Shown: positions 1 through 64,000 of the stretch, piece after piece
Position numbering within the stretch: the stretch's first letter is position 1
Layout: each line of letters starts with the position of its first letter
Origin: Leifsonia psychrotolerans
GTDB lineage: Bacteria > Actinomycetota > Actinomycetes > Actinomycetales > Microbacteriaceae
Direction of reading: 5' to 3'
Assembly: GCF_013410665.1 (NCBI RefSeq)
Contig: NZ_JACCFM010000001.1
Coordinates: forward strand, 124,001-188,000
DNA: 64,000 bases
Translations under genes and position numbers: made by a program
The notes under the pieces: generated by a model
Told to the model about the DNA's origin: nothing
Databases searched by the model: none
Seen by the model: the letters and a program-made list of their open reading frames with translations, nothing else

Positions 1-1318
1 CGACGATATGGCGTTGCTTCGTCACGGTGGAATGAAGAAACTCTTCACTGGCGCCTACGCGCCCTCGACCCTGGGGTCGTTTCTGCGCGCATTCACGTTC
101 GGGCACATCCGGCAGCTGGATGCTGTCGCGTCCCGTTGGCTGCGCCGCCTGGCCGAGACGGCCCCGATCGCGGCCGGCGTTGACGAGTACGCGCTCGTCG
201 ACATCGACGACACCATCAAGGAAGTCCACGGCTACCAGAAGCAGGGCTCCGGTTACGGCTACTCCGGAGTGCGCGGCCTGAACGCCCTGCTGGGCATCCT
301 CAGCACCGAAACCAGTGCGCCGATCATCGTCGGCTCACGGCTGCGCAAGGGCGCCGCGAACTCGGTGCGCGGCGCCGGGAAATTCGTCGCCGACCTCCTC
401 GCGAACGTGACCCGGCTCCGCGGAAACGGCGCCACCGGGACGGTGCTGCTGCGGGCGGACTCGGCGTTCTACGCCCACACCGTCGTGGCCGCCGCCGGGC
501 GGGCAGGCGCGAAAGTCTCGATCACGGCCCGGATGGATCCGGCGGTGAAGAAAGCGATCGGCACGATCGGCGAGGGCGCCTGGACGAGCATCGAGTACAC
601 CGACGCGATCCGCGACGAACAGACCGGAACCTGGGTGTCGTCCGCGGAAGTCGCCGAAGTACCATTTATCGCGTTCGGTTCGAAGAAGAAAGCGGACCGC
701 ATCGAGGGACGACTGGTCGTGCGGCGCATCCCCGAACTGAACAAGAAAGACCTCTCGCAGCCGACCCTGTTTGACACGCACCGTTTCCACGCGTTCTTCA
801 CCACCAGCACCCTGGACACCGTCACCGCCGACAAAACCCATCGCGCTCACGCGATCATCGAACAAGTCAACGCAGACCTGAAAGACTCCGCGCTGGCACA
901 CCTGCCCTCGGGAAAGTTCGCCGCAAACGCCGCCTGGCTGATCCTGGCCTGCATCGCTTTCAATCTCGCCCGCGCCATTGGTGCTCTCACCGGCACCGAT
1001 CTCGGGAAAGCGCGCAGCGGCACGATCCGCCGCAAACTCATCAGCGTTCCCGCCCGAATCTCAACCTCGGCCCGCCGACTCGTTCTACACCTGCCGAAGG
1101 ACTGGCCCTGGGAGAAACACTGGACCGCCGCATTCGCGGCAGCCTGCGGACCACCCGGACCCGCATCCATCTGACCACCCAGCCAAACGGCGCAAGGACA
1201 ACGTGGAACATCACCGGCAGCGAGGCCGACGCGAAGCCATGCCCAGCCCCCAAAAACAGCTCAACTCAACGTGAAATCGGAAAATCCCTCACGCTCAAAG
1301 TCGACCGGTGGATTGAGG
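1..1318 (+). mobile_element. IS1380-family insertion sequence, right part
   Basis: The left end lies outside the window. The element carries the transposase gene and about 145 bases after it. Its right end is placed at 1318, where the sequence reads ACCGGTGGATTGAGG; IS1380 ends typically start with CC(T) when read inward, which fits CCTCAATCCACCGGT on the minus strand. The neighbouring CTTA (1319-1322) would be one copy of the short target duplication and includes the stop codon of the adjacent aldo/keto reductase gene. The left terminal repeat is not visible, so the boundary is inferred. Confidence 0.7.
2..1174 (+). CDS. IS1380-family transposase, 5' truncated by window edge
   Basis: A DDE transposase. 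The frame is open to the first base of the window, and the visible protein starts inside the conserved N-terminal region, so roughly 60-80 residues are missing. Counting from the ATG at 8, the first catalytic Asp lies in VDIDDTIKEVHGYQKQG (about 65-68), the second in LLRADSAFY (Asp 151), and the Glu in HAIIEQVNADLKD (about 285). This spacing and the GYGYSGVRGLN block are typical of IS1380. No frameshift or internal stop is visible, so the enzyme may be active. Nothing but insertion-sequence sequence lies between its stop and 1318. Confidence 0.9.
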   Translation, partial: DDMALLRHGGMKKLFTGAYAPSTLGSFLRAFTFGHIRQLDAVASRWLRRLAETAPIAAGVDEYALVDIDDTIKEVHGYQKQGSGYGYSGVRGLNALLGILSTETSAPIIVGSRLRKGAANSVRGAGKFVADLLANVTRLRGNGATGTVLLRADSAFYAHTVVAAAGRAGAKVSITARMDPAVKKAIGTIGEGAWTSIEYTDAIRDEQTGTWVSSAEVAEVPFIAFGSKKKADRIEGRLVVRRIPELNKKDLSQPTLFDTHRFHAFFTTSTLDTVTADKTHRAHAIIEQVNADLKDSALAHLPSGKFAANAAWLILACIAFNLARAIGALTGTDLGKARSGTIRRKLISVPARISTSARRLVLHLPKDWPWEKHWTAAFAAACGPPGPASI

Positions 1319-1319
1319 C

Positions 1320-2144
1320 TTAGTCGACGTCGTCGGGGTTCTTGCCCGTGCGTTCGCCCGCATCGAGGTGGGCGATGCTCGCCAGATCTGCGGCATCCAG
1401 GGTGAAGTCGAAGACGTCGAAGTTCTCACGGATCCGAGAGGGAGTCGACGACTTCGGAATGACAACGTTGCCGAGCTGCAGGTGCCAGCGAATTACGACC
1501 TGCGCGGCAGATTTGCCGTACCGTGCGCCGATGGCCTCCACAGTCGGGTCGCCGATTGCCCGGCCGCGGGCCAGCGGTGACCACGCCTCGGTGCGGATGC
1601 CGTAGATCGCGTCGTACGCGCGCACGTCGTTCTGCGCGAGCCACGGATGCAACTCGACCTGGTTGATCGCCGGAACAATGTCGGTTTCGGCCAGCAACCG
1701 GTCGAGATGGTGGGGGTGAAAGTTGGAGACCCCGATGGACCGCACCCGTCCGTCGGCCTGCAACTTCTCGAGGGCACGATAGGCATCGATGTAACGGTTC
1801 TGTCGGGGCGCCGGCCAGTGGATGAGGTACAGATCGACGTAATCGAGGCCCAGCTTGGTCAGACTCTCGTCGAATGCGCGCTGCGTTTCGTCGTAGCCGT
1901 GGCGGTCGTTCCAGACCTTGGTGGTCACGAACAGCTCGGTGCGCGGCACACCTGACCGGGCGATGCCCGCGCCCACACCACTCTCGTTGTCGTAGAGGGC
2001 TGCCGTGTCGATGTGACGATAGCCGGCCTGAATGGCGGTCAGCACCGTGTCGGCGGCCTCGGCATCCGGCACCTTGTAGACGCCTAGCCCGAGTTGCGGG
2101 ATGAGCGCGTTGTCGTTCAGAGTGAGCAGCGGTGAAGTGGTCAT
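1320..2144 (-). CDS. Aldo/keto reductase (2,5-diketo-gluconate reductase type)
   Basis: A 274-residue NADPH-dependent carbonyl reductase of the AKR superfamily, cytoplasmic. The catalytic tetrad is visible: Asp46 and Tyr51 in HIDTAALYDNE, Lys76 in FVTTKVWND and His108 in LYLIHWP. The C-terminal cofactor region contains IPKSSTPSRIRENF. The start codon lies 3 bases after the stop of the upstream MFS gene, so the two are probably co-transcribed. A paralogue with the same architecture lies at 13319-14152, and both end in a similar NPDDVD/HPDEVN tail, so this gene is full length although an insertion sequence begins at its stop codon. The physiological substrate cannot be told from sequence. Confidence 0.92.
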   Translation of the reverse strand: MTTSPLLTLNDNALIPQLGLGVYKVPDAEAADTVLTAIQAGYRHIDTAALYDNESGVGAGIARSGVPRTELFVTTKVWNDRHGYDETQRAFDESLTKLGLDYVDLYLIHWPAPRQNRYIDAYRALEKLQADGRVRSIGVSNFHPHHLDRLLAETDIVPAINQVELHPWLAQNDVRAYDAIYGIRTEAWSPLARGRAIGDPTVEAIGARYGKSAAQVVIRWHLQLGNVVIPKSSTPSRIRENFDVFDFTLDAADLASIAHLDAGERTGKNPDDVD

Positions 2145-2147
2145 CGG

Positions 2148-3362
2148 TTACGAAACTACCGCCACCGGCTCGGTGTCGGGAATGGGGCTGGCGTCCCGGC
2201 CGCGCAGATCGGGGTGCCACCGTCGGCCCAGGGCGGGGATCAGGCAGCCGAGGGCCGCGAAACCTGCCGCTGCCAGGATCGCCGAGGTGGGGCCGTAGTG
2301 GTCGATCGAGAAGCCGGCGATGGCCGAGCCCAACGCGGCGCCGATCAGCTGCCCGGTTCCCACCCAGCCGTAGGCTTCTGCCGTGTCGGAGAACTTGACG
2401 CTCGCCGAGACGATGCCAAACAGCACGGCCAATGCGGGGGCGATGCCGATGCCGGCAACGAACAGAGTGGCGGAGAGCCACCAGAAGTTCAGGAAGACGC
2501 TGGCGAGGCCGATGCCGATGGTTGGAATGAGCATGCGTCCGGCCAGGGCCCACGGCCCGATCTGCATATGCCCGAAGGCGAGTCCACCCACGAGCGAACC
2601 CGCGGCGAAGACAGCCAAGACCCACCCGGAGTCGGTACTTCCGTGGCCGAAGGTGGCAACGACACCGGCTTCAACTGAGGCACACGCCGCAACCAGCATG
2701 AATCCGACCACGGTGCTGAGCAGAACAGCGGGGCGTTTCAGCACCGCGCCCAGCTTGCGCTTGCTGCGCGGAATGCGCACACGGCCGACCTCGGGGAGCA
2801 CGAGGAACCAGATGCCACCACCCACCAGGAAGGTCGCCGCGAGCAGGATGCCGGCCACGCTGCTCACCTGAATGGCCACAAAGGTGGCCACGACGGGGCC
2901 GAGCACCCAGATGATCTCTTGGGCCGAGGCATCCAGCGAGAACAGCGGTGTGAGCTGCTTCGAGTTGACCAGTTTGGGGTAGATGGTGCGCACGGCGGGT
3001 TGGATCGGGGGCATTGAAATTCCCGCGACAAACCCGACGAGCATGAGGCTGATGATCGGCATCGGGATCACGGCCATCAGCACGATCGAGGTGGCGCAGA
3101 TCGCGATGGTGAGTGAAATGACCGGACGCATTCCCCAGCGGCCCATCAGACGGCTGGTCAGCGGTCCGGCAATGGCCTGGCCGATACTCATCGCACCGAG
3201 CACAAGGCCTGCAGCGCCGTACGAGTCGTAGACCTGCTCGATGTGGATCAGAAACGCCAGCGAGAGCATCCCAAACGGGAAACGGGCCGTGAGCTGAGCC
3301 GCAATGATTCGAGCAACGCCTGGCGTTTGCAGAAGATTCCAGTAGATACCCACGATGTTCAA
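2148..3362 (-). CDS. MFS transporter
   Basis: A 404-residue membrane protein with about 12 hydrophobic segments and a short N-terminus leading into the first helix (IIAAQLTARFPFGMLSLAFLIHIEQ). The arrangement, with a central loop rich in basic residues (RVRIPRSKRKLGAVLKRP), fits a major-facilitator exporter of the drug or sugar efflux type. No substrate-specific motif was recognised. It lies upstream of the aldo/keto reductase, with a 3-base gap, on the same strand. It is divergent from the solute-binding protein gene at 3573; about 210 bases between them hold the two promoters. Confidence 0.85.
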   Translation of the reverse strand: MNIVGIYWNLLQTPGVARIIAAQLTARFPFGMLSLAFLIHIEQVYDSYGAAGLVLGAMSIGQAIAGPLTSRLMGRWGMRPVISLTIAICATSIVLMAVIPMPIISLMLVGFVAGISMPPIQPAVRTIYPKLVNSKQLTPLFSLDASAQEIIWVLGPVVATFVAIQVSSVAGILLAATFLVGGGIWFLVLPEVGRVRIPRSKRKLGAVLKRPAVLLSTVVGFMLVAACASVEAGVVATFGHGSTDSGWVLAVFAAGSLVGGLAFGHMQIGPWALAGRMLIPTIGIGLASVFLNFWWLSATLFVAGIGIAPALAVLFGIVSASVKFSDTAEAYGWVGTGQLIGAALGSAIAGFSIDHYGPTSAILAAAGFAALGCLIPALGRRWHPDLRGRDASPIPDTEPVAVVS

Positions 3363-3572
3363 GTGTATTGCCGTGCGCCGACCGCAACCGCGCCTCGGGC
3401 GGCATGTGACGATTTCGTGACAACTCGTCGACTCGGGGGGCGTTTCCGGGCCGGATAGTGGATAGTGGGTGCAAAGAATTTGCGTGAGGGTCGTGCATTA
3501 GGCTCACAGAGGTCGAACCCGTTAACGGAATTCAAAGACGAACCAGCGACTCCCGACAAAGAAGGAATAACA

Positions 3573-4475
3573 ATGCGCGCAAGATACGCACTCCCCGCTC
3601 TCGCTGCGGCCGCTGCACTGCTGCTGAGCGGTTGTGTTGACAACTCCACACCAGCCACCCCCGGGGAGTCCTCGGGCAGCTCCTCGGCCACCGCGGTTGG
3701 CAAAGACGACGCGGCTGCGGCACTGGTTCCCGCCGACATCGTCAAGCGAGGCACCCTGCTCATCGGAACGGATGCGGCGTACCCGCCGAACGAGTACAAA
3801 GACACCGATGGCAGCCCGATCGGGTGGGGCATCGAGCTCTCGAACGGCATTGCAGCCAAGCTGGGCCTGAAACCGCAGTACCAGGTCGCCAAGTTCGAGA
3901 ACATCATCCCGAGCATCACCGGCGGCAAGGTCGACATGGGCGAGTCGTCGTTCACGGACAACGTCGAGCGCGAGAAGCAGGTTGACTTCGTCAACTACTA
4001 CAACGCCGGCATCCTCTGGGCCGCCCCGGCGGGCAAGACCGTCGACCCCAACGACGCCTGTGGCCTCAAGGTTGCCGTTCAGACCGGAACCGTCGAAGAG
4101 ACCGATGAGATCCCGGCCAAGAACGAAGCCTGCACCGCAGCAGGCAAGCCGCTGATTCAGATCATGAAGTACGACGCTCAGGAAGACGCCACCAATGCCG
4201 TCGTTCTCGGCAGTGCCGACGCGCTCAGCGCCGACTCGCCTGTCACCGGCTACGCCATCTCGAAGACCGGCGGCAAGCTGGTCGCCGCCGGCAAGAGCTT
4301 CGACGTGGCGCCCTACGGCATGGCCACTCAGAAGGGTTCTGAGATGACCAAGGCCGTGCAGGCTGCTCTGCAGTCGATGGTCGATGACGGCTCCTACGGC
4401 AAGATCCTCGACACCTGGGGTGTCGCTGATGGTGGGATTGCGAAGATCACCATCAACGCAGCAGCGAACGGCTAG
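3573..4475 (+). CDS. Polar amino-acid ABC transporter, solute-binding lipoprotein
   Basis: A 300-residue extracytoplasmic solute-binding protein (SBP_bac_3 type). The ATG at 3573 is chosen over an upstream in-frame start at 3465 because it follows a GAAGGAATAAC ribosome site and starts a classic lipoprotein signal with lipobox LLLSGC (Cys21). The mature domain has the family opening GTLLIGTDAAYPPNEYKDTDGSPIGWGIEL, with GKVDMGESSFTDNVEREKQVDF further on. It is followed after 3 bases by the permease and then the ATPase, giving a complete three-gene importer. The ligand is probably an amino acid but is not determined. Confidence 0.92.
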   Translation: MRARYALPALAAAAALLLSGCVDNSTPATPGESSGSSSATAVGKDDAAAALVPADIVKRGTLLIGTDAAYPPNEYKDTDGSPIGWGIELSNGIAAKLGLKPQYQVAKFENIIPSITGGKVDMGESSFTDNVEREKQVDFVNYYNAGILWAAPAGKTVDPNDACGLKVAVQTGTVEETDEIPAKNEACTAAGKPLIQIMKYDAQEDATNAVVLGSADALSADSPVTGYAISKTGGKLVAAGKSFDVAPYGMATQKGSEMTKAVQAALQSMVDDGSYGKILDTWGVADGGIAKITINAAANG

Positions 4476-4478
4476 TCG

Positions 4479-5483
4479 ATGAGCGCTCCTGTCATGAATC
4501 GCCCGGCGGGGGAAACCCCGCCGGGCGGCTCCGGCTCGCCAGCGGCAATCAAGGCGATTCGGTTGCGCCACCCGTGGCGCAATACGTTCGCCGTGGTGCT
4601 GATCCTGATCTTCGTGCTCTTCATCATCGACGCGTCGCAACGTGAGGCCTTTGGCTGGGACTACGTCGGCAAGTATCTCTTCGACCAGCGCATCAGCCAG
4701 GCGGCGTTCGTCACCCTGCAACTGACCGTCTACTCGATGGTCATAGCCATCATTCTCGGTGTCACCCTCGCCGTGATGCGCCTCTCGCCCAACCCGGTGT
4801 TGAAGGGTGTCGCCTGGTTCTACCTCTGGGTTTTCCGGGGCACACCGGTGTACGTTCAGCTCACCTTCTGGGGCTTGATCGCGATCATCTATAAGACCAT
4901 CGACATTGGGGTCCCCTTCGCGACGCCGTGGATCTCGATCAACACGGATGCCGCGCTCAGCCCGTTCGCCCTTGCCATCATCGGCCTGGCCTTGAACGAA
5001 GCCGCCTACATGGCCGAAATCGTGCGCGCCGGCCTGCTCTCGGTCGACCGCGGCCAGGAGGAAGCATCCACGGCCCTCGGCATGAGCTGGTTCCAGACCA
5101 TGCGCCGGGTGATCTTGCCCCAGTCGATGCGCATCATCATCCCGCCGACCGGCAACGAGGTCATCTCGATGCTGAAGACGACGTCACTCGTGACGGCCGT
5201 GCCCTTCAGCTTCGATCTCTATGCCCGCGCACGCGATATTTCAGTGGAGACGTTCAACCCGATCCCGCTGCTGATCGTGGCTTCGATCTGGTACCTGTTC
5301 TTTACCTCGATTCTGATGGTGGGCCAGTACTTCTTGGAGAAGCGGTTCGCGCGCGGCGTCGGTGATCGTCGCCCCGATAAGAAGGACACCTCGGCGCTCA
5401 CCGGTACGGTTCCCGTGGCCGGCGCCGGGCAGGCGACGGTCATCATTCCACCGAGTGACGACAACGACAAAGGAAAGCGATGA
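4479..5483 (+). CDS. Polar amino-acid ABC transporter permease (HisM/GlnP family)
   Basis: A 334-residue inner-membrane permease. It has several hydrophobic helices after a 30-residue proline- and glycine-rich cytoplasmic N-terminus, and the ABC-contact EAA loop reads [21 protein letters not shown]. The C-terminus carries a charged tail of about 50 residues ([13 protein letters not shown] onward) beyond the usual family end. It lies between the binding protein (3-base gap) and the ATPase (4-base ATGA overlap). A single permease gene implies a homodimeric channel. Confidence 0.93.
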
Positions 5484-6280
5484 CGGACACATTCGCCACT
5501 GTTCCCGACCAGCGCACCGACGTTCCCATGGTGCTCGCCGACTGTGTGTCGAAGAGCTTCGGCTCGAACGAGGTGCTGAAGAGCATCTCGCTCGAGGTCA
5601 AGCGCGGCGAGGTGATGTGCTTGGTCGGGCCGTCGGGGTCGGGCAAGTCGACCTTCCTGCGCTGTATCAACCACCTTGAGGTGCTCTCGGCCGGTCGACT
5701 GAGCGTCGACGGCGACCTGGTCGGCTTTCGTGAGGCAAACGGCAAACTGTACGAGCTGCATCCGAAAGAGGCGGCAAAGCAGCGCCGCGAAATTGGGATG
5801 GTGTTTCAGCGCTTCAACCTGTTCCCGCACATGACGGCGCTCGAGAACGTCATGGAAGCACCGATCCGGGTGAAGGGTCTGCCCAAGGCCCAGGTCGAGA
5901 AGAGTGCACGTGATTTGCTCTCCCGGGTCGGCCTCGCCGACCGTGCAGACTACTACCCGGCACACCTCTCGGGTGGGCAGCAGCAGCGCGTCGCGATCGC
6001 CCGGGCATTGGCGATGGAGCCCAAGCTGATGCTCTTCGACGAGCCCACGAGCGCACTCGACCCCGAGCTCGTCGGTGAGGTTCTCGACGTGATGAAGGGT
6101 CTGGCGAAGTCGGGCATGACGATGATCGTCGTCACACACGAGATGGGCTTTGCTCGTGAGGTCGCCGATTCGCTCGTGTTCATGGACGGCGGAGTCGTCG
6201 TCGAGGCGGGCGATCCGCGCGAGGTGCTGTCGAACCCGCAGCACCAGCGCACGAAGGCGTTCCTCTCGAAGGTTCTCTAG
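5480..6280 (+). CDS. Polar amino-acid ABC transporter ATP-binding protein (GlnQ type)
   Basis: A 266-residue ATPase. Walker A is GPSGSGKS (50-57), the signature is LSGGQQQR (about 157), Walker B is [13 protein letters not shown], and the switch His is in VTHEMGF. Its start overlaps the permease stop by 4 bases and has an AAAGGAAAG ribosome site. It is the last gene of the importer operon; the stop is followed within 25 bases by a strong perfect hairpin that could end transcription. Confidence 0.95.
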
Positions 6281-6304
6281 CCTCCGATTCGCCCGATTCC
6301 CCCT

Positions 6305-6365
6305 CGCGAGATCGGAGTCGTTGTCGTTTTCACGCGCTGATAACGACAACGACTCCGATCTCGCG
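6305..6365. terminator. Perfect 24-bp inverted repeat, probable terminator or extragenic palindrome
   Basis: The arms 6305-6328 and 6342-6365 are perfectly complementary over 24 bp with a 13-base loop. The core is GAGATCGGAGTCGTTGTCG. No T-run follows, so this is not a classic rho-independent terminator; it may be a mobile or repetitive extragenic palindrome sitting between two convergent operons. Only one copy was seen in this window. Confidence 0.7.
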
Positions 6366-6369
6366 TTCG

Positions 6370-6445
6370 GTTATAGAGGGGTTAGAGGGGTTAGAGGGGG
6401 GTTAGGGGGTTAGGGGGTTAGGGGGTTAGGGGGTTAGGGGAGGGG
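6370..6445 (+). repeat. Telomere-like G-rich tandem array (TTAGGGGG)n
   Basis: Two 9-base units TTAGAGGGG (6382 and 6391) are followed by five 8-base units TTAGGGG(G), at 6402, 6410, 6418, 6426 and 6434. At least seven runs of four or more G lie on the plus strand, enough for one or more G-quadruplexes. The array directly follows the 24-bp palindrome and runs into the 3' end of the agmatine deiminase gene, whose stop (complement of 6426-6428) is one of the repeat units. Confidence 0.9.
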
Positions 6446-7469
6446 TCTTCGCGACGGGTTGCTGCTGCGTGATGCAGTGGATGCCGCCGCCGCGCGCAAG
6501 AATGGGGCGCGCGTCGACGGTGACCACCCGGCGACCCGGGTAGGCGGCCGAGAGGATGTCGCGGGCGTGGGCATCCGCGCGTTCCTCGCCGTACCCGCAG
6601 GCGATCACGCCGTCGTTGACGACGAGGTGATTGACATAGCTCCAGTCGACGAAGCCGCGCTCGTCGCGGAGGTTCTCGGGCGCGGGCAGAGCGATGATCT
6701 GCCACTCGCGTCCCTCGGCATCCACAGTGTCTTCGAGGCAAGCTCGAATCTGACGGCTCACCTGGTAGTCGGGGTGCTCGGGGTTCTGCTGTTCGTGCAC
6801 GAGGATGGTGCCGGGGGAGGAGATCGTGGCCACCATGTCGACGTGGCCGCGTGTGCCGAGTTCTTCGTAGTCGCGAGTGAGGCCGCGGGGCAGCCAGATG
6901 ACCCTCGTCGCACCGAGCGTGCGCGTCAGCTCGGCCTCGATGCGGCGTTTGTCCGCAAACGGGTTGCGATGCGGATCGAGCTGCACGGTCTCGGTGACGA
7001 GTACGGTGCCGTCGCCATCGACATGGATGGCGCCGCCCTCATTCACGAGGAGGGACGGTACGATCTCGGCGCCCGCGAGGGTGGCGACGAACGCGGCGAG
7101 CGACTGGTCCTGTTTCCATTCCGACCAATCGGTGGCGCCCCAGCCATTGAAGATCCAGTCGATGGCACCCAGGCGACCATCGTCGCCGATGACGAACGTT
7201 GGGCCGCTGTCCCGCAGCCAGAACTCGCTGTAGGAGGCGTCGACCAGGGTGACCTCGGATGACAGGTGGCGCCGGGCATCGGCTCCGGCACTCGGGTCGA
7301 CGAGCATCGTGACGGGTTCGAACTCGGCAATCGCGTGCGCGACGGCGGACCACGCATGGCGGGCCTCCTCGGCCGATGCGGCATCCGCGCCCAATGTGTA
7401 GCCCTCTCGAGGGAAGGCCATCCAGGTACGCTGGTGTCGGGTCGTCTCGGCTGGCATTGTCCAGGACAT
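6426..7469 (-). CDS. aguA: Agmatine deiminase (peptidylarginine-deiminase family)
   Basis: A 347-residue enzyme of the guanidino-group modifying fold, expected to hydrolyse agmatine to N-carbamoylputrescine and ammonia. Conserved blocks are WLRDSGPTFV, NEGGAIHVDGDGTVLVTE, RGHVDMVATI (His) and a C-terminal GGGIHCITQQQP containing the nucleophilic Cys. An upstream in-frame ATG exists at 7493, but the ATG at 7469 is preferred because AAGAGGAG lies 5 bases before it. The last residues (PPLTP) and the stop are encoded by the G-rich array. It is divergent from a TetR regulator with a palindromic operator between them, so it is probably repressed by that regulator. Confidence 0.88.
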   Translation of the reverse strand: MSWTMPAETTRHQRTWMAFPREGYTLGADAASAEEARHAWSAVAHAIAEFEPVTMLVDPSAGADARRHLSSEVTLVDASYSEFWLRDSGPTFVIGDDGRLGAIDWIFNGWGATDWSEWKQDQSLAAFVATLAGAEIVPSLLVNEGGAIHVDGDGTVLVTETVQLDPHRNPFADKRRIEAELTRTLGATRVIWLPRGLTRDYEELGTRGHVDMVATISSPGTILVHEQQNPEHPDYQVSRQIRACLEDTVDAEGREWQIIALPAPENLRDERGFVDWSYVNHLVVNDGVIACGYGEERADAHARDILSAAYPGRRVVTVDARPILARGGGIHCITQQQPVAKTPPLTP

Positions 7470-7508
7470 GTGGCTCCTCTTCGAGTGCGTCATGCAGCAT
7501 GACTGGCT

Positions 7509-7528
7509 TATTGATCAAGTGATCAATA
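7509..7528. promoter_or_regulatory. Palindromic operator between aguA and tetR-type gene
   Basis: TATTGATCAAGTGATCAATA is a perfect 9-2-9 inverted repeat, AT-rich against a GC-rich background. It lies between the start of the agmatine deiminase gene (7469) and the TetR gene (7562). Size, symmetry and position fit a TetR-family operator controlling both directions. Confidence 0.8.
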
Positions 7529-7561
7529 CCATAGGGTCAAAGTAGAACGTGAGGGGCGATC

Positions 7562-8191
7562 GTGTCAAGTGCCAGCCACCAGCCGCGCGCCGCGCGCAAG
7601 TCGTCCGACGAGCGCGCCGCCGAGATCAAGTCCGCGGCCTGTGCGATCGCGCTCGAGCACGGGTTGAACGCCCTGACGCTGCGCGCCGTCGCCGCGCAGG
7701 TGGGGGTCACCTCCGCGTTGGTCGCCCACTATGAGCCGAACATGGAACAACTGGTCGCCTCGACTGTGACGGCGGTCGTGAACGACGAGCTCACTCGGGT
7801 CGCCCACAGCGTCGCTGCGAAGACGTCGCCCACGGCGTCACTGCGCTGCGTGATCGACACCCTGCTCGGGCCCGACACCGACGCGACGACGGCAGTCTGG
7901 CTCGATGCCTGGAGCCTCGGTCGGCGCAGCAGCGTGGTGTCGGGCGCGGTTAGAGCACAGATGGACGCGTGGCACGAGTTCGTGCTCGGAGTCGTGCAGG
8001 CGGGCCTCGATCGCGGTGAGTTTCAGACGGACCAGCCGGATGACGTGGCCTGGCAGCTGATCGGCATGATTGACGGCCTCAACGCCCAATCGTTGGTGCA
8101 CTACCGCGACGCCCACTCGCGTTCACGCCTGATCAGTCGAGCGATGGAGCACGGCCTCGGCCTGCCGACGGGCGCACTCTTCGAGGGCTAG
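7562..8191 (+). CDS. TetR/AcrR-family transcriptional regulator
   Basis: A 209-residue repressor. The N-terminal helix-turn-helix reads ALEHGLNALTLRAVAAQVGVTSALVAHYEPN (about residues 34-64), followed by an all-helical ligand domain. Start is GTG with GAGGGG 5 bases upstream. It is divergent from the agmatine deiminase gene and very probably binds the palindrome at 7509-7528, so agmatine or a polyamine is a candidate inducer (inference). Its stop TAG shares the four bases CTAG with the stop of the convergent helicase gene. Confidence 0.9.
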   Translation: MSSASHQPRAARKSSDERAAEIKSAACAIALEHGLNALTLRAVAAQVGVTSALVAHYEPNMEQLVASTVTAVVNDELTRVAHSVAAKTSPTASLRCVIDTLLGPDTDATTAVWLDAWSLGRRSSVVSGAVRAQMDAWHEFVLGVVQAGLDRGEFQTDQPDDVAWQLIGMIDGLNAQSLVHYRDAHSRSRLISRAMEHGLGLPTGALFEG

Positions 8192-11100
8192 CTCGACAGA
8201 ACCTTCTGAATGCGCTGCAGCGACACCGACTCGGCCGCCTTCAGCTCCTGCGCGAACAGGCTGATCCGCAGTTCCTCAATCATCCAGCGGGCACGCACCA
8301 GATTCGGCGCCGCAGTCGCGGGGAGCGGGATCGTGCCGCCCGCAGTAGCGAACTTCGCCGTGGCGGCCTGCACCTCATTCATCCAGACCCTGTCACGGCC
8401 GGGGTTCTCAGCCAGTTTGCCGACGCGTGCGGTGATACCGCCCAGGTAGCGGGGCAGGTGTCGCAACTGGGCCAGGCCCGTCGCACTGACGAAACCGGGG
8501 TAGACAAGCCCGGTGAGCTGTTCCCTGGCATCGCTGATCGCCGGCAGCAGCGCCATGCTGGTCGCTGCCTTCAACGCCTTGTCGGCGACCCGACTGGCTG
8601 TGAGAATCCGGGCGACAAGTCCGACCGTCTCAAACATCGAATCCATGATCACCCCGGACACCCGGTCGCGCACCGTATCGAACTCGGCGCGCATGAAGAC
8701 GAGGCCGTCGGGCTTCACCCGGTAGAGCACATCATCGACGGCCGCGGCGAGGCAATCGTCGAACAGGGCCTGCGTGCTGCGATAGGGGCTTGTCGCCAGT
8801 GACATCTTCTCGGCACCAGTGAGGTGTTGCTGCACATACGCAACCGGTGAGGGCGTCGCCAGCAGCAGCAACCGGCGCACGCCGCCGGGCAGCGTGCGGG
8901 CTTGCTCGGCCTCGGTCGACATCAGGCGGATCGCGACCGACGAACCCTCATCGATCAGGGTCGGGTAGGCGCGGATCGTGTTACCGGCCTGTTTGGTGTC
9001 GAGAAAACGGGGCAGTTCGGCGAAGTCCCACGTGGTCAGACCCGAGCGCTCGATGGCGTTCGTCGGCGTCGACGCAACGGATGCGGCGGCCACGCTCTCG
9101 CGGGCCTGCCCGCCGAGACGACGCTGCAGTTCGACGAGGTTCTTCCCGGAATCGACGGTGCGCCCGCGCTCGTCGACGACGCGGAACGTCATCTGCAGAT
9201 GCGCGGGGATGCGATACAGGTCGAAGTCGCCAGCGGTCACCGGGACATGGGTGAGGCGCTTGATGAGGGCGGCGAGGGTGTCGACGAAGGCCGCGTCCGG
9301 GGCCTGGCCGACGTTCTGCACGGCCGCGGCATCCAATTCGGTGAGCAGTCGGGCGGCCCAATCGGCGGCGGGCACGACGTTGCGCCGGATGGCTTTCGGC
9401 AGCGACTTGATCAGCGCCGTGACGAGGTCAGCCCGGAACCCGGCGACCTGACCGTCGAACCCGGCGGGGGACAGCCGGGCGAGAAGCGGCAGGGGCACCT
9501 GCACGGTCACGCCGTCGTCGGCTGAGCCCGGTTCAAAGCGGTAGCTGAGCGAAAACTTCTGGTCGCCTTGCTGCCAGATCGGCGGGAACAGGTTCTCGTC
9601 AATCTCGGGAGTGTCTTCGGCGACGAGGGTCTGGGCGGTCATGGTCAAGAAGTCGGGGTGGGCGGCTCGTTCGGTGCGCCACCAGCTCTCAAACGTGCGG
9701 GTGGAGCAGACGTCGGCAGGAATGCGCGTGTCGTAGAACTCGAAGACCGCCTCATCGTCGAAGAGGATGTCGCGACGCCGCGTGCGCTCCTCGAGCTCGG
9801 CGAGCTCAGCCCGGAGCTTCTTGTTCTCACGGTCGAACGCCGACAAGCGGCGGTCGACCCGGTCGAGATCCCATTCGCCTTCGACGAGCGCCTCACGGAT
9901 GAACAGGTCGCGAGCGTATGCCGGGTCGACGCGGGAGAACTGAATGCGCCGCTTCTGAATGATGGGCACGCCGAACAGCGTGACACGTTCGTAGGCGACC
10001 ACCGCGCCCTGCTTCTTCTCCCAGTGCGGTTCGGAATAGCTGCGCTTGCAGAGGTCGCCCGCGAGCGGTTCGGCCCAGGCCGGGTCGATCGACGCATTCA
10101 TTCTGGCGAACAGCCGACTGGTTTCGACCAGTTCCGCGCTCATCACCGCCGCGGGTTGCTTCTTCGCCAGGGCGGAGCCGGGGAACAGCACGAAGCGCTG
10201 TTGCCGGGCGCCGACGTAGTCCTTCTTCGCGGTGTCTTTGAGACCGAGGTGCGAGAGCAACCCGGCCAGCAGCGAGCGGTGGATGCCGTCGGGGTTGACA
10301 CTCGGATCGCCCAGGTGCAGGCCGAGCGGCTTGGCCAGCTGGCGCAGCTGCCGGTAGACATCCTGCCACTCGCGCACCCGCAGATAGTTAAGGTACTCGG
10401 TCTTACACAGCCGCCGGAATGCGCTCGAGCCGAGCTCGCGCTGCCTCTCTTCGAGATAGTTCCAGAGGTTCAGCAGGGTGAGGAAGTCGCTGGTGGGGTC
10501 GATGAACTTGGCGTGATGCTCGTCGGCCTGCTGACGCCGTTCGAGTGGGCGTTCGCGCGGATCCTGAATGGTCAGGCCGGCCACGATCGCCAGCACCTCC
10601 CGGCTGGTGCCCTGCGTCTTTGATTCGACGACCATGCGGCCAAAGCGCGGATCGATCGGCAGCTGGGCGAGCTGATGGCCGACTCGCGTCAGCTTCGGAC
10701 TGCGTTGGTCGGGCGTGCCCTGAACTGCAGCGCCGTCCAGTGCCGCATTGCCCGTCTTCGGTCCGCGTACTGTGCGGGCTGGCTCGACGGCGCCCAGTTC
10801 AGCCAGCAGATCGAGACCGTCTTTGATGCCGCGGGAATCCGGCGGGGTGAGAAACGGGAACGCGGCGATGTCACCCAGGCCGAGTGAAATCATCTGCAGA
10901 ATCACGGCCGCCAGGTTGGTGCGCAGCACCTCGGGTTCGGTGAACTCGGGGCGGCGCAGGAAGTCTTCCTCGGAGTACAGCCGAATCGCGATGCCGTCGC
11001 TGGTGCGGCCGCTTCGGCCGGAGCGCTGGTTCGCCGACGCCTGCGAGATCGCCTCGATCGGCAGCCGCTGCACCTTGGAACGCACGCTGTACCGGCTGAT

Positions 11101-12081
11101 GCGCGCGGTTCCGGCATCGATCACATAGCGGATTCCGGGCACGGTGAGGCTGGTCTCGGCCACGTTCGTGGCCAGCACGATGCGGCGACGCACGCCGGCC
11201 ACCGTCGACGGCTGAAACACCCGGTGCTGTTCGGCCGAGGAGAGCCGGCCGTAGAGCGGCAGCACCTCGGTCGGGCTGGTACGTGACGAGGAGGCGTACT
11301 TGCCTTGCAGCGCGTCGGCGGCGTCCCTGATCTCGTTCTCGCCCGAGAGAAAGACGAGCACGTCGCCGTTCGACTCGCGCTCAAGTTCGTCGAGAGCTGC
11401 GCTGATGCCTTCGATGTAGTCGCGGTCGACGGCGGGCGCCGCATCCGCCGTTTCATCGTCGTCGGTGAGCGCCTCGGCGACGAGCGGCCGGTATCGAATC
11501 TCGACCGGGTAGGTGCGCCCAGACACCTCGACGATCGGTGCGGGGGTGCCGTCGGCGGAGGCGAAATGCTCGGCGAAGCTCTGAGGATCGATGGTGGCCG
11601 AGGTGATGATGAGCTTGAGGTCGGGCCGTTTCGGCAGCAGTTGGCGCAGGTAGCCGAGCAGGAAGTCGATATTGAGGCTGCGCTCGTGCGCCTCGTCGAT
11701 GATGATCGTGTCGTACTTGCGCAGCAGCTTGTCGCGATGCATCTCGTTCAAGAGGATGCCGTCGGTCATGAGCTTGATCTTGGTGTCTGCGCCGACCCGG
11801 TCGGTGAAGCGCACCTGGTAGCCGACAAGCTCGCCCACCTCCTGGCCGAGTTCCTCGGCAATGCGCTCGGCAATGGTGCGCGCGGCCAGTCGGCGGGGCT
11901 GGGTGTGCCCGATCGACTGGCGGCCGGCCTCGATGCAGATCTTCGGCAGTTGCGTGGTTTTGCCCGACCCCGTTGCCCCGGCGACGATCACGACCTGATT
12001 GTGGCGGATGGCACGCGCGATGTCGTCCTTCCGTTGGCTGACCGGAAGTTCTGGGGGGAAGGTGATCTGCGCGGGAATCAT
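8188..12081 (-). CDS. hrpA: ATP-dependent RNA helicase HrpA (DEAH box)
   Basis: The frame is open far upstream, but the ATG at 12081 is the likely start: it follows GGAAGG, gives 1297 residues (Escherichia coli HrpA is about 1300), and immediately precedes homologous sequence (IPAQITFPPELPVSQRKDDI). Walker A is GATGSGKT (35-42), the DEAH box is IIDEAHER (129-132), motif III lies near TSATIDP and motif VI is QRSGRSGRTSDG. The long C-terminal region after the HA2/OB part is the bacterial HrpA extension (DUF3418). The role is RNA unwinding in mRNA processing or rescue of collided ribosomes. The regulator at 12169 starts 87 bases away in the opposite direction. Confidence 0.95.
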   Translation of the reverse strand: MIPAQITFPPELPVSQRKDDIARAIRHNQVVIVAGATGSGKTTQLPKICIEAGRQSIGHTQPRRLAARTIAERIAEELGQEVGELVGYQVRFTDRVGADTKIKLMTDGILLNEMHRDKLLRKYDTIIIDEAHERSLNIDFLLGYLRQLLPKRPDLKLIITSATIDPQSFAEHFASADGTPAPIVEVSGRTYPVEIRYRPLVAEALTDDDETADAAPAVDRDYIEGISAALDELERESNGDVLVFLSGENEIRDAADALQGKYASSSRTSPTEVLPLYGRLSSAEQHRVFQPSTVAGVRRRIVLATNVAETSLTVPGIRYVIDAGTARISRYSVRSKVQRLPIEAISQASANQRSGRSGRTSDGIAIRLYSEEDFLRRPEFTEPEVLRTNLAAVILQMISLGLGDIAAFPFLTPPDSRGIKDGLDLLAELGAVEPARTVRGPKTGNAALDGAAVQGTPDQRSPKLTRVGHQLAQLPIDPRFGRMVVESKTQGTSREVLAIVAGLTIQDPRERPLERRQQADEHHAKFIDPTSDFLTLLNLWNYLEERQRELGSSAFRRLCKTEYLNYLRVREWQDVYRQLRQLAKPLGLHLGDPSVNPDGIHRSLLAGLLSHLGLKDTAKKDYVGARQQRFVLFPGSALAKKQPAAVMSAELVETSRLFARMNASIDPAWAEPLAGDLCKRSYSEPHWEKKQGAVVAYERVTLFGVPIIQKRRIQFSRVDPAYARDLFIREALVEGEWDLDRVDRRLSAFDRENKKLRAELAELEERTRRRDILFDDEAVFEFYDTRIPADVCSTRTFESWWRTERAAHPDFLTMTAQTLVAEDTPEIDENLFPPIWQQGDQKFSLSYRFEPGSADDGVTVQVPLPLLARLSPAGFDGQVAGFRADLVTALIKSLPKAIRRNVVPAADWAARLLTELDAAAVQNVGQAPDAAFVDTLAALIKRLTHVPVTAGDFDLYRIPAHLQMTFRVVDERGRTVDSGKNLVELQRRLGGQARESVAAASVASTPTNAIERSGLTTWDFAELPRFLDTKQAGNTIRAYPTLIDEGSSVAIRLMSTEAEQARTLPGGVRRLLLLATPSPVAYVQQHLTGAEKMSLATSPYRSTQALFDDCLAAAVDDVLYRVKPDGLVFMRAEFDTVRDRVSGVIMDSMFETVGLVARILTASRVADKALKAATSMALLPAISDAREQLTGLVYPGFVSATGLAQLRHLPRYLGGITARVGKLAENPGRDRVWMNEVQAATAKFATAGGTIPLPATAAPNLVRARWMIEELRISLFAQELKAAESVSLQRIQKVLSS

Positions 12082-12168
12082 GAGCCTTCCATCGTATTCG
12101 GTTCGACGGCTGCCGTGCGTCAGATCGGGCCGGACATGCGTGGGAACGGCGCCTGTTACGCTCGCATC

Positions 12169-12852
12169 ATGCCTGATGACGAGCGAATAGATGCCCGCCA
12201 TGCTGCCCTCGCTTCGGGGGCTCGTCGGCGTGTGCTGGCAGCGTTGCAGGAATCTGCGCAACCGCTCGACGCGGCGTCGGTGGCCGCGCGAATCGAGCTG
12301 CATGTCACGACGACACGCTTCCACTTGAATCGGCTGGAAGACGCTGGTCTCGTGCGTCGCGCTGCCCCTCGGGCCGGAACCCGGGGCCGCCCCCGCGTGC
12401 TGTACACCTCTGATCCGTCGGTTCGCAGCGTCGAGGCCCACCGGGATCTGGTCGCTGTGCTCAGCAGTTCTCTGGGAGAGGATGACGATGGCGGGCGTGC
12501 ACGAGCCATTCGCGCCGGAGAATCCTGGTCGCAGAAATACGAGCAGGAGCTGAATCACGCGACGGGGCCCGGCGTCGATGCCCTGGTCGGTCTTCTCGAC
12601 CGGCTCGGTTACGACGCGGTGAGCGACTCTCACCTCATCACCCTGCGGGCCTGCCCGTTCCGAGAGGAAGCCCTGCGCAACCCTGACGTCGTCTGCGGAG
12701 TGCATCTGGGGCTGCTGCGCGGTGCGGCGGAAGTGCTCGGCCAGGAGAACCACACTGTGAGTTTGCGCCCATTCACCGGACCGGGCCGATGCGAGATTGA
12801 GTTGTCCGCCGAGTGGTTCCCGCAGGGTGAGGGCTTTTCCAGGCCAGATTAA
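12169..12852 (+). CDS. Winged-helix regulator with conserved Cys (SufR-like, COG2345 type)
   Basis: A 227-residue protein beginning MPDDERIDARHAALASGARRRVLAAL. The N-terminal winged helix has a recognition helix in HVTTTRFHLNRLEDAGLV and wing GRPRVLYTSDP. The C-terminal half has three cysteines, in ACPFREEAL, DVVCGVHLG and GRCEIEL, the spacing that in SufR-like relatives binds an Fe-S cluster. Such regulators respond to iron-sulfur, oxidative or nitric-oxide signals; that role here is inference. A longer in-frame opening upstream is antisense to the helicase and was rejected. It is followed by a DUF2249 gene after 24 bases, probably one transcript. Confidence 0.82.
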   Translation: MPDDERIDARHAALASGARRRVLAALQESAQPLDAASVAARIELHVTTTRFHLNRLEDAGLVRRAAPRAGTRGRPRVLYTSDPSVRSVEAHRDLVAVLSSSLGEDDDGGRARAIRAGESWSQKYEQELNHATGPGVDALVGLLDRLGYDAVSDSHLITLRACPFREEALRNPDVVCGVHLGLLRGAAEVLGQENHTVSLRPFTGPGRCEIELSAEWFPQGEGFSRPD

Positions 12853-12876
12853 AAGGATGATGGTAGTTTCAATGCC

Positions 12877-13245
12877 ATGGACCTGATCTTGCCGGTCGCG
12901 CTGGTTCCCGCCAGGGACCCCGTCGCGCGTTTCGGTGAATGCGGGGAGCTCGACTATCAGTCGTATACGGCGCTCGACGTGGGCGGAATCCCTCACGACA
13001 TCTTGTGCCGTGCAGTGATCCGCACTCTCGACACGCTGGGTCCCGGTGGAGGGTTCATTCTGACGAACGTGAATGACCCCGTTCAGTTTCTCACCGAGCT
13101 CGACGAGCGCGCACGGGGACGGTTCACCGAAAGCCACGTCATTTCGGGCCCCACCGACTGGGATATTCAGTTTGTGAGCACGGAGTTGGTGCAGAGCACG
13201 GAGTTGGTGCAGAGCACGGAGTTGGCGCAGGGAGAGGTGTACTGA
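12877..13245 (+). CDS. DUF2249-domain protein
   Basis: A 122-residue protein. The central LDVGGIPHDILCRAVIRTLDTLGPGGGFILTNVNDPVQFLTEL matches the DUF2249 pattern: a D-V-x motif, a His/Cys-containing helix, then a GGxFxLxNxxDP turn. The family is often found with truncated haemoglobins, hemerythrins and nitric-oxide responsive regulators, and here it follows a Cys-containing regulator and lies near a group III truncated haemoglobin. The last 18 residues are three tandem copies of STELVQ encoded by an 18-bp repeat, which is unlike the rest of the family. Function is not known. Confidence 0.75.
   Translation: MDLILPVALVPARDPVARFGECGELDYQSYTALDVGGIPHDILCRAVIRTLDTLGPGGGFILTNVNDPVQFLTELDERARGRFTESHVISGPTDWDIQFVSTELVQSTELVQSTELAQGEVY
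13177..13230 (+). repeat. 18-bp in-frame tandem repeat, 3 copies
   Basis: AGCACGGAGTTGGTGCAG occurs at 13177, 13195 and 13213, the last with one change (GGCGCAG). It is in frame and codes for STELVQ-STELVQ-STELAQ at the C-terminus of the DUF2249 protein, so copy-number changes would lengthen or shorten the tail without a frameshift. Confidence 0.95.
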
Positions 13246-13309
13246 TGCACCCCCTGATACACGCCCTGAGCTGACCCGGTCCCGGCAATCCCAGCGGAGG
13301 AACCCGTAG

Positions 13310-14149
<840 letters not shown>

Positions 14150-14152
<3 letters not shown>

Positions 14153-14179
14153 CAGCGGCAGCGGTGACTCCCGCTGCTA
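14150..14179. terminator. Bidirectional hairpin built from two stop codons
   Basis: TAGCAGCGG (14150-14158) pairs with CCGCTGCTA (14171-14179) around a 12-base loop. The first TAG is the aldo/keto reductase stop and the last CTA is the complement of the haemoglobin gene stop. There is no T-run, but the symmetric position between convergent genes suggests a shared terminator. Confidence 0.6.
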
Positions 14180-14605
14180 CGGCGTGATCGGCGCGCGCGT
14201 GATCGTCTCGAACTCACTGCCGGAACGTCCCTGCAACCGACGGTGAATGGATCCCGCGATACGGCTCGCTTGCAGCTTGGCGCGTTCGGCGTGCTCGCCC
14301 ACAAAGAGCCCGTCGACGGTCGTCACCCAGAGGTCAAGCCACCGCTCGAAATGCTCGGCGCGAAGCGGCACCTTCTCGTTCAGGCTGACGTGCAGCGCGA
14401 GGGCGTTCCGGCGGTAGAGTCCGGCGCCAAACAACACCGTCTCCCAAAAGTCGCAGATGATCGGCAGATGATGGTCGAGATCCATCTGGGCAATGTCGGT
14501 GAAAATCGGCCCGAGCAGGTCGTCGGCGAAGGCTCGTCGGTAGAATTCGCTGGTCAGCGCGTAGACGTCGTCGCGATTGTGCAGGTCTGCTCGAACGGAT
14601 TCCAT
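14177..14605 (-). CDS. Group III truncated haemoglobin
   Basis: A 142-residue 2-on-2 globin. Tyr22 (EFYRRAF) is the B10 position, His46 lies in the distal region (DLDHHLP), and His72 in NALALHVSL is the proximal haem ligand; these positions agree with the Campylobacter Ctb type. The trHbIII features ICDFWETVLFG and FERWLDLWVTTVD are present. The likely role is oxygen or nitric-oxide chemistry in the cytoplasm. It is divergent from a small membrane protein gene and near the SufR-like/DUF2249 pair, which may belong to the same stress response (inference). About 20 C-terminal residues extend past the globin fold. Confidence 0.88.
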   Translation of the reverse strand: MESVRADLHNRDDVYALTSEFYRRAFADDLLGPIFTDIAQMDLDHHLPIICDFWETVLFGAGLYRRNALALHVSLNEKVPLRAEHFERWLDLWVTTVDGLFVGEHAERAKLQASRIAGSIHRRLQGRSGSEFETITRAPITP

Positions 14606-14652
14606 GATTCAACGCTAGCCGCACCCACACGGCGGGTGCTAGCTTGAGCGGC

Positions 14653-15135
14653 GTGAAATCTGACGCTCGCCCCCCGGGTTCTCGCCCGTTCACGCTCGTC
14701 GGATCGGTAGCGGTGGTAGCAGGGGGCCTGCTTGCCGCCATCACCGCGCCGCTCAGCCTCGACCATGGCTCGTGGGCCGCCGCCTATCTGGTGCTCGTTG
14801 TGGGCGTCGCGCAGATCGCACTCGGTCGAGCACAGGCGGCGCTTGTGCCGCGGGCTCCGTCGCGTGCGACAGTCGCCGTGCAGGTGGTGGCGTGGAACGG
14901 TGGCAGCGCAGCGGTGCTCGCCGGCACGTTCCTTGGCCTTCCCCTCGTTGTCGACACCGGGGGTGTGCTGCTGGTCGTCACGCTTGTTCTCGCCATTCGC
15001 GCCCTCGGCCCCCGTGCACACCGATCGCAGCGAACAGCCGTGGTCTGGGCGCGGGCGAGCTACCTGGTCTTTCTTGCGCTCGTGCTCGTGAGCATCCCGA
15101 TCGGGCTGACACTGGCGCATCTGCGTTCTCGGTGA
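14653..15135 (+). CDS. Small integral membrane protein, unknown function
   Basis: A protein of about 160 residues with four hydrophobic segments (for example LVGSVAVVAGGLLAAITAP, WAAAYLVLVVGVAQIAL and ASYLVFLALVLVSIPIGL). A TTG at 14644 or a GTG at 14653 could start it; GTG is chosen because the TTG gives only three more residues and neither has a strong ribosome site. No enzyme or binding motif was recognised. It is divergent from the truncated haemoglobin gene with only about 47 bases between starts, so shared control is possible. Confidence 0.65.
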   Translation: MKSDARPPGSRPFTLVGSVAVVAGGLLAAITAPLSLDHGSWAAAYLVLVVGVAQIALGRAQAALVPRAPSRATVAVQVVAWNGGSAAVLAGTFLGLPLVVDTGGVLLVVTLVLAIRALGPRAHRSQRTAVVWARASYLVFLALVLVSIPIGLTLAHLRSR

Positions 15136-15218
15136 GCGGAGCCGACGCGGCGTGTTTCTGCTCTGAGTTCTGCCAGTATTGCTCTACTGGTCAAAATCGA
15201 TGAGTCACTGGGGGCACG

Positions 15219-16742
15219 ATGCACACGCGCCCCCCACTCATGCCTGAACGCGCAGATCCGACGGTATTTGCCCTCCGCGGTCTCCGTAAGGACTTCGGTA
15301 CCGCACGTGTCGTGAACGACGTGCACCTCGAGTTCCCGGCCGGAACGATCCACGCTCTGCTCGGCGAGAACGGTGCGGGAAAGTCCACACTGATCCGAAT
15401 GCTCGCCGGCGTGCTTCCCGCCGACGCCGGGCACCTCGAGATCGACGGCGTGGTGCGGCATCCGCGCTCGGTCGCCGAGGCCCAGAGCCTGGGGATCGTC
15501 GCGCTCCCGCAGGAGCTCAGCCTCGTCCCCAGTCTGGGAGCAGCAGAGAACATCTTCCTCGGTCTGCGCCGACCCGGCCGGTTCGGCCTCGTCGACCGCA
15601 GCCAGATGGACCAGGATGCCGCGTCGATTCTGGCCCGTCTGGGGCAGACGATTCCGCTGCGCACCCCCATCAGCGAACTCTCGGCCGTGCAGCAGACCAT
15701 GGTCGCGCTCGCCCGCGCGCTGGCCCGCGAAGCGCGGTTGCTGATTCTCGACGAACCGACGGCCGCACTCACCGACACCGAAACCGTGCAACTGTTCGCG
15801 GTTCTGCGTGAACTTCGCTCCGCCGGCACGTCGATCGTCTATATCTCGCACCGGCTCGATGAGGTGTTCCAGCTCGCCGACACGGTGTCCGTGATGCGCG
15901 GTGGAAGCCTGGTCTGGACCAAGCCCGTTGCGGAGACCCACACACACGACGTCGTTGCGGCGATGATCGGCCGTGCCCAGAATGAAATCTACCCGCGCCG
16001 CGCCGGCACAGCCGGGGTGCCGCTGCTGCAGATCACGAACCTGCACGGCCACCGACTGCAGGGCGTGAGCCTCACCGCGTCCCGAGGCAGAGTGCTCGGC
16101 ATCGCCGGTCTGGCCGGTTCGGGGCGCAGCGAACTCGTGAAGATCATCGCCGGCGCCGAGGCGAAAACGGGCGGACAGATCACCGTCGACGATGCTGCGC
16201 ATCCGGGTCACTCGGTCAAACGGGCCATGGCCGCCGGCATCGCGTTGGTTCCGGAAGAACGCCGCAGCCAGGGGCTCATCATGGCGGAGTCGATCAGCAG
16301 CAACATCGCTCTGGCGAACCTCACCGCCCTCAGCCGGTGGGGCGTCGCCTCCGCGCGCCAGGAGAAGGCCATGGCCACCCGTGGCGTGGCGCGCCTGCGC
16401 ATCACCGCGGCATCCGTTGCGCAGCCGGTGAACGAGCTGTCGGGAGGCAACCAGCAGAAGGTCGTGCTGGCCCGGTACCTCGAACGGAACCCACGTGTGC
16501 TGTTGCTCGACGAGCCGACGCGTGGCATCGACGTGGGCACCAAAGCCGAAATCTATGCGCTCATCCGTGCCCTGGCCGATGACGGAGTCGCGGTCATCGT
16601 GGTCTCCTCCGACATTCCTGAACTGCTCGGCCTCGCCGACGAGATCGCTGTGCTGCACGAAGGGCGGCTGACCGCTGTGGTGGCGGCCGCCGACTCCGAC
16701 GAGTCGTCGATTTTGCACCACTGCTACTGGAGGGCCGAATAA
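15219..16742 (+). CDS. Sugar ABC transporter ATP-binding protein (RbsA type, two nucleotide-binding domains)
   Basis: A 507-residue duplicated ATPase. The first domain has Walker A GENGAGKS and Walker B LLILDEPTAAL with SHRLDE. The second has a degenerate Walker A (GLAGSGRSE), signature LSGGNQQK and LLLDEPTRGID. The first-domain signature is weakened to LSAVQQT, as is common for CUT2 importers. A GGGGGC ribosome site precedes the ATG. It heads an operon with the permease (1-base TAATG overlap), an FGGY kinase, a binding protein and a PnuC-family transporter. Confidence 0.93.
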   Translation: MHTRPPLMPERADPTVFALRGLRKDFGTARVVNDVHLEFPAGTIHALLGENGAGKSTLIRMLAGVLPADAGHLEIDGVVRHPRSVAEAQSLGIVALPQELSLVPSLGAAENIFLGLRRPGRFGLVDRSQMDQDAASILARLGQTIPLRTPISELSAVQQTMVALARALAREARLLILDEPTAALTDTETVQLFAVLRELRSAGTSIVYISHRLDEVFQLADTVSVMRGGSLVWTKPVAETHTHDVVAAMIGRAQNEIYPRRAGTAGVPLLQITNLHGHRLQGVSLTASRGRVLGIAGLAGSGRSELVKIIAGAEAKTGGQITVDDAAHPGHSVKRAMAAGIALVPEERRSQGLIMAESISSNIALANLTALSRWGVASARQEKAMATRGVARLRITAASVAQPVNELSGGNQQKVVLARYLERNPRVLLLDEPTRGIDVGTKAEIYALIRALADDGVAVIVVSSDIPELLGLADEIAVLHEGRLTAVVAAADSDESSILHHCYWRAE

Positions 16743-17734
16743 TGTCGCGTCTCGAATCTGCACCGCGCACCGCGAACCCGACGGTGCGAGCGCTGGCCCA
16801 CCGCCTTCCCGGCCGGATGGCGTCGCTCGGCACCCTGATCGGGCTGATCGGGCTGATCGTGCTCTTCGGTCTGCTGAAGCCCGCCATCTTTCTCACTCCT
16901 CTGAACTTCAGCAACATCCTCGAGCAGGTAGCCGTGCTCGCACTGGTTGCCGCCGTACAAACCGTCGTCATGGTCGTCGGCGATTTCGACCTGTCGGTGG
17001 GGGCTCTCGCCAGCCTGGTCGGAGTGTTGGTGGCCCAGCTGCTCGTTGCCGGGGTCGACCCGGTTCAGGCGATCGCGGTGGGCCTGACCGCCGGCCTGCT
17101 GGCCGGAGCGATCAACGGATTCCTGGTGGCGTATGTGGGGCTGTCTGCCTTCATCGCCACCCTGGCGACAATGACCTCGTTCACCGGCCTGGCCCTGCTG
17201 CTCAGCAACGGAACGACGGTGTTCGGCCTGCCCGAATCGTTCATCTGGCTCGGCCAGGGGCGCCTCGGCCCGGTTCCCGTGCCGATTGTCATTGCCGTTG
17301 TCGTCATGCTTCTGGTCTGGTTCCTGCTCTCACGCACGGTGCTCGGGCGCACCTGGTACGCGATCGGCGGCAATGCGGAGGCCGCGCGCCTCTCGGGAGT
17401 CAACACCAGACTGGTCAGATTCTCGGCCTTTCTCATCGCGGGTCTGGGCGCGGCCCTGGCCGGCGTGATCCTCACCGCGCGGCTCGCTTCCGGGCATCCG
17501 TCTGCCGCCGATCCGATGATGCTCAGCTCGATCGCGGCTGTCTTTCTCGGCGTCACGCTCAGTCGAACCGGCTCACCCACCATCGGCGGCACCGCTGTGG
17601 GGCTCGGCATCGTCGGCGTGCTCAGCAACGGTTTGAACCTGTTGCACGTGAATAGCTACCTGCAGCAGGTGCTCACGGGTGTCATCATTGTGCTCGCCGT
17701 GAGCCTGAGTCGGTTGAGCCGGAACCGTCGATGA
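16742..17734 (+). CDS. Sugar ABC transporter permease (RbsC type)
   Basis: A 330-residue permease of the CUT2 class with 8-10 hydrophobic helices. The family block GDFDLSVGALASLVGVLVAQLL is present, and the coupling region reads GRTWYAIGGNAEAARLSGVNTR. The start shares one base with the ATPase stop and the end overlaps the kinase start by 4 bases (ATGA), so translation is coupled. It forms the channel with the RbsA-type ATPase. Confidence 0.94.
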   Translation: MSRLESAPRTANPTVRALAHRLPGRMASLGTLIGLIGLIVLFGLLKPAIFLTPLNFSNILEQVAVLALVAAVQTVVMVVGDFDLSVGALASLVGVLVAQLLVAGVDPVQAIAVGLTAGLLAGAINGFLVAYVGLSAFIATLATMTSFTGLALLLSNGTTVFGLPESFIWLGQGRLGPVPVPIVIAVVVMLLVWFLLSRTVLGRTWYAIGGNAEAARLSGVNTRLVRFSAFLIAGLGAALAGVILTARLASGHPSAADPMMLSSIAAVFLGVTLSRTGSPTIGGTAVGLGIVGVLSNGLNLLHVNSYLQQVLTGVIIVLAVSLSRLSRNRR

Positions 17735-19314
17735 GCGCAGCAGTTTTCGCCGCGCTTGATTTCGGCACATCGGGGGTGAAGGTCGCCCTGATCGACACCG
17801 ACGGTGTGACTCTCGCGGGTGCTCAGGCGCCCTACCCGACCGTGTCGGGACGTGCGGGGGAGCGGGAGCAGGATCCCAGCGACTGGTGGGCGGCCGGCGT
17901 CGCCGCGCTTCGCGAGTGCCCGGCGGCCGTGCGCGACCGGGTCGTCGCCGTCGCAGCGACCGGGCAAATGCAAGATCTCATTTGTGTGGCGGACTCGGGC
18001 GGTGCCGGCGAGGTCAGGCGCAGCCCGGTTCGCGCCGCGCTGCTCTACTCCGACACCCGGGCCGGCGCCCAGCACACTCGGTTGAGCAACGCGTTTCCCG
18101 ACTGGGCCCGGCGCACCGGCAACCACCAGGATTCGTCAAATGTGGGCGCCAAAATCGCCTGGCTGGCCGACACCGAACCCGCGACTCTTGCGAGTTCGAC
18201 GAGCCTGCTGTTCAGCGCCGCAGGTTATGTGCTCTGGCGGGCCGGCGCCGAGCCGGCCTGCGACCTGGCGACGGCGTCGGTGACCGGGCTGCTCGATGTC
18301 GGCCGGCGCGAGTGGTTCCACGCGATGGTGACAGCCAGCGGTGCGACGCCCGCGCAGCTGCCCCGACTGGTTCAGCATGCGGCCAGCGCCGAGTCCATCG
18401 TGGGCACTCTGACGGATGCCGCAGCGCACGAGTGGGGACTGCCCGCCGGTATCCCGCTCGTGTTGGCGCTCGGCGATGCCGCAGCGACGACCGACGGACT
18501 CGTGGGGAGCGAACCCGGCGACGCCTACCTCTACCTCGGCAGTACCGGCTGGTTTGCGCAGATCGGCGCGACTGCCGCCGATCCGTCACCGCGCCATTCC
18601 ATCGTGCTGCCCGGCTGGCAGCGGCGCCTGCAGATCGGCGCCGTGCTCTCGGCCGGCACGGCGTCGGCCTGGGCGCTGGCAACATTTCTTCCCGGTCTGA
18701 GCTTTGCCGAGGCCGATGCCCTCGCCGGCGCGCGCCTGGATTCCGCACCGCCGGCCCGCCTGCTGTGCCTGCCGGGGCTGAACGGCGAGCGCACCCCGGT
18801 GCGCGACAACCAGGCGCGTGGCGCATTCATCGGTATCACCGACCAGACGGATGCGGTCGATCTTTACCTCGCGGTTCTGACCGGGGTCGCGATGAACCTG
18901 CGGCACGCTGCCGACGACATGCGCGCCGACGACATGCGCGCCGACGACATGCGCGCCGACGACACGCGTGCCGACGACCGGCAGCCCCCTCCGCCACGAC
19001 GGCTCGCCCTGGTGGGCGGAGCAGCGGAGTCGCCGACCTGGCGTCGCATTCTGGCCTCGGTTTTCGATGTGCCGGTCATCACCGGCCCGCACGGGGATCC
19101 GGGAACCGTCTCGGCCGCCCGACACGCCGCAGACGCCCTCGGACTGGCTCACAGCATCCGTTCGCTTTTCGACATCGCCGCTGGGGATGAGACCGGGGCG
19201 GGGTTCGTGACCGAACCCGGACCCGGCACCCCTCTCTATCGAGAACTCCTTCCGGTGCACCGCGCACTCTACGACGCGCTCGCCGGGAGCTTTCAGTCCC
19301 TCGCCCAGATTTGA
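17731..19314 (+). CDS. FGGY-family carbohydrate kinase (xylulokinase-like)
   Basis: A 527-residue kinase expected to phosphorylate the sugar brought in by the ABC importer. It starts with the phosphate-1 motif LDFGTSGVKVALID, has VAATGQMQDL where xylulokinases have GQMHG, and continues with LALGDAAATTDGLVG and the C-terminal adenosine motif LALVGGAAESPTWRRIL. GQMQ suggests a substrate different from xylulose. A surface loop just before the adenosine motif is expanded by a 15-bp tandem repeat encoding (ADDMR)n. It overlaps the permease gene, with the binding-protein gene 69 bases downstream. Confidence 0.88.
   Translation: MSAAVFAALDFGTSGVKVALIDTDGVTLAGAQAPYPTVSGRAGEREQDPSDWWAAGVAALRECPAAVRDRVVAVAATGQMQDLICVADSGGAGEVRRSPVRAALLYSDTRAGAQHTRLSNAFPDWARRTGNHQDSSNVGAKIAWLADTEPATLASSTSLLFSAAGYVLWRAGAEPACDLATASVTGLLDVGRREWFHAMVTASGATPAQLPRLVQHAASAESIVGTLTDAAAHEWGLPAGIPLVLALGDAAATTDGLVGSEPGDAYLYLGSTGWFAQIGATAADPSPRHSIVLPGWQRRLQIGAVLSAGTASAWALATFLPGLSFAEADALAGARLDSAPPARLLCLPGLNGERTPVRDNQARGAFIGITDQTDAVDLYLAVLTGVAMNLRHAADDMRADDMRADDMRADDTRADDRQPPPPRRLALVGGAAESPTWRRILASVFDVPVITGPHGDPGTVSAARHAADALGLAHSIRSLFDIAAGDETGAGFVTEPGPGTPLYRELLPVHRALYDALAGSFQSLAQI
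18910..18980 (+). repeat. 15-bp in-frame tandem repeat inside the FGGY kinase gene
   Basis: GCCGACGACATGCGC is repeated at 18910, 18925 and 18940, with a fourth copy differing at two bases (18955) and a partial fifth from 18970. It encodes ADDMR repeats. The unit is a multiple of three, so slippage changes loop length but not frame. Confidence 0.95.
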
Positions 19315-19320
19315 TTCGAC

Positions 19321-19355
19321 CGCACCGCACCGCACCGCACCGCACCGCACCGCAC
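19321..19355 (+). repeat. Pentanucleotide microsatellite (CGCAC)7 upstream of binding-protein gene
   Basis: Seven uninterrupted CGCAC units lie in the 69-base gap between the kinase and binding-protein genes. The array ends 28 bases before the ATG at 19384; a CTGAAAGG ribosome site lies between. A five-base unit outside the coding frame could vary spacing or leader structure by slippage. Confidence 0.95.
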
Positions 19356-19383
19356 CACATCCCACCTCCTGAAAGGCACCACC

Positions 19384-20316
19384 ATGAAGATCTCCAGACG
19401 GCTGAGCCTCGCCGCAGCACTGACGCTGCCCGTTGTGTTCGCGCTCACGGCCTGCTCAAGCACCAGCGCTCCCGCAGCCGACGATGTGACGCGCGTCGTC
19501 GTACTCACGCCCTACCTGTCGAGTGCAGCGACGAAGGAGTCGATTGACGAGTTCACCACGCAGGGCGAAAAGCTGGGCTGGGAGATCAGCGTCGTCGACA
19601 CCGCTGGCGACATGAACAAGCTCAACAGTGCGTTCCAGGACGCCGCGGCGCAGCAACCGGATGCCATCGTGCTCGGCTCCGGTGACCCGACCCAGATCTC
19701 GCTCGGTTTGAAGTCGGCCGTGGCCGCCGGCATTCCGGTCTTCGCCATGGATGCCGCGGCCAACGATCTGATCGCCGCCAACGTCACGAGCGACAACACC
19801 AGCCTTGGTGACCAGAGCGCGAGCGCGTTGATCGACCTGATGGGTGGCACGGGGGCTGTGGTCATGATGACCCACGAACCGCACCCGGGTGTGAAGGCAC
19901 GTGCCGCCGGAGCCCGCGAGACGTTTGCGGCCGCCGGAATCACCGTGCTCGAAGAGAAGCATGTCGAGAACCCGGGCGCCGTCGACAGTGCCCGCACCTC
20001 GATGCAGGACATCATCTCGTCGCGCGGTGCCGAGGTCACCGGAGTCTGGGGTGGCTGGGACGAACCGGCCCTCGGCGTCACGCAGGCGCTGAACGCCGCC
20101 GGCGTCACGAACGTGCCCGTCGTCGGAGTCGACGGCCAGGACTTCGCGTTGGCCGAGATCGATAAGAAGGGCCCGTTCCAGGCCACGATCAAGCAGGACT
20201 GGGCCTCGATTGCCGGTCAGGTCGTCGCGCTCATCCAGGATCTGGTCGACAACGGCACCCCGCCGGCGCAGGGGCAGTACGAACTGCCGGGTACGCTCAT
20301 TACCGGTACCAAATAG
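19384..20316 (+). CDS. Sugar-type ABC transporter solute-binding lipoprotein (Peripla_BP_4)
   Basis: A 310-residue protein with a lipoprotein signal (ISRRLSLAAALTLPVVFALTAC, lipobox LTAC) and a LacI/RbsB-like binding fold: VVVLTPYLSSAATKESIDEF, AAAQQPDAIVLGSGDP, AAGIPVFAMDAAAND, VPVVGVDGQDFALAEI. CUT2 binding proteins take up pentoses, autoinducer-2, inositol and similar ligands; the ligand here is open. It is the fourth gene of the operon, preceded by the CGCAC microsatellite and followed 43 bases later by the PnuC-family gene. Confidence 0.92.
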   Translation: MKISRRLSLAAALTLPVVFALTACSSTSAPAADDVTRVVVLTPYLSSAATKESIDEFTTQGEKLGWEISVVDTAGDMNKLNSAFQDAAAQQPDAIVLGSGDPTQISLGLKSAVAAGIPVFAMDAAANDLIAANVTSDNTSLGDQSASALIDLMGGTGAVVMMTHEPHPGVKARAAGARETFAAAGITVLEEKHVENPGAVDSARTSMQDIISSRGAEVTGVWGGWDEPALGVTQALNAAGVTNVPVVGVDGQDFALAEIDKKGPFQATIKQDWASIAGQVVALIQDLVDNGTPPAQGQYELPGTLITGTK

Positions 20317-20359
20317 ACAGAGGACGCCGCCCAACGCGCGGGCGAAGGGAGCGGGAACG

Positions 20360-21037
20360 ATGAATGTCATCAGCTGGCTCTTCGACGCCCAACTGCACAT
20401 CGGCGATCAGGTGATCCTCTGGCGTGAGGTTGTCGGCAACCTCTTCGGTCTGGCCAGCGCACTCGGCGGTATGCGACGCAAGGTGTGGGCCTGGCCGGTT
20501 GGAATTGCCGGCAACGCTCTGCTGTTCACCGTCTTCCTCGGGGCCGTCTTCGGCACGCCCAACCCGATCAATCTCTACGGTCAAGCCGGTCGACAGATCA
20601 TGTTCATCGTCGTGTCGATCTACGGTTGGATCCAATGGAGACGGGCCCGTGCAGCCGTCGGCCAGGTGGCGGTGACTCCGCGCTGGGCGGGCAACCGGGT
20701 GCGAGTTCTGCTCGGGTTGGGACTCGTCGGCGGAACGCTCATCCTGACCCCCATTTTCACCGCTCTCGGCTCGTTCGAGCCAGTGTGGGCCGACGCCTGG
20801 ATTTTCACTGGATCGCTTCTGGCCACCTACGGCATGGCCAAGGGCTGGACCGAGTTCTGGCTCATCTGGGTCGCCGTCGACATCGTCGGAGTGCCACTTT
20901 TGGTCAGTGCGGGCTACTACGCCTCGGCGACGCTGTACCTGTTTTATGGCGCGTTCACGATTGTGGGATTCTTCGTCTGGATGCGGGTGCAGCGGCGGCA
21001 GCGCGCCCTCGCATCCGACGTACTCACTCTCCCCTGA
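20360..21037 (+). CDS. pnuC: PnuC-family vitamin/riboside transporter
   Basis: A 225-residue membrane protein with about seven helices. The family pattern shows in [35 protein letters not shown], in [10 protein letters not shown] and in [26 protein letters not shown]. PnuC proteins move nicotinamide riboside by facilitated diffusion; close relatives carry thiamine, riboflavin or nucleosides, so the substrate is not certain. The ATG at 20360 follows GAAGGGAGCGGGAACG; a longer in-frame opening from 20210 overlaps the binding-protein gene and was rejected. Its place at the end of a ribose-type ABC/FGGY operon is unusual. Confidence 0.85.
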
Positions 21038-21054
21038 GAGAGCAGAATAGGCCT

Positions 21055-22974
21055 ATGCCGAACCGTCTCGCTGCTGCGATCAGCCCCTATCTGCGTTCGC
21101 ATGCCGACAATCCCGTCGACTGGCATGAGTGGGGTGCCGAGGCCTTCGCCGAAGCTCGGGCACGCGATCTGCCGGTGCTCGTGTCAATCGGCTATTCCAC
21201 CTGTCACTGGTGCCACGTGATGAACAGAGAATCGTTCAGTGACCCGGCGCTCGCGAGTGTCCTGAACAAGAATTTCGTCAGCATCAAAGTCGATCGGGAA
21301 GAGCACCCCGACGTCGACACCAGTTTTCTCGCCGCGGCCGGTGCATTCACCCGAAACCTCGGCTGGCCGCTCACCGTGTTCGTCACGCCCGACGGGCAGG
21401 CCTTCTACGCCGGCACCTACTTTCCGCCGCAGCCGGCACAGGGGCTCCCGTCCTTCATGCAGGTGCTTGATGCCGTCACGGATGCCTGGACCCAGCGCCG
21501 CGACGACGTCACCGAATCTGCGGCGCGCGTGGCTCAGGCCCTCGCCGACATCGCCGCGCTGCCAGAGGCCTCGAGGTCGGGGACACTGGCCGAGCCGGTC
21601 GAGATCGAGCAGGCACTGACACAGCTCGTGGCTCAGGAAGATACGCGCTCTGGCGGTTTCGGTGGCGCGCCGAAGTTTCCGATGGCGCCGACGCTCGGCT
21701 TTCTGCTCGATGACCCTCGACCGTCCGCACAGGCGCTGGCGCTGCGCACCCTCAAAAGGATGGGTGCCTCCCCACTGCGCGATCCGGTCGAAGGCGGCTT
21801 CTTTCGTTACGCCGTGCAGCGCGACTGGTCGGAACCGCACTACGAGCGCATGCTCTCCGACAATGCCCAGTTGCTCGCCCTGTATACCCGGGCGTGGCAA
21901 CGCACGAACGAGCGGTGGGCACGCATCGTCGTCGACGGGCTTGTCGATTTTCTCACCACCGTGTTGCGCCTTCCGAGTGGCGGCTTCGCCAGCGCCCAGG
22001 ATTCCGAAAGCATCGTCAATGGTGTGCGCGTCGAAGGCGGCTATTACGCGCTCGAGCTCGATGACCGCAGGGCCGAGCGCGCACCGGCCCTCGATGAAAA
22101 GGTGCTCACCGGATTCAACGGCCTGGCGATCTCGGCGCTGGCACGCGCCGGGTTCGCGGGAGAGAACGACCGCGCGTGTGTGAGTGCACGTCAGGCGGCG
22201 GACTACCTCCTGGCCCATCATGTGCGGGCCGACGGTACCCTCGTGCGTGTGAGCGTCGACGCGCGCATCTCGGCGGCGCCGGCCACGCTGGAAGATTATG
22301 GGATGTTCGCCCGGGCGCTCCTCGATCTGGCACTGGTCACCGGCGACGTCGGCTACGCCAAAGGCGCCCGCCGACTCATCGACAGCACTCTCTCGCCGGC
22401 ATCCGACAGCGCCGATGCCGAGGATCGCGAGTCGGCCACAGCCCTGCGGTTCCGCCCACCGGGCGGCGGAGACCCGGTTTTGGAAGGCCAGGGGCTCGCC
22501 TTCACCGCCAATCCCTCTGACGGCGCCTACCCCTCAGGGCTGACGGCGATTGCCGACGCCGCCCATCAGCTTTTTCTACTCACGGCCGAGACTCGGTATC
22601 GAGACGCGGCTCGTTCGGCGCTGTCGGGCATCGTCTCCCGTGCGCTGGCACAACCCCTCGCCTTCGGAGCTACGCTTCGCCTGATCAACGCGCTCACCGA
22701 GCCCGCCGTACAGCTCGTCGTCGTCTCACCCGATGTCCTGTCATCCGACGATTCGGGTTCCGCCGATCCCAGTGGTCTGCGCGCAGCGGCCCGCAGATAT
22801 CCGGCCAATCTGGTCACCTGCGTCACCGAGAGCCAAGCTCGAGCATTTGCCGAGGCAGGCTTCGCGCTGTTCGATTCGCGCGCAACGCGCAGTGGCCGGG
22901 TGACCGCTTACCTCTGCCGAGACTTCGTCTGCCGTCTGCCGGTCACAGATTCAGCACAACTCGAGCGCAATTAG
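21055..22974 (+). CDS. YyaL-type thioredoxin-domain protein (DUF255, SPATA20-like)
   Basis: A 639-residue protein. The N-terminal thioredoxin-like domain has the family signature [24 protein letters not shown] and an active-site-like CHWCHVM (Cys50 and Cys53), followed by [10 protein letters not shown] and GGWPL-type residues ([13 protein letters not shown]). The remainder is an alpha/alpha barrel of six-hairpin type ([33 protein letters not shown]). Its biochemical role is not established. The ATG at 21055 is 17 bases after pnuC; homology begins right at this start, so the longer upstream opening is an artefact. Confidence 0.92.
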
Positions 22975-23157
22975 TGAACGCACTGTCTCATTAATCGCTA
23001 GTATGGCGTCAGGCTCTCGTATTCCGTCGACCAGGCCTTCCGTGCGAACGATCGTGCAGAAGCCAACGATGGTTCGCGCCGGCCAAGGGGGATCGTTCGA
23101 GTTGCGGTGTCTCTGAATCCACCTGCTCTCGACCGACATCAAGGATGGCCCTGAACT

Positions 23158-25425
23158 ATGTCATTGTCTCAACGCTTCGCGAGCGGTCAACGGCCGTCGC
23201 GTTTTCGGGTATTTGCTGGGGTGGCGCTGGCTCTGGCGCTGTCGCTCGGTTTCATTGTGGCGCCGGCGCCGGATGCGGCCATGGCCGCGTCGGCCTTGAC
23301 GATTTCTGGGCACGTTGACACGCAGGTCCGCGGGAGTGCCCCGGCGGCGATTCCGGTGGGTGTCGAGTTCGATGTCAATTTGTATGCCGCCGATGCGTCA
23401 ATTCGGTGGGATGAGACCCCGGTTCGGACTGTGCGGGTGCGCGGTGGCGAATCGGGTAACTACAGTTTCGCCGGGTTGTCGCGTGGCACTGTTTATCGTG
23501 TGGGGGTGGCAGCGGTTGTGACCAACGGCATCCGTTACCATGACGAATTTTGGCCGCGCAAGGGGTCGATGAAGGCCGCCGAGGTGTTGTACCCGCCCGG
23601 AGGAAATGCGGCACTGTCGAATCTGAACTTCTCGATGATCGCCCGGAACAGTGCGGCGAATCTGACTGGGCGTGTGACGAACCAGGCGAATGTGCCGTTG
23701 GGGATTCCGATCGAGGTGACCCTGTATGACGTGCAAGACACGTCGTTGGGTGATGAGGCCATGGGCGCGATCGAGCGTGTGACGACGGTCAACGGCAGTT
23801 ATGGCTTCGATGTGCCGCGAGACGCTCGATACAAGTTGTCGTTCCGTGATCTTTCCCGTGCCGAAACGGCCCTCGCGTGGAGTGTGTATCCGGCGCCGAC
23901 ACGAGAGTTCATCCAGGCTGGTGGGGCGAGTGCGGTTGACGTGGGTGCGGTCAAGCTCGCACCGGGCGTGTCAATTTCGGGCACGGTCAACACGCGGACC
24001 GCGGGCGGCGTTGCCCCGATCCCGGCCGGCGTTGATTTTTCGGTGGAGCTTTATGAGCGCTACAGCACGATGGGTTGGTACACGGGCCGCATCGTCGCAC
24101 CGGAGATCGCGAATCTGGGCACGGCTGGCACGTACCGGTTTGTCGGACTTCCGGCGGGGCAGTACACCGTTGGCTTTACGAATGCGAAAACCAGCAGCGG
24201 AAACTATGACCCGCAGGTGTGGAACAACGTGAGCTTCATTGGTGATGCGAGTGCCGTCTACGTCAGCGCTGGCGGCCGTGCAACGGGCATCAACGCCTCG
24301 ATGGTGGTGCGGCCTCTGCCCTCGGTGAGCCCCGCGACCCCGACCATCACCGGCACTCTCATCGATGGCCAGACCCTCACCGCGCAGGCGGGCGTCTGGA
24401 AGCCGACAGGTGTGGCGGTGAGCCAGCAGTGGCTGCGCGGGGGCAACCCGATCTCTGGAGCAACCGCGGCGAGCTACACTCTCACGGCGGCAGATGTCGG
24501 CAGTCGGATCAGCGTGATCGTCACCGGGAGCATGACGGGATACACCACGGCGTCGCAGACCTCGACCGAGACGGCATCCATCGCCGCGAAGCCGATCCCG
24601 TTGCCGATGACTGGGCCGACCCCGACCATCACAGGAATACTCGCCAACGGCAAGGTGCTGACGCTGAAACCAGGCGTCTGGAATCCCAAGACCGCCAAAC
24701 TGACTCAGCAATGGCTGCGTGACGGAAGCCCGATTACCGGGGCGACGAAGATCAAGTACACGCTGACGGCGGCGGATGTTGGCCGACAGATCAGCGCAGT
24801 CGTCACCGGCACCCGGGCCGGCTACGTCACGACGACGATGACATCGGTGCCGACGACTCTGATCGCCGCCAGGCCTTTTACCGCAGCTCCGAGGCCCACG
24901 ATCACGGGGACTCGTACCGAGGGCAGCGTGCTGACCGCGAAAGTGGGTCTGTGGAAGCCGGCTGGCGCAGCACTGACCCAGCAGTGGCTGCGCAACGGAG
25001 TTGCGATTGCCGGTGCAACGGAGCGGACCTACCCCCTCACGACTGACGATATCGGCAGCCAGATCAGCGTGGCCGTGAGCGGATCGCTCGCGGGGTATGC
25101 CACGGCGACGACAACCTCGGTTTTGACCCCGAAGATCGCCCCGAAGCCCCTGCCCAACCTCACCGCGGTGACACCGACGATCTCGGGTACACGGGCGAAT
25201 GGCAAGGTTCTGACGGCGAACGTCGGCGCGTGGAAGCCCACGACCGTCACACTCACTCAGAAGTGGTTGCGCAACGGTGTCGCGATTGCCGGGGCGACGT
25301 CGAAGACCTACACGCTGACGGCGGCGGATGTCGGGAGAAAGATCAGCGTTGCCGTCACGGGAAGTCTGGCCGGTTACACAACGGCGACCAAGACTTCGGT
25401 GGCGACGGTGAATATCGCCAAGTAG
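23158..25425 (+). CDS. Secreted surface protein with four Ig-like repeats, no visible anchor
   Basis: A 755-residue protein with a signal peptide ([29 protein letters not shown]). Residues about 45-380 hold three carboxypeptidase-regulatory-like modules ([33 protein letters not shown]). From about 395 to the end come four bacterial Ig-like repeats of about 88 residues, each with TPTITG, G-V/A-W-x-P, QQWLRxG, Y-x-LTAADVG and a GY-(T/A)T end. The protein stops right after the fourth repeat with no membrane helix, sortase signal or wall-binding domain. The N-terminal half is nearly identical to that of the next gene. A role in adhesion or the cell envelope is inferred only. Confidence 0.85.
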   Translation: MSLSQRFASGQRPSRFRVFAGVALALALSLGFIVAPAPDAAMAASALTISGHVDTQVRGSAPAAIPVGVEFDVNLYAADASIRWDETPVRTVRVRGGESGNYSFAGLSRGTVYRVGVAAVVTNGIRYHDEFWPRKGSMKAAEVLYPPGGNAALSNLNFSMIARNSAANLTGRVTNQANVPLGIPIEVTLYDVQDTSLGDEAMGAIERVTTVNGSYGFDVPRDARYKLSFRDLSRAETALAWSVYPAPTREFIQAGGASAVDVGAVKLAPGVSISGTVNTRTAGGVAPIPAGVDFSVELYERYSTMGWYTGRIVAPEIANLGTAGTYRFVGLPAGQYTVGFTNAKTSSGNYDPQVWNNVSFIGDASAVYVSAGGRATGINASMVVRPLPSVSPATPTITGTLIDGQTLTAQAGVWKPTGVAVSQQWLRGGNPISGATAASYTLTAADVGSRISVIVTGSMTGYTTASQTSTETASIAAKPIPLPMTGPTPTITGILANGKVLTLKPGVWNPKTAKLTQQWLRDGSPITGATKIKYTLTAADVGRQISAVVTGTRAGYVTTTMTSVPTTLIAARPFTAAPRPTITGTRTEGSVLTAKVGLWKPAGAALTQQWLRNGVAIAGATERTYPLTTDDIGSQISVAVSGSLAGYATATTTSVLTPKIAPKPLPNLTAVTPTISGTRANGKVLTANVGAWKPTTVTLTQKWLRNGVAIAGATSKTYTLTAADVGRKISVAVTGSLAGYTTATKTSVATVNIAK
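23189..24306 (+). repeat. 1118-bp direct duplication, copy 1
   Basis: This segment is colinear, without indels, with 25463-26580 (constant offset 2274 bp). It codes for the signal peptide and the three N-terminal modules. The differences are scattered single bases, mostly silent; the few amino-acid changes include T/S at RTVRVRGG, T/S at PTREF and N/K at TNAKTS. Confidence 0.95.
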
Positions 25426-25437
25426 GCGGTCGAAGCA

Positions 25438-28053
25438 GTGTTGTTTTCCTTCGTGAGCAGTGAACGGCCGTCGCGTTTTCGGGTATTTGCTGGGGTGGCG
25501 CTGGCTTTGGCGCTGTCGCTGGGTTTCATTGTGGCGCCGGCGCCGGATGCGGCCATGGCCGCGTCGGCCTTGACGATTTCTGGGCACGTTGACACGCAGG
25601 TCCGGGGGAGTGCCCCGGCGGCGATTCCGGTGGGTGTCGAGTTCGATGTCAATTTGTATGCCGCCGATGCGTCAATTCGGTGGGATGAGACCCCGGTTCG
25701 GTCTGTGCGGGTGCGCGGTGGTGAATCGGGGAACTACAGTTTCGCCGGGTTGTCGCGTGGCACTGTTTATCGTGTGGGGGTGGCGGCGGTTGTGACCAAC
25801 GGCATCCGTTACCATGACGAATTTTGGCCGCGCAAGGGGTCGATGAAAGCCGCCGAGGTGTTGTACCCGCCCGGAGGTAATGCGGCACTGTCGAATCTGA
25901 ACTTCTCGATGATCGCCCGGAACAGCGCGGCGAATCTCACCGGGCGTGTGACGAACCAGGCGAATGTGCCGTTGGGGATTCCGATCGAGGTGACCCTGTA
26001 TGACGTGCAAGACACGTCGTTGGGTGATGAGGCCATGGGCGCGATCGAGCGTGTGACGACGGTCAACGGCAGTTATGGCTTCGATGTGCCGCGAGACGCT
26101 CGATACAAGTTGTCGTTCCGTGATCTTTCCCGTGCTGAAACGGCGCTCGCGTGGAGTGTGTATCCGGCGCCGAGCCGGGAGTTCATCCAGGCTGGTGGGG
26201 CGAGTGCGGTGGACGTGGGTGCGGTCAAGCTCGCGCCGGGCGTGTCAATTTCGGGCACGGTCAACACGCGGACCGCGGGCGGCGTTGCCCCGATCCCGGC
26301 CGGCGTTGATTTTTCGGTGGAGCTTTATGAGCGCTACAGCACGATGGGTTGGTACACGGGCCGCATCGTCGCCCCGGAGATCGCGAATCTGGGCACGGCT
26401 GGCACGTACCGGTTTGTCGGCCTTCCGGCGGGGCAGTACACCGTTGGCTTTACGAAGGCTAAAACCAGCAGCGGAAACTACGACCCGCAGGTGTGGAACA
26501 ACGTGAGCTTCATTGGTGATGCGAGTGCCGTCTACGTCAGCGCCGGCGGCCGTGCAACGGGCATCAACGCCTCGATGGTGGACAACGCACCCCTTCCTCC
26601 GGTGACCGGGGTGACCCCAACCATCACGGGAACTCTCATCGACGGTCAGATTCTGACAGCGAACGTCGGCACCTGGCAGCCTGCGAACGCCACGATAACC
26701 CAGCGCTGGCAGCGGGATGGCACCGTAATTTCGGGCGCTACGTCGACGAAATACACTCTGACAGCGGCGGATGTCGGCAGCCAGATCAGCGTGGACGTCA
26801 CGGGTTCACGCGTCGGATATGGCACGGTGACCAAGGTCTCCGCACCCACCGCAACGATTGCGGCGAAGCTGGGTACGCCGACACCCACGCCGACGCCGAC
26901 GCCGACTGCGACGCCGACTCCGACTGCGACGCCGACTCCGACTCCGACTGCGACGCCGACTCCGACTCCGACTGCGACGCCGACGCCCACGCCCACGCCG
27001 ACACCCACGCCGACTGCGACGCCGACGCCGACTGCGACGCCGACGCCGACTGCGACGCCGACGCCGACTGCGACGCCGACGCCGACTGCGACGCCGACTC
27101 CGACGCCCACGCCCACGCCGACACCCACGCCGACTCCGACGCCGGCCCCGTGGAGTCCCGTCGTCACGCGCATTTCGGGTGAGGATCGGTATGCGACGGC
27201 CGTTGCGATCTCGCGCGCTGGTTTCGCGACGTCGGCTCCGGTCGTTTACATTGTGACGGGCACGAACTACCCGGATGCGCTCGGGGCGGCCCCGGCGGCG
27301 ACGAAGGAGGGTGGGCCGTTGCTTTTGACGCAGCCGACCGAGCTTCCGGCGTCGGTGCGGGCCGAGATCACGCGTGTGAAGCCGGGAAAGATCGTGGTTG
27401 TCGGGGGTACTGCGGCGGTGTCGAACGGTGTTCTGGCCGAGTTGAAGGAGCTTGCGCCGACGGTGAAACGGGTCGCGGGTGTCGACCGGTTTGACACGGC
27501 TCGGCAGGTTGTCGCGCAGGCGTTTTCCGGTTCGGTGTCATTGGCCTATGTTGCGACCGGGCTGAACTATCCCGATGCGTTGTCGGCGTCGGCTGCAGCG
27601 GGGGCTCGTGGTGTGCCGGTGCTTTTGGTCAACGGTGGTGCCGCCCGTGCTGACGCGGCGACGACAGCGCTGTTGACGAAGCTCAGAGCGACTCGGATCA
27701 CTGTCGTCGGTGGGAAAGCGGCGGTTGCTGACGGTATCGTGTCGTCGTTGACGGGTGTTGGAACGGTCACTCGCATTTCAGGAACCGATCGGTTTGACAC
27801 CTCGCAGAAGATCAACAAGGCTGCGTTCACGAGTGTGAAGAGCGCCTACTTCGCGACCGGGTTTCAGTTCCCTGACGCGCTTGCTGGTGCGGCGCTGGCG
27901 GGTGCCAAGGGAGCGCCGCTCTACGTGGTGCAGCCGGCGTGCGTGCCGGCCGGGATCCGCGGGGATCTAACGGCCTTTGCTCCGAAGACAATCACATTGA
28001 TCGGCGGGCGTTCCGCACTCTCCGAGCGGGTCGCAAGGCTCACCCGCTGCTAG
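25438..28053 (+). CDS. Wall-anchored surface protein: Ig-like repeat, Thr-Pro linker, three CWB2 domains
   Basis: An 871-residue protein starting only 12 bases after the previous stop. The N-terminal ~380 residues nearly copy its neighbour. One Ig-like repeat follows (about 385-475), then a linker of about 95 residues made of TP and TATP units, then three cell-wall-binding repeat 2 domains ([32 protein letters not shown] and [16 protein letters not shown], each with a YPDAL/FPDAL block). CWB2 repeats bind secondary wall polymers non-covalently, so this form should be surface bound. The start is GTG at 25438 or 25453; neither has a good ribosome site, so expression may depend on translational coupling. 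Confidence 0.87.
25463..26580 (+). repeat. 1118-bp direct duplication, copy 2
   Basis: This is the partner of 23189-24306. The match begins at AACGGCCGTCGCG, just inside the signal peptide, so copy 2 lacks the original start codon, ribosome site and promoter, and uses a new short leader (LFSFVSS). The match ends at GCCTCGATGGTG. Confidence 0.95.
26881..27145 (+). repeat. Low-complexity Thr-Pro linker-coding repeat
   Basis: About 265 bases of ACGCCGAC/ACTCCGAC/GCGACG units code for (TP)n and (TATP)n. It forms an extended, probably glycosylatable spacer between the Ig-like repeat and the wall-binding domains, and the repeat is prone to slippage. Confidence 0.95.
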
Positions 28054-28249
28054 CATCACCCAGTATTGCACACCGGGGGTGAGCGGCTTTCCCGACGCTT
28101 ACTGCCGGTGTCGGTGGGGCGTGGCTGTGTCGTGACGCGGGCGGACGTACACTGAAACAGACGCGACTGAATTCACTCGGGTTGCACAGATCTAGGTCTC
28201 GACATTCCGGCAGCGTCGTGAATGCGCCTTCCGATCCCCCCAGGAGACC

Positions 28250-29938
28250 ATGTCTACTTTTGACCGCGCGGACTCGCTCGCGACATCCGGAAGCCTTGGC
28301 GAACCCCGGGTCGCCGCCGACCCGACGACGACCGCAACCGGATCGATGCCGGTTCTGTCGCTCAGCGCCGAGCCCGAGCCGGTGCTCGTCACTGTCGACC
28401 CACGCACGCGCCGTTTTGACCGTGACGATGTGGTCGTGCGCAAAGGCGAGATCGCCCTGGTGAACGGACACTACACACCGCACGAATCGATGGCGAAAGA
28501 CCTCGTGGCTGTGCACGATGCCCTCGAGCAGGCTGGCATCGACTTTCTGTTGGTGCGCGGTGACCACAACCGGCTGGTAATCGCCGTCGACCGGTCGAAG
28601 CGCGCGACGATTTCCCGGGCTCTCTCCGCGGCCTTCGCCGAGGAGCCGTTTTATGCCAAGCCCGCTGACGGCACGCAGGCGCAGCCGTTGCTCATCGCCG
28701 ACGGCGCCCTGGCGACCCTGCGTCGGTGTGCGGTCTTTCGGGTCTACCGCCCACGTATCGAACCGATCGGGCGGTTGCGTTACGGCGCAGAGACCGCTTT
28801 CCAACTGGAATTCTGGCGGTTCGACGACGACGAGATCATCGCGCCGGTCGAGAATGCGCTGATGCGCACTCGGCTGCTGCGCTCCGAGGCACGCGAGACC
28901 ACCGTTGTGCTGTACAACCGGGAGTGGCGCACCCTGCGCAGCATGTTCGACGATCTCGCCAGTGACGTGAGCTTCGACATTGACATGGTCTTCTCCTGGG
29001 TTGACGGCTCGTCGGCCGATTTCCAACGTGAACGTGCACTGCGGATGGAATCTCACCAGGTGGGGGAGGGCGACGACTCCGATGCGCGCTTTCGTCAGAT
29101 CGACGAGCTCAAGTACGCGCTCCGCAGCGTTTACCTCTTTGCGCCGTGGGTGCGTCGCATCTTCATCGCCACGGATTCACCCGCTCCGGTCTGGCTCGCG
29201 GATCACCCGCGGGTCACGATCATGCGCAGCGAAGAGTTCTTTGCCGACCCGAGCGTGCTGCCCACCCACAATTCGCACGCGGTCGAGAGCCAACTCCACA
29301 ACATCCCTGGCATTGCCGAGCACTTCTTGTATTCCAATGACGACATGTTCTTTGGTCGCCCGGTGGGTCCGGAGATGTTCTTCTCGCCGGGCGGGATCAC
29401 CAAGTTCATCGAGGCCCCCACGCGCATCGGGCTCGGCGAGAACGACCCGAGTCGAAGCGGGTTTGAGAATGCCGCCCGAGTGAACCGGGCGCTGCTGCTC
29501 GAACGCTTCGGGAAAGTCACCACGCGCCATCTTGAACACACTGCGGCGCCCCTGTGCAAGAGCGTCATGAACGAGTTGGAGCAGGAGTTCCCCGACGACT
29601 TCGCACGCACCGCCGCGAGCCGCTTCCGGTCGGCGACCGATATCTCGGTAACAAACTCGCTGTACCACTACTACGCACTGATGACCGGTCGGGCGGTGGC
29701 GCAAACGCAAGCGCGTTCGCTCTACATTGAAACCACGCTGAAGCGCGCTTTGCGGCAGATGGACAAGCTGCGCAAGCGCCGCGATCAAGACATGTTCTGC
29801 CTCAATGACGGCAGCTTTCCCGAGATCTCCGACGAGGTGCGACGCGAGGCTGTCACCGAGTTCCTCGAACTGTACTTTCCGTTCCCCGCACCGTGGGAGC
29901 GGCCGGCGGCGCCGAGCGAGGCCGACTACCCGCTGTAG
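28250..29938 (+). CDS. Stealth-family protein (sugar-phosphate transferase for capsule or wall glycan)
   Basis: A 562-residue protein with the Stealth conserved regions in order: CR1 [15 protein letters not shown] (about 244-258), CR2 [34 protein letters not shown]3 [35 protein letters not shown], and CR4 near the C-terminus ([10 protein letters not shown]). Members transfer hexose-1-phosphate to build phosphodiester-linked glycans, as in N-acetylglucosamine-1-phosphate transferase and Neisseria capsule synthesis. About 240 residues precede CR1, longer than minimal members. The ribosome site is AGGAGA before the ATG. No other capsule genes were seen beside it. Its 3' end overlaps the convergent phosphodiesterase gene by 13 bases. 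Confidence 0.9.
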
Positions 29939-30867
29939 ACAGGAATCGGGGTGGTCAGCGGCGGAACCGGTGCCGGTGGCAGGGTCCCGGCGGGCAGGAT
30001 CTCAATTCCGGATTCGGCCAACCGTCGGGCGCTTTCGTGCGCATCGATGAAATCAAGTTCCGGATGGCTGCCGAGCGGCACGACAGAATGCACGACGGTA
30101 TCGGCATAGAGGTGCACCAGGTTGAACGCGCGGGCGGCATCCTGACCTCGGGTGCCGCCCGCGGGCACCGTCAGATCTTGCGTGTAACAGGTGGCCGACG
30201 CGACCGACACGGGGATTCCCGCAAACGTAGCGGCTGAGGAGTAGTGCAAATGACCGGCCAGGATGCTGCGCACATCGGTTCCGCGCAGCACCTCGGCCAG
30301 CGGGGCTTGATCGCGCAGCTCCACCGAAACCGCGAGGTCGAGCACGCTCGGCACCGGCGGATGGTGCATGGCCAGGATCGTTCCGTCGGGTGCCGGAACC
30401 CGCAGTTGTTCACGTAACCAGACCAGCTGGTCGGTCGTGATTTCGCCGTGGTGGTGGCCGGGCACCGTGGTGTCGAGAGTGATGATGCGCAGTCCGTCGA
30501 TGAAGACGACGTCGTCGATCGGGTGCGTCGCGGGAAGTTCTCCGAGCAGCGAGGTACGAAAAACCGCCCGATCGTCGTGATTGCCCATCACCCAGATCAC
30601 CCGGGCGCCCAGTCGCTCGGCCGCCGGCTCGACGATCTCGCGGAGGCGGTCATACGCCTGCGGCTCGCCTTTATCGGCCAGATCGCCCGTGATGATGAGG
30701 GCCTCGGGCCGGGCCCCCGAGGCTTCGACCTCGGCAAAGAGTTGGGCCAGGTGTGCGGCGCTGTCGACACGATCGTACAGTCGCCGGTCACCGGCCAGCA
30801 GGTGAGTGTCACTGAGATGGAGCAGAAAATGGTCCGGCCTCGGATATTCGGCCGTTCGAATGCTCAC
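29926..30867 (-). CDS. Metallophosphoesterase, 3',5'-cyclic-AMP phosphodiesterase CpdA-like
   Basis: A 313-residue calcineurin-type phosphoesterase. Metal-binding motifs are visible: LHLSDTHLL (D-x-H), ITGDLADKG (GD), WVMGNHDDR (GNHD), LAMHHPPV, and [11 protein letters not shown] (GH-x-H). The open frame extends to 30966, but the GTG at 30867 is preferred because AGAGGA lies 6 bases upstream; an ATG at 30882 is the alternative. The substrate could be a cyclic nucleotide or a phospholipid head group. It lies downstream of an OsmC gene on the same strand, 125 bases apart. Confidence 0.85.
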
Positions 30868-30992
30868 GCGATTCCTCTTCATGTCGGCGTGCGCCCCCAG
30901 AATGTGAGAGTGCTGCGGTACACCAAGTATTCGACCAGACGTTCTTGAACATTCGGTGTACGCCACGCAGGCGACGCAGAGGGAAAAGGCCT

Positions 30993-31541
30993 CTAATTGG
31001 CGACGAGTGTCACCGTGACCGGGGTCGGGTTGGCGAAGAGGTCGAGAACGGGGCAGTGGCTGTCCACGGCGGCATGCAGCTGTGCGTAGCGTTCGTCGGA
31101 TTCGGGACCCGTCACCCGCACGGTGAGCCGTACGGCGGAGAAACCGGGCCGCACGCTCTCGTCGACGCCGAACAGCCCACGCACATCGAGGTCGCCTTCG
31201 GCAGTGGCGGTGATCGAATCCAGTCGAATCCCGAGGTTCTGGGCGTAGAGCCGGTACACCACGATCTGGCAGGAGATGAGCGCACCCAGCGCGTATTCGA
31301 CCGGGCTGGGTGCGATGTCGTCACCGGCCAACGCTGCCGGTTCGTCGACGAAGAAGACCTGGGCGCCGACGGTGATACGGCTGGCGACGGACCCTTCGCC
31401 CTCGCCGGAGACCCGTGTGGTCAGCTGTGCACTGTCGACATTGGCGCGGATCCGTTCGGACCAGGCCGCACCCGCGGCAGTGAGGCGTTCGGCGCGCTCG
31501 GCGGCGGAGACGGTGGGGACGGAATCGACGAGAAGGCTCAT
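30993..31541 (-). CDS. OsmC family protein
   Basis: A 182-residue peroxide-reductase-fold protein. It has the family features [24 protein letters not shown] (with the first Cys) and [23 protein letters not shown] (with the second), the two cysteines used for organic-peroxide or persulfide reduction. The ATG at 31541 gives the full family length; the open frame to 31886 overlaps the divergent gene and was rejected. A weak AGAAAGAAG ribosome site precedes the start. Confidence 0.9.
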
Positions 31542-31694
31542 GATCTTCTTTCTGAGAGGGAGCGAGGGCAGAGTCACAGAGTAAGAACCCGAGCTGCTCC
31601 CGCGCAACGGAGCCAGACATCTGGCGTAACGAAGGCTGTCAACCCGGCGACGGGCTGTGAGGAGTCCCCCATCTGGTTGTGGCACTCTTGGTTC

Positions 31695-32525
31695 GTGCGC
31701 ACCCTCTCGACCTCCAGCCCGACCCGGTATCTTGCCGGGGCGTTCGGTGCCCCGGTCGCTTTCGTCGGTCTGTATGCATTCTTTGTGCGCAGCTACAGCG
31801 GTCAGATCGTCGATCAGCTGGCCTTTGACGGCGCAGATTTCGGTTCTCGCAGCGTCACTCCGGTGGCCGAGACCCTCCTCGACCAAGTGCCGTTGGTCTC
31901 GGCCGTGATCGGGCTGGTTCTCACCCTGGTCATCGCGCTCGCCCGCCGCAATTGGGTCACCTTGCTGGTCGCCGTCTGTGTCGCCGGCGCCGCCGTCTCC
32001 ACGACTCAGATCCTGAAATACGGCGTGCTGTCCCGACCGGATCTGGGGGTGTCTGGCTACGCCAGCAACTCATTCCCTTCGGGGCATACGACGGTTGCCG
32101 CGGCATCCGCCCTCGCCGTCTTTCTCGTTTCGAGCCCCCGCTTTCGGCCCATGGTGGGCGCGTGGGGCTCGGCCTTCGCCGTGGCCGCGGGGCTGTCGAC
32201 GGTGGCGAATCAATGGCATCGCCCCAGCGATGTGATTGCCGGACTGCTCGTCGTCGCCTTCTGGGGGTGCGTCGCCGGCGTCGTTCTCGCGAGCCTGCCC
32301 GGCCGGGGGCTTGCGATCGCCCGCCCCTGGCGCGCGGGACGGCTGATCTTGCTGATTGCTCCGTTCGCGCTCGTCACTGCCCTGGCGTTTCTCATCACGG
32401 TGTCGCGGGCCACTTCCGACTCGACGGAAACGCTGATCGCCTACATCGGAGGCATGGCGGCCATCGTCGCGGCTGGTTTCGCGCTCGCCGTCGTGGGAAC
32501 CCGTCTGTTCATCCGCCTGCCGTAA
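31695..32525 (+). CDS. PAP2-superfamily membrane phosphatase
   Basis: A 276-residue integral membrane protein with about seven helices. The acid-phosphatase signature is complete: KYGVLSRPDL (K-x6-RP), FPSGHTTVAAA (PSGH), and STVANQWHRPSDVIAG (S-x-x-x-x-x-W-H-x3-D type). It probably dephosphorylates a lipid phosphate or undecaprenyl pyrophosphate at the outer face. The start is GTG at 31695; the longer open frame upstream runs antisense to OsmC. It is divergent from OsmC across about 150 bases, with no operon partner downstream. Confidence 0.87.
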   Translation: MRTLSTSSPTRYLAGAFGAPVAFVGLYAFFVRSYSGQIVDQLAFDGADFGSRSVTPVAETLLDQVPLVSAVIGLVLTLVIALARRNWVTLLVAVCVAGAAVSTTQILKYGVLSRPDLGVSGYASNSFPSGHTTVAAASALAVFLVSSPRFRPMVGAWGSAFAVAAGLSTVANQWHRPSDVIAGLLVVAFWGCVAGVVLASLPGRGLAIARPWRAGRLILLIAPFALVTALAFLITVSRATSDSTETLIAYIGGMAAIVAAGFALAVVGTRLFIRLP

Positions 32526-32605
32526 CCTCATTCGCCTGCCGTAACCGGACGGTCCGCCGAAAAATCGGGGGTGCCGCCCGGCGGATGCGCGTGCAACACT
32601 GAGCT

Positions 32606-33760
32606 ATGGCCGTCACATTGCGTGCACTCCAGACCGCGATTCCTCCAACGATCCTGGTGCAAGACCAGGTCCGCGATGTTTTCGTCGCCCAACCAGGACT
32701 CAGCCGCCTCGCCCAACGCCTCGTCGCAACCTCGTTCAACATGTCGGGGATCGAGACCCGGCGCACGGTGATTTCGGAGCTCTCGCTCGAGGCCGATGTC
32801 GAGAATCCTCAGTTCTATGACCCGGCGACTTCGGAGTTGCTGGCACCGAGCACCCGGGTGCGCAATGAGCTGTACATCGTCGAAGCCACGAAGCTCTTCG
32901 TCGAGGCCGGGAGACTCGCGCTGCAGAACTGTCCGGGGATCGAGGCGGCCGACGTCACACATGTGGTGACCGTCTCCTGCACGGGCTTCTATGCGCCGGG
33001 CCCCGACTATATGCTCGTGCGGGAGTTGGGGCTCTCTCCCTCTACCCAGCGTTACCATCTCGGTTTCATGGGCTGTTATGCGGCGATGCCCGCGTTGCGC
33101 ACGGCGAAACAGTTTGTCGAAGCCGACCCGAACGCCGTCGTGCTCGTGGTCAGTGCCGAGCTGTGCTCCTTGCACCTGCGCACCTCCAACGATCCCGACA
33201 CCATCGTGGCTTCCTCGCTGTTCGCCGACGGCGCCGCAGCGGGAATCGTGAGTGCCCGCCCACCCGCGCCGGGCGAGACCGCTCTTCACCTCGACGTCTT
33301 CGAGACTGTGATCACCCCAGTCGGCGAAGGCGACATGGCCTGGAAGATCGGCGACGAAGGGTTTGAAATGGTGCTGAGCAGCTATGTGCCTCACATCATC
33401 GATGAACATATCGAAGGGGCCCTCACACCGCTGTTGGCGCAGGATGCCACGCTGCGCGAGTGCATTGCTCCGGGCGGACGGCTCGATGTCGCGACAGACA
33501 TCGCACACTGGGCGATCCACCCCGGGGGGCGCAGCATTCTCGATAAAACCGAGGCGAAGTTGGAACTGCGTGAGGAACAGCTGGCACCGTCCCGCGAGAT
33601 CCTGCGCCGCTACGGCAATATGTCGAGTGCAACGGTGCTGTTCGTCTTGAAGGCGATCGTCGATGCCCCGACCGTTGCCGACGGCGAGCGGGTCTGCGCA
33701 CTGGCCTTCGGTCCGGGACTCACTGTCGAATCCGGCCTGCTCACCGTGGCGCGCGGGTAA
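32606..33760 (+). CDS. Type III polyketide synthase (chalcone/alkylresorcinol synthase-like)
   Basis: A 384-residue ketosynthase homodimer subunit. The catalytic triad is clear: Cys125 in VTVSCTGFYAPG, His305 in HWAIHPGGRSILD, and Asn338 in RRYGNMSSATVLF. It condenses malonyl-CoA onto a starter CoA without an acyl carrier protein. With the downstream methyltransferase (14-base gap) and flavin monooxygenase (8-base overlap) it forms a three-gene cassette like srsABC of Streptomyces griseus, which makes methylated phenolic lipids and quinones. The starter, and hence the product, cannot be read from sequence; tetrahydroxynaphthalene synthesis is an alternative. Confidence 0.92.
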   Translation: MAVTLRALQTAIPPTILVQDQVRDVFVAQPGLSRLAQRLVATSFNMSGIETRRTVISELSLEADVENPQFYDPATSELLAPSTRVRNELYIVEATKLFVEAGRLALQNCPGIEAADVTHVVTVSCTGFYAPGPDYMLVRELGLSPSTQRYHLGFMGCYAAMPALRTAKQFVEADPNAVVLVVSAELCSLHLRTSNDPDTIVASSLFADGAAAGIVSARPPAPGETALHLDVFETVITPVGEGDMAWKIGDEGFEMVLSSYVPHIIDEHIEGALTPLLAQDATLRECIAPGGRLDVATDIAHWAIHPGGRSILDKTEAKLELREEQLAPSREILRRYGNMSSATVLFVLKAIVDAPTVADGERVCALAFGPGLTVESGLLTVARG

Positions 33761-33774
33761 GGACGGCGAGGAGC

Positions 33775-34491
33775 ATGCGGTCCTTGCGGGTGCGGGACGA
33801 CGACGCCGTCGAGCTCATGGATAGCCCCGACTGTGACCCCGTGCGCCTCGAACGCACCTACGCGAGCTTTCCCGTCGTCAACGCGGTGGTCTCGGGCTGG
33901 CGACAGATCTATCGACGCGACATCCGCCCGCTGCTGCACGTCGACCAGCCGCGCACACTGCTCGATATCGGTGCGGGAGGCGGCGATCTCGCCCGGTCGC
34001 TGACGACGTGGGCGCGACAGGACGGGCTGCGGTTGCATGTGACGGCCATCGATCCGGATGCGCGGGCTCACACCTATGCGCTTGCGCAGCCGGCACAGCC
34101 CGGCTTGACCTTTCGACGTGCGTTCAGCTCGGAGCTGGTTGGTGAGGGCGCCCGTTTCGACATCGTCGTCTCGAATCATGTTCTCCATCACCTGACCGCG
34201 CGCGAGCTGGGCGGGCTGCTGTTCGACTCGGAACGGCTCTGTCGGCAGGTGGTTCTGCACGCCGACATCGAACGCAGCCGGCTGGGCTACCTGGGGTTCG
34301 GGTTGGCAACCTGGCCCTTCTTTCGCGACTCTTACATTCGCCCCGACGGCCTCACCTCGATCAGGCGCAGCTTCACGGTCGACGAATTACGCGCGGTGCT
34401 GACTGTGGCCGGACTGTCGAGGTGGTGGGTGACTCGGGAGGTGCCATCCCGCTACCTGCTGCGTTATTCCACGGGGGGCACGGGTGCCTGA
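33775..34491 (+). CDS. Class I SAM-dependent methyltransferase of the type III PKS cassette
   Basis: A 238-residue methyltransferase with SAM motif I LLDIGAGGGDLARSL (about 61-75), the acidic loop VTAIDPDARA, and motif IV FDIVVSNHVLHHL. GGCGAGGAGC precedes the ATG. It lies 14 bases after the polyketide synthase and overlaps the monooxygenase by 8 bases. By analogy with SrsB it may methylate the polyketide resorcinol ring, but that is inference from position. Confidence 0.88.
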   Translation: MRSLRVRDDDAVELMDSPDCDPVRLERTYASFPVVNAVVSGWRQIYRRDIRPLLHVDQPRTLLDIGAGGGDLARSLTTWARQDGLRLHVTAIDPDARAHTYALAQPAQPGLTFRRAFSSELVGEGARFDIVVSNHVLHHLTARELGGLLFDSERLCRQVVLHADIERSRLGYLGFGLATWPFFRDSYIRPDGLTSIRRSFTVDELRAVLTVAGLSRWWVTREVPSRYLLRYSTGGTGA

Positions 34492-35758
34492 CTCTCCCGA
34501 TGCGGAGGCTCGTCTGCGCGACGTCATCATCGTCGGTGCAGGCCCGGTTGGCATGATGCTGGCCTGCCAACTCGCGGTGCGCGGACTCGACATTGTCGTG
34601 GTGGAACGGCGCACCGAGCCGTCGCTGTTGTCGCGGGCGATCGGTATCCATCCGCCTGGGCTGCGTGCTCTCGAACAGATCGGGGTACTCGACGACCTGC
34701 TGGCCGACGCGGTGAAGATCTCCGAGGGCGAGGTCAGTTGCGACGGAGCCCTGATGGGGCGGCTCTCATTCACGCGAGTCGGTGGGCGGCATCCGTTCGT
34801 TGCCGCCCTGCCCCAGTACGAGACGGAGTCGCTACTGCGCGCACGTTTTGCCCAGCTCTGTCCCGGCGGTTTGCGCGAGGGGGTGACGGTTTCAGGCCTC
34901 CTCGATCAGGGGGACCGTGTGGAGTTACACACCACCGACGTCGGATCCGGCACCGAGTCGGGAGTCCGCTCGTTCTGCGGGCGCTTCGTCGTCGGCGCTG
35001 ACGGCGCACGCAGTCGGGTGCGGGCAGCGGCGGGAATCGGCTGGCGTACCTACGGGCGGGGCGCGAGCTATCTGATGGCGGACCTCGCCGACCGGGGAGT
35101 TCGAAGCAGTACCGCCCGGTTGTTCTTCGAACGCGCGGGAGTGGTCGAGTCGTTCCCTCTGCCCGCGGGTCGACGCCGCTGGGTGGCGTTGACGGAAAGT
35201 CTCATGCTGGATTCCTCCGTCAGCGACCTGGCAGCCCTCATTCGCGATCGTGTGGGAGAGGATGCCGTCGGTCGCGGTGGCGGCACGACTCCGGACGGTG
35301 CTGACGGTGCTTCCGATGTTGCACGGGCGGCCGGCGATCGACGCGCGCCCGCGAGTGCGTTCGCGGTGCAGCAGCGTCTGGCCGACCGCATGGTCTCGGG
35401 TCGGGTGGTGCTCGTCGGGGATGCCGCGCACGAGATCAGCCCGATCGGAGGGCAGGGCATGAACCTCGGCTGGCTCGACGCTGTCGCGCTCGCCCCGGTG
35501 CTCGAGTTGGCGCTGCAACCGGGACCGAGCGACCAGCGCGCCGCGGCTGCCGCACGTGCTGCGGCGGCGCTCGCCGGGTACGAGCGTACGCGTCTGCGTG
35601 CAGCGCGCATGGCGGTGCGGCAGGCCGGCTTCAATATGGCCATGGGGCGCCCGGCCACTGGCATCCGTCTGACGGCGCGGAACGCGCTCGTGCGCACTCT
35701 GGCGCTGCCGCCGACCCGTGGCCTGCTCGCCCGGGCGTTCACGATGCGCTGGCTCTGA
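34484..35758 (+). CDS. FAD-dependent monooxygenase (aromatic hydroxylase type)
   Basis: A 424-residue flavoprotein. It has a Rossmann start VIIVGAGPVGMMLACQLAVRGLDIVVVERR, the FVVGADGARSRVR motif, and GDAAHEISPIGGQGMNLGWLDA for FAD ribose binding, the standard p-hydroxybenzoate hydroxylase set. GTG is the start, with GGGGGG upstream. It overlaps the methyltransferase by 8 bases, so translation is coupled. In the phenolic-lipid model it would hydroxylate the ring towards a quinone, the role of SrsC. Confidence 0.9.
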   Translation: MPDSPDAEARLRDVIIVGAGPVGMMLACQLAVRGLDIVVVERRTEPSLLSRAIGIHPPGLRALEQIGVLDDLLADAVKISEGEVSCDGALMGRLSFTRVGGRHPFVAALPQYETESLLRARFAQLCPGGLREGVTVSGLLDQGDRVELHTTDVGSGTESGVRSFCGRFVVGADGARSRVRAAAGIGWRTYGRGASYLMADLADRGVRSSTARLFFERAGVVESFPLPAGRRRWVALTESLMLDSSVSDLAALIRDRVGEDAVGRGGGTTPDGADGASDVARAAGDRRAPASAFAVQQRLADRMVSGRVVLVGDAAHEISPIGGQGMNLGWLDAVALAPVLELALQPGPSDQRAAAAARAAAALAGYERTRLRAARMAVRQAGFNMAMGRPATGIRLTARNALVRTLALPPTRGLLARAFTMRWL

Positions 35759-35797
35759 CGCGCGCGTTGCTCGGGAAAATGGTGGGCGGGGCGCTCG

Positions 35798-37429
35798 GTG
35801 CAGTTGAATGGTTCAGTGACTTCTGCACTGATCGACCTGCTTCGCTCTGACCTCTCTGCCGCCAACTTCAGCGTGAGCGCGCTCACCGGGCTGTGGGGGA
35901 GCGCTGCGGATGCCGCGTTGCACCGCAACCAGCGGGTTCCGGCGCTGCGCGCGCTCGCCGCCCTGCGCGAAAAACTCGGCCGCGACGAGCCGTCGGCGAC
36001 CCTCGCTCGGGTCTTCGTGCTGGGACTGCCGGTTCCGCGTGCGGATCTGGACGCCGCACTGCCCACCCTCGGCTCGGCCGGGGCCGAAGCGCTCGGCTTG
36101 GTTACGGCTGGCGAGCCGGGTGAAGACACCGCGCAGTCGGGGCTGCTTCAGCCGCTACTCGACCTGCGACCCTACAGCTTCATCGACGGACACGGCGCCG
36201 GCAGCTGGTGGATCGTGTCGGATCTCGGCGAACTCGCCCTCGGTCAGGCCCTCGGTGAAAACCACGTGCTCGGCGTCGGTGGGGCCTCCCTCACCCTCGC
36301 GGGACTGATGATTCCCACCCCCGTCGAGTCGGCGCTCGATCTCGGCACGGGCTGCGGCATTCAGGCGATGCACGCCGCTCGGCATGCCACTCGGGTCGTC
36401 GCGACGGACATCTCGACCCGAGCCCTCGAGCTCGCCGCTCTGAACGCCGAGCTCAACGGCATCCGTAATATCGAATTTCGCCTCGGCAGCCTGTTCGATC
36501 CGGTTGCCGGTGAACGCTTCGACCACATCATCTCGAACCCGCCGTTCGTGATCACGCCCCGCACGGAAGGGGTGCCGAGCTATGAATACCGTGACGGGGG
36601 GCTGGTCGGCGATGCGATCGTCGAGGCGGTCGTGCGTGGCGCGGCCGAGCATCTCACGCCCGACGGTGTGGCCCAACTGCTCGGCAACTGGGAGTATCAC
36701 GCGGAGGCCGACGCATTCGAGCGTCTGCGGGGCTGGCTCGACACACCCCTCGACGGCTCAGCCCCCCTCGATGCCTGGATCATCGAACGCGAGGCGCAGT
36801 GGCCGACGGACTATGCGGAGACATGGATTCGTGACGGGGGCACCCGCCCGGACACCGCCGACTTCGACCGCCTCTACGGGGCCTGGCTCGATGATTTCGA
36901 GGCGCGCGGGGTGAGCCAGGTGGGTTTCGGCTATATGCTGCTGCGCCGCCCCGCGCCGCGTAGTCCGCAGTCGACACAGCCGCGAGCAGCGGCCGAGCCC
37001 GCCCGCCTGCGTCGTCTCGAACGGCTGCACGACTCGCTCGGCTCCAACGCCGCAGGAATCGGCGCTCACCTTGCCGAATGCCTGACCGCCTTCGACTGGC
37101 AGGTGGCCACGGATGACGCCGAGCTGGCCCAGGCCACACTGACCGTGGCGCCCGACGTCACGGAGGAACGCCACTACTGGCCGGGTCAGGACGATCCCAC
37201 GCTGATGACGCTGCATCAGGGCAGCGGCTTCGGGCGTTCCGTGCAGCTCGACACCGCCCTCGCCGCGCTGATCGGCGCCTGCGACGGCGAACTGTCCGTC
37301 GGTGCCATCATCGGCGCGCTGGCTCAGTTGCTTGAGGTCGACGAGAGCGCACTCGGTGCAGAACTGCTGCCGCGCGTGCGGGAGCTGCTGGGCGACGGGT
37401 TCCTCCAGACCCCTCCTCCTGTAGTTTGA
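35798..37429 (+). CDS. Methyltransferase of the small-domain (MTS) class with N-terminal DUF7059-like region
   Basis: A 543-residue protein. The N-terminal ~150 residues are a helical domain seen in actinobacterial methyltransferases. Then come the SAM-binding LDLGTGCGIQAMHAARHA (about 180-197), VVATDISTRALELAALNAEL, and the catalytic NPPF (HIISNPPFVITPR), the signature of enzymes that methylate nitrogen in RNA bases or glutamine side chains. A further ~190-residue C-terminal domain follows. The start is GTG at 35798 or an in-frame GTG at 35816. The target is not known. It follows the PKS cassette after 40 bases but is probably unrelated. Confidence 0.85.
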   Translation: MQLNGSVTSALIDLLRSDLSAANFSVSALTGLWGSAADAALHRNQRVPALRALAALREKLGRDEPSATLARVFVLGLPVPRADLDAALPTLGSAGAEALGLVTAGEPGEDTAQSGLLQPLLDLRPYSFIDGHGAGSWWIVSDLGELALGQALGENHVLGVGGASLTLAGLMIPTPVESALDLGTGCGIQAMHAARHATRVVATDISTRALELAALNAELNGIRNIEFRLGSLFDPVAGERFDHIISNPPFVITPRTEGVPSYEYRDGGLVGDAIVEAVVRGAAEHLTPDGVAQLLGNWEYHAEADAFERLRGWLDTPLDGSAPLDAWIIEREAQWPTDYAETWIRDGGTRPDTADFDRLYGAWLDDFEARGVSQVGFGYMLLRRPAPRSPQSTQPRAAAEPARLRRLERLHDSLGSNAAGIGAHLAECLTAFDWQVATDDAELAQATLTVAPDVTEERHYWPGQDDPTLMTLHQGSGFGRSVQLDTALAALIGACDGELSVGAIIGALAQLLEVDESALGAELLPRVRELLGDGFLQTPPPVV

Positions 37430-37496
37430 ACTCTATGAATGATGTGCAGCAGACGCGGGCGGCTACCGAGTCTCACCGCCATCGGATCCGCATCCG

Positions 37497-38945
37497 ATGA
37501 TCAATCGTCGAACCTTCCTGCTGGGCACGGCGTCCGGTCTGACCCTGGCGGCGTTGACCGCGTGCACAGCCACCCCCGAGCCGACCCTCTCGCCGGTGCC
37601 GACCGGCTCGCCCTCGCCATCTCCGATTCCCACCCCGCTCGCCGTGAAGCGCACCAATTGGTCGGCGGACCCGTTCGCGGGGGGCTCTTTCAGCTATCAG
37701 AGCGTGGGGTCGATGCCCGAGCAACGCACCGCGTTGGGCGTTCCCGTGCAGGGCCGCATCTTCCTCGCCGGCGAGGCCGTCTCTGAGTCATCGCCCGGCA
37801 CGGTGCAGGGCGCCCTGGAAACCGGTCGCGATGCCGCAACGGCCCTGATCGACGTGGGCGCGGCGGGCGAGAAGGTCGCGGTCATCGGCGCCGGCCTGGC
37901 CGGAATCACCGCGGCCCGCCAGCTCGTCGCAGCGGGGTTCGACGTGATGGTGCTGGAAGCGCGCGACCGCATCGGTGGACGGATCGACACCGTGACCGGC
38001 TCCGACTGGCCGTTCCCGATCGAGTTGGGGGCCTCATTCATCCGCTCGAGCACGTCAACGACTCTCGACGCTGCGCTCTCGGCGGCCGACGTCGCGACGG
38101 CGCCGTTTGTGACACCCGCTGAAACCCGCACCCCCACGGGTCAGGTCGTTGAGGCGCCCCCGACCGGCCCTGACCTGCTGACCGCCGCGCTCACCTGGGC
38201 TGCGGCCCAGCAGCAGGATGTCTCGGTGGCAGCTGCGCTGACCGGTTCCGGCGCCCCCGAACTGCCCACGGCGTCCGCCACGGCCGCGCCCACCGCGAAC
38301 GCCGACTTCAGCGCCACGGATGCCGATTGGCTGAGTCTTGAGCTCGCCTCCTCGCTCGACCTGGTGACCGGTGCCGCGCCCGACGCCGTCTCCGCCTGGT
38401 TCGCCTCGACGCCGAGTGAGATGGCCGCCGCCGACGCGGACGCCCGCATCGTGCTGGGTGGTTTCGGAAACCTTCTGACACGCGATGCGGCAGCGCTCGA
38501 TGTGATGCTCAGCACTGTGGTCACGCGCATCGCCCATACGGCGGAGCAGGTGAGCTTGCGGCTGGCCACCGGCGAGTCGGTGAAGGTCGACCGCGTGATC
38601 GTGACGGTTCCGCTCGGGGTGTTGAAGGCCGAGGCGATCGAATTCGATCCGCCGTTGCCGTTCTCGCATCGGGGTGCGATCGCCGCCCTCGGCATGGGCG
38701 TGCTCGACAAGGTCTGGCTGCGCTTCACGGAGCCGTTCTGGTCGACCGAAGCCCCGCTCTGGAACACGGTCGGCGGCGGTGACTTCTCGGTCTGGGTCAA
38801 CCTCATGCCGCTCACCGGACAGCCGGTTCTGATGGGGGTGGTCACCGCGCAGAGCGCGCTGAAGCTGGCCTCCCAGAGCGACGATGAGGTTCTTGCGGTG
38901 GCGCTTGCGAGCCTGGAACCCTTCGCGGCGCACTCGGGATCGTAG
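37497..38945 (+). CDS. Flavin amine oxidase with apparently circularly permuted domain order
   Basis: A 482-residue exported flavoprotein. The N-terminus is a Tat-type lipoprotein signal (INRRTFLLG, lipobox LTAC, Cys23), then a Pro/Ser/Thr linker (24-48). Residues 50-117 (KRTNWSADPFAGGSFSYQS, then GRIFLAGEAVSESSPGTVQGALETGRDAA) match what is normally the C-terminal FAD-binding end of amine oxidases. Only after it comes the normal N-terminal Rossmann motif GAGLAG (131-136) with GGRID (160-164). The protein ends at SDDEVLAVALASLEPFA, exactly where the missing C-terminal piece would normally begin. All parts are present once. Its 3' end overlaps the convergent membrane-protein gene by 104 bases. 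Confidence 0.85.
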   Translation: MINRRTFLLGTASGLTLAALTACTATPEPTLSPVPTGSPSPSPIPTPLAVKRTNWSADPFAGGSFSYQSVGSMPEQRTALGVPVQGRIFLAGEAVSESSPGTVQGALETGRDAATALIDVGAAGEKVAVIGAGLAGITAARQLVAAGFDVMVLEARDRIGGRIDTVTGSDWPFPIELGASFIRSSTSTTLDAALSAADVATAPFVTPAETRTPTGQVVEAPPTGPDLLTAALTWAAAQQQDVSVAAALTGSGAPELPTASATAAPTANADFSATDADWLSLELASSLDLVTGAAPDAVSAWFASTPSEMAAADADARIVLGGFGNLLTRDAAALDVMLSTVVTRIAHTAEQVSLRLATGESVKVDRVIVTVPLGVLKAEAIEFDPPLPFSHRGAIAALGMGVLDKVWLRFTEPFWSTEAPLWNTVGGGDFSVWVNLMPLTGQPVLMGVVTAQSALKLASQSDDEVLAVALASLEPFAAHSGS

Positions 38946-39597
38946 ACGCGCGGGGCCGGGCCTCCCACCAGAGCGACAGTGTGAGCCGCGACGTGGCGAT
39001 GAGCAATGCGGCGATGCCGCCGATGATCGCGAGGCAGATTAAGCAGTACACCGCGGTCTCGGCGAGACTGACCTGGCTGTTGTCGAGAAAAAAGTAAGGG
39101 TACCAGCCCACAATCGACCCACGCACGAGCGTGAAGGCCCCCCAGGCGAGCGGGTACAGCAGCACCCAGCCGATCAGGCGCCAGGAGACCCGCGTCTTGT
39201 GTGGGTCGAAGAGCCAATCGATCAGCGCGAAGGCGGGAATCCAGAAGTGCAGCAGCTGATCCGACCACGGCACGTCGATGCGATAAGCGCGCGTCGACGA
39301 TTGCACCACCATGATCGCAAAGACGATTCCCGACACGATGATGTAGGTCGTGACGAAAGTGCGCAGCACGTCAAGCCAGGGCGGATCGTCAGCCCGTCGA
39401 AAGGCGAGTGCGGCCGCGACCACGAACATGACGACGGCGGCGATCGCGCTCTGAATCGTGAAGTAGGTGAAGAAGTTGTTTGCACCGAATGACTTGAATC
39501 CGAGCACGTAATTGAAATTACTGATCAAGCCGGTTATTCCCGCGGCGGCAAGAAGAAGCCGCCCCACGCCGAAGCCCTGACGGACGGTCAGGCGCAT
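38842..39597 (-). CDS. Pr6Pr-family membrane protein
   Basis: A protein of about 251 residues with six to seven hydrophobic segments and the family blocks FNYVLGFKSFGANNFFTYFTIQS, LLHFWIPAFALIDWLFDPHK and GWYPYFFLDNSQV. The ATG at 39597 begins next to the first helix; the open frame runs to 39717 through low-complexity sequence and was not used. The last ~40 residues (RPRASTIPSAPRRVPGSQ onward) lie antisense to the amine oxidase and look like read-through past a lost stop. Function of the family is not established. Confidence 0.8.
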   Translation of the reverse strand: MRLTVRQGFGVGRLLLAAAGITGLISNFNYVLGFKSFGANNFFTYFTIQSAIAAVVMFVVAAALAFRRADDPPWLDVLRTFVTTYIIVSGIVFAIMVVQSSTRAYRIDVPWSDQLLHFWIPAFALIDWLFDPHKTRVSWRLIGWVLLYPLAWGAFTLVRGSIVGWYPYFFLDNSQVSLAETAVYCLICLAIIGGIAALLIATSRLTLSLWWEARPRASTIPSAPRRVPGSQAPPQEPHRRSGRPASARSAR

Positions 39598-39920
39598 GGG
39601 GCCCGACCCGGATTCCGACGTGCTCTCATGGGTCAACGCTACGCCAGCATCCGCAGTGAGAAGTCCGCGAGACGAGGGTGCGGGGTTCGCGTGGGGGCGG
39701 GGGCGCGTCACACACACGCTCCCAACGCGATTACAATCGTTCCGGCGAAGACTTCGGCCCTCGCCTCTTCTGGCTCATCAAGAATGCTGAGCGGCGCAGT
39801 GCGCTCGATGTGACACAGCGCAGACGACCGCCGCGTGACGGCGTGCCCACAACCCCCCATTTGGGGCTACGCACGGGCGTGTTCAGCCCGCTAGATTCTA
39901 TTCAGCCGACAAGGAGATCC

Positions 39921-40754
39921 GTGACCGAAACTCTGAGCATGCGCCAGCGCTGCGCGGGCCAGTCGGTCCTTGAGAATCTCGTGCGGCACCAGGCTGATGC
40001 CCCGCCCCGCTCAAGGATCGCGCGATTCTTCGGTCGCTCCCCGTTGGGCGCCGAGGCTTCGGCTTGGTATCAAGCAGCGCAGGGCGAAATCGCGATGGGC
40101 CGCATCCTCGACCAGCTGCCGCCCGAGTGGACGGTGCTTCATGCGCTCCCAGCCGGCCTCAGCGCGCTCGACATCGACCACCTCATTATTGGTCCGTGCG
40201 GCATATTCACAGTGAATACGAAGCACCACAGCGACACCGAGATTTGGGTTGCGGAGTCGACGCTTCTGGTCGATGGGCAGATGCGCAACTACATTCCTGA
40301 CGCCGAGACCGAGGCACAACGAGTCTCGGCCATCATCGAGGAGCGGATGCCGCTTCCCGCGCCGGTGCAGCCCGTCGTCGCATTCGTCGATTCGAAGCGC
40401 GTGACGATCCGGCAGAAGCCCGCGCAGGTGAAGGTTGTCGACGCGTGGCAGATTCGACGGTGGCTGACCAACCTCACTCCGGTGCTCAGTCCGACAGAAC
40501 AGCATCAAGTCGCAGAATTGCTGGACGACCCGGGCACCTGGCACGAGACCGGGCCGGTTCAGATTGTGCCAGGTGAGGCAGTGCGGCACCCCGGCGTGCG
40601 TACTCCGGCCGGCCTGACGGCCACGTTCGAGCTGCTCGCCACCGAGGTGGATGCCGCTGCCGCGCGTCGCAGAGTCTGGAAGCTGGCCGCCTACGCTGCG
40701 CTCGTGCTCACGCCGGTGATGGCGCTGCCATACCTGCTGAGTCTGCTCGGCTGA
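39921..40754 (+). CDS. NERD-domain protein (nuclease-related)
   Basis: A 277-residue protein. The NERD core is visible: GEIAMGRILDQLPPEWTVLHALPAGLSALDIDHLIIGPCGIFTVNTKHHSD, with the Asp, the hydrophobic strand and the Lys expected for a PD-(D/E)XK-like fold. A single C-terminal membrane helix (LAAYAALVLTPVMALPYLLSLLG) would tether it. GTG at 39921 follows a strong AAGGAG; upstream in-frame codons are not used. The actual nuclease activity of such proteins is mostly untested. Confidence 0.87.
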   Translation: MTETLSMRQRCAGQSVLENLVRHQADAPPRSRIARFFGRSPLGAEASAWYQAAQGEIAMGRILDQLPPEWTVLHALPAGLSALDIDHLIIGPCGIFTVNTKHHSDTEIWVAESTLLVDGQMRNYIPDAETEAQRVSAIIEERMPLPAPVQPVVAFVDSKRVTIRQKPAQVKVVDAWQIRRWLTNLTPVLSPTEQHQVAELLDDPGTWHETGPVQIVPGEAVRHPGVRTPAGLTATFELLATEVDAAAARRRVWKLAAYAALVLTPVMALPYLLSLLG

Positions 40755-40774
40755 GTCAGCTCAGCTCGGTCGGC

Positions 40775-41032
40775 TCAGCTGAGCGGTCGGCCTCGGCGAA
40801 CGGGCTTCTTGGGGTCTTTGTTCCCCTGGATCCAGAGGAAGTGAGCGCGCACAGACACCGCTCCGCCGAGAACGAGCGCGACGACGGCGATCGGCAACAG
40901 CACGCCCACGAAGAGGTTCTGGGCGAGGGCGTTCACGATGAGCAGCATCACGGCGAAGCTGCTGAGCGAAAATCCGGTGATCGCGCAGGTGTTGAAAGAC
41001 CAGTTCTTCACGTTCTTCACGGCATGGATCAC
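40775..41032 (-). CDS. Small two-helix membrane protein, unknown function
   Basis: A protein of about 85 residues with two hydrophobic helices (TGFSLSSFAVMLLIVNALAQNLFVG and LLPIAVVALVLGGAVSVRA) and a basic C-terminus (NKDPKKPVRRGRPLS). The GTG at 41032 with GAGGGG upstream is the preferred start; a GTG at 41107 would add 25 residues. No family was recognised. It is convergent with the NERD gene. Confidence 0.5.
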   Translation of the reverse strand: MIHAVKNVKNWSFNTCAITGFSLSSFAVMLLIVNALAQNLFVGVLLPIAVVALVLGGAVSVRAHFLWIQGNKDPKKPVRRGRPLS

Positions 41033-41275
41033 TGTGAGCGGATTCCCCTCGGGATGAGTGCGCGAAAGGCCGCGACGAGTGCACCAATACGTGGATGCTT
41101 CCTCCACGGTAGCAGGGCCTGCCCGGCGCTTCCCTGTGTCCCGTGCGGCAGCCTCCTCGCCTCCTTCGCCCTTTTCGGTCGAGTTCCCCCGGCACGCGAG
41201 AGAAAGTCGGCCGTAACGAGGTAAATCGGCGAATCGGCGACGAGATTCCAGACGGATGCTGCGGGCAGAGTGCCG

Positions 41276-42253
41276 CTACGGCGTCAGCAGAATCTTGCCA
41301 ACGTGCTCGGACGCCTCCATCCGACGGTGGGCCGCGGCCGCATCGGCGAACGAAAACCGGCTGTCGATCACGGGGTGGAACTCTCCGCTGGCCAGCCACG
41401 GCCAGACATCCGCCTGGATGCCCTGCATGATCGCGGCCTTCTGCACGTGCGGCCGGGCGCGCAGCGTGGTGCCCCAGAGTCGTCCGCGCTTCTGCATGAG
41501 CCGGAACAGGTCGAAGTCGGCGTTCACACCGCTCTGATTGGCAATCACCATGATGCGTCCGTCGACGGCCAGCGCGCTCACGTTGTCGGCCGCAGAGGCG
41601 CCACCGACGATATCGAGGATGACATCGGCGCCGTGCCCGTCTGTGGCGTCCCTCAGTGCGTCGGCAAACCGCTCGGTGCGATAGTTGATCAGAATGTCGG
41701 CCCCGAGCCGACGGCACGCCTCGAGCTTCTCGGGGCTTCCGGCAGTGACTGCCACCCGAGCGCCGCTCAATCGCGCCAGCTGAATGGCAGTCGTACCGAT
41801 TCCGCTCGCGCCACCGTGCACGAGAACGGTCTCGCCGCGCTGCAACCGGGCGCTCTGGAACAGGTTCGACCAGACAGTGGCGACCGTTTCAGGCAGGCCC
41901 GCCGCATCGATGAGATCGACCGAATCCGGAACACGCAGCACGAGATCCTCATTCACGACGGCTTGTTCGGCGTATCCACCACCGCCGAGCAGAGCACAGA
42001 CCCGATCACCGACGGCGAAGCGTGTGACCGCAGGGCCGATCTCGGTGACGGTGCCGGACACCTCCAGGCCGGGCCACGGCGGCGTTCCGGCCGGCGACGG
42101 ATATCGGCCGAGCCGCTGCGCGATATCTGCTCGGTTCACCCCGCACGCCACCACTGCGATACGGATGTCGTGAGCCCCGACGAGCGGTTCTGGCACGTTT
42201 TCCACACTCAAGTTTTCGGGACCGCCAGGGGACCTCACCAGAATCGCACGCAT
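41276..42253 (-). CDS. NAD(P)H:quinone oxidoreductase, PIG3/QOR-type MDR
   Basis: A 325-residue zinc-independent medium-chain dehydrogenase. The N-terminal domain (RAILVRSPGGPENLSVENVPEP) lacks the zinc ligands, VACGVNRADIAQRLGRYP is typical of the p53-inducible PIG3 subgroup, and the cofactor loop is VHGGASGIGTTAIQLARLSG. The ATG at 42253 is the first codon of the homologous region. It reduces quinones or enals with NADPH. It is divergent from the UPF0303 gene. Confidence 0.9.
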   Translation of the reverse strand: MRAILVRSPGGPENLSVENVPEPLVGAHDIRIAVVACGVNRADIAQRLGRYPSPAGTPPWPGLEVSGTVTEIGPAVTRFAVGDRVCALLGGGGYAEQAVVNEDLVLRVPDSVDLIDAAGLPETVATVWSNLFQSARLQRGETVLVHGGASGIGTTAIQLARLSGARVAVTAGSPEKLEACRRLGADILINYRTERFADALRDATDGHGADVILDIVGGASAADNVSALAVDGRIMVIANQSGVNADFDLFRLMQKRGRLWGTTLRARPHVQKAAIMQGIQADVWPWLASGEFHPVIDSRFSFADAAAAHRRMEASEHVGKILLTP

Positions 42254-42386
42254 GCGCCCAGCGTACGCGTGGGCTGGCCTGCGGCGCCACGGTGTGCGCG
42301 GTTCGTGGCCCAAGCGGGGGTTGCCGTACGGTGGAGATTCGCTGAATCAGCGCATCCGCCCCCAGCCGCCCGAGAAGGAGCCCGTG

Positions 42387-42869
42387 ATGACCGACCGCCA
42401 CGACGAAGAGGCCGCGCTCGCGACGCTGCTTGAACAGGAACGAGAGATTCAGTTCAGCGCATTCACCCACGCCGACGCGTGGACAGTCGGTCTGCACCTC
42501 GTCGAGTTGGCCAGCGAACGGCTGCATCCGGTGGCGATTGCGATCATGCTCGGCGACCAACGGGTGTTTCATGCCGGCCTGCCCGGAGCATCCGCCGACA
42601 ATGACGACTGGCTGGAACGCAAGTTTCGTGTGGTGCGCCGGTTCGGTCATTCATCGCTTGCCGTCGGCACCGATTTTCGGTCGCGTGGTGCGAACTTCGA
42701 CACGGATTCCCGGCTCGACGTCGCCGCCTTTGCCGCGCACGGCGGGGCGTTCCCGATTCGCGTGAACGGCATGCAGGTGGGAGTGGTGGGCGTCTCGGGG
42801 TTGCCGCAGCGCGATGATCACGCGCTCGTGATCGAGGCCCTGATCGCCCATCGGGACCGCGCGAGCTGA
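42387..42869 (+). CDS. UPF0303/HbpS-like protein (haem-degrading domain family)
   Basis: A 160-residue cytoplasmic protein. The pattern AWTVGLHLVELASERLHPVAIAIMLGDQRVFHAGLPGASADNDDWLERK and AFAAHGGAFPIRVNGMQVGVVGVSGLPQRDDHALV fits the UPF0303 branch of the GlcG/HbpS fold. AAGGAG precedes GTGATG; the ATG at 42387 is chosen, the GTG three bases earlier is equally possible. Relatives bind haem or corrinoids; the true function is uncertain. Confidence 0.87.
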   Translation: MTDRHDEEAALATLLEQEREIQFSAFTHADAWTVGLHLVELASERLHPVAIAIMLGDQRVFHAGLPGASADNDDWLERKFRVVRRFGHSSLAVGTDFRSRGANFDTDSRLDVAAFAAHGGAFPIRVNGMQVGVVGVSGLPQRDDHALVIEALIAHRDRAS

Positions 42870-42956
42870 GTGCCGGGCCGAGGCCCACGCTTTCACCCAG
42901 CCCGGCCTGCTAGCGTGGTCTTCCCGCATGACAGCACCAGAAGGAGCTCCCACCCC

Positions 42957-43481
42957 GTGGCTTGGTTTCGCACGAATCGTCAGAACCGCCCGAGCCTCCC
43001 CGCCGACGATGTCGCCGCCCGTACCACCGCATACGTGTACGGAAACTTGCTCATCTTGGCGGCTTTGGTCGTTTTGAACCCGGCCGACATCCTGGACGGC
43101 CGCGGCATGTTCGTGATTCTCGGAACTGGATTTTCGACCTATTTGGCGCATCTGACCTCTGAACTGGTCGGACACCGAACCCGCCGCGGTGAGTCGCTGG
43201 GGCGGTCCGGAATCATCCACGAGCTGCGCAATGCCATGCCGATTGTGTCGTCGACGACAATTCCTGCTGTGCTGCTGGCCGCCGCCTGGATCGGTTGGCT
43301 CACCCCGGTGGCCGCGGTGGCAGTCGCCGTACTTGTGACAGTCGGACGCATGGCGCTGCTCGGCGTGATTCTCAGCCACCTCCGTGCTGAGAAGAGCTCG
43401 CTGCGCACCATCCTGGCAGGTGTGGCGCTCGCCGTCGTGTGTGTGGTCGTCGCCGCGGTGAAGATTCTGTTGACACACTGA
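42957..43481 (+). CDS. Integral membrane protein, unknown function
   Basis: A 174-residue protein with four hydrophobic segments (AYVYGNLLILAALVVL, GMFVILGTGFSTYLAHLTSE, TIPAVLLAAAWIGWLTPVAAVAVAVLV, ILAGVALAVVCVVVAAVKILL). GTG at 42957 follows AAGGAG at an 8-10 base distance; the longer open frame from 42870 was rejected. The conserved-looking HLTSELVGHRTRRGE between helices 2 and 3 may be cytoplasmic. No function can be assigned. Confidence 0.72.
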   Translation: MAWFRTNRQNRPSLPADDVAARTTAYVYGNLLILAALVVLNPADILDGRGMFVILGTGFSTYLAHLTSELVGHRTRRGESLGRSGIIHELRNAMPIVSSTTIPAVLLAAAWIGWLTPVAAVAVAVLVTVGRMALLGVILSHLRAEKSSLRTILAGVALAVVCVVVAAVKILLTH

Positions 43482-43606
43482 GTCACACGACTCATCCAGA
43501 GAATTCACATCTTTCGTACAGTGTAATTCTGCACAGAATGGCAGCGTGTCGCCTCGGAGCGAACGTAGGCTGTCATCTACACCGCGAAAAGTGAGGACGA
43601 ACAGTT

Positions 43607-44329
43607 GTGAGGGTCATCAGCTATAACCTCCGCAAGAACCGTGCCAGCGGAGAGCTCGCGGCACTCGCCGAGAGCTACGACCCTGACATGTTCTGCTTGC
43701 AGGAGTGCGACACGCTCGCTCTCCCCGAAGAGATCAGCGGACTTCACTTAGCCGACGCCACAACTCGCAACCGCCTGGGGCTCGCGCTCTACTATCGGCG
43801 TGACCGGTTTGATGCGATCACCACGCAGGCCTTCGCCCTCAAGAAATCGCTGCACGACCGCGTGCTGAGTCCGGCTCATGAACGGCTGATCGGCACGCGT
43901 CTGACCGATCGGTCGGCGGGGCGAGAGCTCGTCGTCGCTTCGTTTCATGCCGCGCCCCTGACCGCCCGCAATTCGCTGCGGCGCAACCAGATCCGAACAG
44001 CCCATGAAGAGCTGCACACGCTCGGACCGGGCCTGCCCACCCTGATGGTGGGGGACTACAACTACCCGCTGTTCAAAGAAAACCTGAGTGAGAAGGTCCA
44101 GTCGCGCGGCTACGACCTCACGCTCAGCGACAGCCGCACGTACACGCGCTACAAGGTTTTTCGTGGCCACTACGATCTGGCCACCTCGATCGGCCTCACC
44201 ATCGAGAGCGTCGAAACGCTGCCTCGGGGCACATCAGACCACATGCCGATTCTGGTGACGGCCTCCTATAGCCATGACGCCCCGGTGCCCACCGACATCG
44301 TGCCCACCGGAGGCACCTTCACGATCTAG
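43607..44329 (+). CDS. Endonuclease/exonuclease/phosphatase (EEP) family protein
   Basis: A 240-residue metal-dependent phosphodiesterase fold. The family motifs are RVISYNLRKNR (Asn), MFCLQECDT (Glu), GDYNYPLF (Asp/Asn), and TSDHMPILVTA (Asp/His). No signal peptide, so cytoplasmic. Substrate may be DNA, a phospholipid or an inositol phosphate. GTG start with TGAGGACGA upstream. The stop is followed within 6 bases by the repeat region 44335-44451. Confidence 0.87.
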   Translation: MRVISYNLRKNRASGELAALAESYDPDMFCLQECDTLALPEEISGLHLADATTRNRLGLALYYRRDRFDAITTQAFALKKSLHDRVLSPAHERLIGTRLTDRSAGRELVVASFHAAPLTARNSLRRNQIRTAHEELHTLGPGLPTLMVGDYNYPLFKENLSEKVQSRGYDLTLSDSRTYTRYKVFRGHYDLATSIGLTIESVETLPRGTSDHMPILVTASYSHDAPVPTDIVPTGGTFTI

Positions 44330-44334
44330 CGAAA

Positions 44335-44451
44335 CCGCGCGCATAACTCCTGCACCGCGCGCATAACTCCTGCAGACCACTGGGGCGGGCCGCCCCGGGG
44401 CAATGGGTCGGGGCCGTTGCCCGAATTGGTTCGAACCTGCAGGAGTTATGC
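44335..44451. repeat. Extragenic repeat element: two direct 20-mers and one inverted arm
   Basis: CCGCGCGCATAACTCCTGCA occurs at 44335 and 44355 in tandem. The reverse complement of the second unit's GCATAACTCCTGCAG lies at 44437-44451, giving 15-bp arms around a 61-base GC-rich loop that itself can fold (GGGGCGGGCCGCCCC). It fills the space between two convergent genes, and its right arm contains the stop of the LLM oxidoreductase gene. It resembles a REP/BIME-type extragenic palindrome. Confidence 0.85.
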
Positions 44452-45495
44452 CAGGGGAGTGCCCGAGCCCCCGTGACGCCAGCCGATCGCGGGTGCGACA
44501 TACTTCGCGATGTTCTCCAGCAGGTGGGCGTTGTAGTCGACGCCGAGCATGTTGGGCACCGTGATCATCAGGGTGTCGGCGTCCATTACCGCGGCATCCT
44601 GGGCGAGTTCGGCGGCGATGCGGTCGGGCTCGCCGACATAGCTCGTGCCGAATCGTGCGATGCCGCCGTCGATGTACCCGACCTGGTCGCTCCGTTCGCC
44701 GTCTGCGGCCCCACCGAAGTATGCGCGATCCTGGTCAGTCACGATCGGAATGATGCTGCGGCTGACCGACACGCGAGGTTCGCGGGCGTGCCCGGCGGCC
44801 TTCCACGCGTCACGGAACATCTGAATCTGTTCGGCCTGCAGCTCGTCAAATGGAACCCCGGTATCTTCGGTGAGCAGTGTCGAGCTCATCAGGTTCATGC
44901 CCTGCTCTGCGGTTCGAACCGCCGTGGCTCGGGAACCGGCACCCCACCAGATGCGGTCGGGCAATCCGGGGGAGCGCGGCTCGATCGCCAGAGGGCTGAG
45001 CGACCGCGTCATCTGCGGGTTCGGGCGCGCCATCGCGGCACCACTGATCGCGGCGCGGAAGATCTCGGTGTGCTGGTGCGCGAGGTCTGCCGCCGTCTGC
45101 GGGGGCTCGGGCACGAAGCCGAACGACTCGTATCCGTCGAGCGCCGTCTCGGGTGACCCGCGGCTGATGCCGAGCTGCAACCGGCCGTCGCTGATCAGGT
45201 CGGTCGCGGCCGCCTCCTCGGCCAGATACAGCGGGTTCTCGTAGCGCATGTCGATCACGCCCGTGCCGATCTCGATGCGGCTCGTTCGGGCGGCGATGGC
45301 CGACAAGAGTGGGAACGGCGAGGCGAGCTGCTGGGCGAAGTGGTGCACACGCACGAACGCGCCGTCGATGCCGATCTCTTCGGCCGCGACGGCAAGTTCG
45401 ATCGACTGCAGCAGTGCGTCTTGCGCGGTGCGCACCAGCGAGCCGGGGATCGCCTGCCAGTGCCCGAACGAGAGGAAGCCGATGCGTTTGTCCAT
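44446..45495 (-). CDS. LLM-class flavin-dependent oxidoreductase
   Basis: A 349-residue bacterial-luciferase-like TIM-barrel enzyme using FMN or F420. Features: IGFLSFGHWQ start, GIDGAFVRVHHFAQQLASPFPLLSAIAARTSRIEIGTGVIDMRYENPLYLAEEAA, and LQLGISRGSPE. The ATG at 45495 is preferred over one at 45558 because the fold begins directly after it. The last residues (GTPLA) and the stop lie in the extragenic repeat, suggesting the repeat's insertion fixed the present stop. Substrate unknown. Confidence 0.9.
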   Translation of the reverse strand: MDKRIGFLSFGHWQAIPGSLVRTAQDALLQSIELAVAAEEIGIDGAFVRVHHFAQQLASPFPLLSAIAARTSRIEIGTGVIDMRYENPLYLAEEAAATDLISDGRLQLGISRGSPETALDGYESFGFVPEPPQTAADLAHQHTEIFRAAISGAAMARPNPQMTRSLSPLAIEPRSPGLPDRIWWGAGSRATAVRTAEQGMNLMSSTLLTEDTGVPFDELQAEQIQMFRDAWKAAGHAREPRVSVSRSIIPIVTDQDRAYFGGAADGERSDQVGYIDGGIARFGTSYVGEPDRIAAELAQDAAVMDADTLMITVPNMLGVDYNAHLLENIAKYVAPAIGWRHGGSGTPLA

Positions 45496-45663
45496 GCCAG
45501 GCACAGCGCAGCGGATGCCGCGGGTATTCCCTGCCAGTGGCATCCGCTGGCGCATCACGAACGCCCGGCTGCAGGGCGAGACCGGTTGGCGCGCACCCGT
45601 AGACTGCTCCCTTCAGCTTGTTTTCGGTGGAATCAAGCGACGACTTCGTGGGGGAGAAGGACT

Positions 45664-46752
45664 ATGTCGACTGGTGAGACCGCAACGAGGCCTGCACGGG
45701 ACGTCTTCTGGAAGGCATGGCCGTGGATCGCCTGGTTTCTCCCAGCTGCGTTGATTGTAATAAAGCTCACGTCGGGTACCGGGGGCTGGGAAGTAGCCTT
45801 CTACATCCTTCTTTCGCCCGTGGTTCTGCCGGCGTTGGGCCTACTGTTCATGACGCCGCGGTTTATTCTGCGCAAGCGTGGGCACACCTTCACGCCGCTC
45901 ACGATCGCAATACTCATGATGGTGACCTGGACGGGCCTGGCATTGTCGATCATTGCTGCGCGCGGCATTGGCGATAGCGGCAGCTCCGACTCGCTGCTGC
46001 GTGACGTCTTTTCCATTGTCACGCGGCGATTTGAGTTACTGCTCACTATCGTTTCGCCGTTAGCGGCGCTGTTCGCGTATATCGCGGCGGTGATCTGCGC
46101 ATTCAGTTTTCGGCCGAGGAGCGAGCGGCCAGTGCGGGCTGCTCGGTGGTGGATTGCTATTCCTGCCGTTCCACTGGCGTTCGTGCTTCTGGCTGGCGGC
46201 ATCGAGCTTGTCCTGCTTCAGGCGCGGGACGCCGCAGGCGACAGGGAAATTGACGTGGTCTGGATGGACCCCGTCGAAGCCGACCGGCTCTTTGGCGAGC
46301 GAATAGCTGAGACCCAGAACTTGCTCGCACCGGTGAGCACGGCGATCGCCGAGAACGTCTCGTCGATTCCCGAGGTGATCGATGAATACGAGGAGTACCA
46401 AAGGAGGAGGGACGGGAACGAGGCCTACCGCGGGCGCGATGGCTCACAATACACAGTCGATGTCATGTGGACGCAACTCACGGATGAGAGCCCAGAGGAC
46501 ATTGCGCCGACCCTACAGCGCGTTGTCGAGGAGCAGGCGTGGCGGCCAGCCCACTTCGAAGATACGTATGGGCCACCCTGCCGCGGCTGGGGAAGTGAAT
46601 CGGTGTGCTTCACAATGCAAAATGAAGCGGGGTACAGGATGGTAGTGCGCGCCAGTACCGTGGAGGCAACGGAAACGGCTCCGAGCCACACCCGGATCAG
46701 TGTCGACGTGAACAGCCCCGTCTACTGGCTTGAAGGCCCAAGAAGAGTATGA
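45664..46752 (+). CDS. Membrane protein with five helices and an extracytoplasmic C-terminal domain
   Basis: A 362-residue protein. Five hydrophobic helices occupy about residues 17-180, followed by a soluble domain of about 180 residues with two cysteines (GPPCRGWGSESVCFTM) that could form a disulfide outside the cell. GGAGAAGG precedes the ATG at 45664. Base composition appears less GC-rich than that of its neighbours (for example GTAATAAAG, ACAATACACAG), hinting at acquisition. No family was recognised and no operon partner is evident. Confidence 0.75.
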   Translation: MSTGETATRPARDVFWKAWPWIAWFLPAALIVIKLTSGTGGWEVAFYILLSPVVLPALGLLFMTPRFILRKRGHTFTPLTIAILMMVTWTGLALSIIAARGIGDSGSSDSLLRDVFSIVTRRFELLLTIVSPLAALFAYIAAVICAFSFRPRSERPVRAARWWIAIPAVPLAFVLLAGGIELVLLQARDAAGDREIDVVWMDPVEADRLFGERIAETQNLLAPVSTAIAENVSSIPEVIDEYEEYQRRRDGNEAYRGRDGSQYTVDVMWTQLTDESPEDIAPTLQRVVEEQAWRPAHFEDTYGPPCRGWGSESVCFTMQNEAGYRMVVRASTVEATETAPSHTRISVDVNSPVYWLEGPRRV

Positions 46753-46861
46753 CCGGCCGCAGTTTCGGATGCTGGGGAACACCAGCCACGGGAGAATGGT
46801 TGTAGCAGGCGGACACACCAGCGATTGCAGGGTGGGCCGCAGCCGCAACGAAAGGCAGTCA

Positions 46862-48202
46862 GTGTCATTACCCGCACCCGGCGTCACCCGAGAGCCGATG
46901 ACCGAGCCGATGGCCAAGCCCCTGACCGTGCCCTTGACCGAGGCAGAGGTCGCCCGGCTCCGTGCCGACTTCCCGGCGCTCGCCGAGACCGTCAACGATC
47001 AGCCGCTGGCCTACCTCGACTCCGGCGCGACGGCCCAGCGTCCGCAGTCGGTTCTGGATGCCGAACTGCAGTTTCTGATTCACAGCAATGCGGCAGTGCA
47101 CCGCGGCGCCCACACCCTGGCCGGACTGGCCACCGAAGCCTATGAAGACGCGCGGGCGACGCTGGCCGGGTTCGTCGGCGCGGACGTCGACGAGATCGTC
47201 TGGACGTCCAACGCGACCGATGCCCTCAACCTCGTCGCCTACGGTATGGCCAACGCCAGCCACGGCCGCGGCGGGGCGGCCGCCGAGCGGTTTGCCCTGA
47301 CTACCGGCGACGAGATCGTCGTGACCGAGGCCGAGCACCACGCCAACCTCATCCCGTGGCAAGAGCTTGCCGCCCAGACCGGCGCGACCCTGCGTTTCAT
47401 TCCCGTCGACGATGACGGCATTTACACGGTCGCCGATGCAGCCGCCGTGATCGGTGAAAAGACGAAGGTCATCGCGATCGGACACGTTTCGAACGTCACG
47501 GGTTTCGTCGCGCCGGTCACCGAGATCGTCGCCCTCGCGCATGCGCACGGCGCCCTCGTCGTGCTCGACGCCTGCCAGTCCGCCCCGCACCGCCGGCTCG
47601 ACGTGCGCGCTCTCGGCATCGATTTCGCGGCGTTATCGGGCCACAAGATGCTCGGCCCGACCGGTATCGGTGTGCTCTATGGTCGCGCCGAACTGCTGAA
47701 CGCGCTGCCGCCGTTTCGCACGGGCGGATCGATGATCAGCACCGTCACCATGCACGAAGCCGACTACCTGCCGGCCCCGCAACGCTTTGAGGCCGGCACG
47801 CAGCCCGTCTCACAGGCCGTCGCACTGGCCGCGGCCGTGCGCTACCTCGAGGGCGTTGGCCTTGACCGAATCGAGGCACGCGAAGAGCAACTCGCCGAAC
47901 GGATGCTGCAGGGCCTGGCGTCGATTCCCGGCATCCGTGTCGTGGGCCCCGCCGCCGGAGTGCCTCGAGCGGGCCTGGTCAGCTTTGACGTCGCCGATGT
48001 GCACGCCCACGACGTGGGCCAGTTCCTCGACGCGCACGGAATCGCCGTGCGGGTCGGGCACCACTGCGCCCAACCGCTGCACCGCCGGCTCGGCTTCAGC
48101 GCCACCACGCGGGCCAGCGCCTACCTGTATACGACCGAGGCCGAGGTCGACCGTTTTCTCGCCGCCGTCGCGCAGGTGCGCGCCTACTTCGGGGAGGCAT
48201 GA
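46862..48202 (+). CDS. sufS: Cysteine desulfurase SufS
   Basis: A 446-residue class V aminotransferase that takes sulfur from cysteine for Fe-S assembly. The PLP lysine is in LSGHKMLGPTGIGVLYG, the catalytic Cys in VRVGHHCAQPLHRRLG; early blocks are YLDSGATAQRPQSVLDA and AEHHANLIPWQELA. The GTG at 46862 has GAAAGG upstream; an ATG at 46898, 12 residues in, is a good alternative. The stop overlaps the sufU start by 4 bases. The scaffold genes sufB, sufC and sufD are not in this window. Confidence 0.92.
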   Translation: MSLPAPGVTREPMTEPMAKPLTVPLTEAEVARLRADFPALAETVNDQPLAYLDSGATAQRPQSVLDAELQFLIHSNAAVHRGAHTLAGLATEAYEDARATLAGFVGADVDEIVWTSNATDALNLVAYGMANASHGRGGAAAERFALTTGDEIVVTEAEHHANLIPWQELAAQTGATLRFIPVDDDGIYTVADAAAVIGEKTKVIAIGHVSNVTGFVAPVTEIVALAHAHGALVVLDACQSAPHRRLDVRALGIDFAALSGHKMLGPTGIGVLYGRAELLNALPPFRTGGSMISTVTMHEADYLPAPQRFEAGTQPVSQAVALAAAVRYLEGVGLDRIEAREEQLAERMLQGLASIPGIRVVGPAAGVPRAGLVSFDVADVHAHDVGQFLDAHGIAVRVGHHCAQPLHRRLGFSATTRASAYLYTTEAEVDRFLAAVAQVRAYFGEA

Positions 48203-48654
48203 TGAGCGACGCACTCGCCGGCCTCTACCAGCAGGTCATTCTCGATCATTCGAAACTGCGCACCGGATTCGGGCAGCTCGACGAAGCGGATGCCGAGAGG
48301 TTCGAGCGCAACCCGAGCTGTGGCGACGAGATCACCCTGCAGCTGGCGCTTGAACCGGGCACCGATCGGGTGCGGTCGCTGGCCTGGTCGGGAGCGGGCT
48401 GCAGTATCTCCCAGGCATCGGCATCCGTGCTGGCCGGGCTGGCCCCGGGTCTGACGACGACCGAACTTCAGTCGACCATTGATGCGTTCCGCGAGATGAT
48501 GCGTTCGCGGGGGATCGGGGATCCCGACGAGGACGTGCTCGGCGATGCCGTTGTGTTCCAGGGCGTCTCGAAATTCGTGATGCGCGTCAAATGCGCGATG
48601 CTCGCCTGGGTGGCGGCAGAGGGCTGCCTGGCCGATGTAGCCGCTGCGCGCTGA
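48199..48654 (+). CDS. sufU: SufU-type Fe-S cluster assembly / sulfur-transfer protein
   Basis: A 151-residue zinc-dependent sulfurtransferase partner of SufS. The three conserved cysteines are in NPSCGDEITL, SGAGCSISQASAS and MRVKCAMLAW, with the Asp of GDE as fourth zinc ligand. GGGGAGGC precedes the ATG, which overlaps the sufS stop, so the pair is translationally coupled. Confidence 0.93.
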   Translation: MMSDALAGLYQQVILDHSKLRTGFGQLDEADAERFERNPSCGDEITLQLALEPGTDRVRSLAWSGAGCSISQASASVLAGLAPGLTTTELQSTIDAFREMMRSRGIGDPDEDVLGDAVVFQGVSKFVMRVKCAMLAWVAAEGCLADVAAAR

Positions 48655-48660
48655 GCCTAC

Positions 48661-49683
48661 TCAGGATTGTCCGGCCTCGTGCACGCTGCGACGCACCTCA
48701 TCGATGATTTCCATGATCGCCAGCGAATCATCGAGCGTGTGCAACGGGGATTCGGTCAGGCCGTCAGCAACATGCGCAGCGATGGCGGTCGCCTGCCAGC
48801 AGAGGCCGTCCCGCAGGCGCAGCCCCGACTCGTCGGTCCAGCTCTGGCGGTCATCCGCGGTGACCAGGTCGAATCCGTCGGGCATCAGAAACGGGCTCCG
48901 CACCTCGATGCGTGCGAGGGTGCCGCTGATCGTGGCCTCGGTCGGGGTGTCGGCGAGCATCGTCGTGGAGAGGAGTGCCTGGGCGGAATTAGCTGCGGTG
49001 AAGATCATGGCCACCTGCCCGTCCACGCCCGAATCGGTCAGCTGTCCGCGGGCCACAATCTCCTGCGGGTGCCCGAGCACGAACCGTCCGAACCAGACCG
49101 GGTAGATTCCGATGTCGCGCATCGCCCCGCCCCCGGTTTCGGGTCGAAAGACCGGTACCGTCTGATCGGTGCCGAAATCCGCGCCGAAGTCAGCGGTGAC
49201 GAGAGTCACCGTGCCCAGCCGGCCGGACTCGAGCAACTGGAGGATCACGTCCGTCTGCGGCAGAAATCTGCTCCACATTGCTTCCATCGCAAACACCCCG
49301 GCAGCCCGGGCCGCCTGGGCGATGGCCAGTGCATCGGCGTGGTCAACCCCGATGGGCTTTTCGACCAGCACGTGTTTGCCGGCCGCGATCGCCTGCAGGG
49401 CGAGCGGTCGATGTTGGCTATTCGGTGCAGCCACATAGACAATGTCGACCTCGGGATCGTCGACGAGCCCCTGGGCGGAACCATAGCTCCGCGGGATGCC
49501 GTGCGTACGGGCGAAGTGCTCGGCTCGGGCTGCAGAGCGAGAGCCAACGGCGGTCACTCGTTGGTCCGTGTGGGCGTGCAGAGTACTGACGAAGTCGGTG
49601 GCGATGCCACCGGGGCCGAGCACGCCCCACCTCAGCTGCGGCCCACCGCGCAGCGGTACGACACGGGGGTGCGGAAAGGTCAC
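48661..49683 (-). CDS. Gfo/Idh/MocA-family oxidoreductase
   Basis: A 340-residue NAD(P)-dependent sugar or inositol-type dehydrogenase. The Rossmann start is LRWGVLGPGGIATDFV and the EKP motif reads VLVEKPIGVDHADA, where the Lys is catalytic. VDIVYVAAPNSQHRPLAL precedes it. The start is GTG at 49683, overlapping the stop of the upstream acetyltransferase gene by 4 bases (GTGA). Substrate not identifiable. Convergent with sufU, leaving only 6 bases. Confidence 0.9.
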   Translation of the reverse strand: MTFPHPRVVPLRGGPQLRWGVLGPGGIATDFVSTLHAHTDQRVTAVGSRSAARAEHFARTHGIPRSYGSAQGLVDDPEVDIVYVAAPNSQHRPLALQAIAAGKHVLVEKPIGVDHADALAIAQAARAAGVFAMEAMWSRFLPQTDVILQLLESGRLGTVTLVTADFGADFGTDQTVPVFRPETGGGAMRDIGIYPVWFGRFVLGHPQEIVARGQLTDSGVDGQVAMIFTAANSAQALLSTTMLADTPTEATISGTLARIEVRSPFLMPDGFDLVTADDRQSWTDESGLRLRDGLCWQATAIAAHVADGLTESPLHTLDDSLAIMEIIDEVRRSVHEAGQS

Positions 49684-50273
49684 GACAGCCTCATTCCCAG
49701 ATAGAGCGACGTCTCGCCCACCTCCACCTGCTGAAAACCCAGGTGCTGGTAGAAGGAGATGGCATTGTGGTTCTCCGCGCCGACATTCAGATGCACGCCG
49801 GGTACGTCGCGGCCACGGAATTCCGCCAGAACCGCGTCAATCAAGGCTCGCCCAGAGCCGTGACCCTGCAGCCGGGGCATCAGGTCAATGTGCAGATGGG
49901 CGGGAAAGTCCGCGACCACCGACTCGGGTGCTCGAACCGGCGCGTGAATCTGACGGATCAGCTCATCGTCGCTGGTTGATCCGCCGCGGTCGGGGTAGCG
50001 CAGCCGCAGGGCTGGCCACCACTCGGCCTCGGCCCAGTCCTCGAAGCCCCGTGTGTCGGCGGTGCCGAGCAGATAGCCGCCCACGCCCGCCTCGTCGGCG
50101 ACGACGAAGCACAGGTCAGGCTCGCGGACGAGATACGGTCCGACGTAGACGTGACCGAGGAGATCGGGATGCTGATGCAGCAGGCTACCCGTGGGCGTGC
50201 GCTCCGCCGTCTCAAAGCAGATTCGGTACAGGCTCGGCAGATCGGCCCACGTCGCCCGGTGCATCTCGCTCAT
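49680..50273 (-). CDS. GNAT-family N-acetyltransferase
   Basis: A 197-residue acyltransferase: HRATWADLPSLYRICFETAER at the start, acetyl-CoA-binding LMPRLQGHGSGRALIDAV (Q-x-x-G-x-G/A type), and VGAENHNAISFYQHLGFQQVE at the end. The layout with a middle insertion including FPAHLHIDL matches relatives of human O-GlcNAcase's C-terminal acetyltransferase-like domain, which is interesting beside the GH84 operon (inference). The ATG at 50273 is chosen (an in-frame start at 50300 is possible). It is divergent from the GntR operon across about 210 bases with DasR-like half sites. Confidence 0.85.
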   Translation of the reverse strand: MSEMHRATWADLPSLYRICFETAERTPTGSLLHQHPDLLGHVYVGPYLVREPDLCFVVADEAGVGGYLLGTADTRGFEDWAEAEWWPALRLRYPDRGGSTSDDELIRQIHAPVRAPESVVADFPAHLHIDLMPRLQGHGSGRALIDAVLAEFRGRDVPGVHLNVGAENHNAISFYQHLGFQQVEVGETSLYLGMRLS

Positions 50274-50298
50274 GGCGCCCACCCTAGCGTGCCGACGC

Positions 50299-50443
50299 AA
50301 GTGGTCTACTTAAAAAGTTCCGCCTCGTCGCGGAGTGGTCTCGCTGGTCGGCGGCCAAAGACCAGAACGTGCCGCAGAAACAGGCCTGAGATCGCCGGGG
50401 GTGGGCAGCTGGCCGGGGGTGCGCCATCGCTCAAGTGGTCTAC
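50299..50443. promoter_or_regulatory. DasR-like half sites upstream of the amino-sugar operon
   Basis: AAGTGGTCTAC occurs at 50299-50309 and 50433-50443, and a related AGTGGTCTC at 50334-50342. AGTGGTCTA is the left half of the consensus for the GntR/HutC-type GlcNAc regulator DasR (A-C/G-TGGTCTAGACCA-C/G-T). The sites lie between the divergent acetyltransferase gene and the GntR gene, so this GntR protein is the natural candidate to bind them. Confidence 0.65.
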
Positions 50444-50486
50444 AGCCATCCTTGTCGCCCGGTCGTAAGTACGCTCTACTGTCTGC

Positions 50487-51233
50487 GTGGCCATCACCGA
50501 TGATTCGACCAGACACACGCTGCGCGCCGAGCTCAGAGAACTCGTTGCCGAGGCTTCGGTCGGCGATCGCCTCCCGGGCGAACGCGATTTGAGCATCCGC
50601 TGGGGAGTCGCCAGAATGACGATTCGCCGCGCCGTCGACACCCTGGTGACGGAGGGTCTGGTGGAACGCCGACATGGTTCGGGAACCTATGTCACCCCGC
50701 AGCCGTTCGTGCGTCTGCTCGGCTTGACCTCGTTCAGCCAAGATATGCGGGCCCGAGGCTTGGTGCCCGGTAGCCGCATGCTCGCCTTTCGGATCACCGA
50801 CGCGGATGCGGGCATCGCGGCGCAACTTCAGGTGCCCATCGGCACCCGCGTGGTCAGCTTCGCGCGGTTGCGGTTGGCCAGCGGTGAGGCGATGGCGGTG
50901 GAAACCGTGTGGATCCCCGAATCTCTGGTTCCCGGCCTCACGAGTGCCGACCTCGACGGTTCGCTGTATGAACTGCTCGCTGCGCGCCACGGCATCGTCA
51001 CCGGTTCCGCCCAGGTCTCGATCGAACCGATGCTGCCGGATGCGCGGGTTCGAGAGCTGCTCACTCTTGCCGAGGGGCAAGCCTGCCTGCGCATCCGCAT
51101 GGTCGATTCAGATTCTCGCGGGCACGTGATCATGATCGCCAGTTGCTGCTATCGCGGCGATAAGTATCAGTTGACGGCGGATATCTCAGGCGGTGCCTTC
51201 ACCGTTGTGCAGAGCAAGGCCGGTGGGCGATGA
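50487..51233 (+). CDS. GntR-family (HutC subfamily) transcriptional regulator, DasR/NagR-like
   Basis: A 248-residue regulator. The N-terminal winged helix has GDRLPGERDLSIRWGVARMTIRRAVDTLVTEGLVERRHGSGTYV (about 27-70); the C-terminal UTRA effector domain has LTSFSQDMRARGLVPGSRML and LASGEAMAVETVWIPESL. HutC-type regulators of this kind sense amino-sugar phosphates. GTG start. It is the first gene of a seven-gene operon with 4-base overlaps at several junctions, and DasR-like half sites lie upstream, so autoregulation is likely. Confidence 0.9.
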   Translation: MAITDDSTRHTLRAELRELVAEASVGDRLPGERDLSIRWGVARMTIRRAVDTLVTEGLVERRHGSGTYVTPQPFVRLLGLTSFSQDMRARGLVPGSRMLAFRITDADAGIAAQLQVPIGTRVVSFARLRLASGEAMAVETVWIPESLVPGLTSADLDGSLYELLAARHGIVTGSAQVSIEPMLPDARVRELLTLAEGQACLRIRMVDSDSRGHVIMIASCCYRGDKYQLTADISGGAFTVVQSKAGGR

Positions 51234-52153
51234 GGGTTCTCGGAGTCGACGGCGGCCAGTCGGGCATTCGACTGGCACATTCCGAACACGCGCACATCGT
51301 GGAGGTCGCCGGGGTCAGCCGGTTGGAGGGTGACGTCGTTGTGGGCGTGGCGGATGCCGTCATCGAGGGCTGGCGCCGCGCCGGATTCGCCCCGGTTGAG
51401 AGGGTCGTGCTCGGTTTGACGACGGCGCCCTTCGATCGCGCGGAGGCGGATCGCCTCAGCGCCCTCGTGGCCGAAGCGACCGGCGCCACCGACGTGTGGC
51501 TGGCCGACGATACCGTCACCAGCCACGCCGGTGCGCTGTCGGGTGGTCACGGTGTGTCACTCATCGCCGGCACCGGAGTCGCCTGCTTGGCCGTTCCGGA
51601 GATCGGTAGGCCGCGGGTGATCGACGGGCATGGGTTCCTGCTCGGAGACGCCGGTGGGGCATTCTGGGTTGGGAGCCGGGGCCTTCGCGCCGCACTGAAA
51701 GCGACCGACGGGCGTGCGAGTGCGACGCGCTTGACGACGCTGGCCACCGAGCAATTCGGCGATCTGGCCACGCTGCCCATCCGGCTGCACAGTGCCGCAC
51801 GGCCGGTGAACATGATCGCCCACTTCGCCCGCGCAGTGCAGGCGGCCGCGGATGCCGGTGATGCGGCGGCCGGCGTGATTCTCGATGCTGCGGCCGAGGA
51901 ATTGTTCGGCACAATCCGGGCTGGGGTGCTCTGGGCCAACGGCTCGCCGACGCCCGTGGCCCTTGGCGGCGGACTACTCGTCGGGCACGGACCGCTGCGG
52001 CAGCGACTCGATCTGCTGCTCGCAACCGAAGATGTGCGATCGCACACCGTCGAGGCGTCGGCTCTCGACGGCGCCCTCCGAATCGGAGTGACCGGTGTAA
52101 CCGATCGCTATCTGGACCTGATCCACGTGTGGAAAGTAGGAACGTCGACATGA
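51230..52153 (+). CDS. BadF/BadG-type ATPase, N-acetylglucosamine kinase-like
   Basis: A 307-residue kinase of the ASKHA fold. Phosphate-1 is VLGVDGGQSGIRLA; later blocks are VWLADDTVTSHAGAL (phosphate 2), GHGVSLIAGTGVACLA and VALGGGLLVGHGPLR (adenosine). Bacterial members phosphorylate N-acetylglucosamine or related amino sugars. It overlaps the GntR gene and the SIS gene by 4 bases each. Together they would convert imported or released GlcNAc to its 6-phosphate (inference). Confidence 0.88.
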   Translation: MRVLGVDGGQSGIRLAHSEHAHIVEVAGVSRLEGDVVVGVADAVIEGWRRAGFAPVERVVLGLTTAPFDRAEADRLSALVAEATGATDVWLADDTVTSHAGALSGGHGVSLIAGTGVACLAVPEIGRPRVIDGHGFLLGDAGGAFWVGSRGLRAALKATDGRASATRLTTLATEQFGDLATLPIRLHSAARPVNMIAHFARAVQAAADAGDAAAGVILDAAAEELFGTIRAGVLWANGSPTPVALGGGLLVGHGPLRQRLDLLLATEDVRSHTVEASALDGALRIGVTGVTDRYLDLIHVWKVGTST

Positions 52154-52890
52154 ACACGGTGCCCGAGTCGGCTGGAATGCGGTACCTCGAACTCGCCCAG
52201 GGGCTGATCACACGGCTGTGCGAGTCGCAATGGCCACAGATCAGTGCTGCGGCGCATCTCGTCGCCGACACCGTGGCTGCCCGGCACACCGTGCATGTAT
52301 TCGGGACCGGTCATTCGCACATGCTCGCCGAGGAGCTGTTCTACCGGGCCGGCGGGCTGGTGCGGGTGAGCCCCATCCTTTTCGACGGGCTCATGCTTCA
52401 CTCCAGCGCGCCGCTCAGCACCTCGCTCGAGCGGCTGAGTGGCCTTGCCGACGCGCTGCTTCTCGATCACCCAATCGTTCCGGGCGACGTTCTGATCGTC
52501 GCCTCGAACTCCGGCAGCAACGCCGTCTCGTCCGAGCTGGTGCAACGGGTCACACAGGGCGGTGTGTCGGTGATCGCCGTGACGAGTCTGCAGCACTCGA
52601 CATCCGTCCAGGCCCGCTCGAATCAACAGCCGAGGCTGCATGAGCTGGCCGACATCGTGATCGACAATGGCGGATGCGTGGGGGATGCGGCGGTGTCAAT
52701 CCGCGGATTCGACACCCGGGTGGCTCCGACCTCGACAGTGGTGGGGGCCGCGATCCTGAACGCAATGGTCGCCGAAGCGGTGCAGCTGATGGTTGAGCGG
52801 GGAGTCGTACCCGAGGTGTACTCGAGTAGCAATACGGCGGGCGGCGACGCCGCGAACTCTCGCTACATCGGCCAGGGCGTGCTCCGGTGA
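52150..52890 (+). CDS. SIS-domain protein (UPF0309 / sugar isomerase type)
   Basis: A 246-residue phosphosugar-binding protein. The SIS core is VHVFGTGHSHMLAEELFYRAGG and VLIVASNSGSNAVSSELVQRV; the end is EVYSSSNTAGGDAANSRY, typical of the UPF0309 group. Members are likely amino-sugar-phosphate isomerases or MurNAc-6-phosphate etherase relatives. ATG at 52150 overlaps the kinase stop; an ATG at 52129 adds 7 residues. Overlaps GH84 by 4 bases. Confidence 0.88.
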   Translation: MNTVPESAGMRYLELAQGLITRLCESQWPQISAAAHLVADTVAARHTVHVFGTGHSHMLAEELFYRAGGLVRVSPILFDGLMLHSSAPLSTSLERLSGLADALLLDHPIVPGDVLIVASNSGSNAVSSELVQRVTQGGVSVIAVTSLQHSTSVQARSNQQPRLHELADIVIDNGGCVGDAAVSIRGFDTRVAPTSTVVGAAILNAMVAEAVQLMVERGVVPEVYSSSNTAGGDAANSRYIGQGVLR

Positions 52891-54269
52891 GCGGGAGCAG
52901 CGAGCCGATGTTCGCCATCCGCGGCGTGATCGAAGGCTTCTACGGGCGGCCGTGGACGGACGCGCAGCGCCTCGAACTGATCGAGTTCGTTGCCGCGCGC
53001 GGCATGAACACGTTCGTCTACGCGCCGAAAGGCGACCCGCTGGTGCGGGAAGACTGGCGCGAGCCCTACCTCGGCGAGGAGTTGACACGACTGAAAAGGC
53101 TGGTGGACCAGTGCCGCCGGCACGGGGTCACATTCGTCTATTGCCTCTCACCCGGGCTCTCCATCGAATACTCGAGCGCCGCGGACCACGCGGCGCTGAC
53201 CGCCAAGTACGACACCGTTGCGGCGCTCGGCGTCGAGACGTTTGGGCTGCTGCTCGACGACATCCCCATCGACCTGCAGCATCCGGCCGATAGAGACGCC
53301 TTCACCGATCTGGTCGAGGCGCATCGCTCCCTGATCGGGACTGTCTTCACACACCTCGGGCCCACCCGTTCTCTCATCGTGTGTCCCACCGTCTATTGGG
53401 GCTCCGGCGACGAGGACTACATCACGCGGTTGGGCCACGGGATCGACCCTCGCATCGATCTGTTCTGGAGTGGACGAGCGATCTGCTCCGCAACGCTGGA
53501 TCTGGCCGATGCCGCGCTCTTCGCCCGCTCCACTCTGCGCCCGGTCACCTACTGGGACAACTATCCGGTCAATGACGTCGCGATGGGGCATGAGTTGCAT
53601 ATCGGTCCGTATCAGGGGCGTGACCGGCACCTGTATCGCTTCGCCACCGGCGTGATCTCGAACGGGATGGAGCTGTTCGAATCGTCGAAGATCGCCTTTG
53701 CCACTATTGCCGAGTACCTGAGTGCTCCAGAGGAATACAACGCCGAGGAGAGCTGGATGCGCGCGCTTCGGGATGTCGTCGGTGACGCCGATCTTGCCGC
53801 ATACGCACTTTTTGCCGACACTGTGCGTTCCTCCTGCTTAAGTGCGGAGGATGCCCCCGCCCTCACCCGTGCCCTCGACGCGTTTGCGTACGGTTACCGG
53901 TTCGATGACCGGCACGCTGCGGCGGCCGCACTCGCCGACGTTGCCCATCGGATGCAGGTTGCGGCAGATCACCTCCTGAACGGGCCCGTCGTAAACCCGG
54001 CCCTGATCGCAGAAGCCCGCCCGTGGATCGAATCCTTCGGTATCGGGGCCGACGCGCTCGCGCGGGTGGCCGAGCTGGCCCGGGAGAACCGTCTCGAAAC
54101 CGACGGGCCCACTGAACTGATCGGCTACCTGACCGCCCTTCGTGCAGCGAATCGCCGGGTCTTCGGCGACTTGCTCGACATGACCTTGGCCGAACTCACC
54201 GCACCTCAGCACGCCCGCCACGAAATCCCTGCACCACCGAGACTGTCGACAGCAAAGGATGCATCATGA
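52887..54269 (+). CDS. GH84-like beta-N-acetylglucosaminidase (O-GlcNAcase family), cytoplasmic
   Basis: A 460-residue glycoside hydrolase with the family opening IRGVIEGFYGRPWTDAQRLELIEF (11-34), NTFVYAPKGDP, the catalytic Asp pair Asp124-Asp125 in FGLLLDDIPIDL, and the substrate-binding YWDNYPVND. These are the positions used for substrate-assisted removal of terminal GlcNAc. No signal peptide or membrane helix is present, so it would act on imported oligosaccharides or on cytoplasmic proteins. It lies inside a GlcNAc-type operon between the SIS and binding-protein genes, with 4-base overlaps on both sides. Confidence 0.9.
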   Translation: MSGSSEPMFAIRGVIEGFYGRPWTDAQRLELIEFVAARGMNTFVYAPKGDPLVREDWREPYLGEELTRLKRLVDQCRRHGVTFVYCLSPGLSIEYSSAADHAALTAKYDTVAALGVETFGLLLDDIPIDLQHPADRDAFTDLVEAHRSLIGTVFTHLGPTRSLIVCPTVYWGSGDEDYITRLGHGIDPRIDLFWSGRAICSATLDLADAALFARSTLRPVTYWDNYPVNDVAMGHELHIGPYQGRDRHLYRFATGVISNGMELFESSKIAFATIAEYLSAPEEYNAEESWMRALRDVVGDADLAAYALFADTVRSSCLSAEDAPALTRALDAFAYGYRFDDRHAAAAALADVAHRMQVAADHLLNGPVVNPALIAEARPWIESFGIGADALARVAELARENRLETDGPTELIGYLTALRAANRRVFGDLLDMTLAELTAPQHARHEIPAPPRLSTAKDAS

Positions 54270-55534
54270 CCAGATTTCGCACACTGACAATTGGCACGCT
54301 CGCCCTGCTCAGCGCAGGGGCGCTCGCCCTCACCGGATGTTCCGGGGGCGGTTCAGGTGGCAGCGACACTGTTTTGCGCATCGCCATGGGATCACCGGGT
54401 GAAGCGCAGATTCGAGTCTGGGACAACGTCGCCGCACAATTCGAGAGCGATAACCCGGGCTACACGGTTGAAATGAACTATCTCGATGACGACCTTTATC
54501 AGACGATCGGCCTGCCCAACCTGCTCAATGGTCGTAAGGCACCGGATATCTATTTCGAATGGGCCGGTAAACGGCTCCAGCAGCGGTACGACGATGGCTT
54601 TGCCGCTGATCTCACCGAGGCCGTGACAACCGGACCGATCAGCGGTCTCTTCGACCCGAGCGTGTTTGACTCGTTGACCATCGACGGCACGGTCGTCATG
54701 GTTCCGTATTCCTCCGACGTGACGAATGTGCTCTGGTACAACACCGACATCCTTTCCGAGGCCGGACTCACCCCACCGAGCACCTGGGACGAGCTCCTCG
54801 CTGCCTGCGACACGCTGAATGCGAAGGGCATCACGCCGATTGCCTCCGGAAACAAAGACCTCTGGGCAGTGGGCAACTGGCTTTCTCACCTCGCCTCGCG
54901 CGTCGTCGGCGAAGACGTTTACAACGCGACTCTCGCCGGCGAAGCGCCCTTCTCCACGCCGCAGTGGGAAGAAGCGTTCGGTTATGTCACGCAACTCACC
55001 GAGCACAAATGCCTCAATGAGAGCGTCAACGCCGTCGACGACAACGAAGGGGCTCAGCTCTTCTTCCAGGGTAAGGCGGCCATGCATCCGATCGGTTCCT
55101 GGCTGGTGAGCTGGGCGATTGACGAAGCTCCCGACTTGAACTTCGATTATGTGAACCTGCCGGCCATGCCCGGAGTTGGGAATCAAGACAGCGTGATCGG
55201 TGTCGTCACCGGCTATATCGTCAACGCGAGGAGCACGAAGCAGGATGCCGCGGCCGAATTTTTGGCGCTGCTGAACAGCGACACCTTCGTTGCGGAGTTC
55301 ATCGAAGCCGAGGTGACCCCGATGACGCTCTCTGCGTCGGGTGCACAGAGCATTGACTCCCGCACCGCGCGGCTGACGGCGCTGCTCGCCAGCGCGCCCG
55401 CCATCGTGCTCCCGCCCGACAACGGCTACGAACTTGAAATGGCGAACGCGCTCTACAGCGCACTGGCCGAGGTCGTGGGGGGCCAGACGTCGCCGGCCGA
55501 CGCGTTGGCCGGTATCGACAAGAAACTCGGCTAA
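54266..55534 (+). CDS. Carbohydrate ABC transporter solute-binding lipoprotein (CUT1)
   Basis: A 422-residue binding protein with lipobox LTGC (signal TLTIGTLALLSAGALALTGC) and the SBP_bac_1 fold: VWDNVAAQFESDNPGYTVEMNYLDDD, APDIYFEWAGKRLQQRYDDG, YSSDVTNVLWYNTDILSEAGLTPPSTWDEL, GKAAMHPIGSWL. The ligand is probably an amino sugar or chito-oligosaccharide given the operon. The start overlaps GH84; the permease follows 61 bases later. Confidence 0.92.
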   Translation: MTRFRTLTIGTLALLSAGALALTGCSGGGSGGSDTVLRIAMGSPGEAQIRVWDNVAAQFESDNPGYTVEMNYLDDDLYQTIGLPNLLNGRKAPDIYFEWAGKRLQQRYDDGFAADLTEAVTTGPISGLFDPSVFDSLTIDGTVVMVPYSSDVTNVLWYNTDILSEAGLTPPSTWDELLAACDTLNAKGITPIASGNKDLWAVGNWLSHLASRVVGEDVYNATLAGEAPFSTPQWEEAFGYVTQLTEHKCLNESVNAVDDNEGAQLFFQGKAAMHPIGSWLVSWAIDEAPDLNFDYVNLPAMPGVGNQDSVIGVVTGYIVNARSTKQDAAAEFLALLNSDTFVAEFIEAEVTPMTLSASGAQSIDSRTARLTALLASAPAIVLPPDNGYELEMANALYSALAEVVGGQTSPADALAGIDKKLG

Positions 55535-55595
55535 TTGACTCCGGCCGTCTGCAACCCGAATGCAGGCGGCCGGTTACTCCCTGGGAAGGGGTCAG

Positions 55596-56477
55596 ATGAA
55601 AAAGAAGTGGGCGCTGGCGCCCTACCTGTTCCTCGCTCCGGCACTCCTGGTCTTCGGGTTCGCCGTTCTGCTGCCGGTGGTGAACACCGTGGGCTACAGC
55701 TTCACCACATGGAACGGCTACGGAGAGAAGATCTTCGTCGGGTTCGACAACTACATCGCAGCGATCAACGATGCGACCTTTCGCGCCTCCTTCGTGCACG
55801 TCATCGGCTACATCGCGCTGACCCTGGTGCTAGAGGTCGCGGTCGGCCTGGTTCTGGCCGGTTTAGTCGGCGGGATCCGGCGCGGTTCTCTGTGGTTTCG
55901 AGTTGCCATCTTCACCCCGGTGATGTTGCCGATGGTCGTCGTCGCCGTGCTCTGGGCCTTTGTCTACAATGCGGATTTCGGCCTGCTGAACGCCGCGCTG
56001 GAAACGTTCGGGCTCGCCGAATTCCAGCGCGTCTGGTTGGGGGACACCTCGACGGCGCTCATCGCAATCAGCGTCGTGTCTGGCTGGGTGTATGCCGGTT
56101 TCTACATGACAATCTTCTATGCCGCGTTCAGTCAAGTTCCGGGTGATGTGATCGAGGCCGCACGCTTGGACGGTGCCGGTGAACTGCGCATCTTTCGCAG
56201 TGTCAAAGTGCCCATGATTCGTAACGCCGTGATCGTGGCCGTGCTGCTCTGCGTGACCGGGGGATTTCAGAGCTTTGACCTGTTCTACGTCATGACAAAC
56301 GGGGGACCCTACGGCGCGACAGAGATTCCCACCACGTACCTCGTTAAGACCGTGTTCAGCTTCGGGAAGGTCGGCTATGGCTCTGCCATGGCAGTTCTGC
56401 TGACCGCAGTGATCGTCGGCTTCGGCCTCGTGTTCGTGCGCCTCACCGGGCGTCGCAGAGAAGGAGGCCGACCGTGA
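55596..56477 (+). CDS. Carbohydrate ABC transporter permease 1 (MalF-like)
   Basis: A 293-residue permease with six helices and the EAA loop DVIEAARLDGAGELRIFRSVKVPM. The ATG at 55596 follows GGGAAGGGG; an upstream in-frame start at 55560 is less likely. It overlaps the second permease by 4 bases. No ATPase is encoded in the operon, so a shared MsiK-type ATPase elsewhere is expected (inference). Confidence 0.92.
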   Translation: MKKKWALAPYLFLAPALLVFGFAVLLPVVNTVGYSFTTWNGYGEKIFVGFDNYIAAINDATFRASFVHVIGYIALTLVLEVAVGLVLAGLVGGIRRGSLWFRVAIFTPVMLPMVVVAVLWAFVYNADFGLLNAALETFGLAEFQRVWLGDTSTALIAISVVSGWVYAGFYMTIFYAAFSQVPGDVIEAARLDGAGELRIFRSVKVPMIRNAVIVAVLLCVTGGFQSFDLFYVMTNGGPYGATEIPTTYLVKTVFSFGKVGYGSAMAVLLTAVIVGFGLVFVRLTGRRREGGRP

Positions 56478-57361
56478 GTGCGACCCTGCAACAGCGTCCC
56501 ATCGAGACGACCCTGCACGACCGCCACCTCGAGAGGGCCCGGGTGCGCCGGATCCCAGGGCTGCTGGTGATGCTCGGGCTCATCGCCATCGCCGTCGTGT
56601 TCTTCTTTCCGATGGTCTGGATGGTGCTCTCGAGCTTCAAATCCAATGCCCAAATCTTCTCTTCCCCCTTCGCCCTGCCCACCGCGATTGATTTCACCCG
56701 GTGGGCCGAAGCGTGGGACGTGGGACATATCGGCCAGTATGCGCTCAACAGTGTGATCGTCACCGGCAGCTCCGTCTTCGCGATCTTGCTGCTGGGAGTC
56801 GGCGCCGCGTTCGCCTTCAGCCGGTACAGATTTCCTGGTCGCGAATTGATGATGGGTCTGCTCGCGCTCGGCCTGCTCCTGCCGCTGCAGTCCTACTTCA
56901 TTGCCCAGGCGACGATGTTCACCGATTTGGCCATCACCGACACCCGGTGGGCGCTGATCGTGCCCTACACGGCGATGGGCCTGCCGTTGGCGGTCTACCT
57001 GCTCAAGGTCTACCTGGACGCGCTTCCCGATGAGCTTTTCGAGGCGGCCCGCATCGACGGCGCCGGCGACCTCCGAGTGTTCTGGTCGTTGGTCGTGCCA
57101 CTGCTTCGCCCCGGCCTGGCGACGGTCGCGATCTTCTCAGCGCTGTCGTGCTGGAACGAGTTCCTGCTGGCGCTGCTCTACATTCAGGATGACGCGTTGA
57201 AGACCATTCCCACCGGGCTGCTCGCGTTTTCCAGCCGGTATGTCACCGACTATGGGCTGCTCTTCTCGGCGCTGTCGATCGTCACGCTGCCGATGATCGT
57301 CATCTACATCGTGTTCAACAAGCAGATCGTTGAGGGGATCACGGCCGGCAGCCTTAAGTAG
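56474..57361 (+). CDS. Carbohydrate ABC transporter permease 2 (MalG-like)
   Basis: A 295-residue permease with six helices and EAA loop ELFEAARIDGAGDLRVFWSLVVPLLRPG. It is the last gene of the amino-sugar operon, convergent with the ROK kinase gene; the two TAG stops form a short hairpin. Typical MalG C-terminus (VFNKQIVEGITAGSLK). Confidence 0.93.
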   Translation: MSATLQQRPIETTLHDRHLERARVRRIPGLLVMLGLIAIAVVFFFPMVWMVLSSFKSNAQIFSSPFALPTAIDFTRWAEAWDVGHIGQYALNSVIVTGSSVFAILLLGVGAAFAFSRYRFPGRELMMGLLALGLLLPLQSYFIAQATMFTDLAITDTRWALIVPYTAMGLPLAVYLLKVYLDALPDELFEAARIDGAGDLRVFWSLVVPLLRPGLATVAIFSALSCWNEFLLALLYIQDDALKTIPTGLLAFSSRYVTDYGLLFSALSIVTLPMIVIYIVFNKQIVEGITAGSLK

Positions 57362-57372
57362 CGGTTTCGCTA
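57359..57372. terminator. Short hairpin formed by two convergent stop codons
   Basis: TAGCG (57359-57363) pairs with CGCTA (57368-57372) around GTTT. The first TAG is the permease stop and the CTA is the complement of the ROK kinase stop. It has the same design as the hairpin at 14150-14179, though too short to be a strong terminator alone. Confidence 0.4.
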
Positions 57373-58311
57373 GTGGGCGACGGCCCATTCGGCCAGGCGC
57401 GCCTCATGTCCGGCGACCTGCATGGCCAGAACGGATGCGCCGATGCGGCCCGCCTCGCTGCCGAGCTGTGATTGCACCACGCGCGGAGCATCCCGCCAGG
57501 CCAATCCGTTGGCGAGGCCGACCCGCAAGGGGTCGAGCAACGCCGCACCGGCCTGCGAGAAGCCGCCGCCGAGCACGATGATGTCGGGGTCGAGCAGCAA
57601 CGTCATGATGGTCAGGCCTTGGGCGAGCACGCGCACGGCATCACCCCAGACCTCGTCGGCGATCGGGTCGACACCGAGCTGGGCGACGATCTGCCGCGTC
57701 GAGAGCGCCTCACCGCCGGCAGCAACGTAGCGCCTTGCGACGCCGCCACCGGATGCGTAGACCTCGAGGCAGCCATTTTGCCCGCAGACACAGGGCTCCC
57801 CGCCTGCGATAACGGGGATGTGGCCGAACTCTCCGGTGGCGCCGAGGGCGCCGGTGATAGTGCGCCCCGACGAGACGAGGGCCGCCGCTACGCCGGTCCC
57901 GATCGGAATGTGCACGTAGTTCTCAGAGCCACGAGCGGCTCCGAGCAGCTTCTCGGCAAGCCCGGCCGCACGCACATCGTGCCCGACGGCGATGGGGAAG
58001 GGAAGCAGGCTGCGCAACTGAGCGAGAAGTGGCACATCGCGCCAGTTCAGGTTCGACGCGAACAGCACGGTGCCGGTCTCTTCGTCGACCATGCCGGGTG
58101 TGACCACACCGGCCGATTCGACGCTGAGGCCGCGCGTAGCGGCTTCCGCGGCGAGGTGTTCGAGCAGGTCGACCAGAGCGCGGACGATGTCGGTCGCGGG
58201 GGTCGGGCGAGTCGCGGTGACGACGGTCTCGCCGCCCACGGTGACGACGGCGCCCTTCATCGTGGTGCCGCCCACATCGACGGCGAGCACCACGGCATCC
58301 GAACTATTCAT
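57370..58311 (-). CDS. ROK-family sugar kinase
   Basis: A 313-residue kinase. Phosphate-binding start AVDVGGTTMKGAVV, acceptor loop FGHIPVIAGGEPCVCGQNGCLEVYASG with the zinc CxCGxxGC motif, and adenosine-binding IIVLGGGFSQAG. The His and three Cys are intact, so it is probably an active glucokinase, GlcNAc or ManNAc kinase rather than a repressor (no helix-turn-helix). Its start overlaps the stop of the amino-acid-type permease gene by 8 bases, so it belongs to that importer operon although that importer class normally has no kinase. Confidence 0.92.
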   Translation of the reverse strand: MNSSDAVVLAVDVGGTTMKGAVVTVGGETVVTATRPTPATDIVRALVDLLEHLAAEAATRGLSVESAGVVTPGMVDEETGTVLFASNLNWRDVPLLAQLRSLLPFPIAVGHDVRAAGLAEKLLGAARGSENYVHIPIGTGVAAALVSSGRTITGALGATGEFGHIPVIAGGEPCVCGQNGCLEVYASGGGVARRYVAAGGEALSTRQIVAQLGVDPIADEVWGDAVRVLAQGLTIMTLLLDPDIIVLGGGFSQAGAALLDPLRVGLANGLAWRDAPRVVQSQLGSEAGRIGASVLAMQVAGHEARLAEWAVAH

Positions 58312-59188
58312 GGGTGTCCTGGGTGGAGTGACCGATCGGCAGCGGCAAGGCTGTCGCCAGCGGTGCGACCGGCCGACGACGGCGACCGGGCTTCTGCAGC
58401 CGGGTGGCCAGGGCAGACAGGCTGCCGTTGAAGACCAAGTAGATCAGCGTGACGACGAGGAATGTCTGAATGAGCAGGTGGTTGAACGCCGAGAGCACCT
58501 GGCCGCGATAGAGCAACTCGGTGTAGGCCACGATGTAGCCGAGCGAGGTGTCCTTGATCAGGCTGACCAGCTGGCTCACGAGCGACGGCGTCACGTTGCG
58601 CAGAGCCTGCGGCAACACGACGTAGCGCATGGACTGGTTCTTGCGCAGGCCGAGGCTGAGTGCGGCTTCCGCTTGGCCGCGGGGCAGGCTCAGGATGCCG
58701 GCGCGCACGATCTCGGCGAAGACGGCGGCGTTGGCAATGGTCAGCGGAATGACCAACTGCCAGAGCGTCGGAAAGTTGATGCCGAGCTGGGGGAGACCGA
58801 AGAGCATCAGGTAGATCAGCAGCAGCACCGGAACGGTACGGGCGACCTCGATGTAACCGGACGACAACCAGCGGATGGGACGCACGGGGCTCAGGCGGCC
58901 GAGTGCCAGCACGATGCCGAAGACCGAACCGAAGAGGGCGACGAGGGCGGCGGCGGCGAGTGTGCCGCCGAGGCCGACGAACAGGTACTGCCAGATGGAC
59001 CAGGAGGCGAACGGCGTCCACTTGTCGGCATCGAGCTGGCCGTGTGAACCGAACTGCCAGAGGCCGGCGGCGAGGAGGCCGAGCAGCACGAGCACACTGA
59101 GGACGGAACCGATCCGGATGGCGCGGCGGCCGCGGGGGCCGGGCTCTTCGTAGAGAAAGCTTGCAGCGCTGTGACGTGACTGAGTCAT
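58304..59188 (-). CDS. Glutamate-type ABC transporter permease (GluD-like)
   Basis: A 294-residue permease of the polar amino-acid class. A long cytoplasmic N-terminus (EEPGPRGRRAIRIG) precedes five or six helices; the EAA loop is AEIVRAGILSLPRGQAEAALSLGLRKNQ. It overlaps both the upstream permease (4 bases) and the downstream ROK kinase (8 bases). The order ATPase, binding protein, permease, permease matches gluABCD of corynebacteria. Confidence 0.92.
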   Translation of the reverse strand: MTQSRHSAASFLYEEPGPRGRRAIRIGSVLSVLVLLGLLAAGLWQFGSHGQLDADKWTPFASWSIWQYLFVGLGGTLAAAALVALFGSVFGIVLALGRLSPVRPIRWLSSGYIEVARTVPVLLLIYLMLFGLPQLGINFPTLWQLVIPLTIANAAVFAEIVRAGILSLPRGQAEAALSLGLRKNQSMRYVVLPQALRNVTPSLVSQLVSLIKDTSLGYIVAYTELLYRGQVLSAFNHLLIQTFLVVTLIYLVFNGSLSALATRLQKPGRRRRPVAPLATALPLPIGHSTQDTHE

Positions 59189-59832
59189 CGGACGATCGCC
59201 ACCTTTCGTTCGATCCAGCCGGCACTGACACCGATCACCAGGGCGATCGCCATATAGACGAGTCCGGCCGCGGTGAAGATCTCGATGGGCTGTGCGTAGA
59301 CGAGGTTGATCTTGTTCACCTGGCTGGTCAGCTCGACCACGCCGACGACGGCCGCCAGGGCGGTGTTCATGGCGAGGGCGATCATCACGTTGCCGAGGGG
59401 CTGAACGACGGCGCGCAGAGACTGTGGAATGACGATGTAGCGGAATGATTGCGCGAGCGAGAGCCCGAGCGCACGTCCTGCTTCGACCTGGCCGACGCCG
59501 ACGGTGTTGATACCACTGCGCACGGCCTCCGCCACATATGCCGCTTCATAGAAGGTCAGCACGATGATGGCGGTGGGCACGAGCGGCAGTATCAAGCCGG
59601 CGTCGGGCAGGGCGAAGACGGCGAGAATAAGCAGCGCCAAAAGCGGCACGTTGATGAAGAACTGCACGTAGCAGAAGGCGGCCCCCCGCAAGATCGGGAT
59701 GGGGCTTACCCGTGCCACCGTGATCAGAACCCCAAGAATGAGGGAACCGATACCGGCCACGACGGCCATCATGAGCGTCGTGCCGAGCGCCTGAAGCAGG
59801 AGCCCGATATTTTCAGGAGACAGAATATTCAT
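59185..59832 (-). CDS. Glutamate-type ABC transporter permease (GluC-like)
   Basis: A 215-residue permease, the usual length for GluC. EAA loop AYVAEAVRSGINTVGVGQVEAGRALGLS; final helix GLVYMAIALVIGVSAGWIERKVAI. It follows the binding-protein gene after 30 bases and overlaps the next permease by 4 bases; the two would form a heterodimer. Confidence 0.92.
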   Translation of the reverse strand: MNILSPENIGLLLQALGTTLMMAVVAGIGSLILGVLITVARVSPIPILRGAAFCYVQFFINVPLLALLILAVFALPDAGLILPLVPTAIIVLTFYEAAYVAEAVRSGINTVGVGQVEAGRALGLSLAQSFRYIVIPQSLRAVVQPLGNVMIALAMNTALAAVVGVVELTSQVNKINLVYAQPIEIFTAAGLVYMAIALVIGVSAGWIERKVAIVR

Positions 59833-59862
59833 CAGATGCCGTTCGTGGCGCTGCCTTACTCG

Positions 59863-60819
59863 TTAGGAACCGGGAACTGAGCCGATTGCGGGAGGGGTGG
59901 GGATCTCGGAGTCGACAACTGTGCCGAGCGAGCCCTTCCACGCCTGGCCCCACTGGCCCTTTTCCTGGATGGTGGTGAGCCACGTGTTGATGAAGTTCTT
60001 GAAGTCGGTGTCACCGTGCTTCAGACCGATGCCGTACGGCTCGCTCGTGAACGGCTGACCGACGACCTTGATCTTGTCGTTGGCTGCTGCATCGCTGGCG
60101 AGCAGGGTGTAGTCCTGCACGTACGCGTCGCCGCGACCCTGGATCAGAGCCTGAACGGCCTGGGGGTCGGTGGCGAACGACACCAGAGTGGCGGTCGGCT
60201 GCTTCTCGGGAACGGCGGTCACGGCCGGGGTGTTTGCCCCGACGATCACGGTCTTGCCCGCGAGGTCATCGATGCCCTTGATGTCCTTGTTGTCAGCCTT
60301 GACGGCGACGGCCAGGCCTGAGCTGAAGTACGGGCCAGCGAAGTCGATCTGGGTGGCGCGCTCTTCGGTGATCGTGTAGGTGTTGAACACGACGTCGACG
60401 GTGCCGTTGGCGAGAAGCGCTTCACGCGTTTCGGATGCCGGCGGGCGAATCTCGACGTTGGGCTCGCCAAGAATGTAGATCGCGAGCAGCTTCGCCAGGT
60501 CGGCATCGAAGCCGGTGACGCTGTCGGGGTTCGACGGGTCCTGCTGCGAGAGCAGGGGAGCGTCAAGCGCTTCGCCGACGATGAGCTTGCCACGAGCCTT
60601 GATCTTGGCCATGGTCGAGTCGGGAATGATCAGCGATGCCGCGGCGACCGGAGCATCCTTGAACAAGGCCGACTGGTTCGACGTCGGCGCGTCGGAACCG
60701 GCTGCTGCGCCGGGAACCGCGTCTCCGCCGCCGGAGCAGGCGGTGAGGGTAAGCGCGACCGCAGCGAGAATCGCTCCGGCTACGGGGAGCTTCTTGCGCC
60801 ATGGTGATGTGACTGACAT
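59863..60819 (-). CDS. Glutamate-type ABC transporter solute-binding lipoprotein (GluB-like)
   Basis: A 318-residue SBP_bac_3 lipoprotein with lipobox LTAC and a GSDAPTSN linker. Core blocks: ARGKLIVGEALDAPLLSQQDP, VTGFDADLAKLLAIYILGEPN, EREATQ-like TEERATQIDFAGPYFSSGLAVAVK, GRGDAYVQDYTLLASDAA. The ligand pocket differs somewhat from well-studied glutamate binders (EALDAPLLSQQDP instead of a charged FDQPGLG-type strand), so the substrate may not be glutamate. It lies between the ATPase gene and the permease genes. Confidence 0.9.
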   Translation of the reverse strand: MSVTSPWRKKLPVAGAILAAVALTLTACSGGGDAVPGAAAGSDAPTSNQSALFKDAPVAAASLIIPDSTMAKIKARGKLIVGEALDAPLLSQQDPSNPDSVTGFDADLAKLLAIYILGEPNVEIRPPASETREALLANGTVDVVFNTYTITEERATQIDFAGPYFSSGLAVAVKADNKDIKGIDDLAGKTVIVGANTPAVTAVPEKQPTATLVSFATDPQAVQALIQGRGDAYVQDYTLLASDAAANDKIKVVGQPFTSEPYGIGLKHGDTDFKNFINTWLTTIQEKGQWGQAWKGSLGTVVDSEIPTPPAIGSVPGS

Positions 60820-60893
60820 ATGCTTCCTATCCTTTTTCTTGGTGGGGTAAACCGTCGCGGACCGCGGTCGAATCTGGTGTGGTGCCGACCCCG

Positions 60894-61682
60894 TCAGTGG
60901 GGCAGCACGGAAGCCAGGAACGAACGCGCACGATCGGTCTGAGGGTTGTCAAAGAAGTCTGCGGGGGTGTTCTGTTCGACGATCTGTCCGCCGTCCATGA
61001 AGACGACACGATCGGCGGCACGACGGGCGAAGCCCATCTCGTGGGTGACGACGATCATCGTCATGCCCTCGGTGGCGAGCGAAACCATGACGTCAAGCAC
61101 CTCGCTGACCATCTCGGGGTCGAGCGCCGAGGTGGGCTCATCGAAGAGCATGACCTTGGGGGCCATGGCGAGGGCGCGGGCGATTGCGGCGCGCTGCTGC
61201 TGGCCACCCGACAGCTCGGCGGGGTACTGGTGGGCCTTGGCGCCGATGCCGACGCGCTCCAGCAGTGCCATGCCCTCAGCCTCGGCCACCGACTTCTTCA
61301 TCTTGCGTACCTTCATCGGCGCCAACGTCACGTTGTCGAGCACCGTGCGGTGGGCGAAGAGGTTGAACGACTGGAAGACCATTCCGACGTCGGCGCGGAG
61401 TTCGGCCAGCGCGACTCCCTCTTTCGGAAGTGAGACGCCGTCAACCTTGATGTCACCCGAGTCGATGGTCTCGAGGCGGTTGATCGCGCGGCAGAGGGTG
61501 GACTTGCCCGAGCCGGACGGCCCGACAACCACGACGACCTCACGCGGGGCGACGTCGAGGCTGATGTCCTTGAGAACGTGATTCTCACCGAAGTGCTTGT
61601 TGATTGCATTCAGGCTGACCATCGGAGGGCGCGCTGTTGTCGCTTCGGCGGAGCCTGATGTGTGCCCGGTGTTCGCAGCCAT
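60894..61682 (-). CDS. Glutamate-type ABC transporter ATP-binding protein (GluA-like)
   Basis: A 262-residue ATPase: Walker A GPSGSGKS, signature [15 protein letters not shown], Walker [15 protein letters not shown], switch VTHEMGF. The ATG at 61682 follows GAGGA at 7 bases; the longer open frame to 61778 runs through the promoter and was rejected. First gene of the five-gene importer/ROK kinase operon, divergent from the ROK repressor gene. Confidence 0.94.
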
Positions 61683-61721
61683 AAAAAATCCTCGTATCGT
61701 CGGCGATCCAGTAGTCAGGCA

Positions 61722-61750
61722 ATAGTACGTACTCTTTCGACTATGTGCAA
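61722..61750 (-). promoter_or_regulatory. Probable sigma-70 promoter of the gluABCD-like/ROK kinase operon
   Basis: On the minus strand TTGCAC (complement of 61745-61750), a 17-base spacer, then TACTAT (complement of 61722-61727), about 40 bases before the ATPase start. The region is AT-rich against its surroundings. Confidence 0.6.
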
Positions 61751-61758
61751 TCTTGGAA

Positions 61759-61796
61759 TTACTTTCTCCAATAATCACAGGAACTTAGTAAAGTAA
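61759..61796. promoter_or_regulatory. Candidate ROK-repressor operator
   Basis: TTACTTT (61759-61765) and AAAGTAA (61790-61796) form a spaced inverted repeat; within it ACTTAGTAAAGT (61783-61794) has palindromic ends. It sits in the 153-base gap between the divergent importer and ROK repressor genes. AT-rich AGTAAAG-like palindromes are typical of ROK regulator sites; binding is inferred. Confidence 0.5.
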
Positions 61797-61835
61797 AGTC
61801 AGACAACTGCTTCTTCTTGGATTGGCTCACTGACG

Positions 61836-63023
61836 ATGACTCCAGCGTTCGCACCCGTGCTCAGCCACGACTCGTCCCCGGGCGGAATTCTCAATCTGGT
61901 GCGGTCCGGCTCCGCGGCGTCCCGCGCCGATATCGCGCGCTCGACCGGGCTCTCCCCGTCGACCGTGACGGCGCGGGTTGAATCGCTGATTCAGAGCGGA
62001 TATCTCCGCGAGGGTGGGCAGGGAAACTCGCGCGGAGGGCGCCGCCCCCGTCACCTCGAGGTGAATCCGACGAGCGGCGCGGTGCTCGGCGTCGACCTCG
62101 GCGCGCACCACGCCTCTTTCGCACTGTTTGATCTCTCCGGCGCCATCCTGGCCGAACGTCACCTGCCGATGGATATCGCCGACGGCCCCCAGCGCATTCT
62201 TCAGTGGATTGCCGACCAGGCGACGTCGATGGTCGCCGAGAGTGCGGCCGAGGGGCAGGAGCTGCGCGCGATCGGGTTGGGTCTGCCCGGCCCGGTCGAG
62301 TCACGCGGTCGCACCCTCGTCTCGCCGTCGCGGATGCCGGGCTGGAACGGTGTTGACGCCGCGGCCCTGCTCAGCTCGCTCAGTGGTGTGCCGGCCCTCG
62401 TGGGCAACGATGCGAATCTCATGGCGATCGGCGAATATGTGAGTCTGTCGGAGCCCGTCGACCAACTTGTCTTCGTGAAGGCGGGCTCCAGTATCGGTTG
62501 CGGTGTGATTGCCGCGGGTTCCCTGCATAACGGGCATCGGGGCATTGCCGGTGACATCAGCCACGTCTCGGTTCCGAACGCTCCGCATACCCTGTGTTCG
62601 TGCGGGCGTTGGGGCTGCCTCGACGCGGTTGCGGGAGGCGCGGCGATCGTGACTAGCCTGCGCGCCGCGGGGGTGGACGTGTCGAACACCGCCGAGGTGA
62701 TTGCGTTGGCCGAGAACGGGCATCCGCTCGCCACGCAGACGCTGCGCGAGGCGGGAACCCGCACGGGTGGGGTGCTCGCGACGATCGTGAACTTTTTCAA
62801 CCCGCAACGCCTGGTGCTCGGTGGTGCGCTCAGCGAGGCCGAAGCTTTCGTGGCGGGTCTGCGCTCGGCGATCTACACCGAATGCATGCCCATGGCGACG
62901 GACTATCTCGAGATCGTGGTGAGCGAGACGAAGGCGCGCGGCGGTGTGATCGGAGCTGCCTGGATGATGCTCGACCACCTCTTTGACGCGGCGGCCATCA
63001 ACGACACGCTGGCCACGGCATGA
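61836..63023 (+). CDS. ROK-family transcriptional repressor (NagC/XylR type)
   Basis: A 395-residue protein: N-terminal winged helix SAASRADIARSTGLSPSTVTARVESLIQSGYLREGG (about 28-63), then the ROK sugar domain starting LGVDLGAHHASFALFDL, with the zinc motif HTLCSCGRWGCLDAVAGG and LVLGGALSEAEAF. It probably senses a sugar or its phosphate and controls both divergent operons through the sites between them. It overlaps the SDR gene by 4 bases. Confidence 0.92.
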   Translation: MTPAFAPVLSHDSSPGGILNLVRSGSAASRADIARSTGLSPSTVTARVESLIQSGYLREGGQGNSRGGRRPRHLEVNPTSGAVLGVDLGAHHASFALFDLSGAILAERHLPMDIADGPQRILQWIADQATSMVAESAAEGQELRAIGLGLPGPVESRGRTLVSPSRMPGWNGVDAAALLSSLSGVPALVGNDANLMAIGEYVSLSEPVDQLVFVKAGSSIGCGVIAAGSLHNGHRGIAGDISHVSVPNAPHTLCSCGRWGCLDAVAGGAAIVTSLRAAGVDVSNTAEVIALAENGHPLATQTLREAGTRTGGVLATIVNFFNPQRLVLGGALSEAEAFVAGLRSAIYTECMPMATDYLEIVVSETKARGGVIGAAWMMLDHLFDAAAINDTLATA

Positions 63024-63787
63024 GCGCGCTGTCCGCGTTTTCATTGGCCGGCAAGGTCGCCCTCGTGACCGGAGCCAGTCGCGGGCTCGGGCGAGCCATG
63101 GCTCAGGCGCTCGGAGAGGCGGGAGCGGCCGTAGCCGTGACCTCCCGGTCGATCGAGTCGGCGCGGGCTGTCGCCGATGAACTGCAGGCGCAGGGGATTC
63201 GAGCCGTCGGCGTGCGGCTGGAGGTGACCGATGTCGACGACGTGGAGCGCGCGATCGAAGAGATCACTGCGGCGCTCGGACCGATCGACGTGCTCGTGAA
63301 CAATGCGGGCATCGGAGTGAGCGGCACGGCCTTGGAGTTGCCTGACGAGAAGTGGCGCGAGGTGATGAGTACCAACGTTGACGGCGTCTGGTTCGTCAGC
63401 CGCGCGGTCGGCCGACGGATGACGGAGCGTGGAGGCGGAACGATCGTCAACGTCGGCTCGATGTCGGCAGACATCGTGAATCGACCGCGCTGGCAGGCGC
63501 CCTACCTGGCGTCGAAGGCGGCCGTGCATCAGCTGACGAAGGCGTTGGCGGCCGAGTGGGCTCCGTACGGCATCCGTGTCAATGCCCTGGCGCCGGGCTA
63601 CTTTCTGACGGAGATGTCGCCGGTGGATCAGCCGGAATATCGGGAGTGGTGCGTCGAACCGGCGGCGATGAAGCGCTATGGGATGCCGGCCGAGCTCGGG
63701 CCGGTTGTGATCTTTCTGGCCAGCGAGGCATCGAGTTTCATGACGGGCTCGATCGTCACGGTCGATGGCGGATACACGCTGTTCTGA
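63020..63787 (+). CDS. Short-chain dehydrogenase/reductase (SDR)
   Basis: A 255-residue classical SDR. Cofactor loop TGASRGLGRAMA, NNAGIG, catalytic Ser in VNVGSMSADIV, Tyr and Lys in YLASKAAVH (YxxxK), and C-terminal FMTGSIVTVDGGYTLF. It resembles gluconate 5-dehydrogenase or 3-oxoacyl reductase types. Translationally coupled to the ROK repressor, and so probably acts on a sugar acid or polyol in that pathway (inference). Confidence 0.93.
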   Translation: MSALSAFSLAGKVALVTGASRGLGRAMAQALGEAGAAVAVTSRSIESARAVADELQAQGIRAVGVRLEVTDVDDVERAIEEITAALGPIDVLVNNAGIGVSGTALELPDEKWREVMSTNVDGVWFVSRAVGRRMTERGGGTIVNVGSMSADIVNRPRWQAPYLASKAAVHQLTKALAAEWAPYGIRVNALAPGYFLTEMSPVDQPEYREWCVEPAAMKRYGMPAELGPVVIFLASEASSFMTGSIVTVDGGYTLF

Positions 63788-63881
63788 TGCGTTCCGGGCC
63801 TCCATGTTCTGTGACGCCCCTGGCGCCGCCTTGCCTGCCTTGCCTGCCTCGGACGCCGTCGAGTCTCGGGTGCCGTCGCCG

Positions 63882-64000
63882 ATGAATCGGGCCGACGCGC
63901 ACATCCATCTCTTCGAGTATGGCTTTTCGGGAACGCGCGAAGCCGGTGCCGAGCTGGCCGACTACGAACAGATCCGCACCCGGTATTCGATCGAGCATGC
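63882..64000 (+). CDS. Amidohydrolase-like protein, 3' end beyond window
   Basis: Only the first 40 residues are visible. NRADAHIHLFEYGFSG has the N-terminal H-x-H metal motif of TIM-barrel amidohydrolases (amidohydrolase-2 type lactonases and decarboxylases). ATG at 63882 is used; a GTG at 63870 is possible. It follows the SDR after 94 bases containing a short TGCCTGCCT repeat, and may be a sugar lactonase of the same pathway (inference). Confidence 0.6.
   Translation, partial: MNRADAHIHLFEYGFSGTREAGAELADYEQIRTRYSIEH

Follow-up and report, generated by a model that had tools for sequence, protein, structure and literature searches.

Flavin amine oxidases such as MAO, LSD1 and the polyamine oxidases are well studied, and in the PF01593 profile of this family the Rossmann motif comes first and the closing FAD segment last. 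The locus described here raises the question of whether such an enzyme occurs in nature with this order rotated, and what the rotation means for its fold, export and activity. The gene lies at 37497..38945 (+) of the window, the 64,000-nucleotide stretch of Leifsonia psychrotolerans DNA that was analysed, and encodes 482 amino acids plus stop. A first-pass annotation had placed a closing stretch, WSADPF...GEAV...GALETG, at about residues 50-117, ahead of the Rossmann motif GAGLAG at residues 131-136; the open reading frame, its coordinates and the motifs are as described there. We conclude that the protein belongs, in permuted form, to a known enzyme family and is very probably a naturally permuted PF01593 flavin amine oxidase that keeps its fold, is exported by the Tat pathway, is lipid-anchored and is predicted to be active.

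The whole protein matches PF01593 with 207 bits, above the curated cut-off of 19.8. When the two halves are aligned separately, as had been proposed, residues 44-124 alone match profile positions 370-443 of 443 (E 1.2e-16, 61.6 bits) and residues 125-482 alone match positions 1-362 (E 1.3e-44, 153.6 bits), confirming the swapped order with a gap of only seven profile positions between the halves. The moved closing FAD segment comprises residues 45-118 (37629..37850, +), slightly wider than the limits assigned before, and the amine oxidase body comprises residues 134-474 (37896..38918, +). Alignment with human LSD2 gives, in LSD2 order, the paired ranges 107-163/321-375, 271-474/482-692 and 43-113/699-769 (protein/LSD2). 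Since LSD2 pieces 482-692 and 699-769 match residues 271-474 and 43-113, the pieces abut in rotated order. The break point is visible in the unpermuted homologue P0317, which matches PF01593 positions 2-443 as a single stretch and contains VLRTIFGSAIPDP; in permuted proteins such as P0245 this sequence is split, its first half forming the C-terminal end and its second half the start, after any signal. The earlier claim that the protein ends where the segment would otherwise begin also stands, with the break now placed after ...ASLEPF; a new C-terminal tail, residues 475-482 (38919..38942, +), follows in both sequence and model. The close homologues listed stop at about this point too, and some of them add a short Pro/Thr-rich tail. 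Each part is present once, the order is rotated, the old ends are joined and homologues occur in both orders, as in a natural circular permutation. Profile and homologues thus establish the rotated order, which neither the protein nor its subfamily shares with the Rossmann-first arrangement, making it a permuted rather than a standard member of PF01593.

The fold itself is given by prediction. The AlphaFold model forms one confident fold (mean pLDDT 91.2, pTM 0.87) with the FAD and substrate domains of PF01593. Residue blocks from 41 to 120 reach pLDDT values of 93-98, while the preceding linker averages 55 for residues 21-30 and 69 for residues 31-40. At the new junction, residues 111-130 (37827..37886, +), the old C-terminal helix is joined to the old N-terminal strand, and the model places a helix at 103-120 followed by a strand at 126-130. 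The spacing between the helix Gly and the leading Gly of GxGxxG could be measured in 476 of 489 permuted rows (all but 13); it is 21 residues in 308 rows and 19 in 146. Searched alone, the fragment returned weakly scoring matches that were all amine-oxidase-superfamily entries, both among the best 50 of 84 matches in Foldseek and among the best 50 of 131 aligned chains in VIA. An unrelated domain at residues 50-117, which had been named as a finding that would overturn the permutation, was not found: the PF01593 match of segment 45-118 and the fragment's fold matches, weak in score, rule it out.

The residues expected around the flavin are largely retained. In alignment A2, W55, G92, E93, GxGxxG, GGR and W433 are invariant in 63/63 permuted sequences, including G131, G133 and G136 of the GAGLAG dinucleotide-binding motif (residues 131-136; 37887..37904, +). 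Trp55 (37659..37661, +) pairs with the WSTDP Trp of LSD2 and is presumably the equivalent of LSD1 Trp751, with a role in the active site. Lys405 (38709..38711, +), the presumed flavin-side catalytic lysine, lies opposite a Lys of LSD2 and is Lys in 56/63 permuted sequences; we take it to correspond to LSD1 Lys661 and maize PAO Lys300. Trp433 (38793..38795, +) lies opposite a Phe in LSD2 and is the presumed equivalent of LSD1 Trp695. As W55, GE, GxGxxG, GGR and W433 are kept, and K405 mostly so, the sequence indicates that the protein is likely an active FAD oxidase. We picture a chain that would have been cut within the linker preceding the final FAD-contacting segment, with the old ends joined via a linker of about 19-21 residues; such a cut and rejoining would most likely leave fold and cofactor site unchanged. 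Given the Tat-type lipoprotein signal, the protein would most likely take up FAD as it folds in the cytoplasm and then cross the membrane by Tat, and a Cys23 tether most likely keeps it outside the membrane. With Lys405, Trp433 and Trp55 in place, it would most likely oxidise an amine to an imine or aldehyde with O2 and release H2O2 outside the cell.

Rotated homologues were found in related genera, as had been anticipated. The rotated order occurs in 36/36 same-genus genomes, in one of which (G021) the match is split into two neighbouring pieces (3-431 and 427-478), and in 128/398 genomes of the family, the own genome included, spread over 28/85 genera. The family search matched 130/398 genomes at E 1e-40, of which G270 and G382 match in the body only, without the leading segment; six family matches are interrupted by a stop and a few are incomplete. 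Of 396 genomes drawn evenly across the phylum, 10 have a permuted match at E 1e-50, as read from match ranges and including the own genome and four others of the family, and one more has a fragment (G1136); this is a lower bound, because no more than four candidates were scored in each genome. The permuted order is therefore common in the family and scattered elsewhere. Three homologue sets agree in being mostly permuted: 120/120 in the first, query included (best 120 of 999); 115/120 in the second, from a Kineococcus query across the junction, likewise with the query included (best 120 of 291); and 113/120, with 7 normal, in the third, from a more distant query (best 120 of 6865). In the second set, five permuted rows have a partial segment, three rows are normal and two unclassed, and names include Kineosporia, Actinoplanes, Catenuloplanes and Ilumatobacteraceae. 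A named-genome scan, with patterns derived from permuted proteins, yielded 60 loci, of which 56 are permuted (one shortened), two normal (L181 Lentzea, L182 Armatimonadetes) and two unclassifiable (L132, L159); normal-order counts are low estimates, because the three small HMMs used derive from the first set, with its 120 rows. Besides Cryobacterium and Glaciibacter, its permuted loci come from Streptomyces, Nocardia, an Amycolatopsis MAG and other actinobacterial MAGs, and named records of Amycolatopsis, Kineococcus, Kineosporia and Actinoplanes also carry the permuted order. Four permuted rows of the third set, from metagenome-assembled records, carry provisional labels of other phyla (P0253 Thermoproteota, P0264 Nonlabens, P0318 and P0348 Pseudomonadota), and a spread beyond Actinomycetota is at most tentative. 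Plasmid matches from Synechocystis and Haloarcula, considered as permuted proteins beyond Actinomycetota, proved to be of normal order once translated; they "cover" 92-100% of the permuted query because the search joins pieces whatever their order. Nostoc L216 was classed as normal order. The suggested distinct subfamily is borne out as a widely conserved permuted one.

The N-terminus of the protein, MINRRTFLLGTASGLTLAALTAC, consists of an RR signal with a lipobox-like end and a Pro/Ser-rich linker, as first noted. By motif inspection and regular expressions, residues 1-23 (37497..37565, +) form a Tat-type lipoprotein signal with RRTF near the start and the lipobox LTAC, and residues 24-44 (37566..37628, +) form the linker; Cys23 is presumably lipidated. 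RR plus lipobox was recognised by pattern in 110/120 rows of the first set (lipobox only in 3, start too late in 7) and in 68/107 of the third. In the second set, representing Kineococcus and Actinoplanes, 105 of the 108 kept rows begin within 25 residues of the segment and have neither motif, and a permuted branch of Kineococcus, Actinoplanes and Kineosporia starts directly at the moved segment without a signal. Conversely, among the seven unpermuted rows in the best 120 of 6865 of the third set, five (P0329, P0336, P0350, P0358 and P0359) show RR and a lipobox-like Cys by eye, P0317 has RR only and P0341 starts too late; the pattern script flagged both motifs in P0358 alone. Judged by these motifs, export and permutation are separate traits. 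The first-pass view of a protein that is both permuted and exported holds as far as sequence goes. Export is not a product of the permutation, given the signal-less permuted branch and the Tat-like unpermuted relatives.

Could the rotated order have arisen from an assembly, frameshift or gene-start error in one genome? The chance of this is negligible. Its presence in 36/36 same-genus genomes excludes an assembly error, and many independent records share it. No second copy of the segment was detected outside the open reading frame in the window by a six-frame scan (frames of >=30 aa, E <=1e-3), and a laxer scan of 38800-41000 gave no convincing further segment. An additional normal C-terminal segment in homologues had been named as the result that would speak against a permutation; among the 535 kept rows (489 permuted and 46 normal, duplicates included), 0/535 have two segments or two Rossmann motifs at a domain E of 1e-3, in keeping with the claim that every part is present once. 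Duplication intermediates, sought as rows with both copies, were likewise absent from these 535 rows. The permuted order is real, and the fact that many actinobacterial proteins share it, often ones with the marks of exported lipoproteins, points to a functional enzyme and not to a mistake. A different possibility is that the moved segment completes a neighbouring subunit, as in a domain-swapped dimer. This is very unlikely, as segment, junction and Rossmann domain are all modelled with confidence in a single chain, and the short junction of near-constant length fits closure within one chain. Alternatively, the protein may be an exported flavoprotein with the fold but no activity as an oxidase, such as a lipoprotein with a binding or structural role. 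Variation of the Lys405 position in 7/63 sequences would fit such a role. The conserved neighbours, too, are found only inside Cryobacterium/Glaciibacter loci: the upstream methyltransferase gene in 26/29 of these and 0/31 other loci, and an unannotated opposite-strand gene downstream in 29/29 and 0/31, although contig ends may hide some. We nevertheless regard this as unlikely, since W55, W433, GE, GxGxxG and GGR are invariant in 63/63, and we favour an active oxidase.

Whether the chain order changed once or several times, by independent permutations or by reversion to normal order, was addressed with trees of re-ordered sequences, from which rows with a segment match <=55 residues or a re-ordered length outside 280-560 had been dropped. 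A tree of 64 permuted and 21 normal rows requires two order changes, and trees of 46 permuted with 26 normal rows, or, in a careful version, with 22, require three; in each of these, starred branches force one. When plasmid and further normal relatives were added (30 permuted, 24 normal), seven changes were required, with starred branches forcing three. A single change occurred in 0% of 200 bootstrap trees for both the 46+22 and the 30+24 sets, and the normal-order P0317 and L215 (Haloarcula plasmid) adjoin permuted rows in the latter tree. AU tests, however, leave a single permuted clade standing, with p 0.21 for the 46+22 set (four long-branch normal rows left out of tree and test) and p 0.157 for the 30+24 set (six normal-order loci left out of both). 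The junction hardly varies in length, and many forks in the trees are without resolution. More than one change of order appears somewhat improbable to us, though it deserves serious consideration. The normal-order L214 (Synechocystis pSYSM plasmid) sits at a polytomy containing both orders. We raise only tentatively, as a rather doubtful reading, that this is an amine oxidase clade of unstable chain order, in which the same linker break ahead of the closing FAD segment has been reused repeatedly, or reversed; if true, nature would supply both rotated and unrotated versions of the enzyme with closely similar sequences near the junction.

Among known proteins, profile and fold comparisons both single out LSD1/LSD2 and the polyamine oxidases as the nearest solved structures. 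The likeness extends over the whole fold in two pieces, but their closing FAD segment is last, whereas in the permuted protein it is first. In a PDB profile search, the best stretches cover the body only in the best 60 of 241 sequences matched, as expected for normal order. The closest normal-order relatives seen are the unpermuted, Tat-lipoprotein-like P0329, P0358, P0359 and P0317 (RR only), which share the RR start and the segment wording TRW..DP...GEAT but carry the segment at the C-terminus. In Streptomyces L-glutamate oxidase (2e1m, 9w54-9w58), the best VIA match of the fragment among those listed (chain residues 617-673), the matching segment is on a separate chain C; this enzyme, unlike the permuted protein, has normal order, its chain break being due to proteolytic nicking rather than to permutation. 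Engineered circular permutants of flavoenzymes exist, such as those of Old Yellow Enzyme, which are likewise permuted flavoproteins but are man-made and of a different fold. We know of no natural permutant among the flavin amine oxidases. No description of one was found in titles and abstract openings of the open-access papers listed; passages of PMC1282579 deal with methyltransferases. The record names of homologues listed in the three sets (monoamine oxidase, polyamine oxidase, FAD-dependent oxidoreductase and similar) give no hint of rotation. An N-terminal closing FAD segment would show that the break and the junction are tolerated in nature. It would also shift the site of the lipid anchor within the fold, and rotated and unrotated relatives would provide ready-made pairs for studies of folding and Tat export.

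Upstream in the window lie genes for a type III polyketide synthase, a methyltransferase, an FAD-binding monooxygenase-like protein and a DUF7059 methyltransferase. The first three are arranged head to tail at 32606-35758 and resemble, in our estimation, an alkylresorcinol/alkylquinone-type operon. Of the 60 loci of the named-genome scan, 7, 10 and 14, respectively, have relatives of these three close to the permuted oxidase; one of the 14 monooxygenase-like cases is weak and in a different organism. The neighbours were considered as a clue to the substrate and set aside: the recurring upstream methyltransferase gene and downstream opposite-strand gene are limited to Cryobacterium/Glaciibacter loci and suggest no pathway, and the upstream genes point to no definite substrate. 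Downstream, the open reading frame at 38845-39717 (-) runs into the 3' end of the oxidase gene from the opposite strand; its product has hydrophobic stretches and no Pfam match, and each of the 29 Cryobacterium/Glaciibacter loci has a relative on that side. It is followed by genes for a NERD-domain protein (39678-40754) and an HbpS-like haem-degrading family protein (42252-42869).
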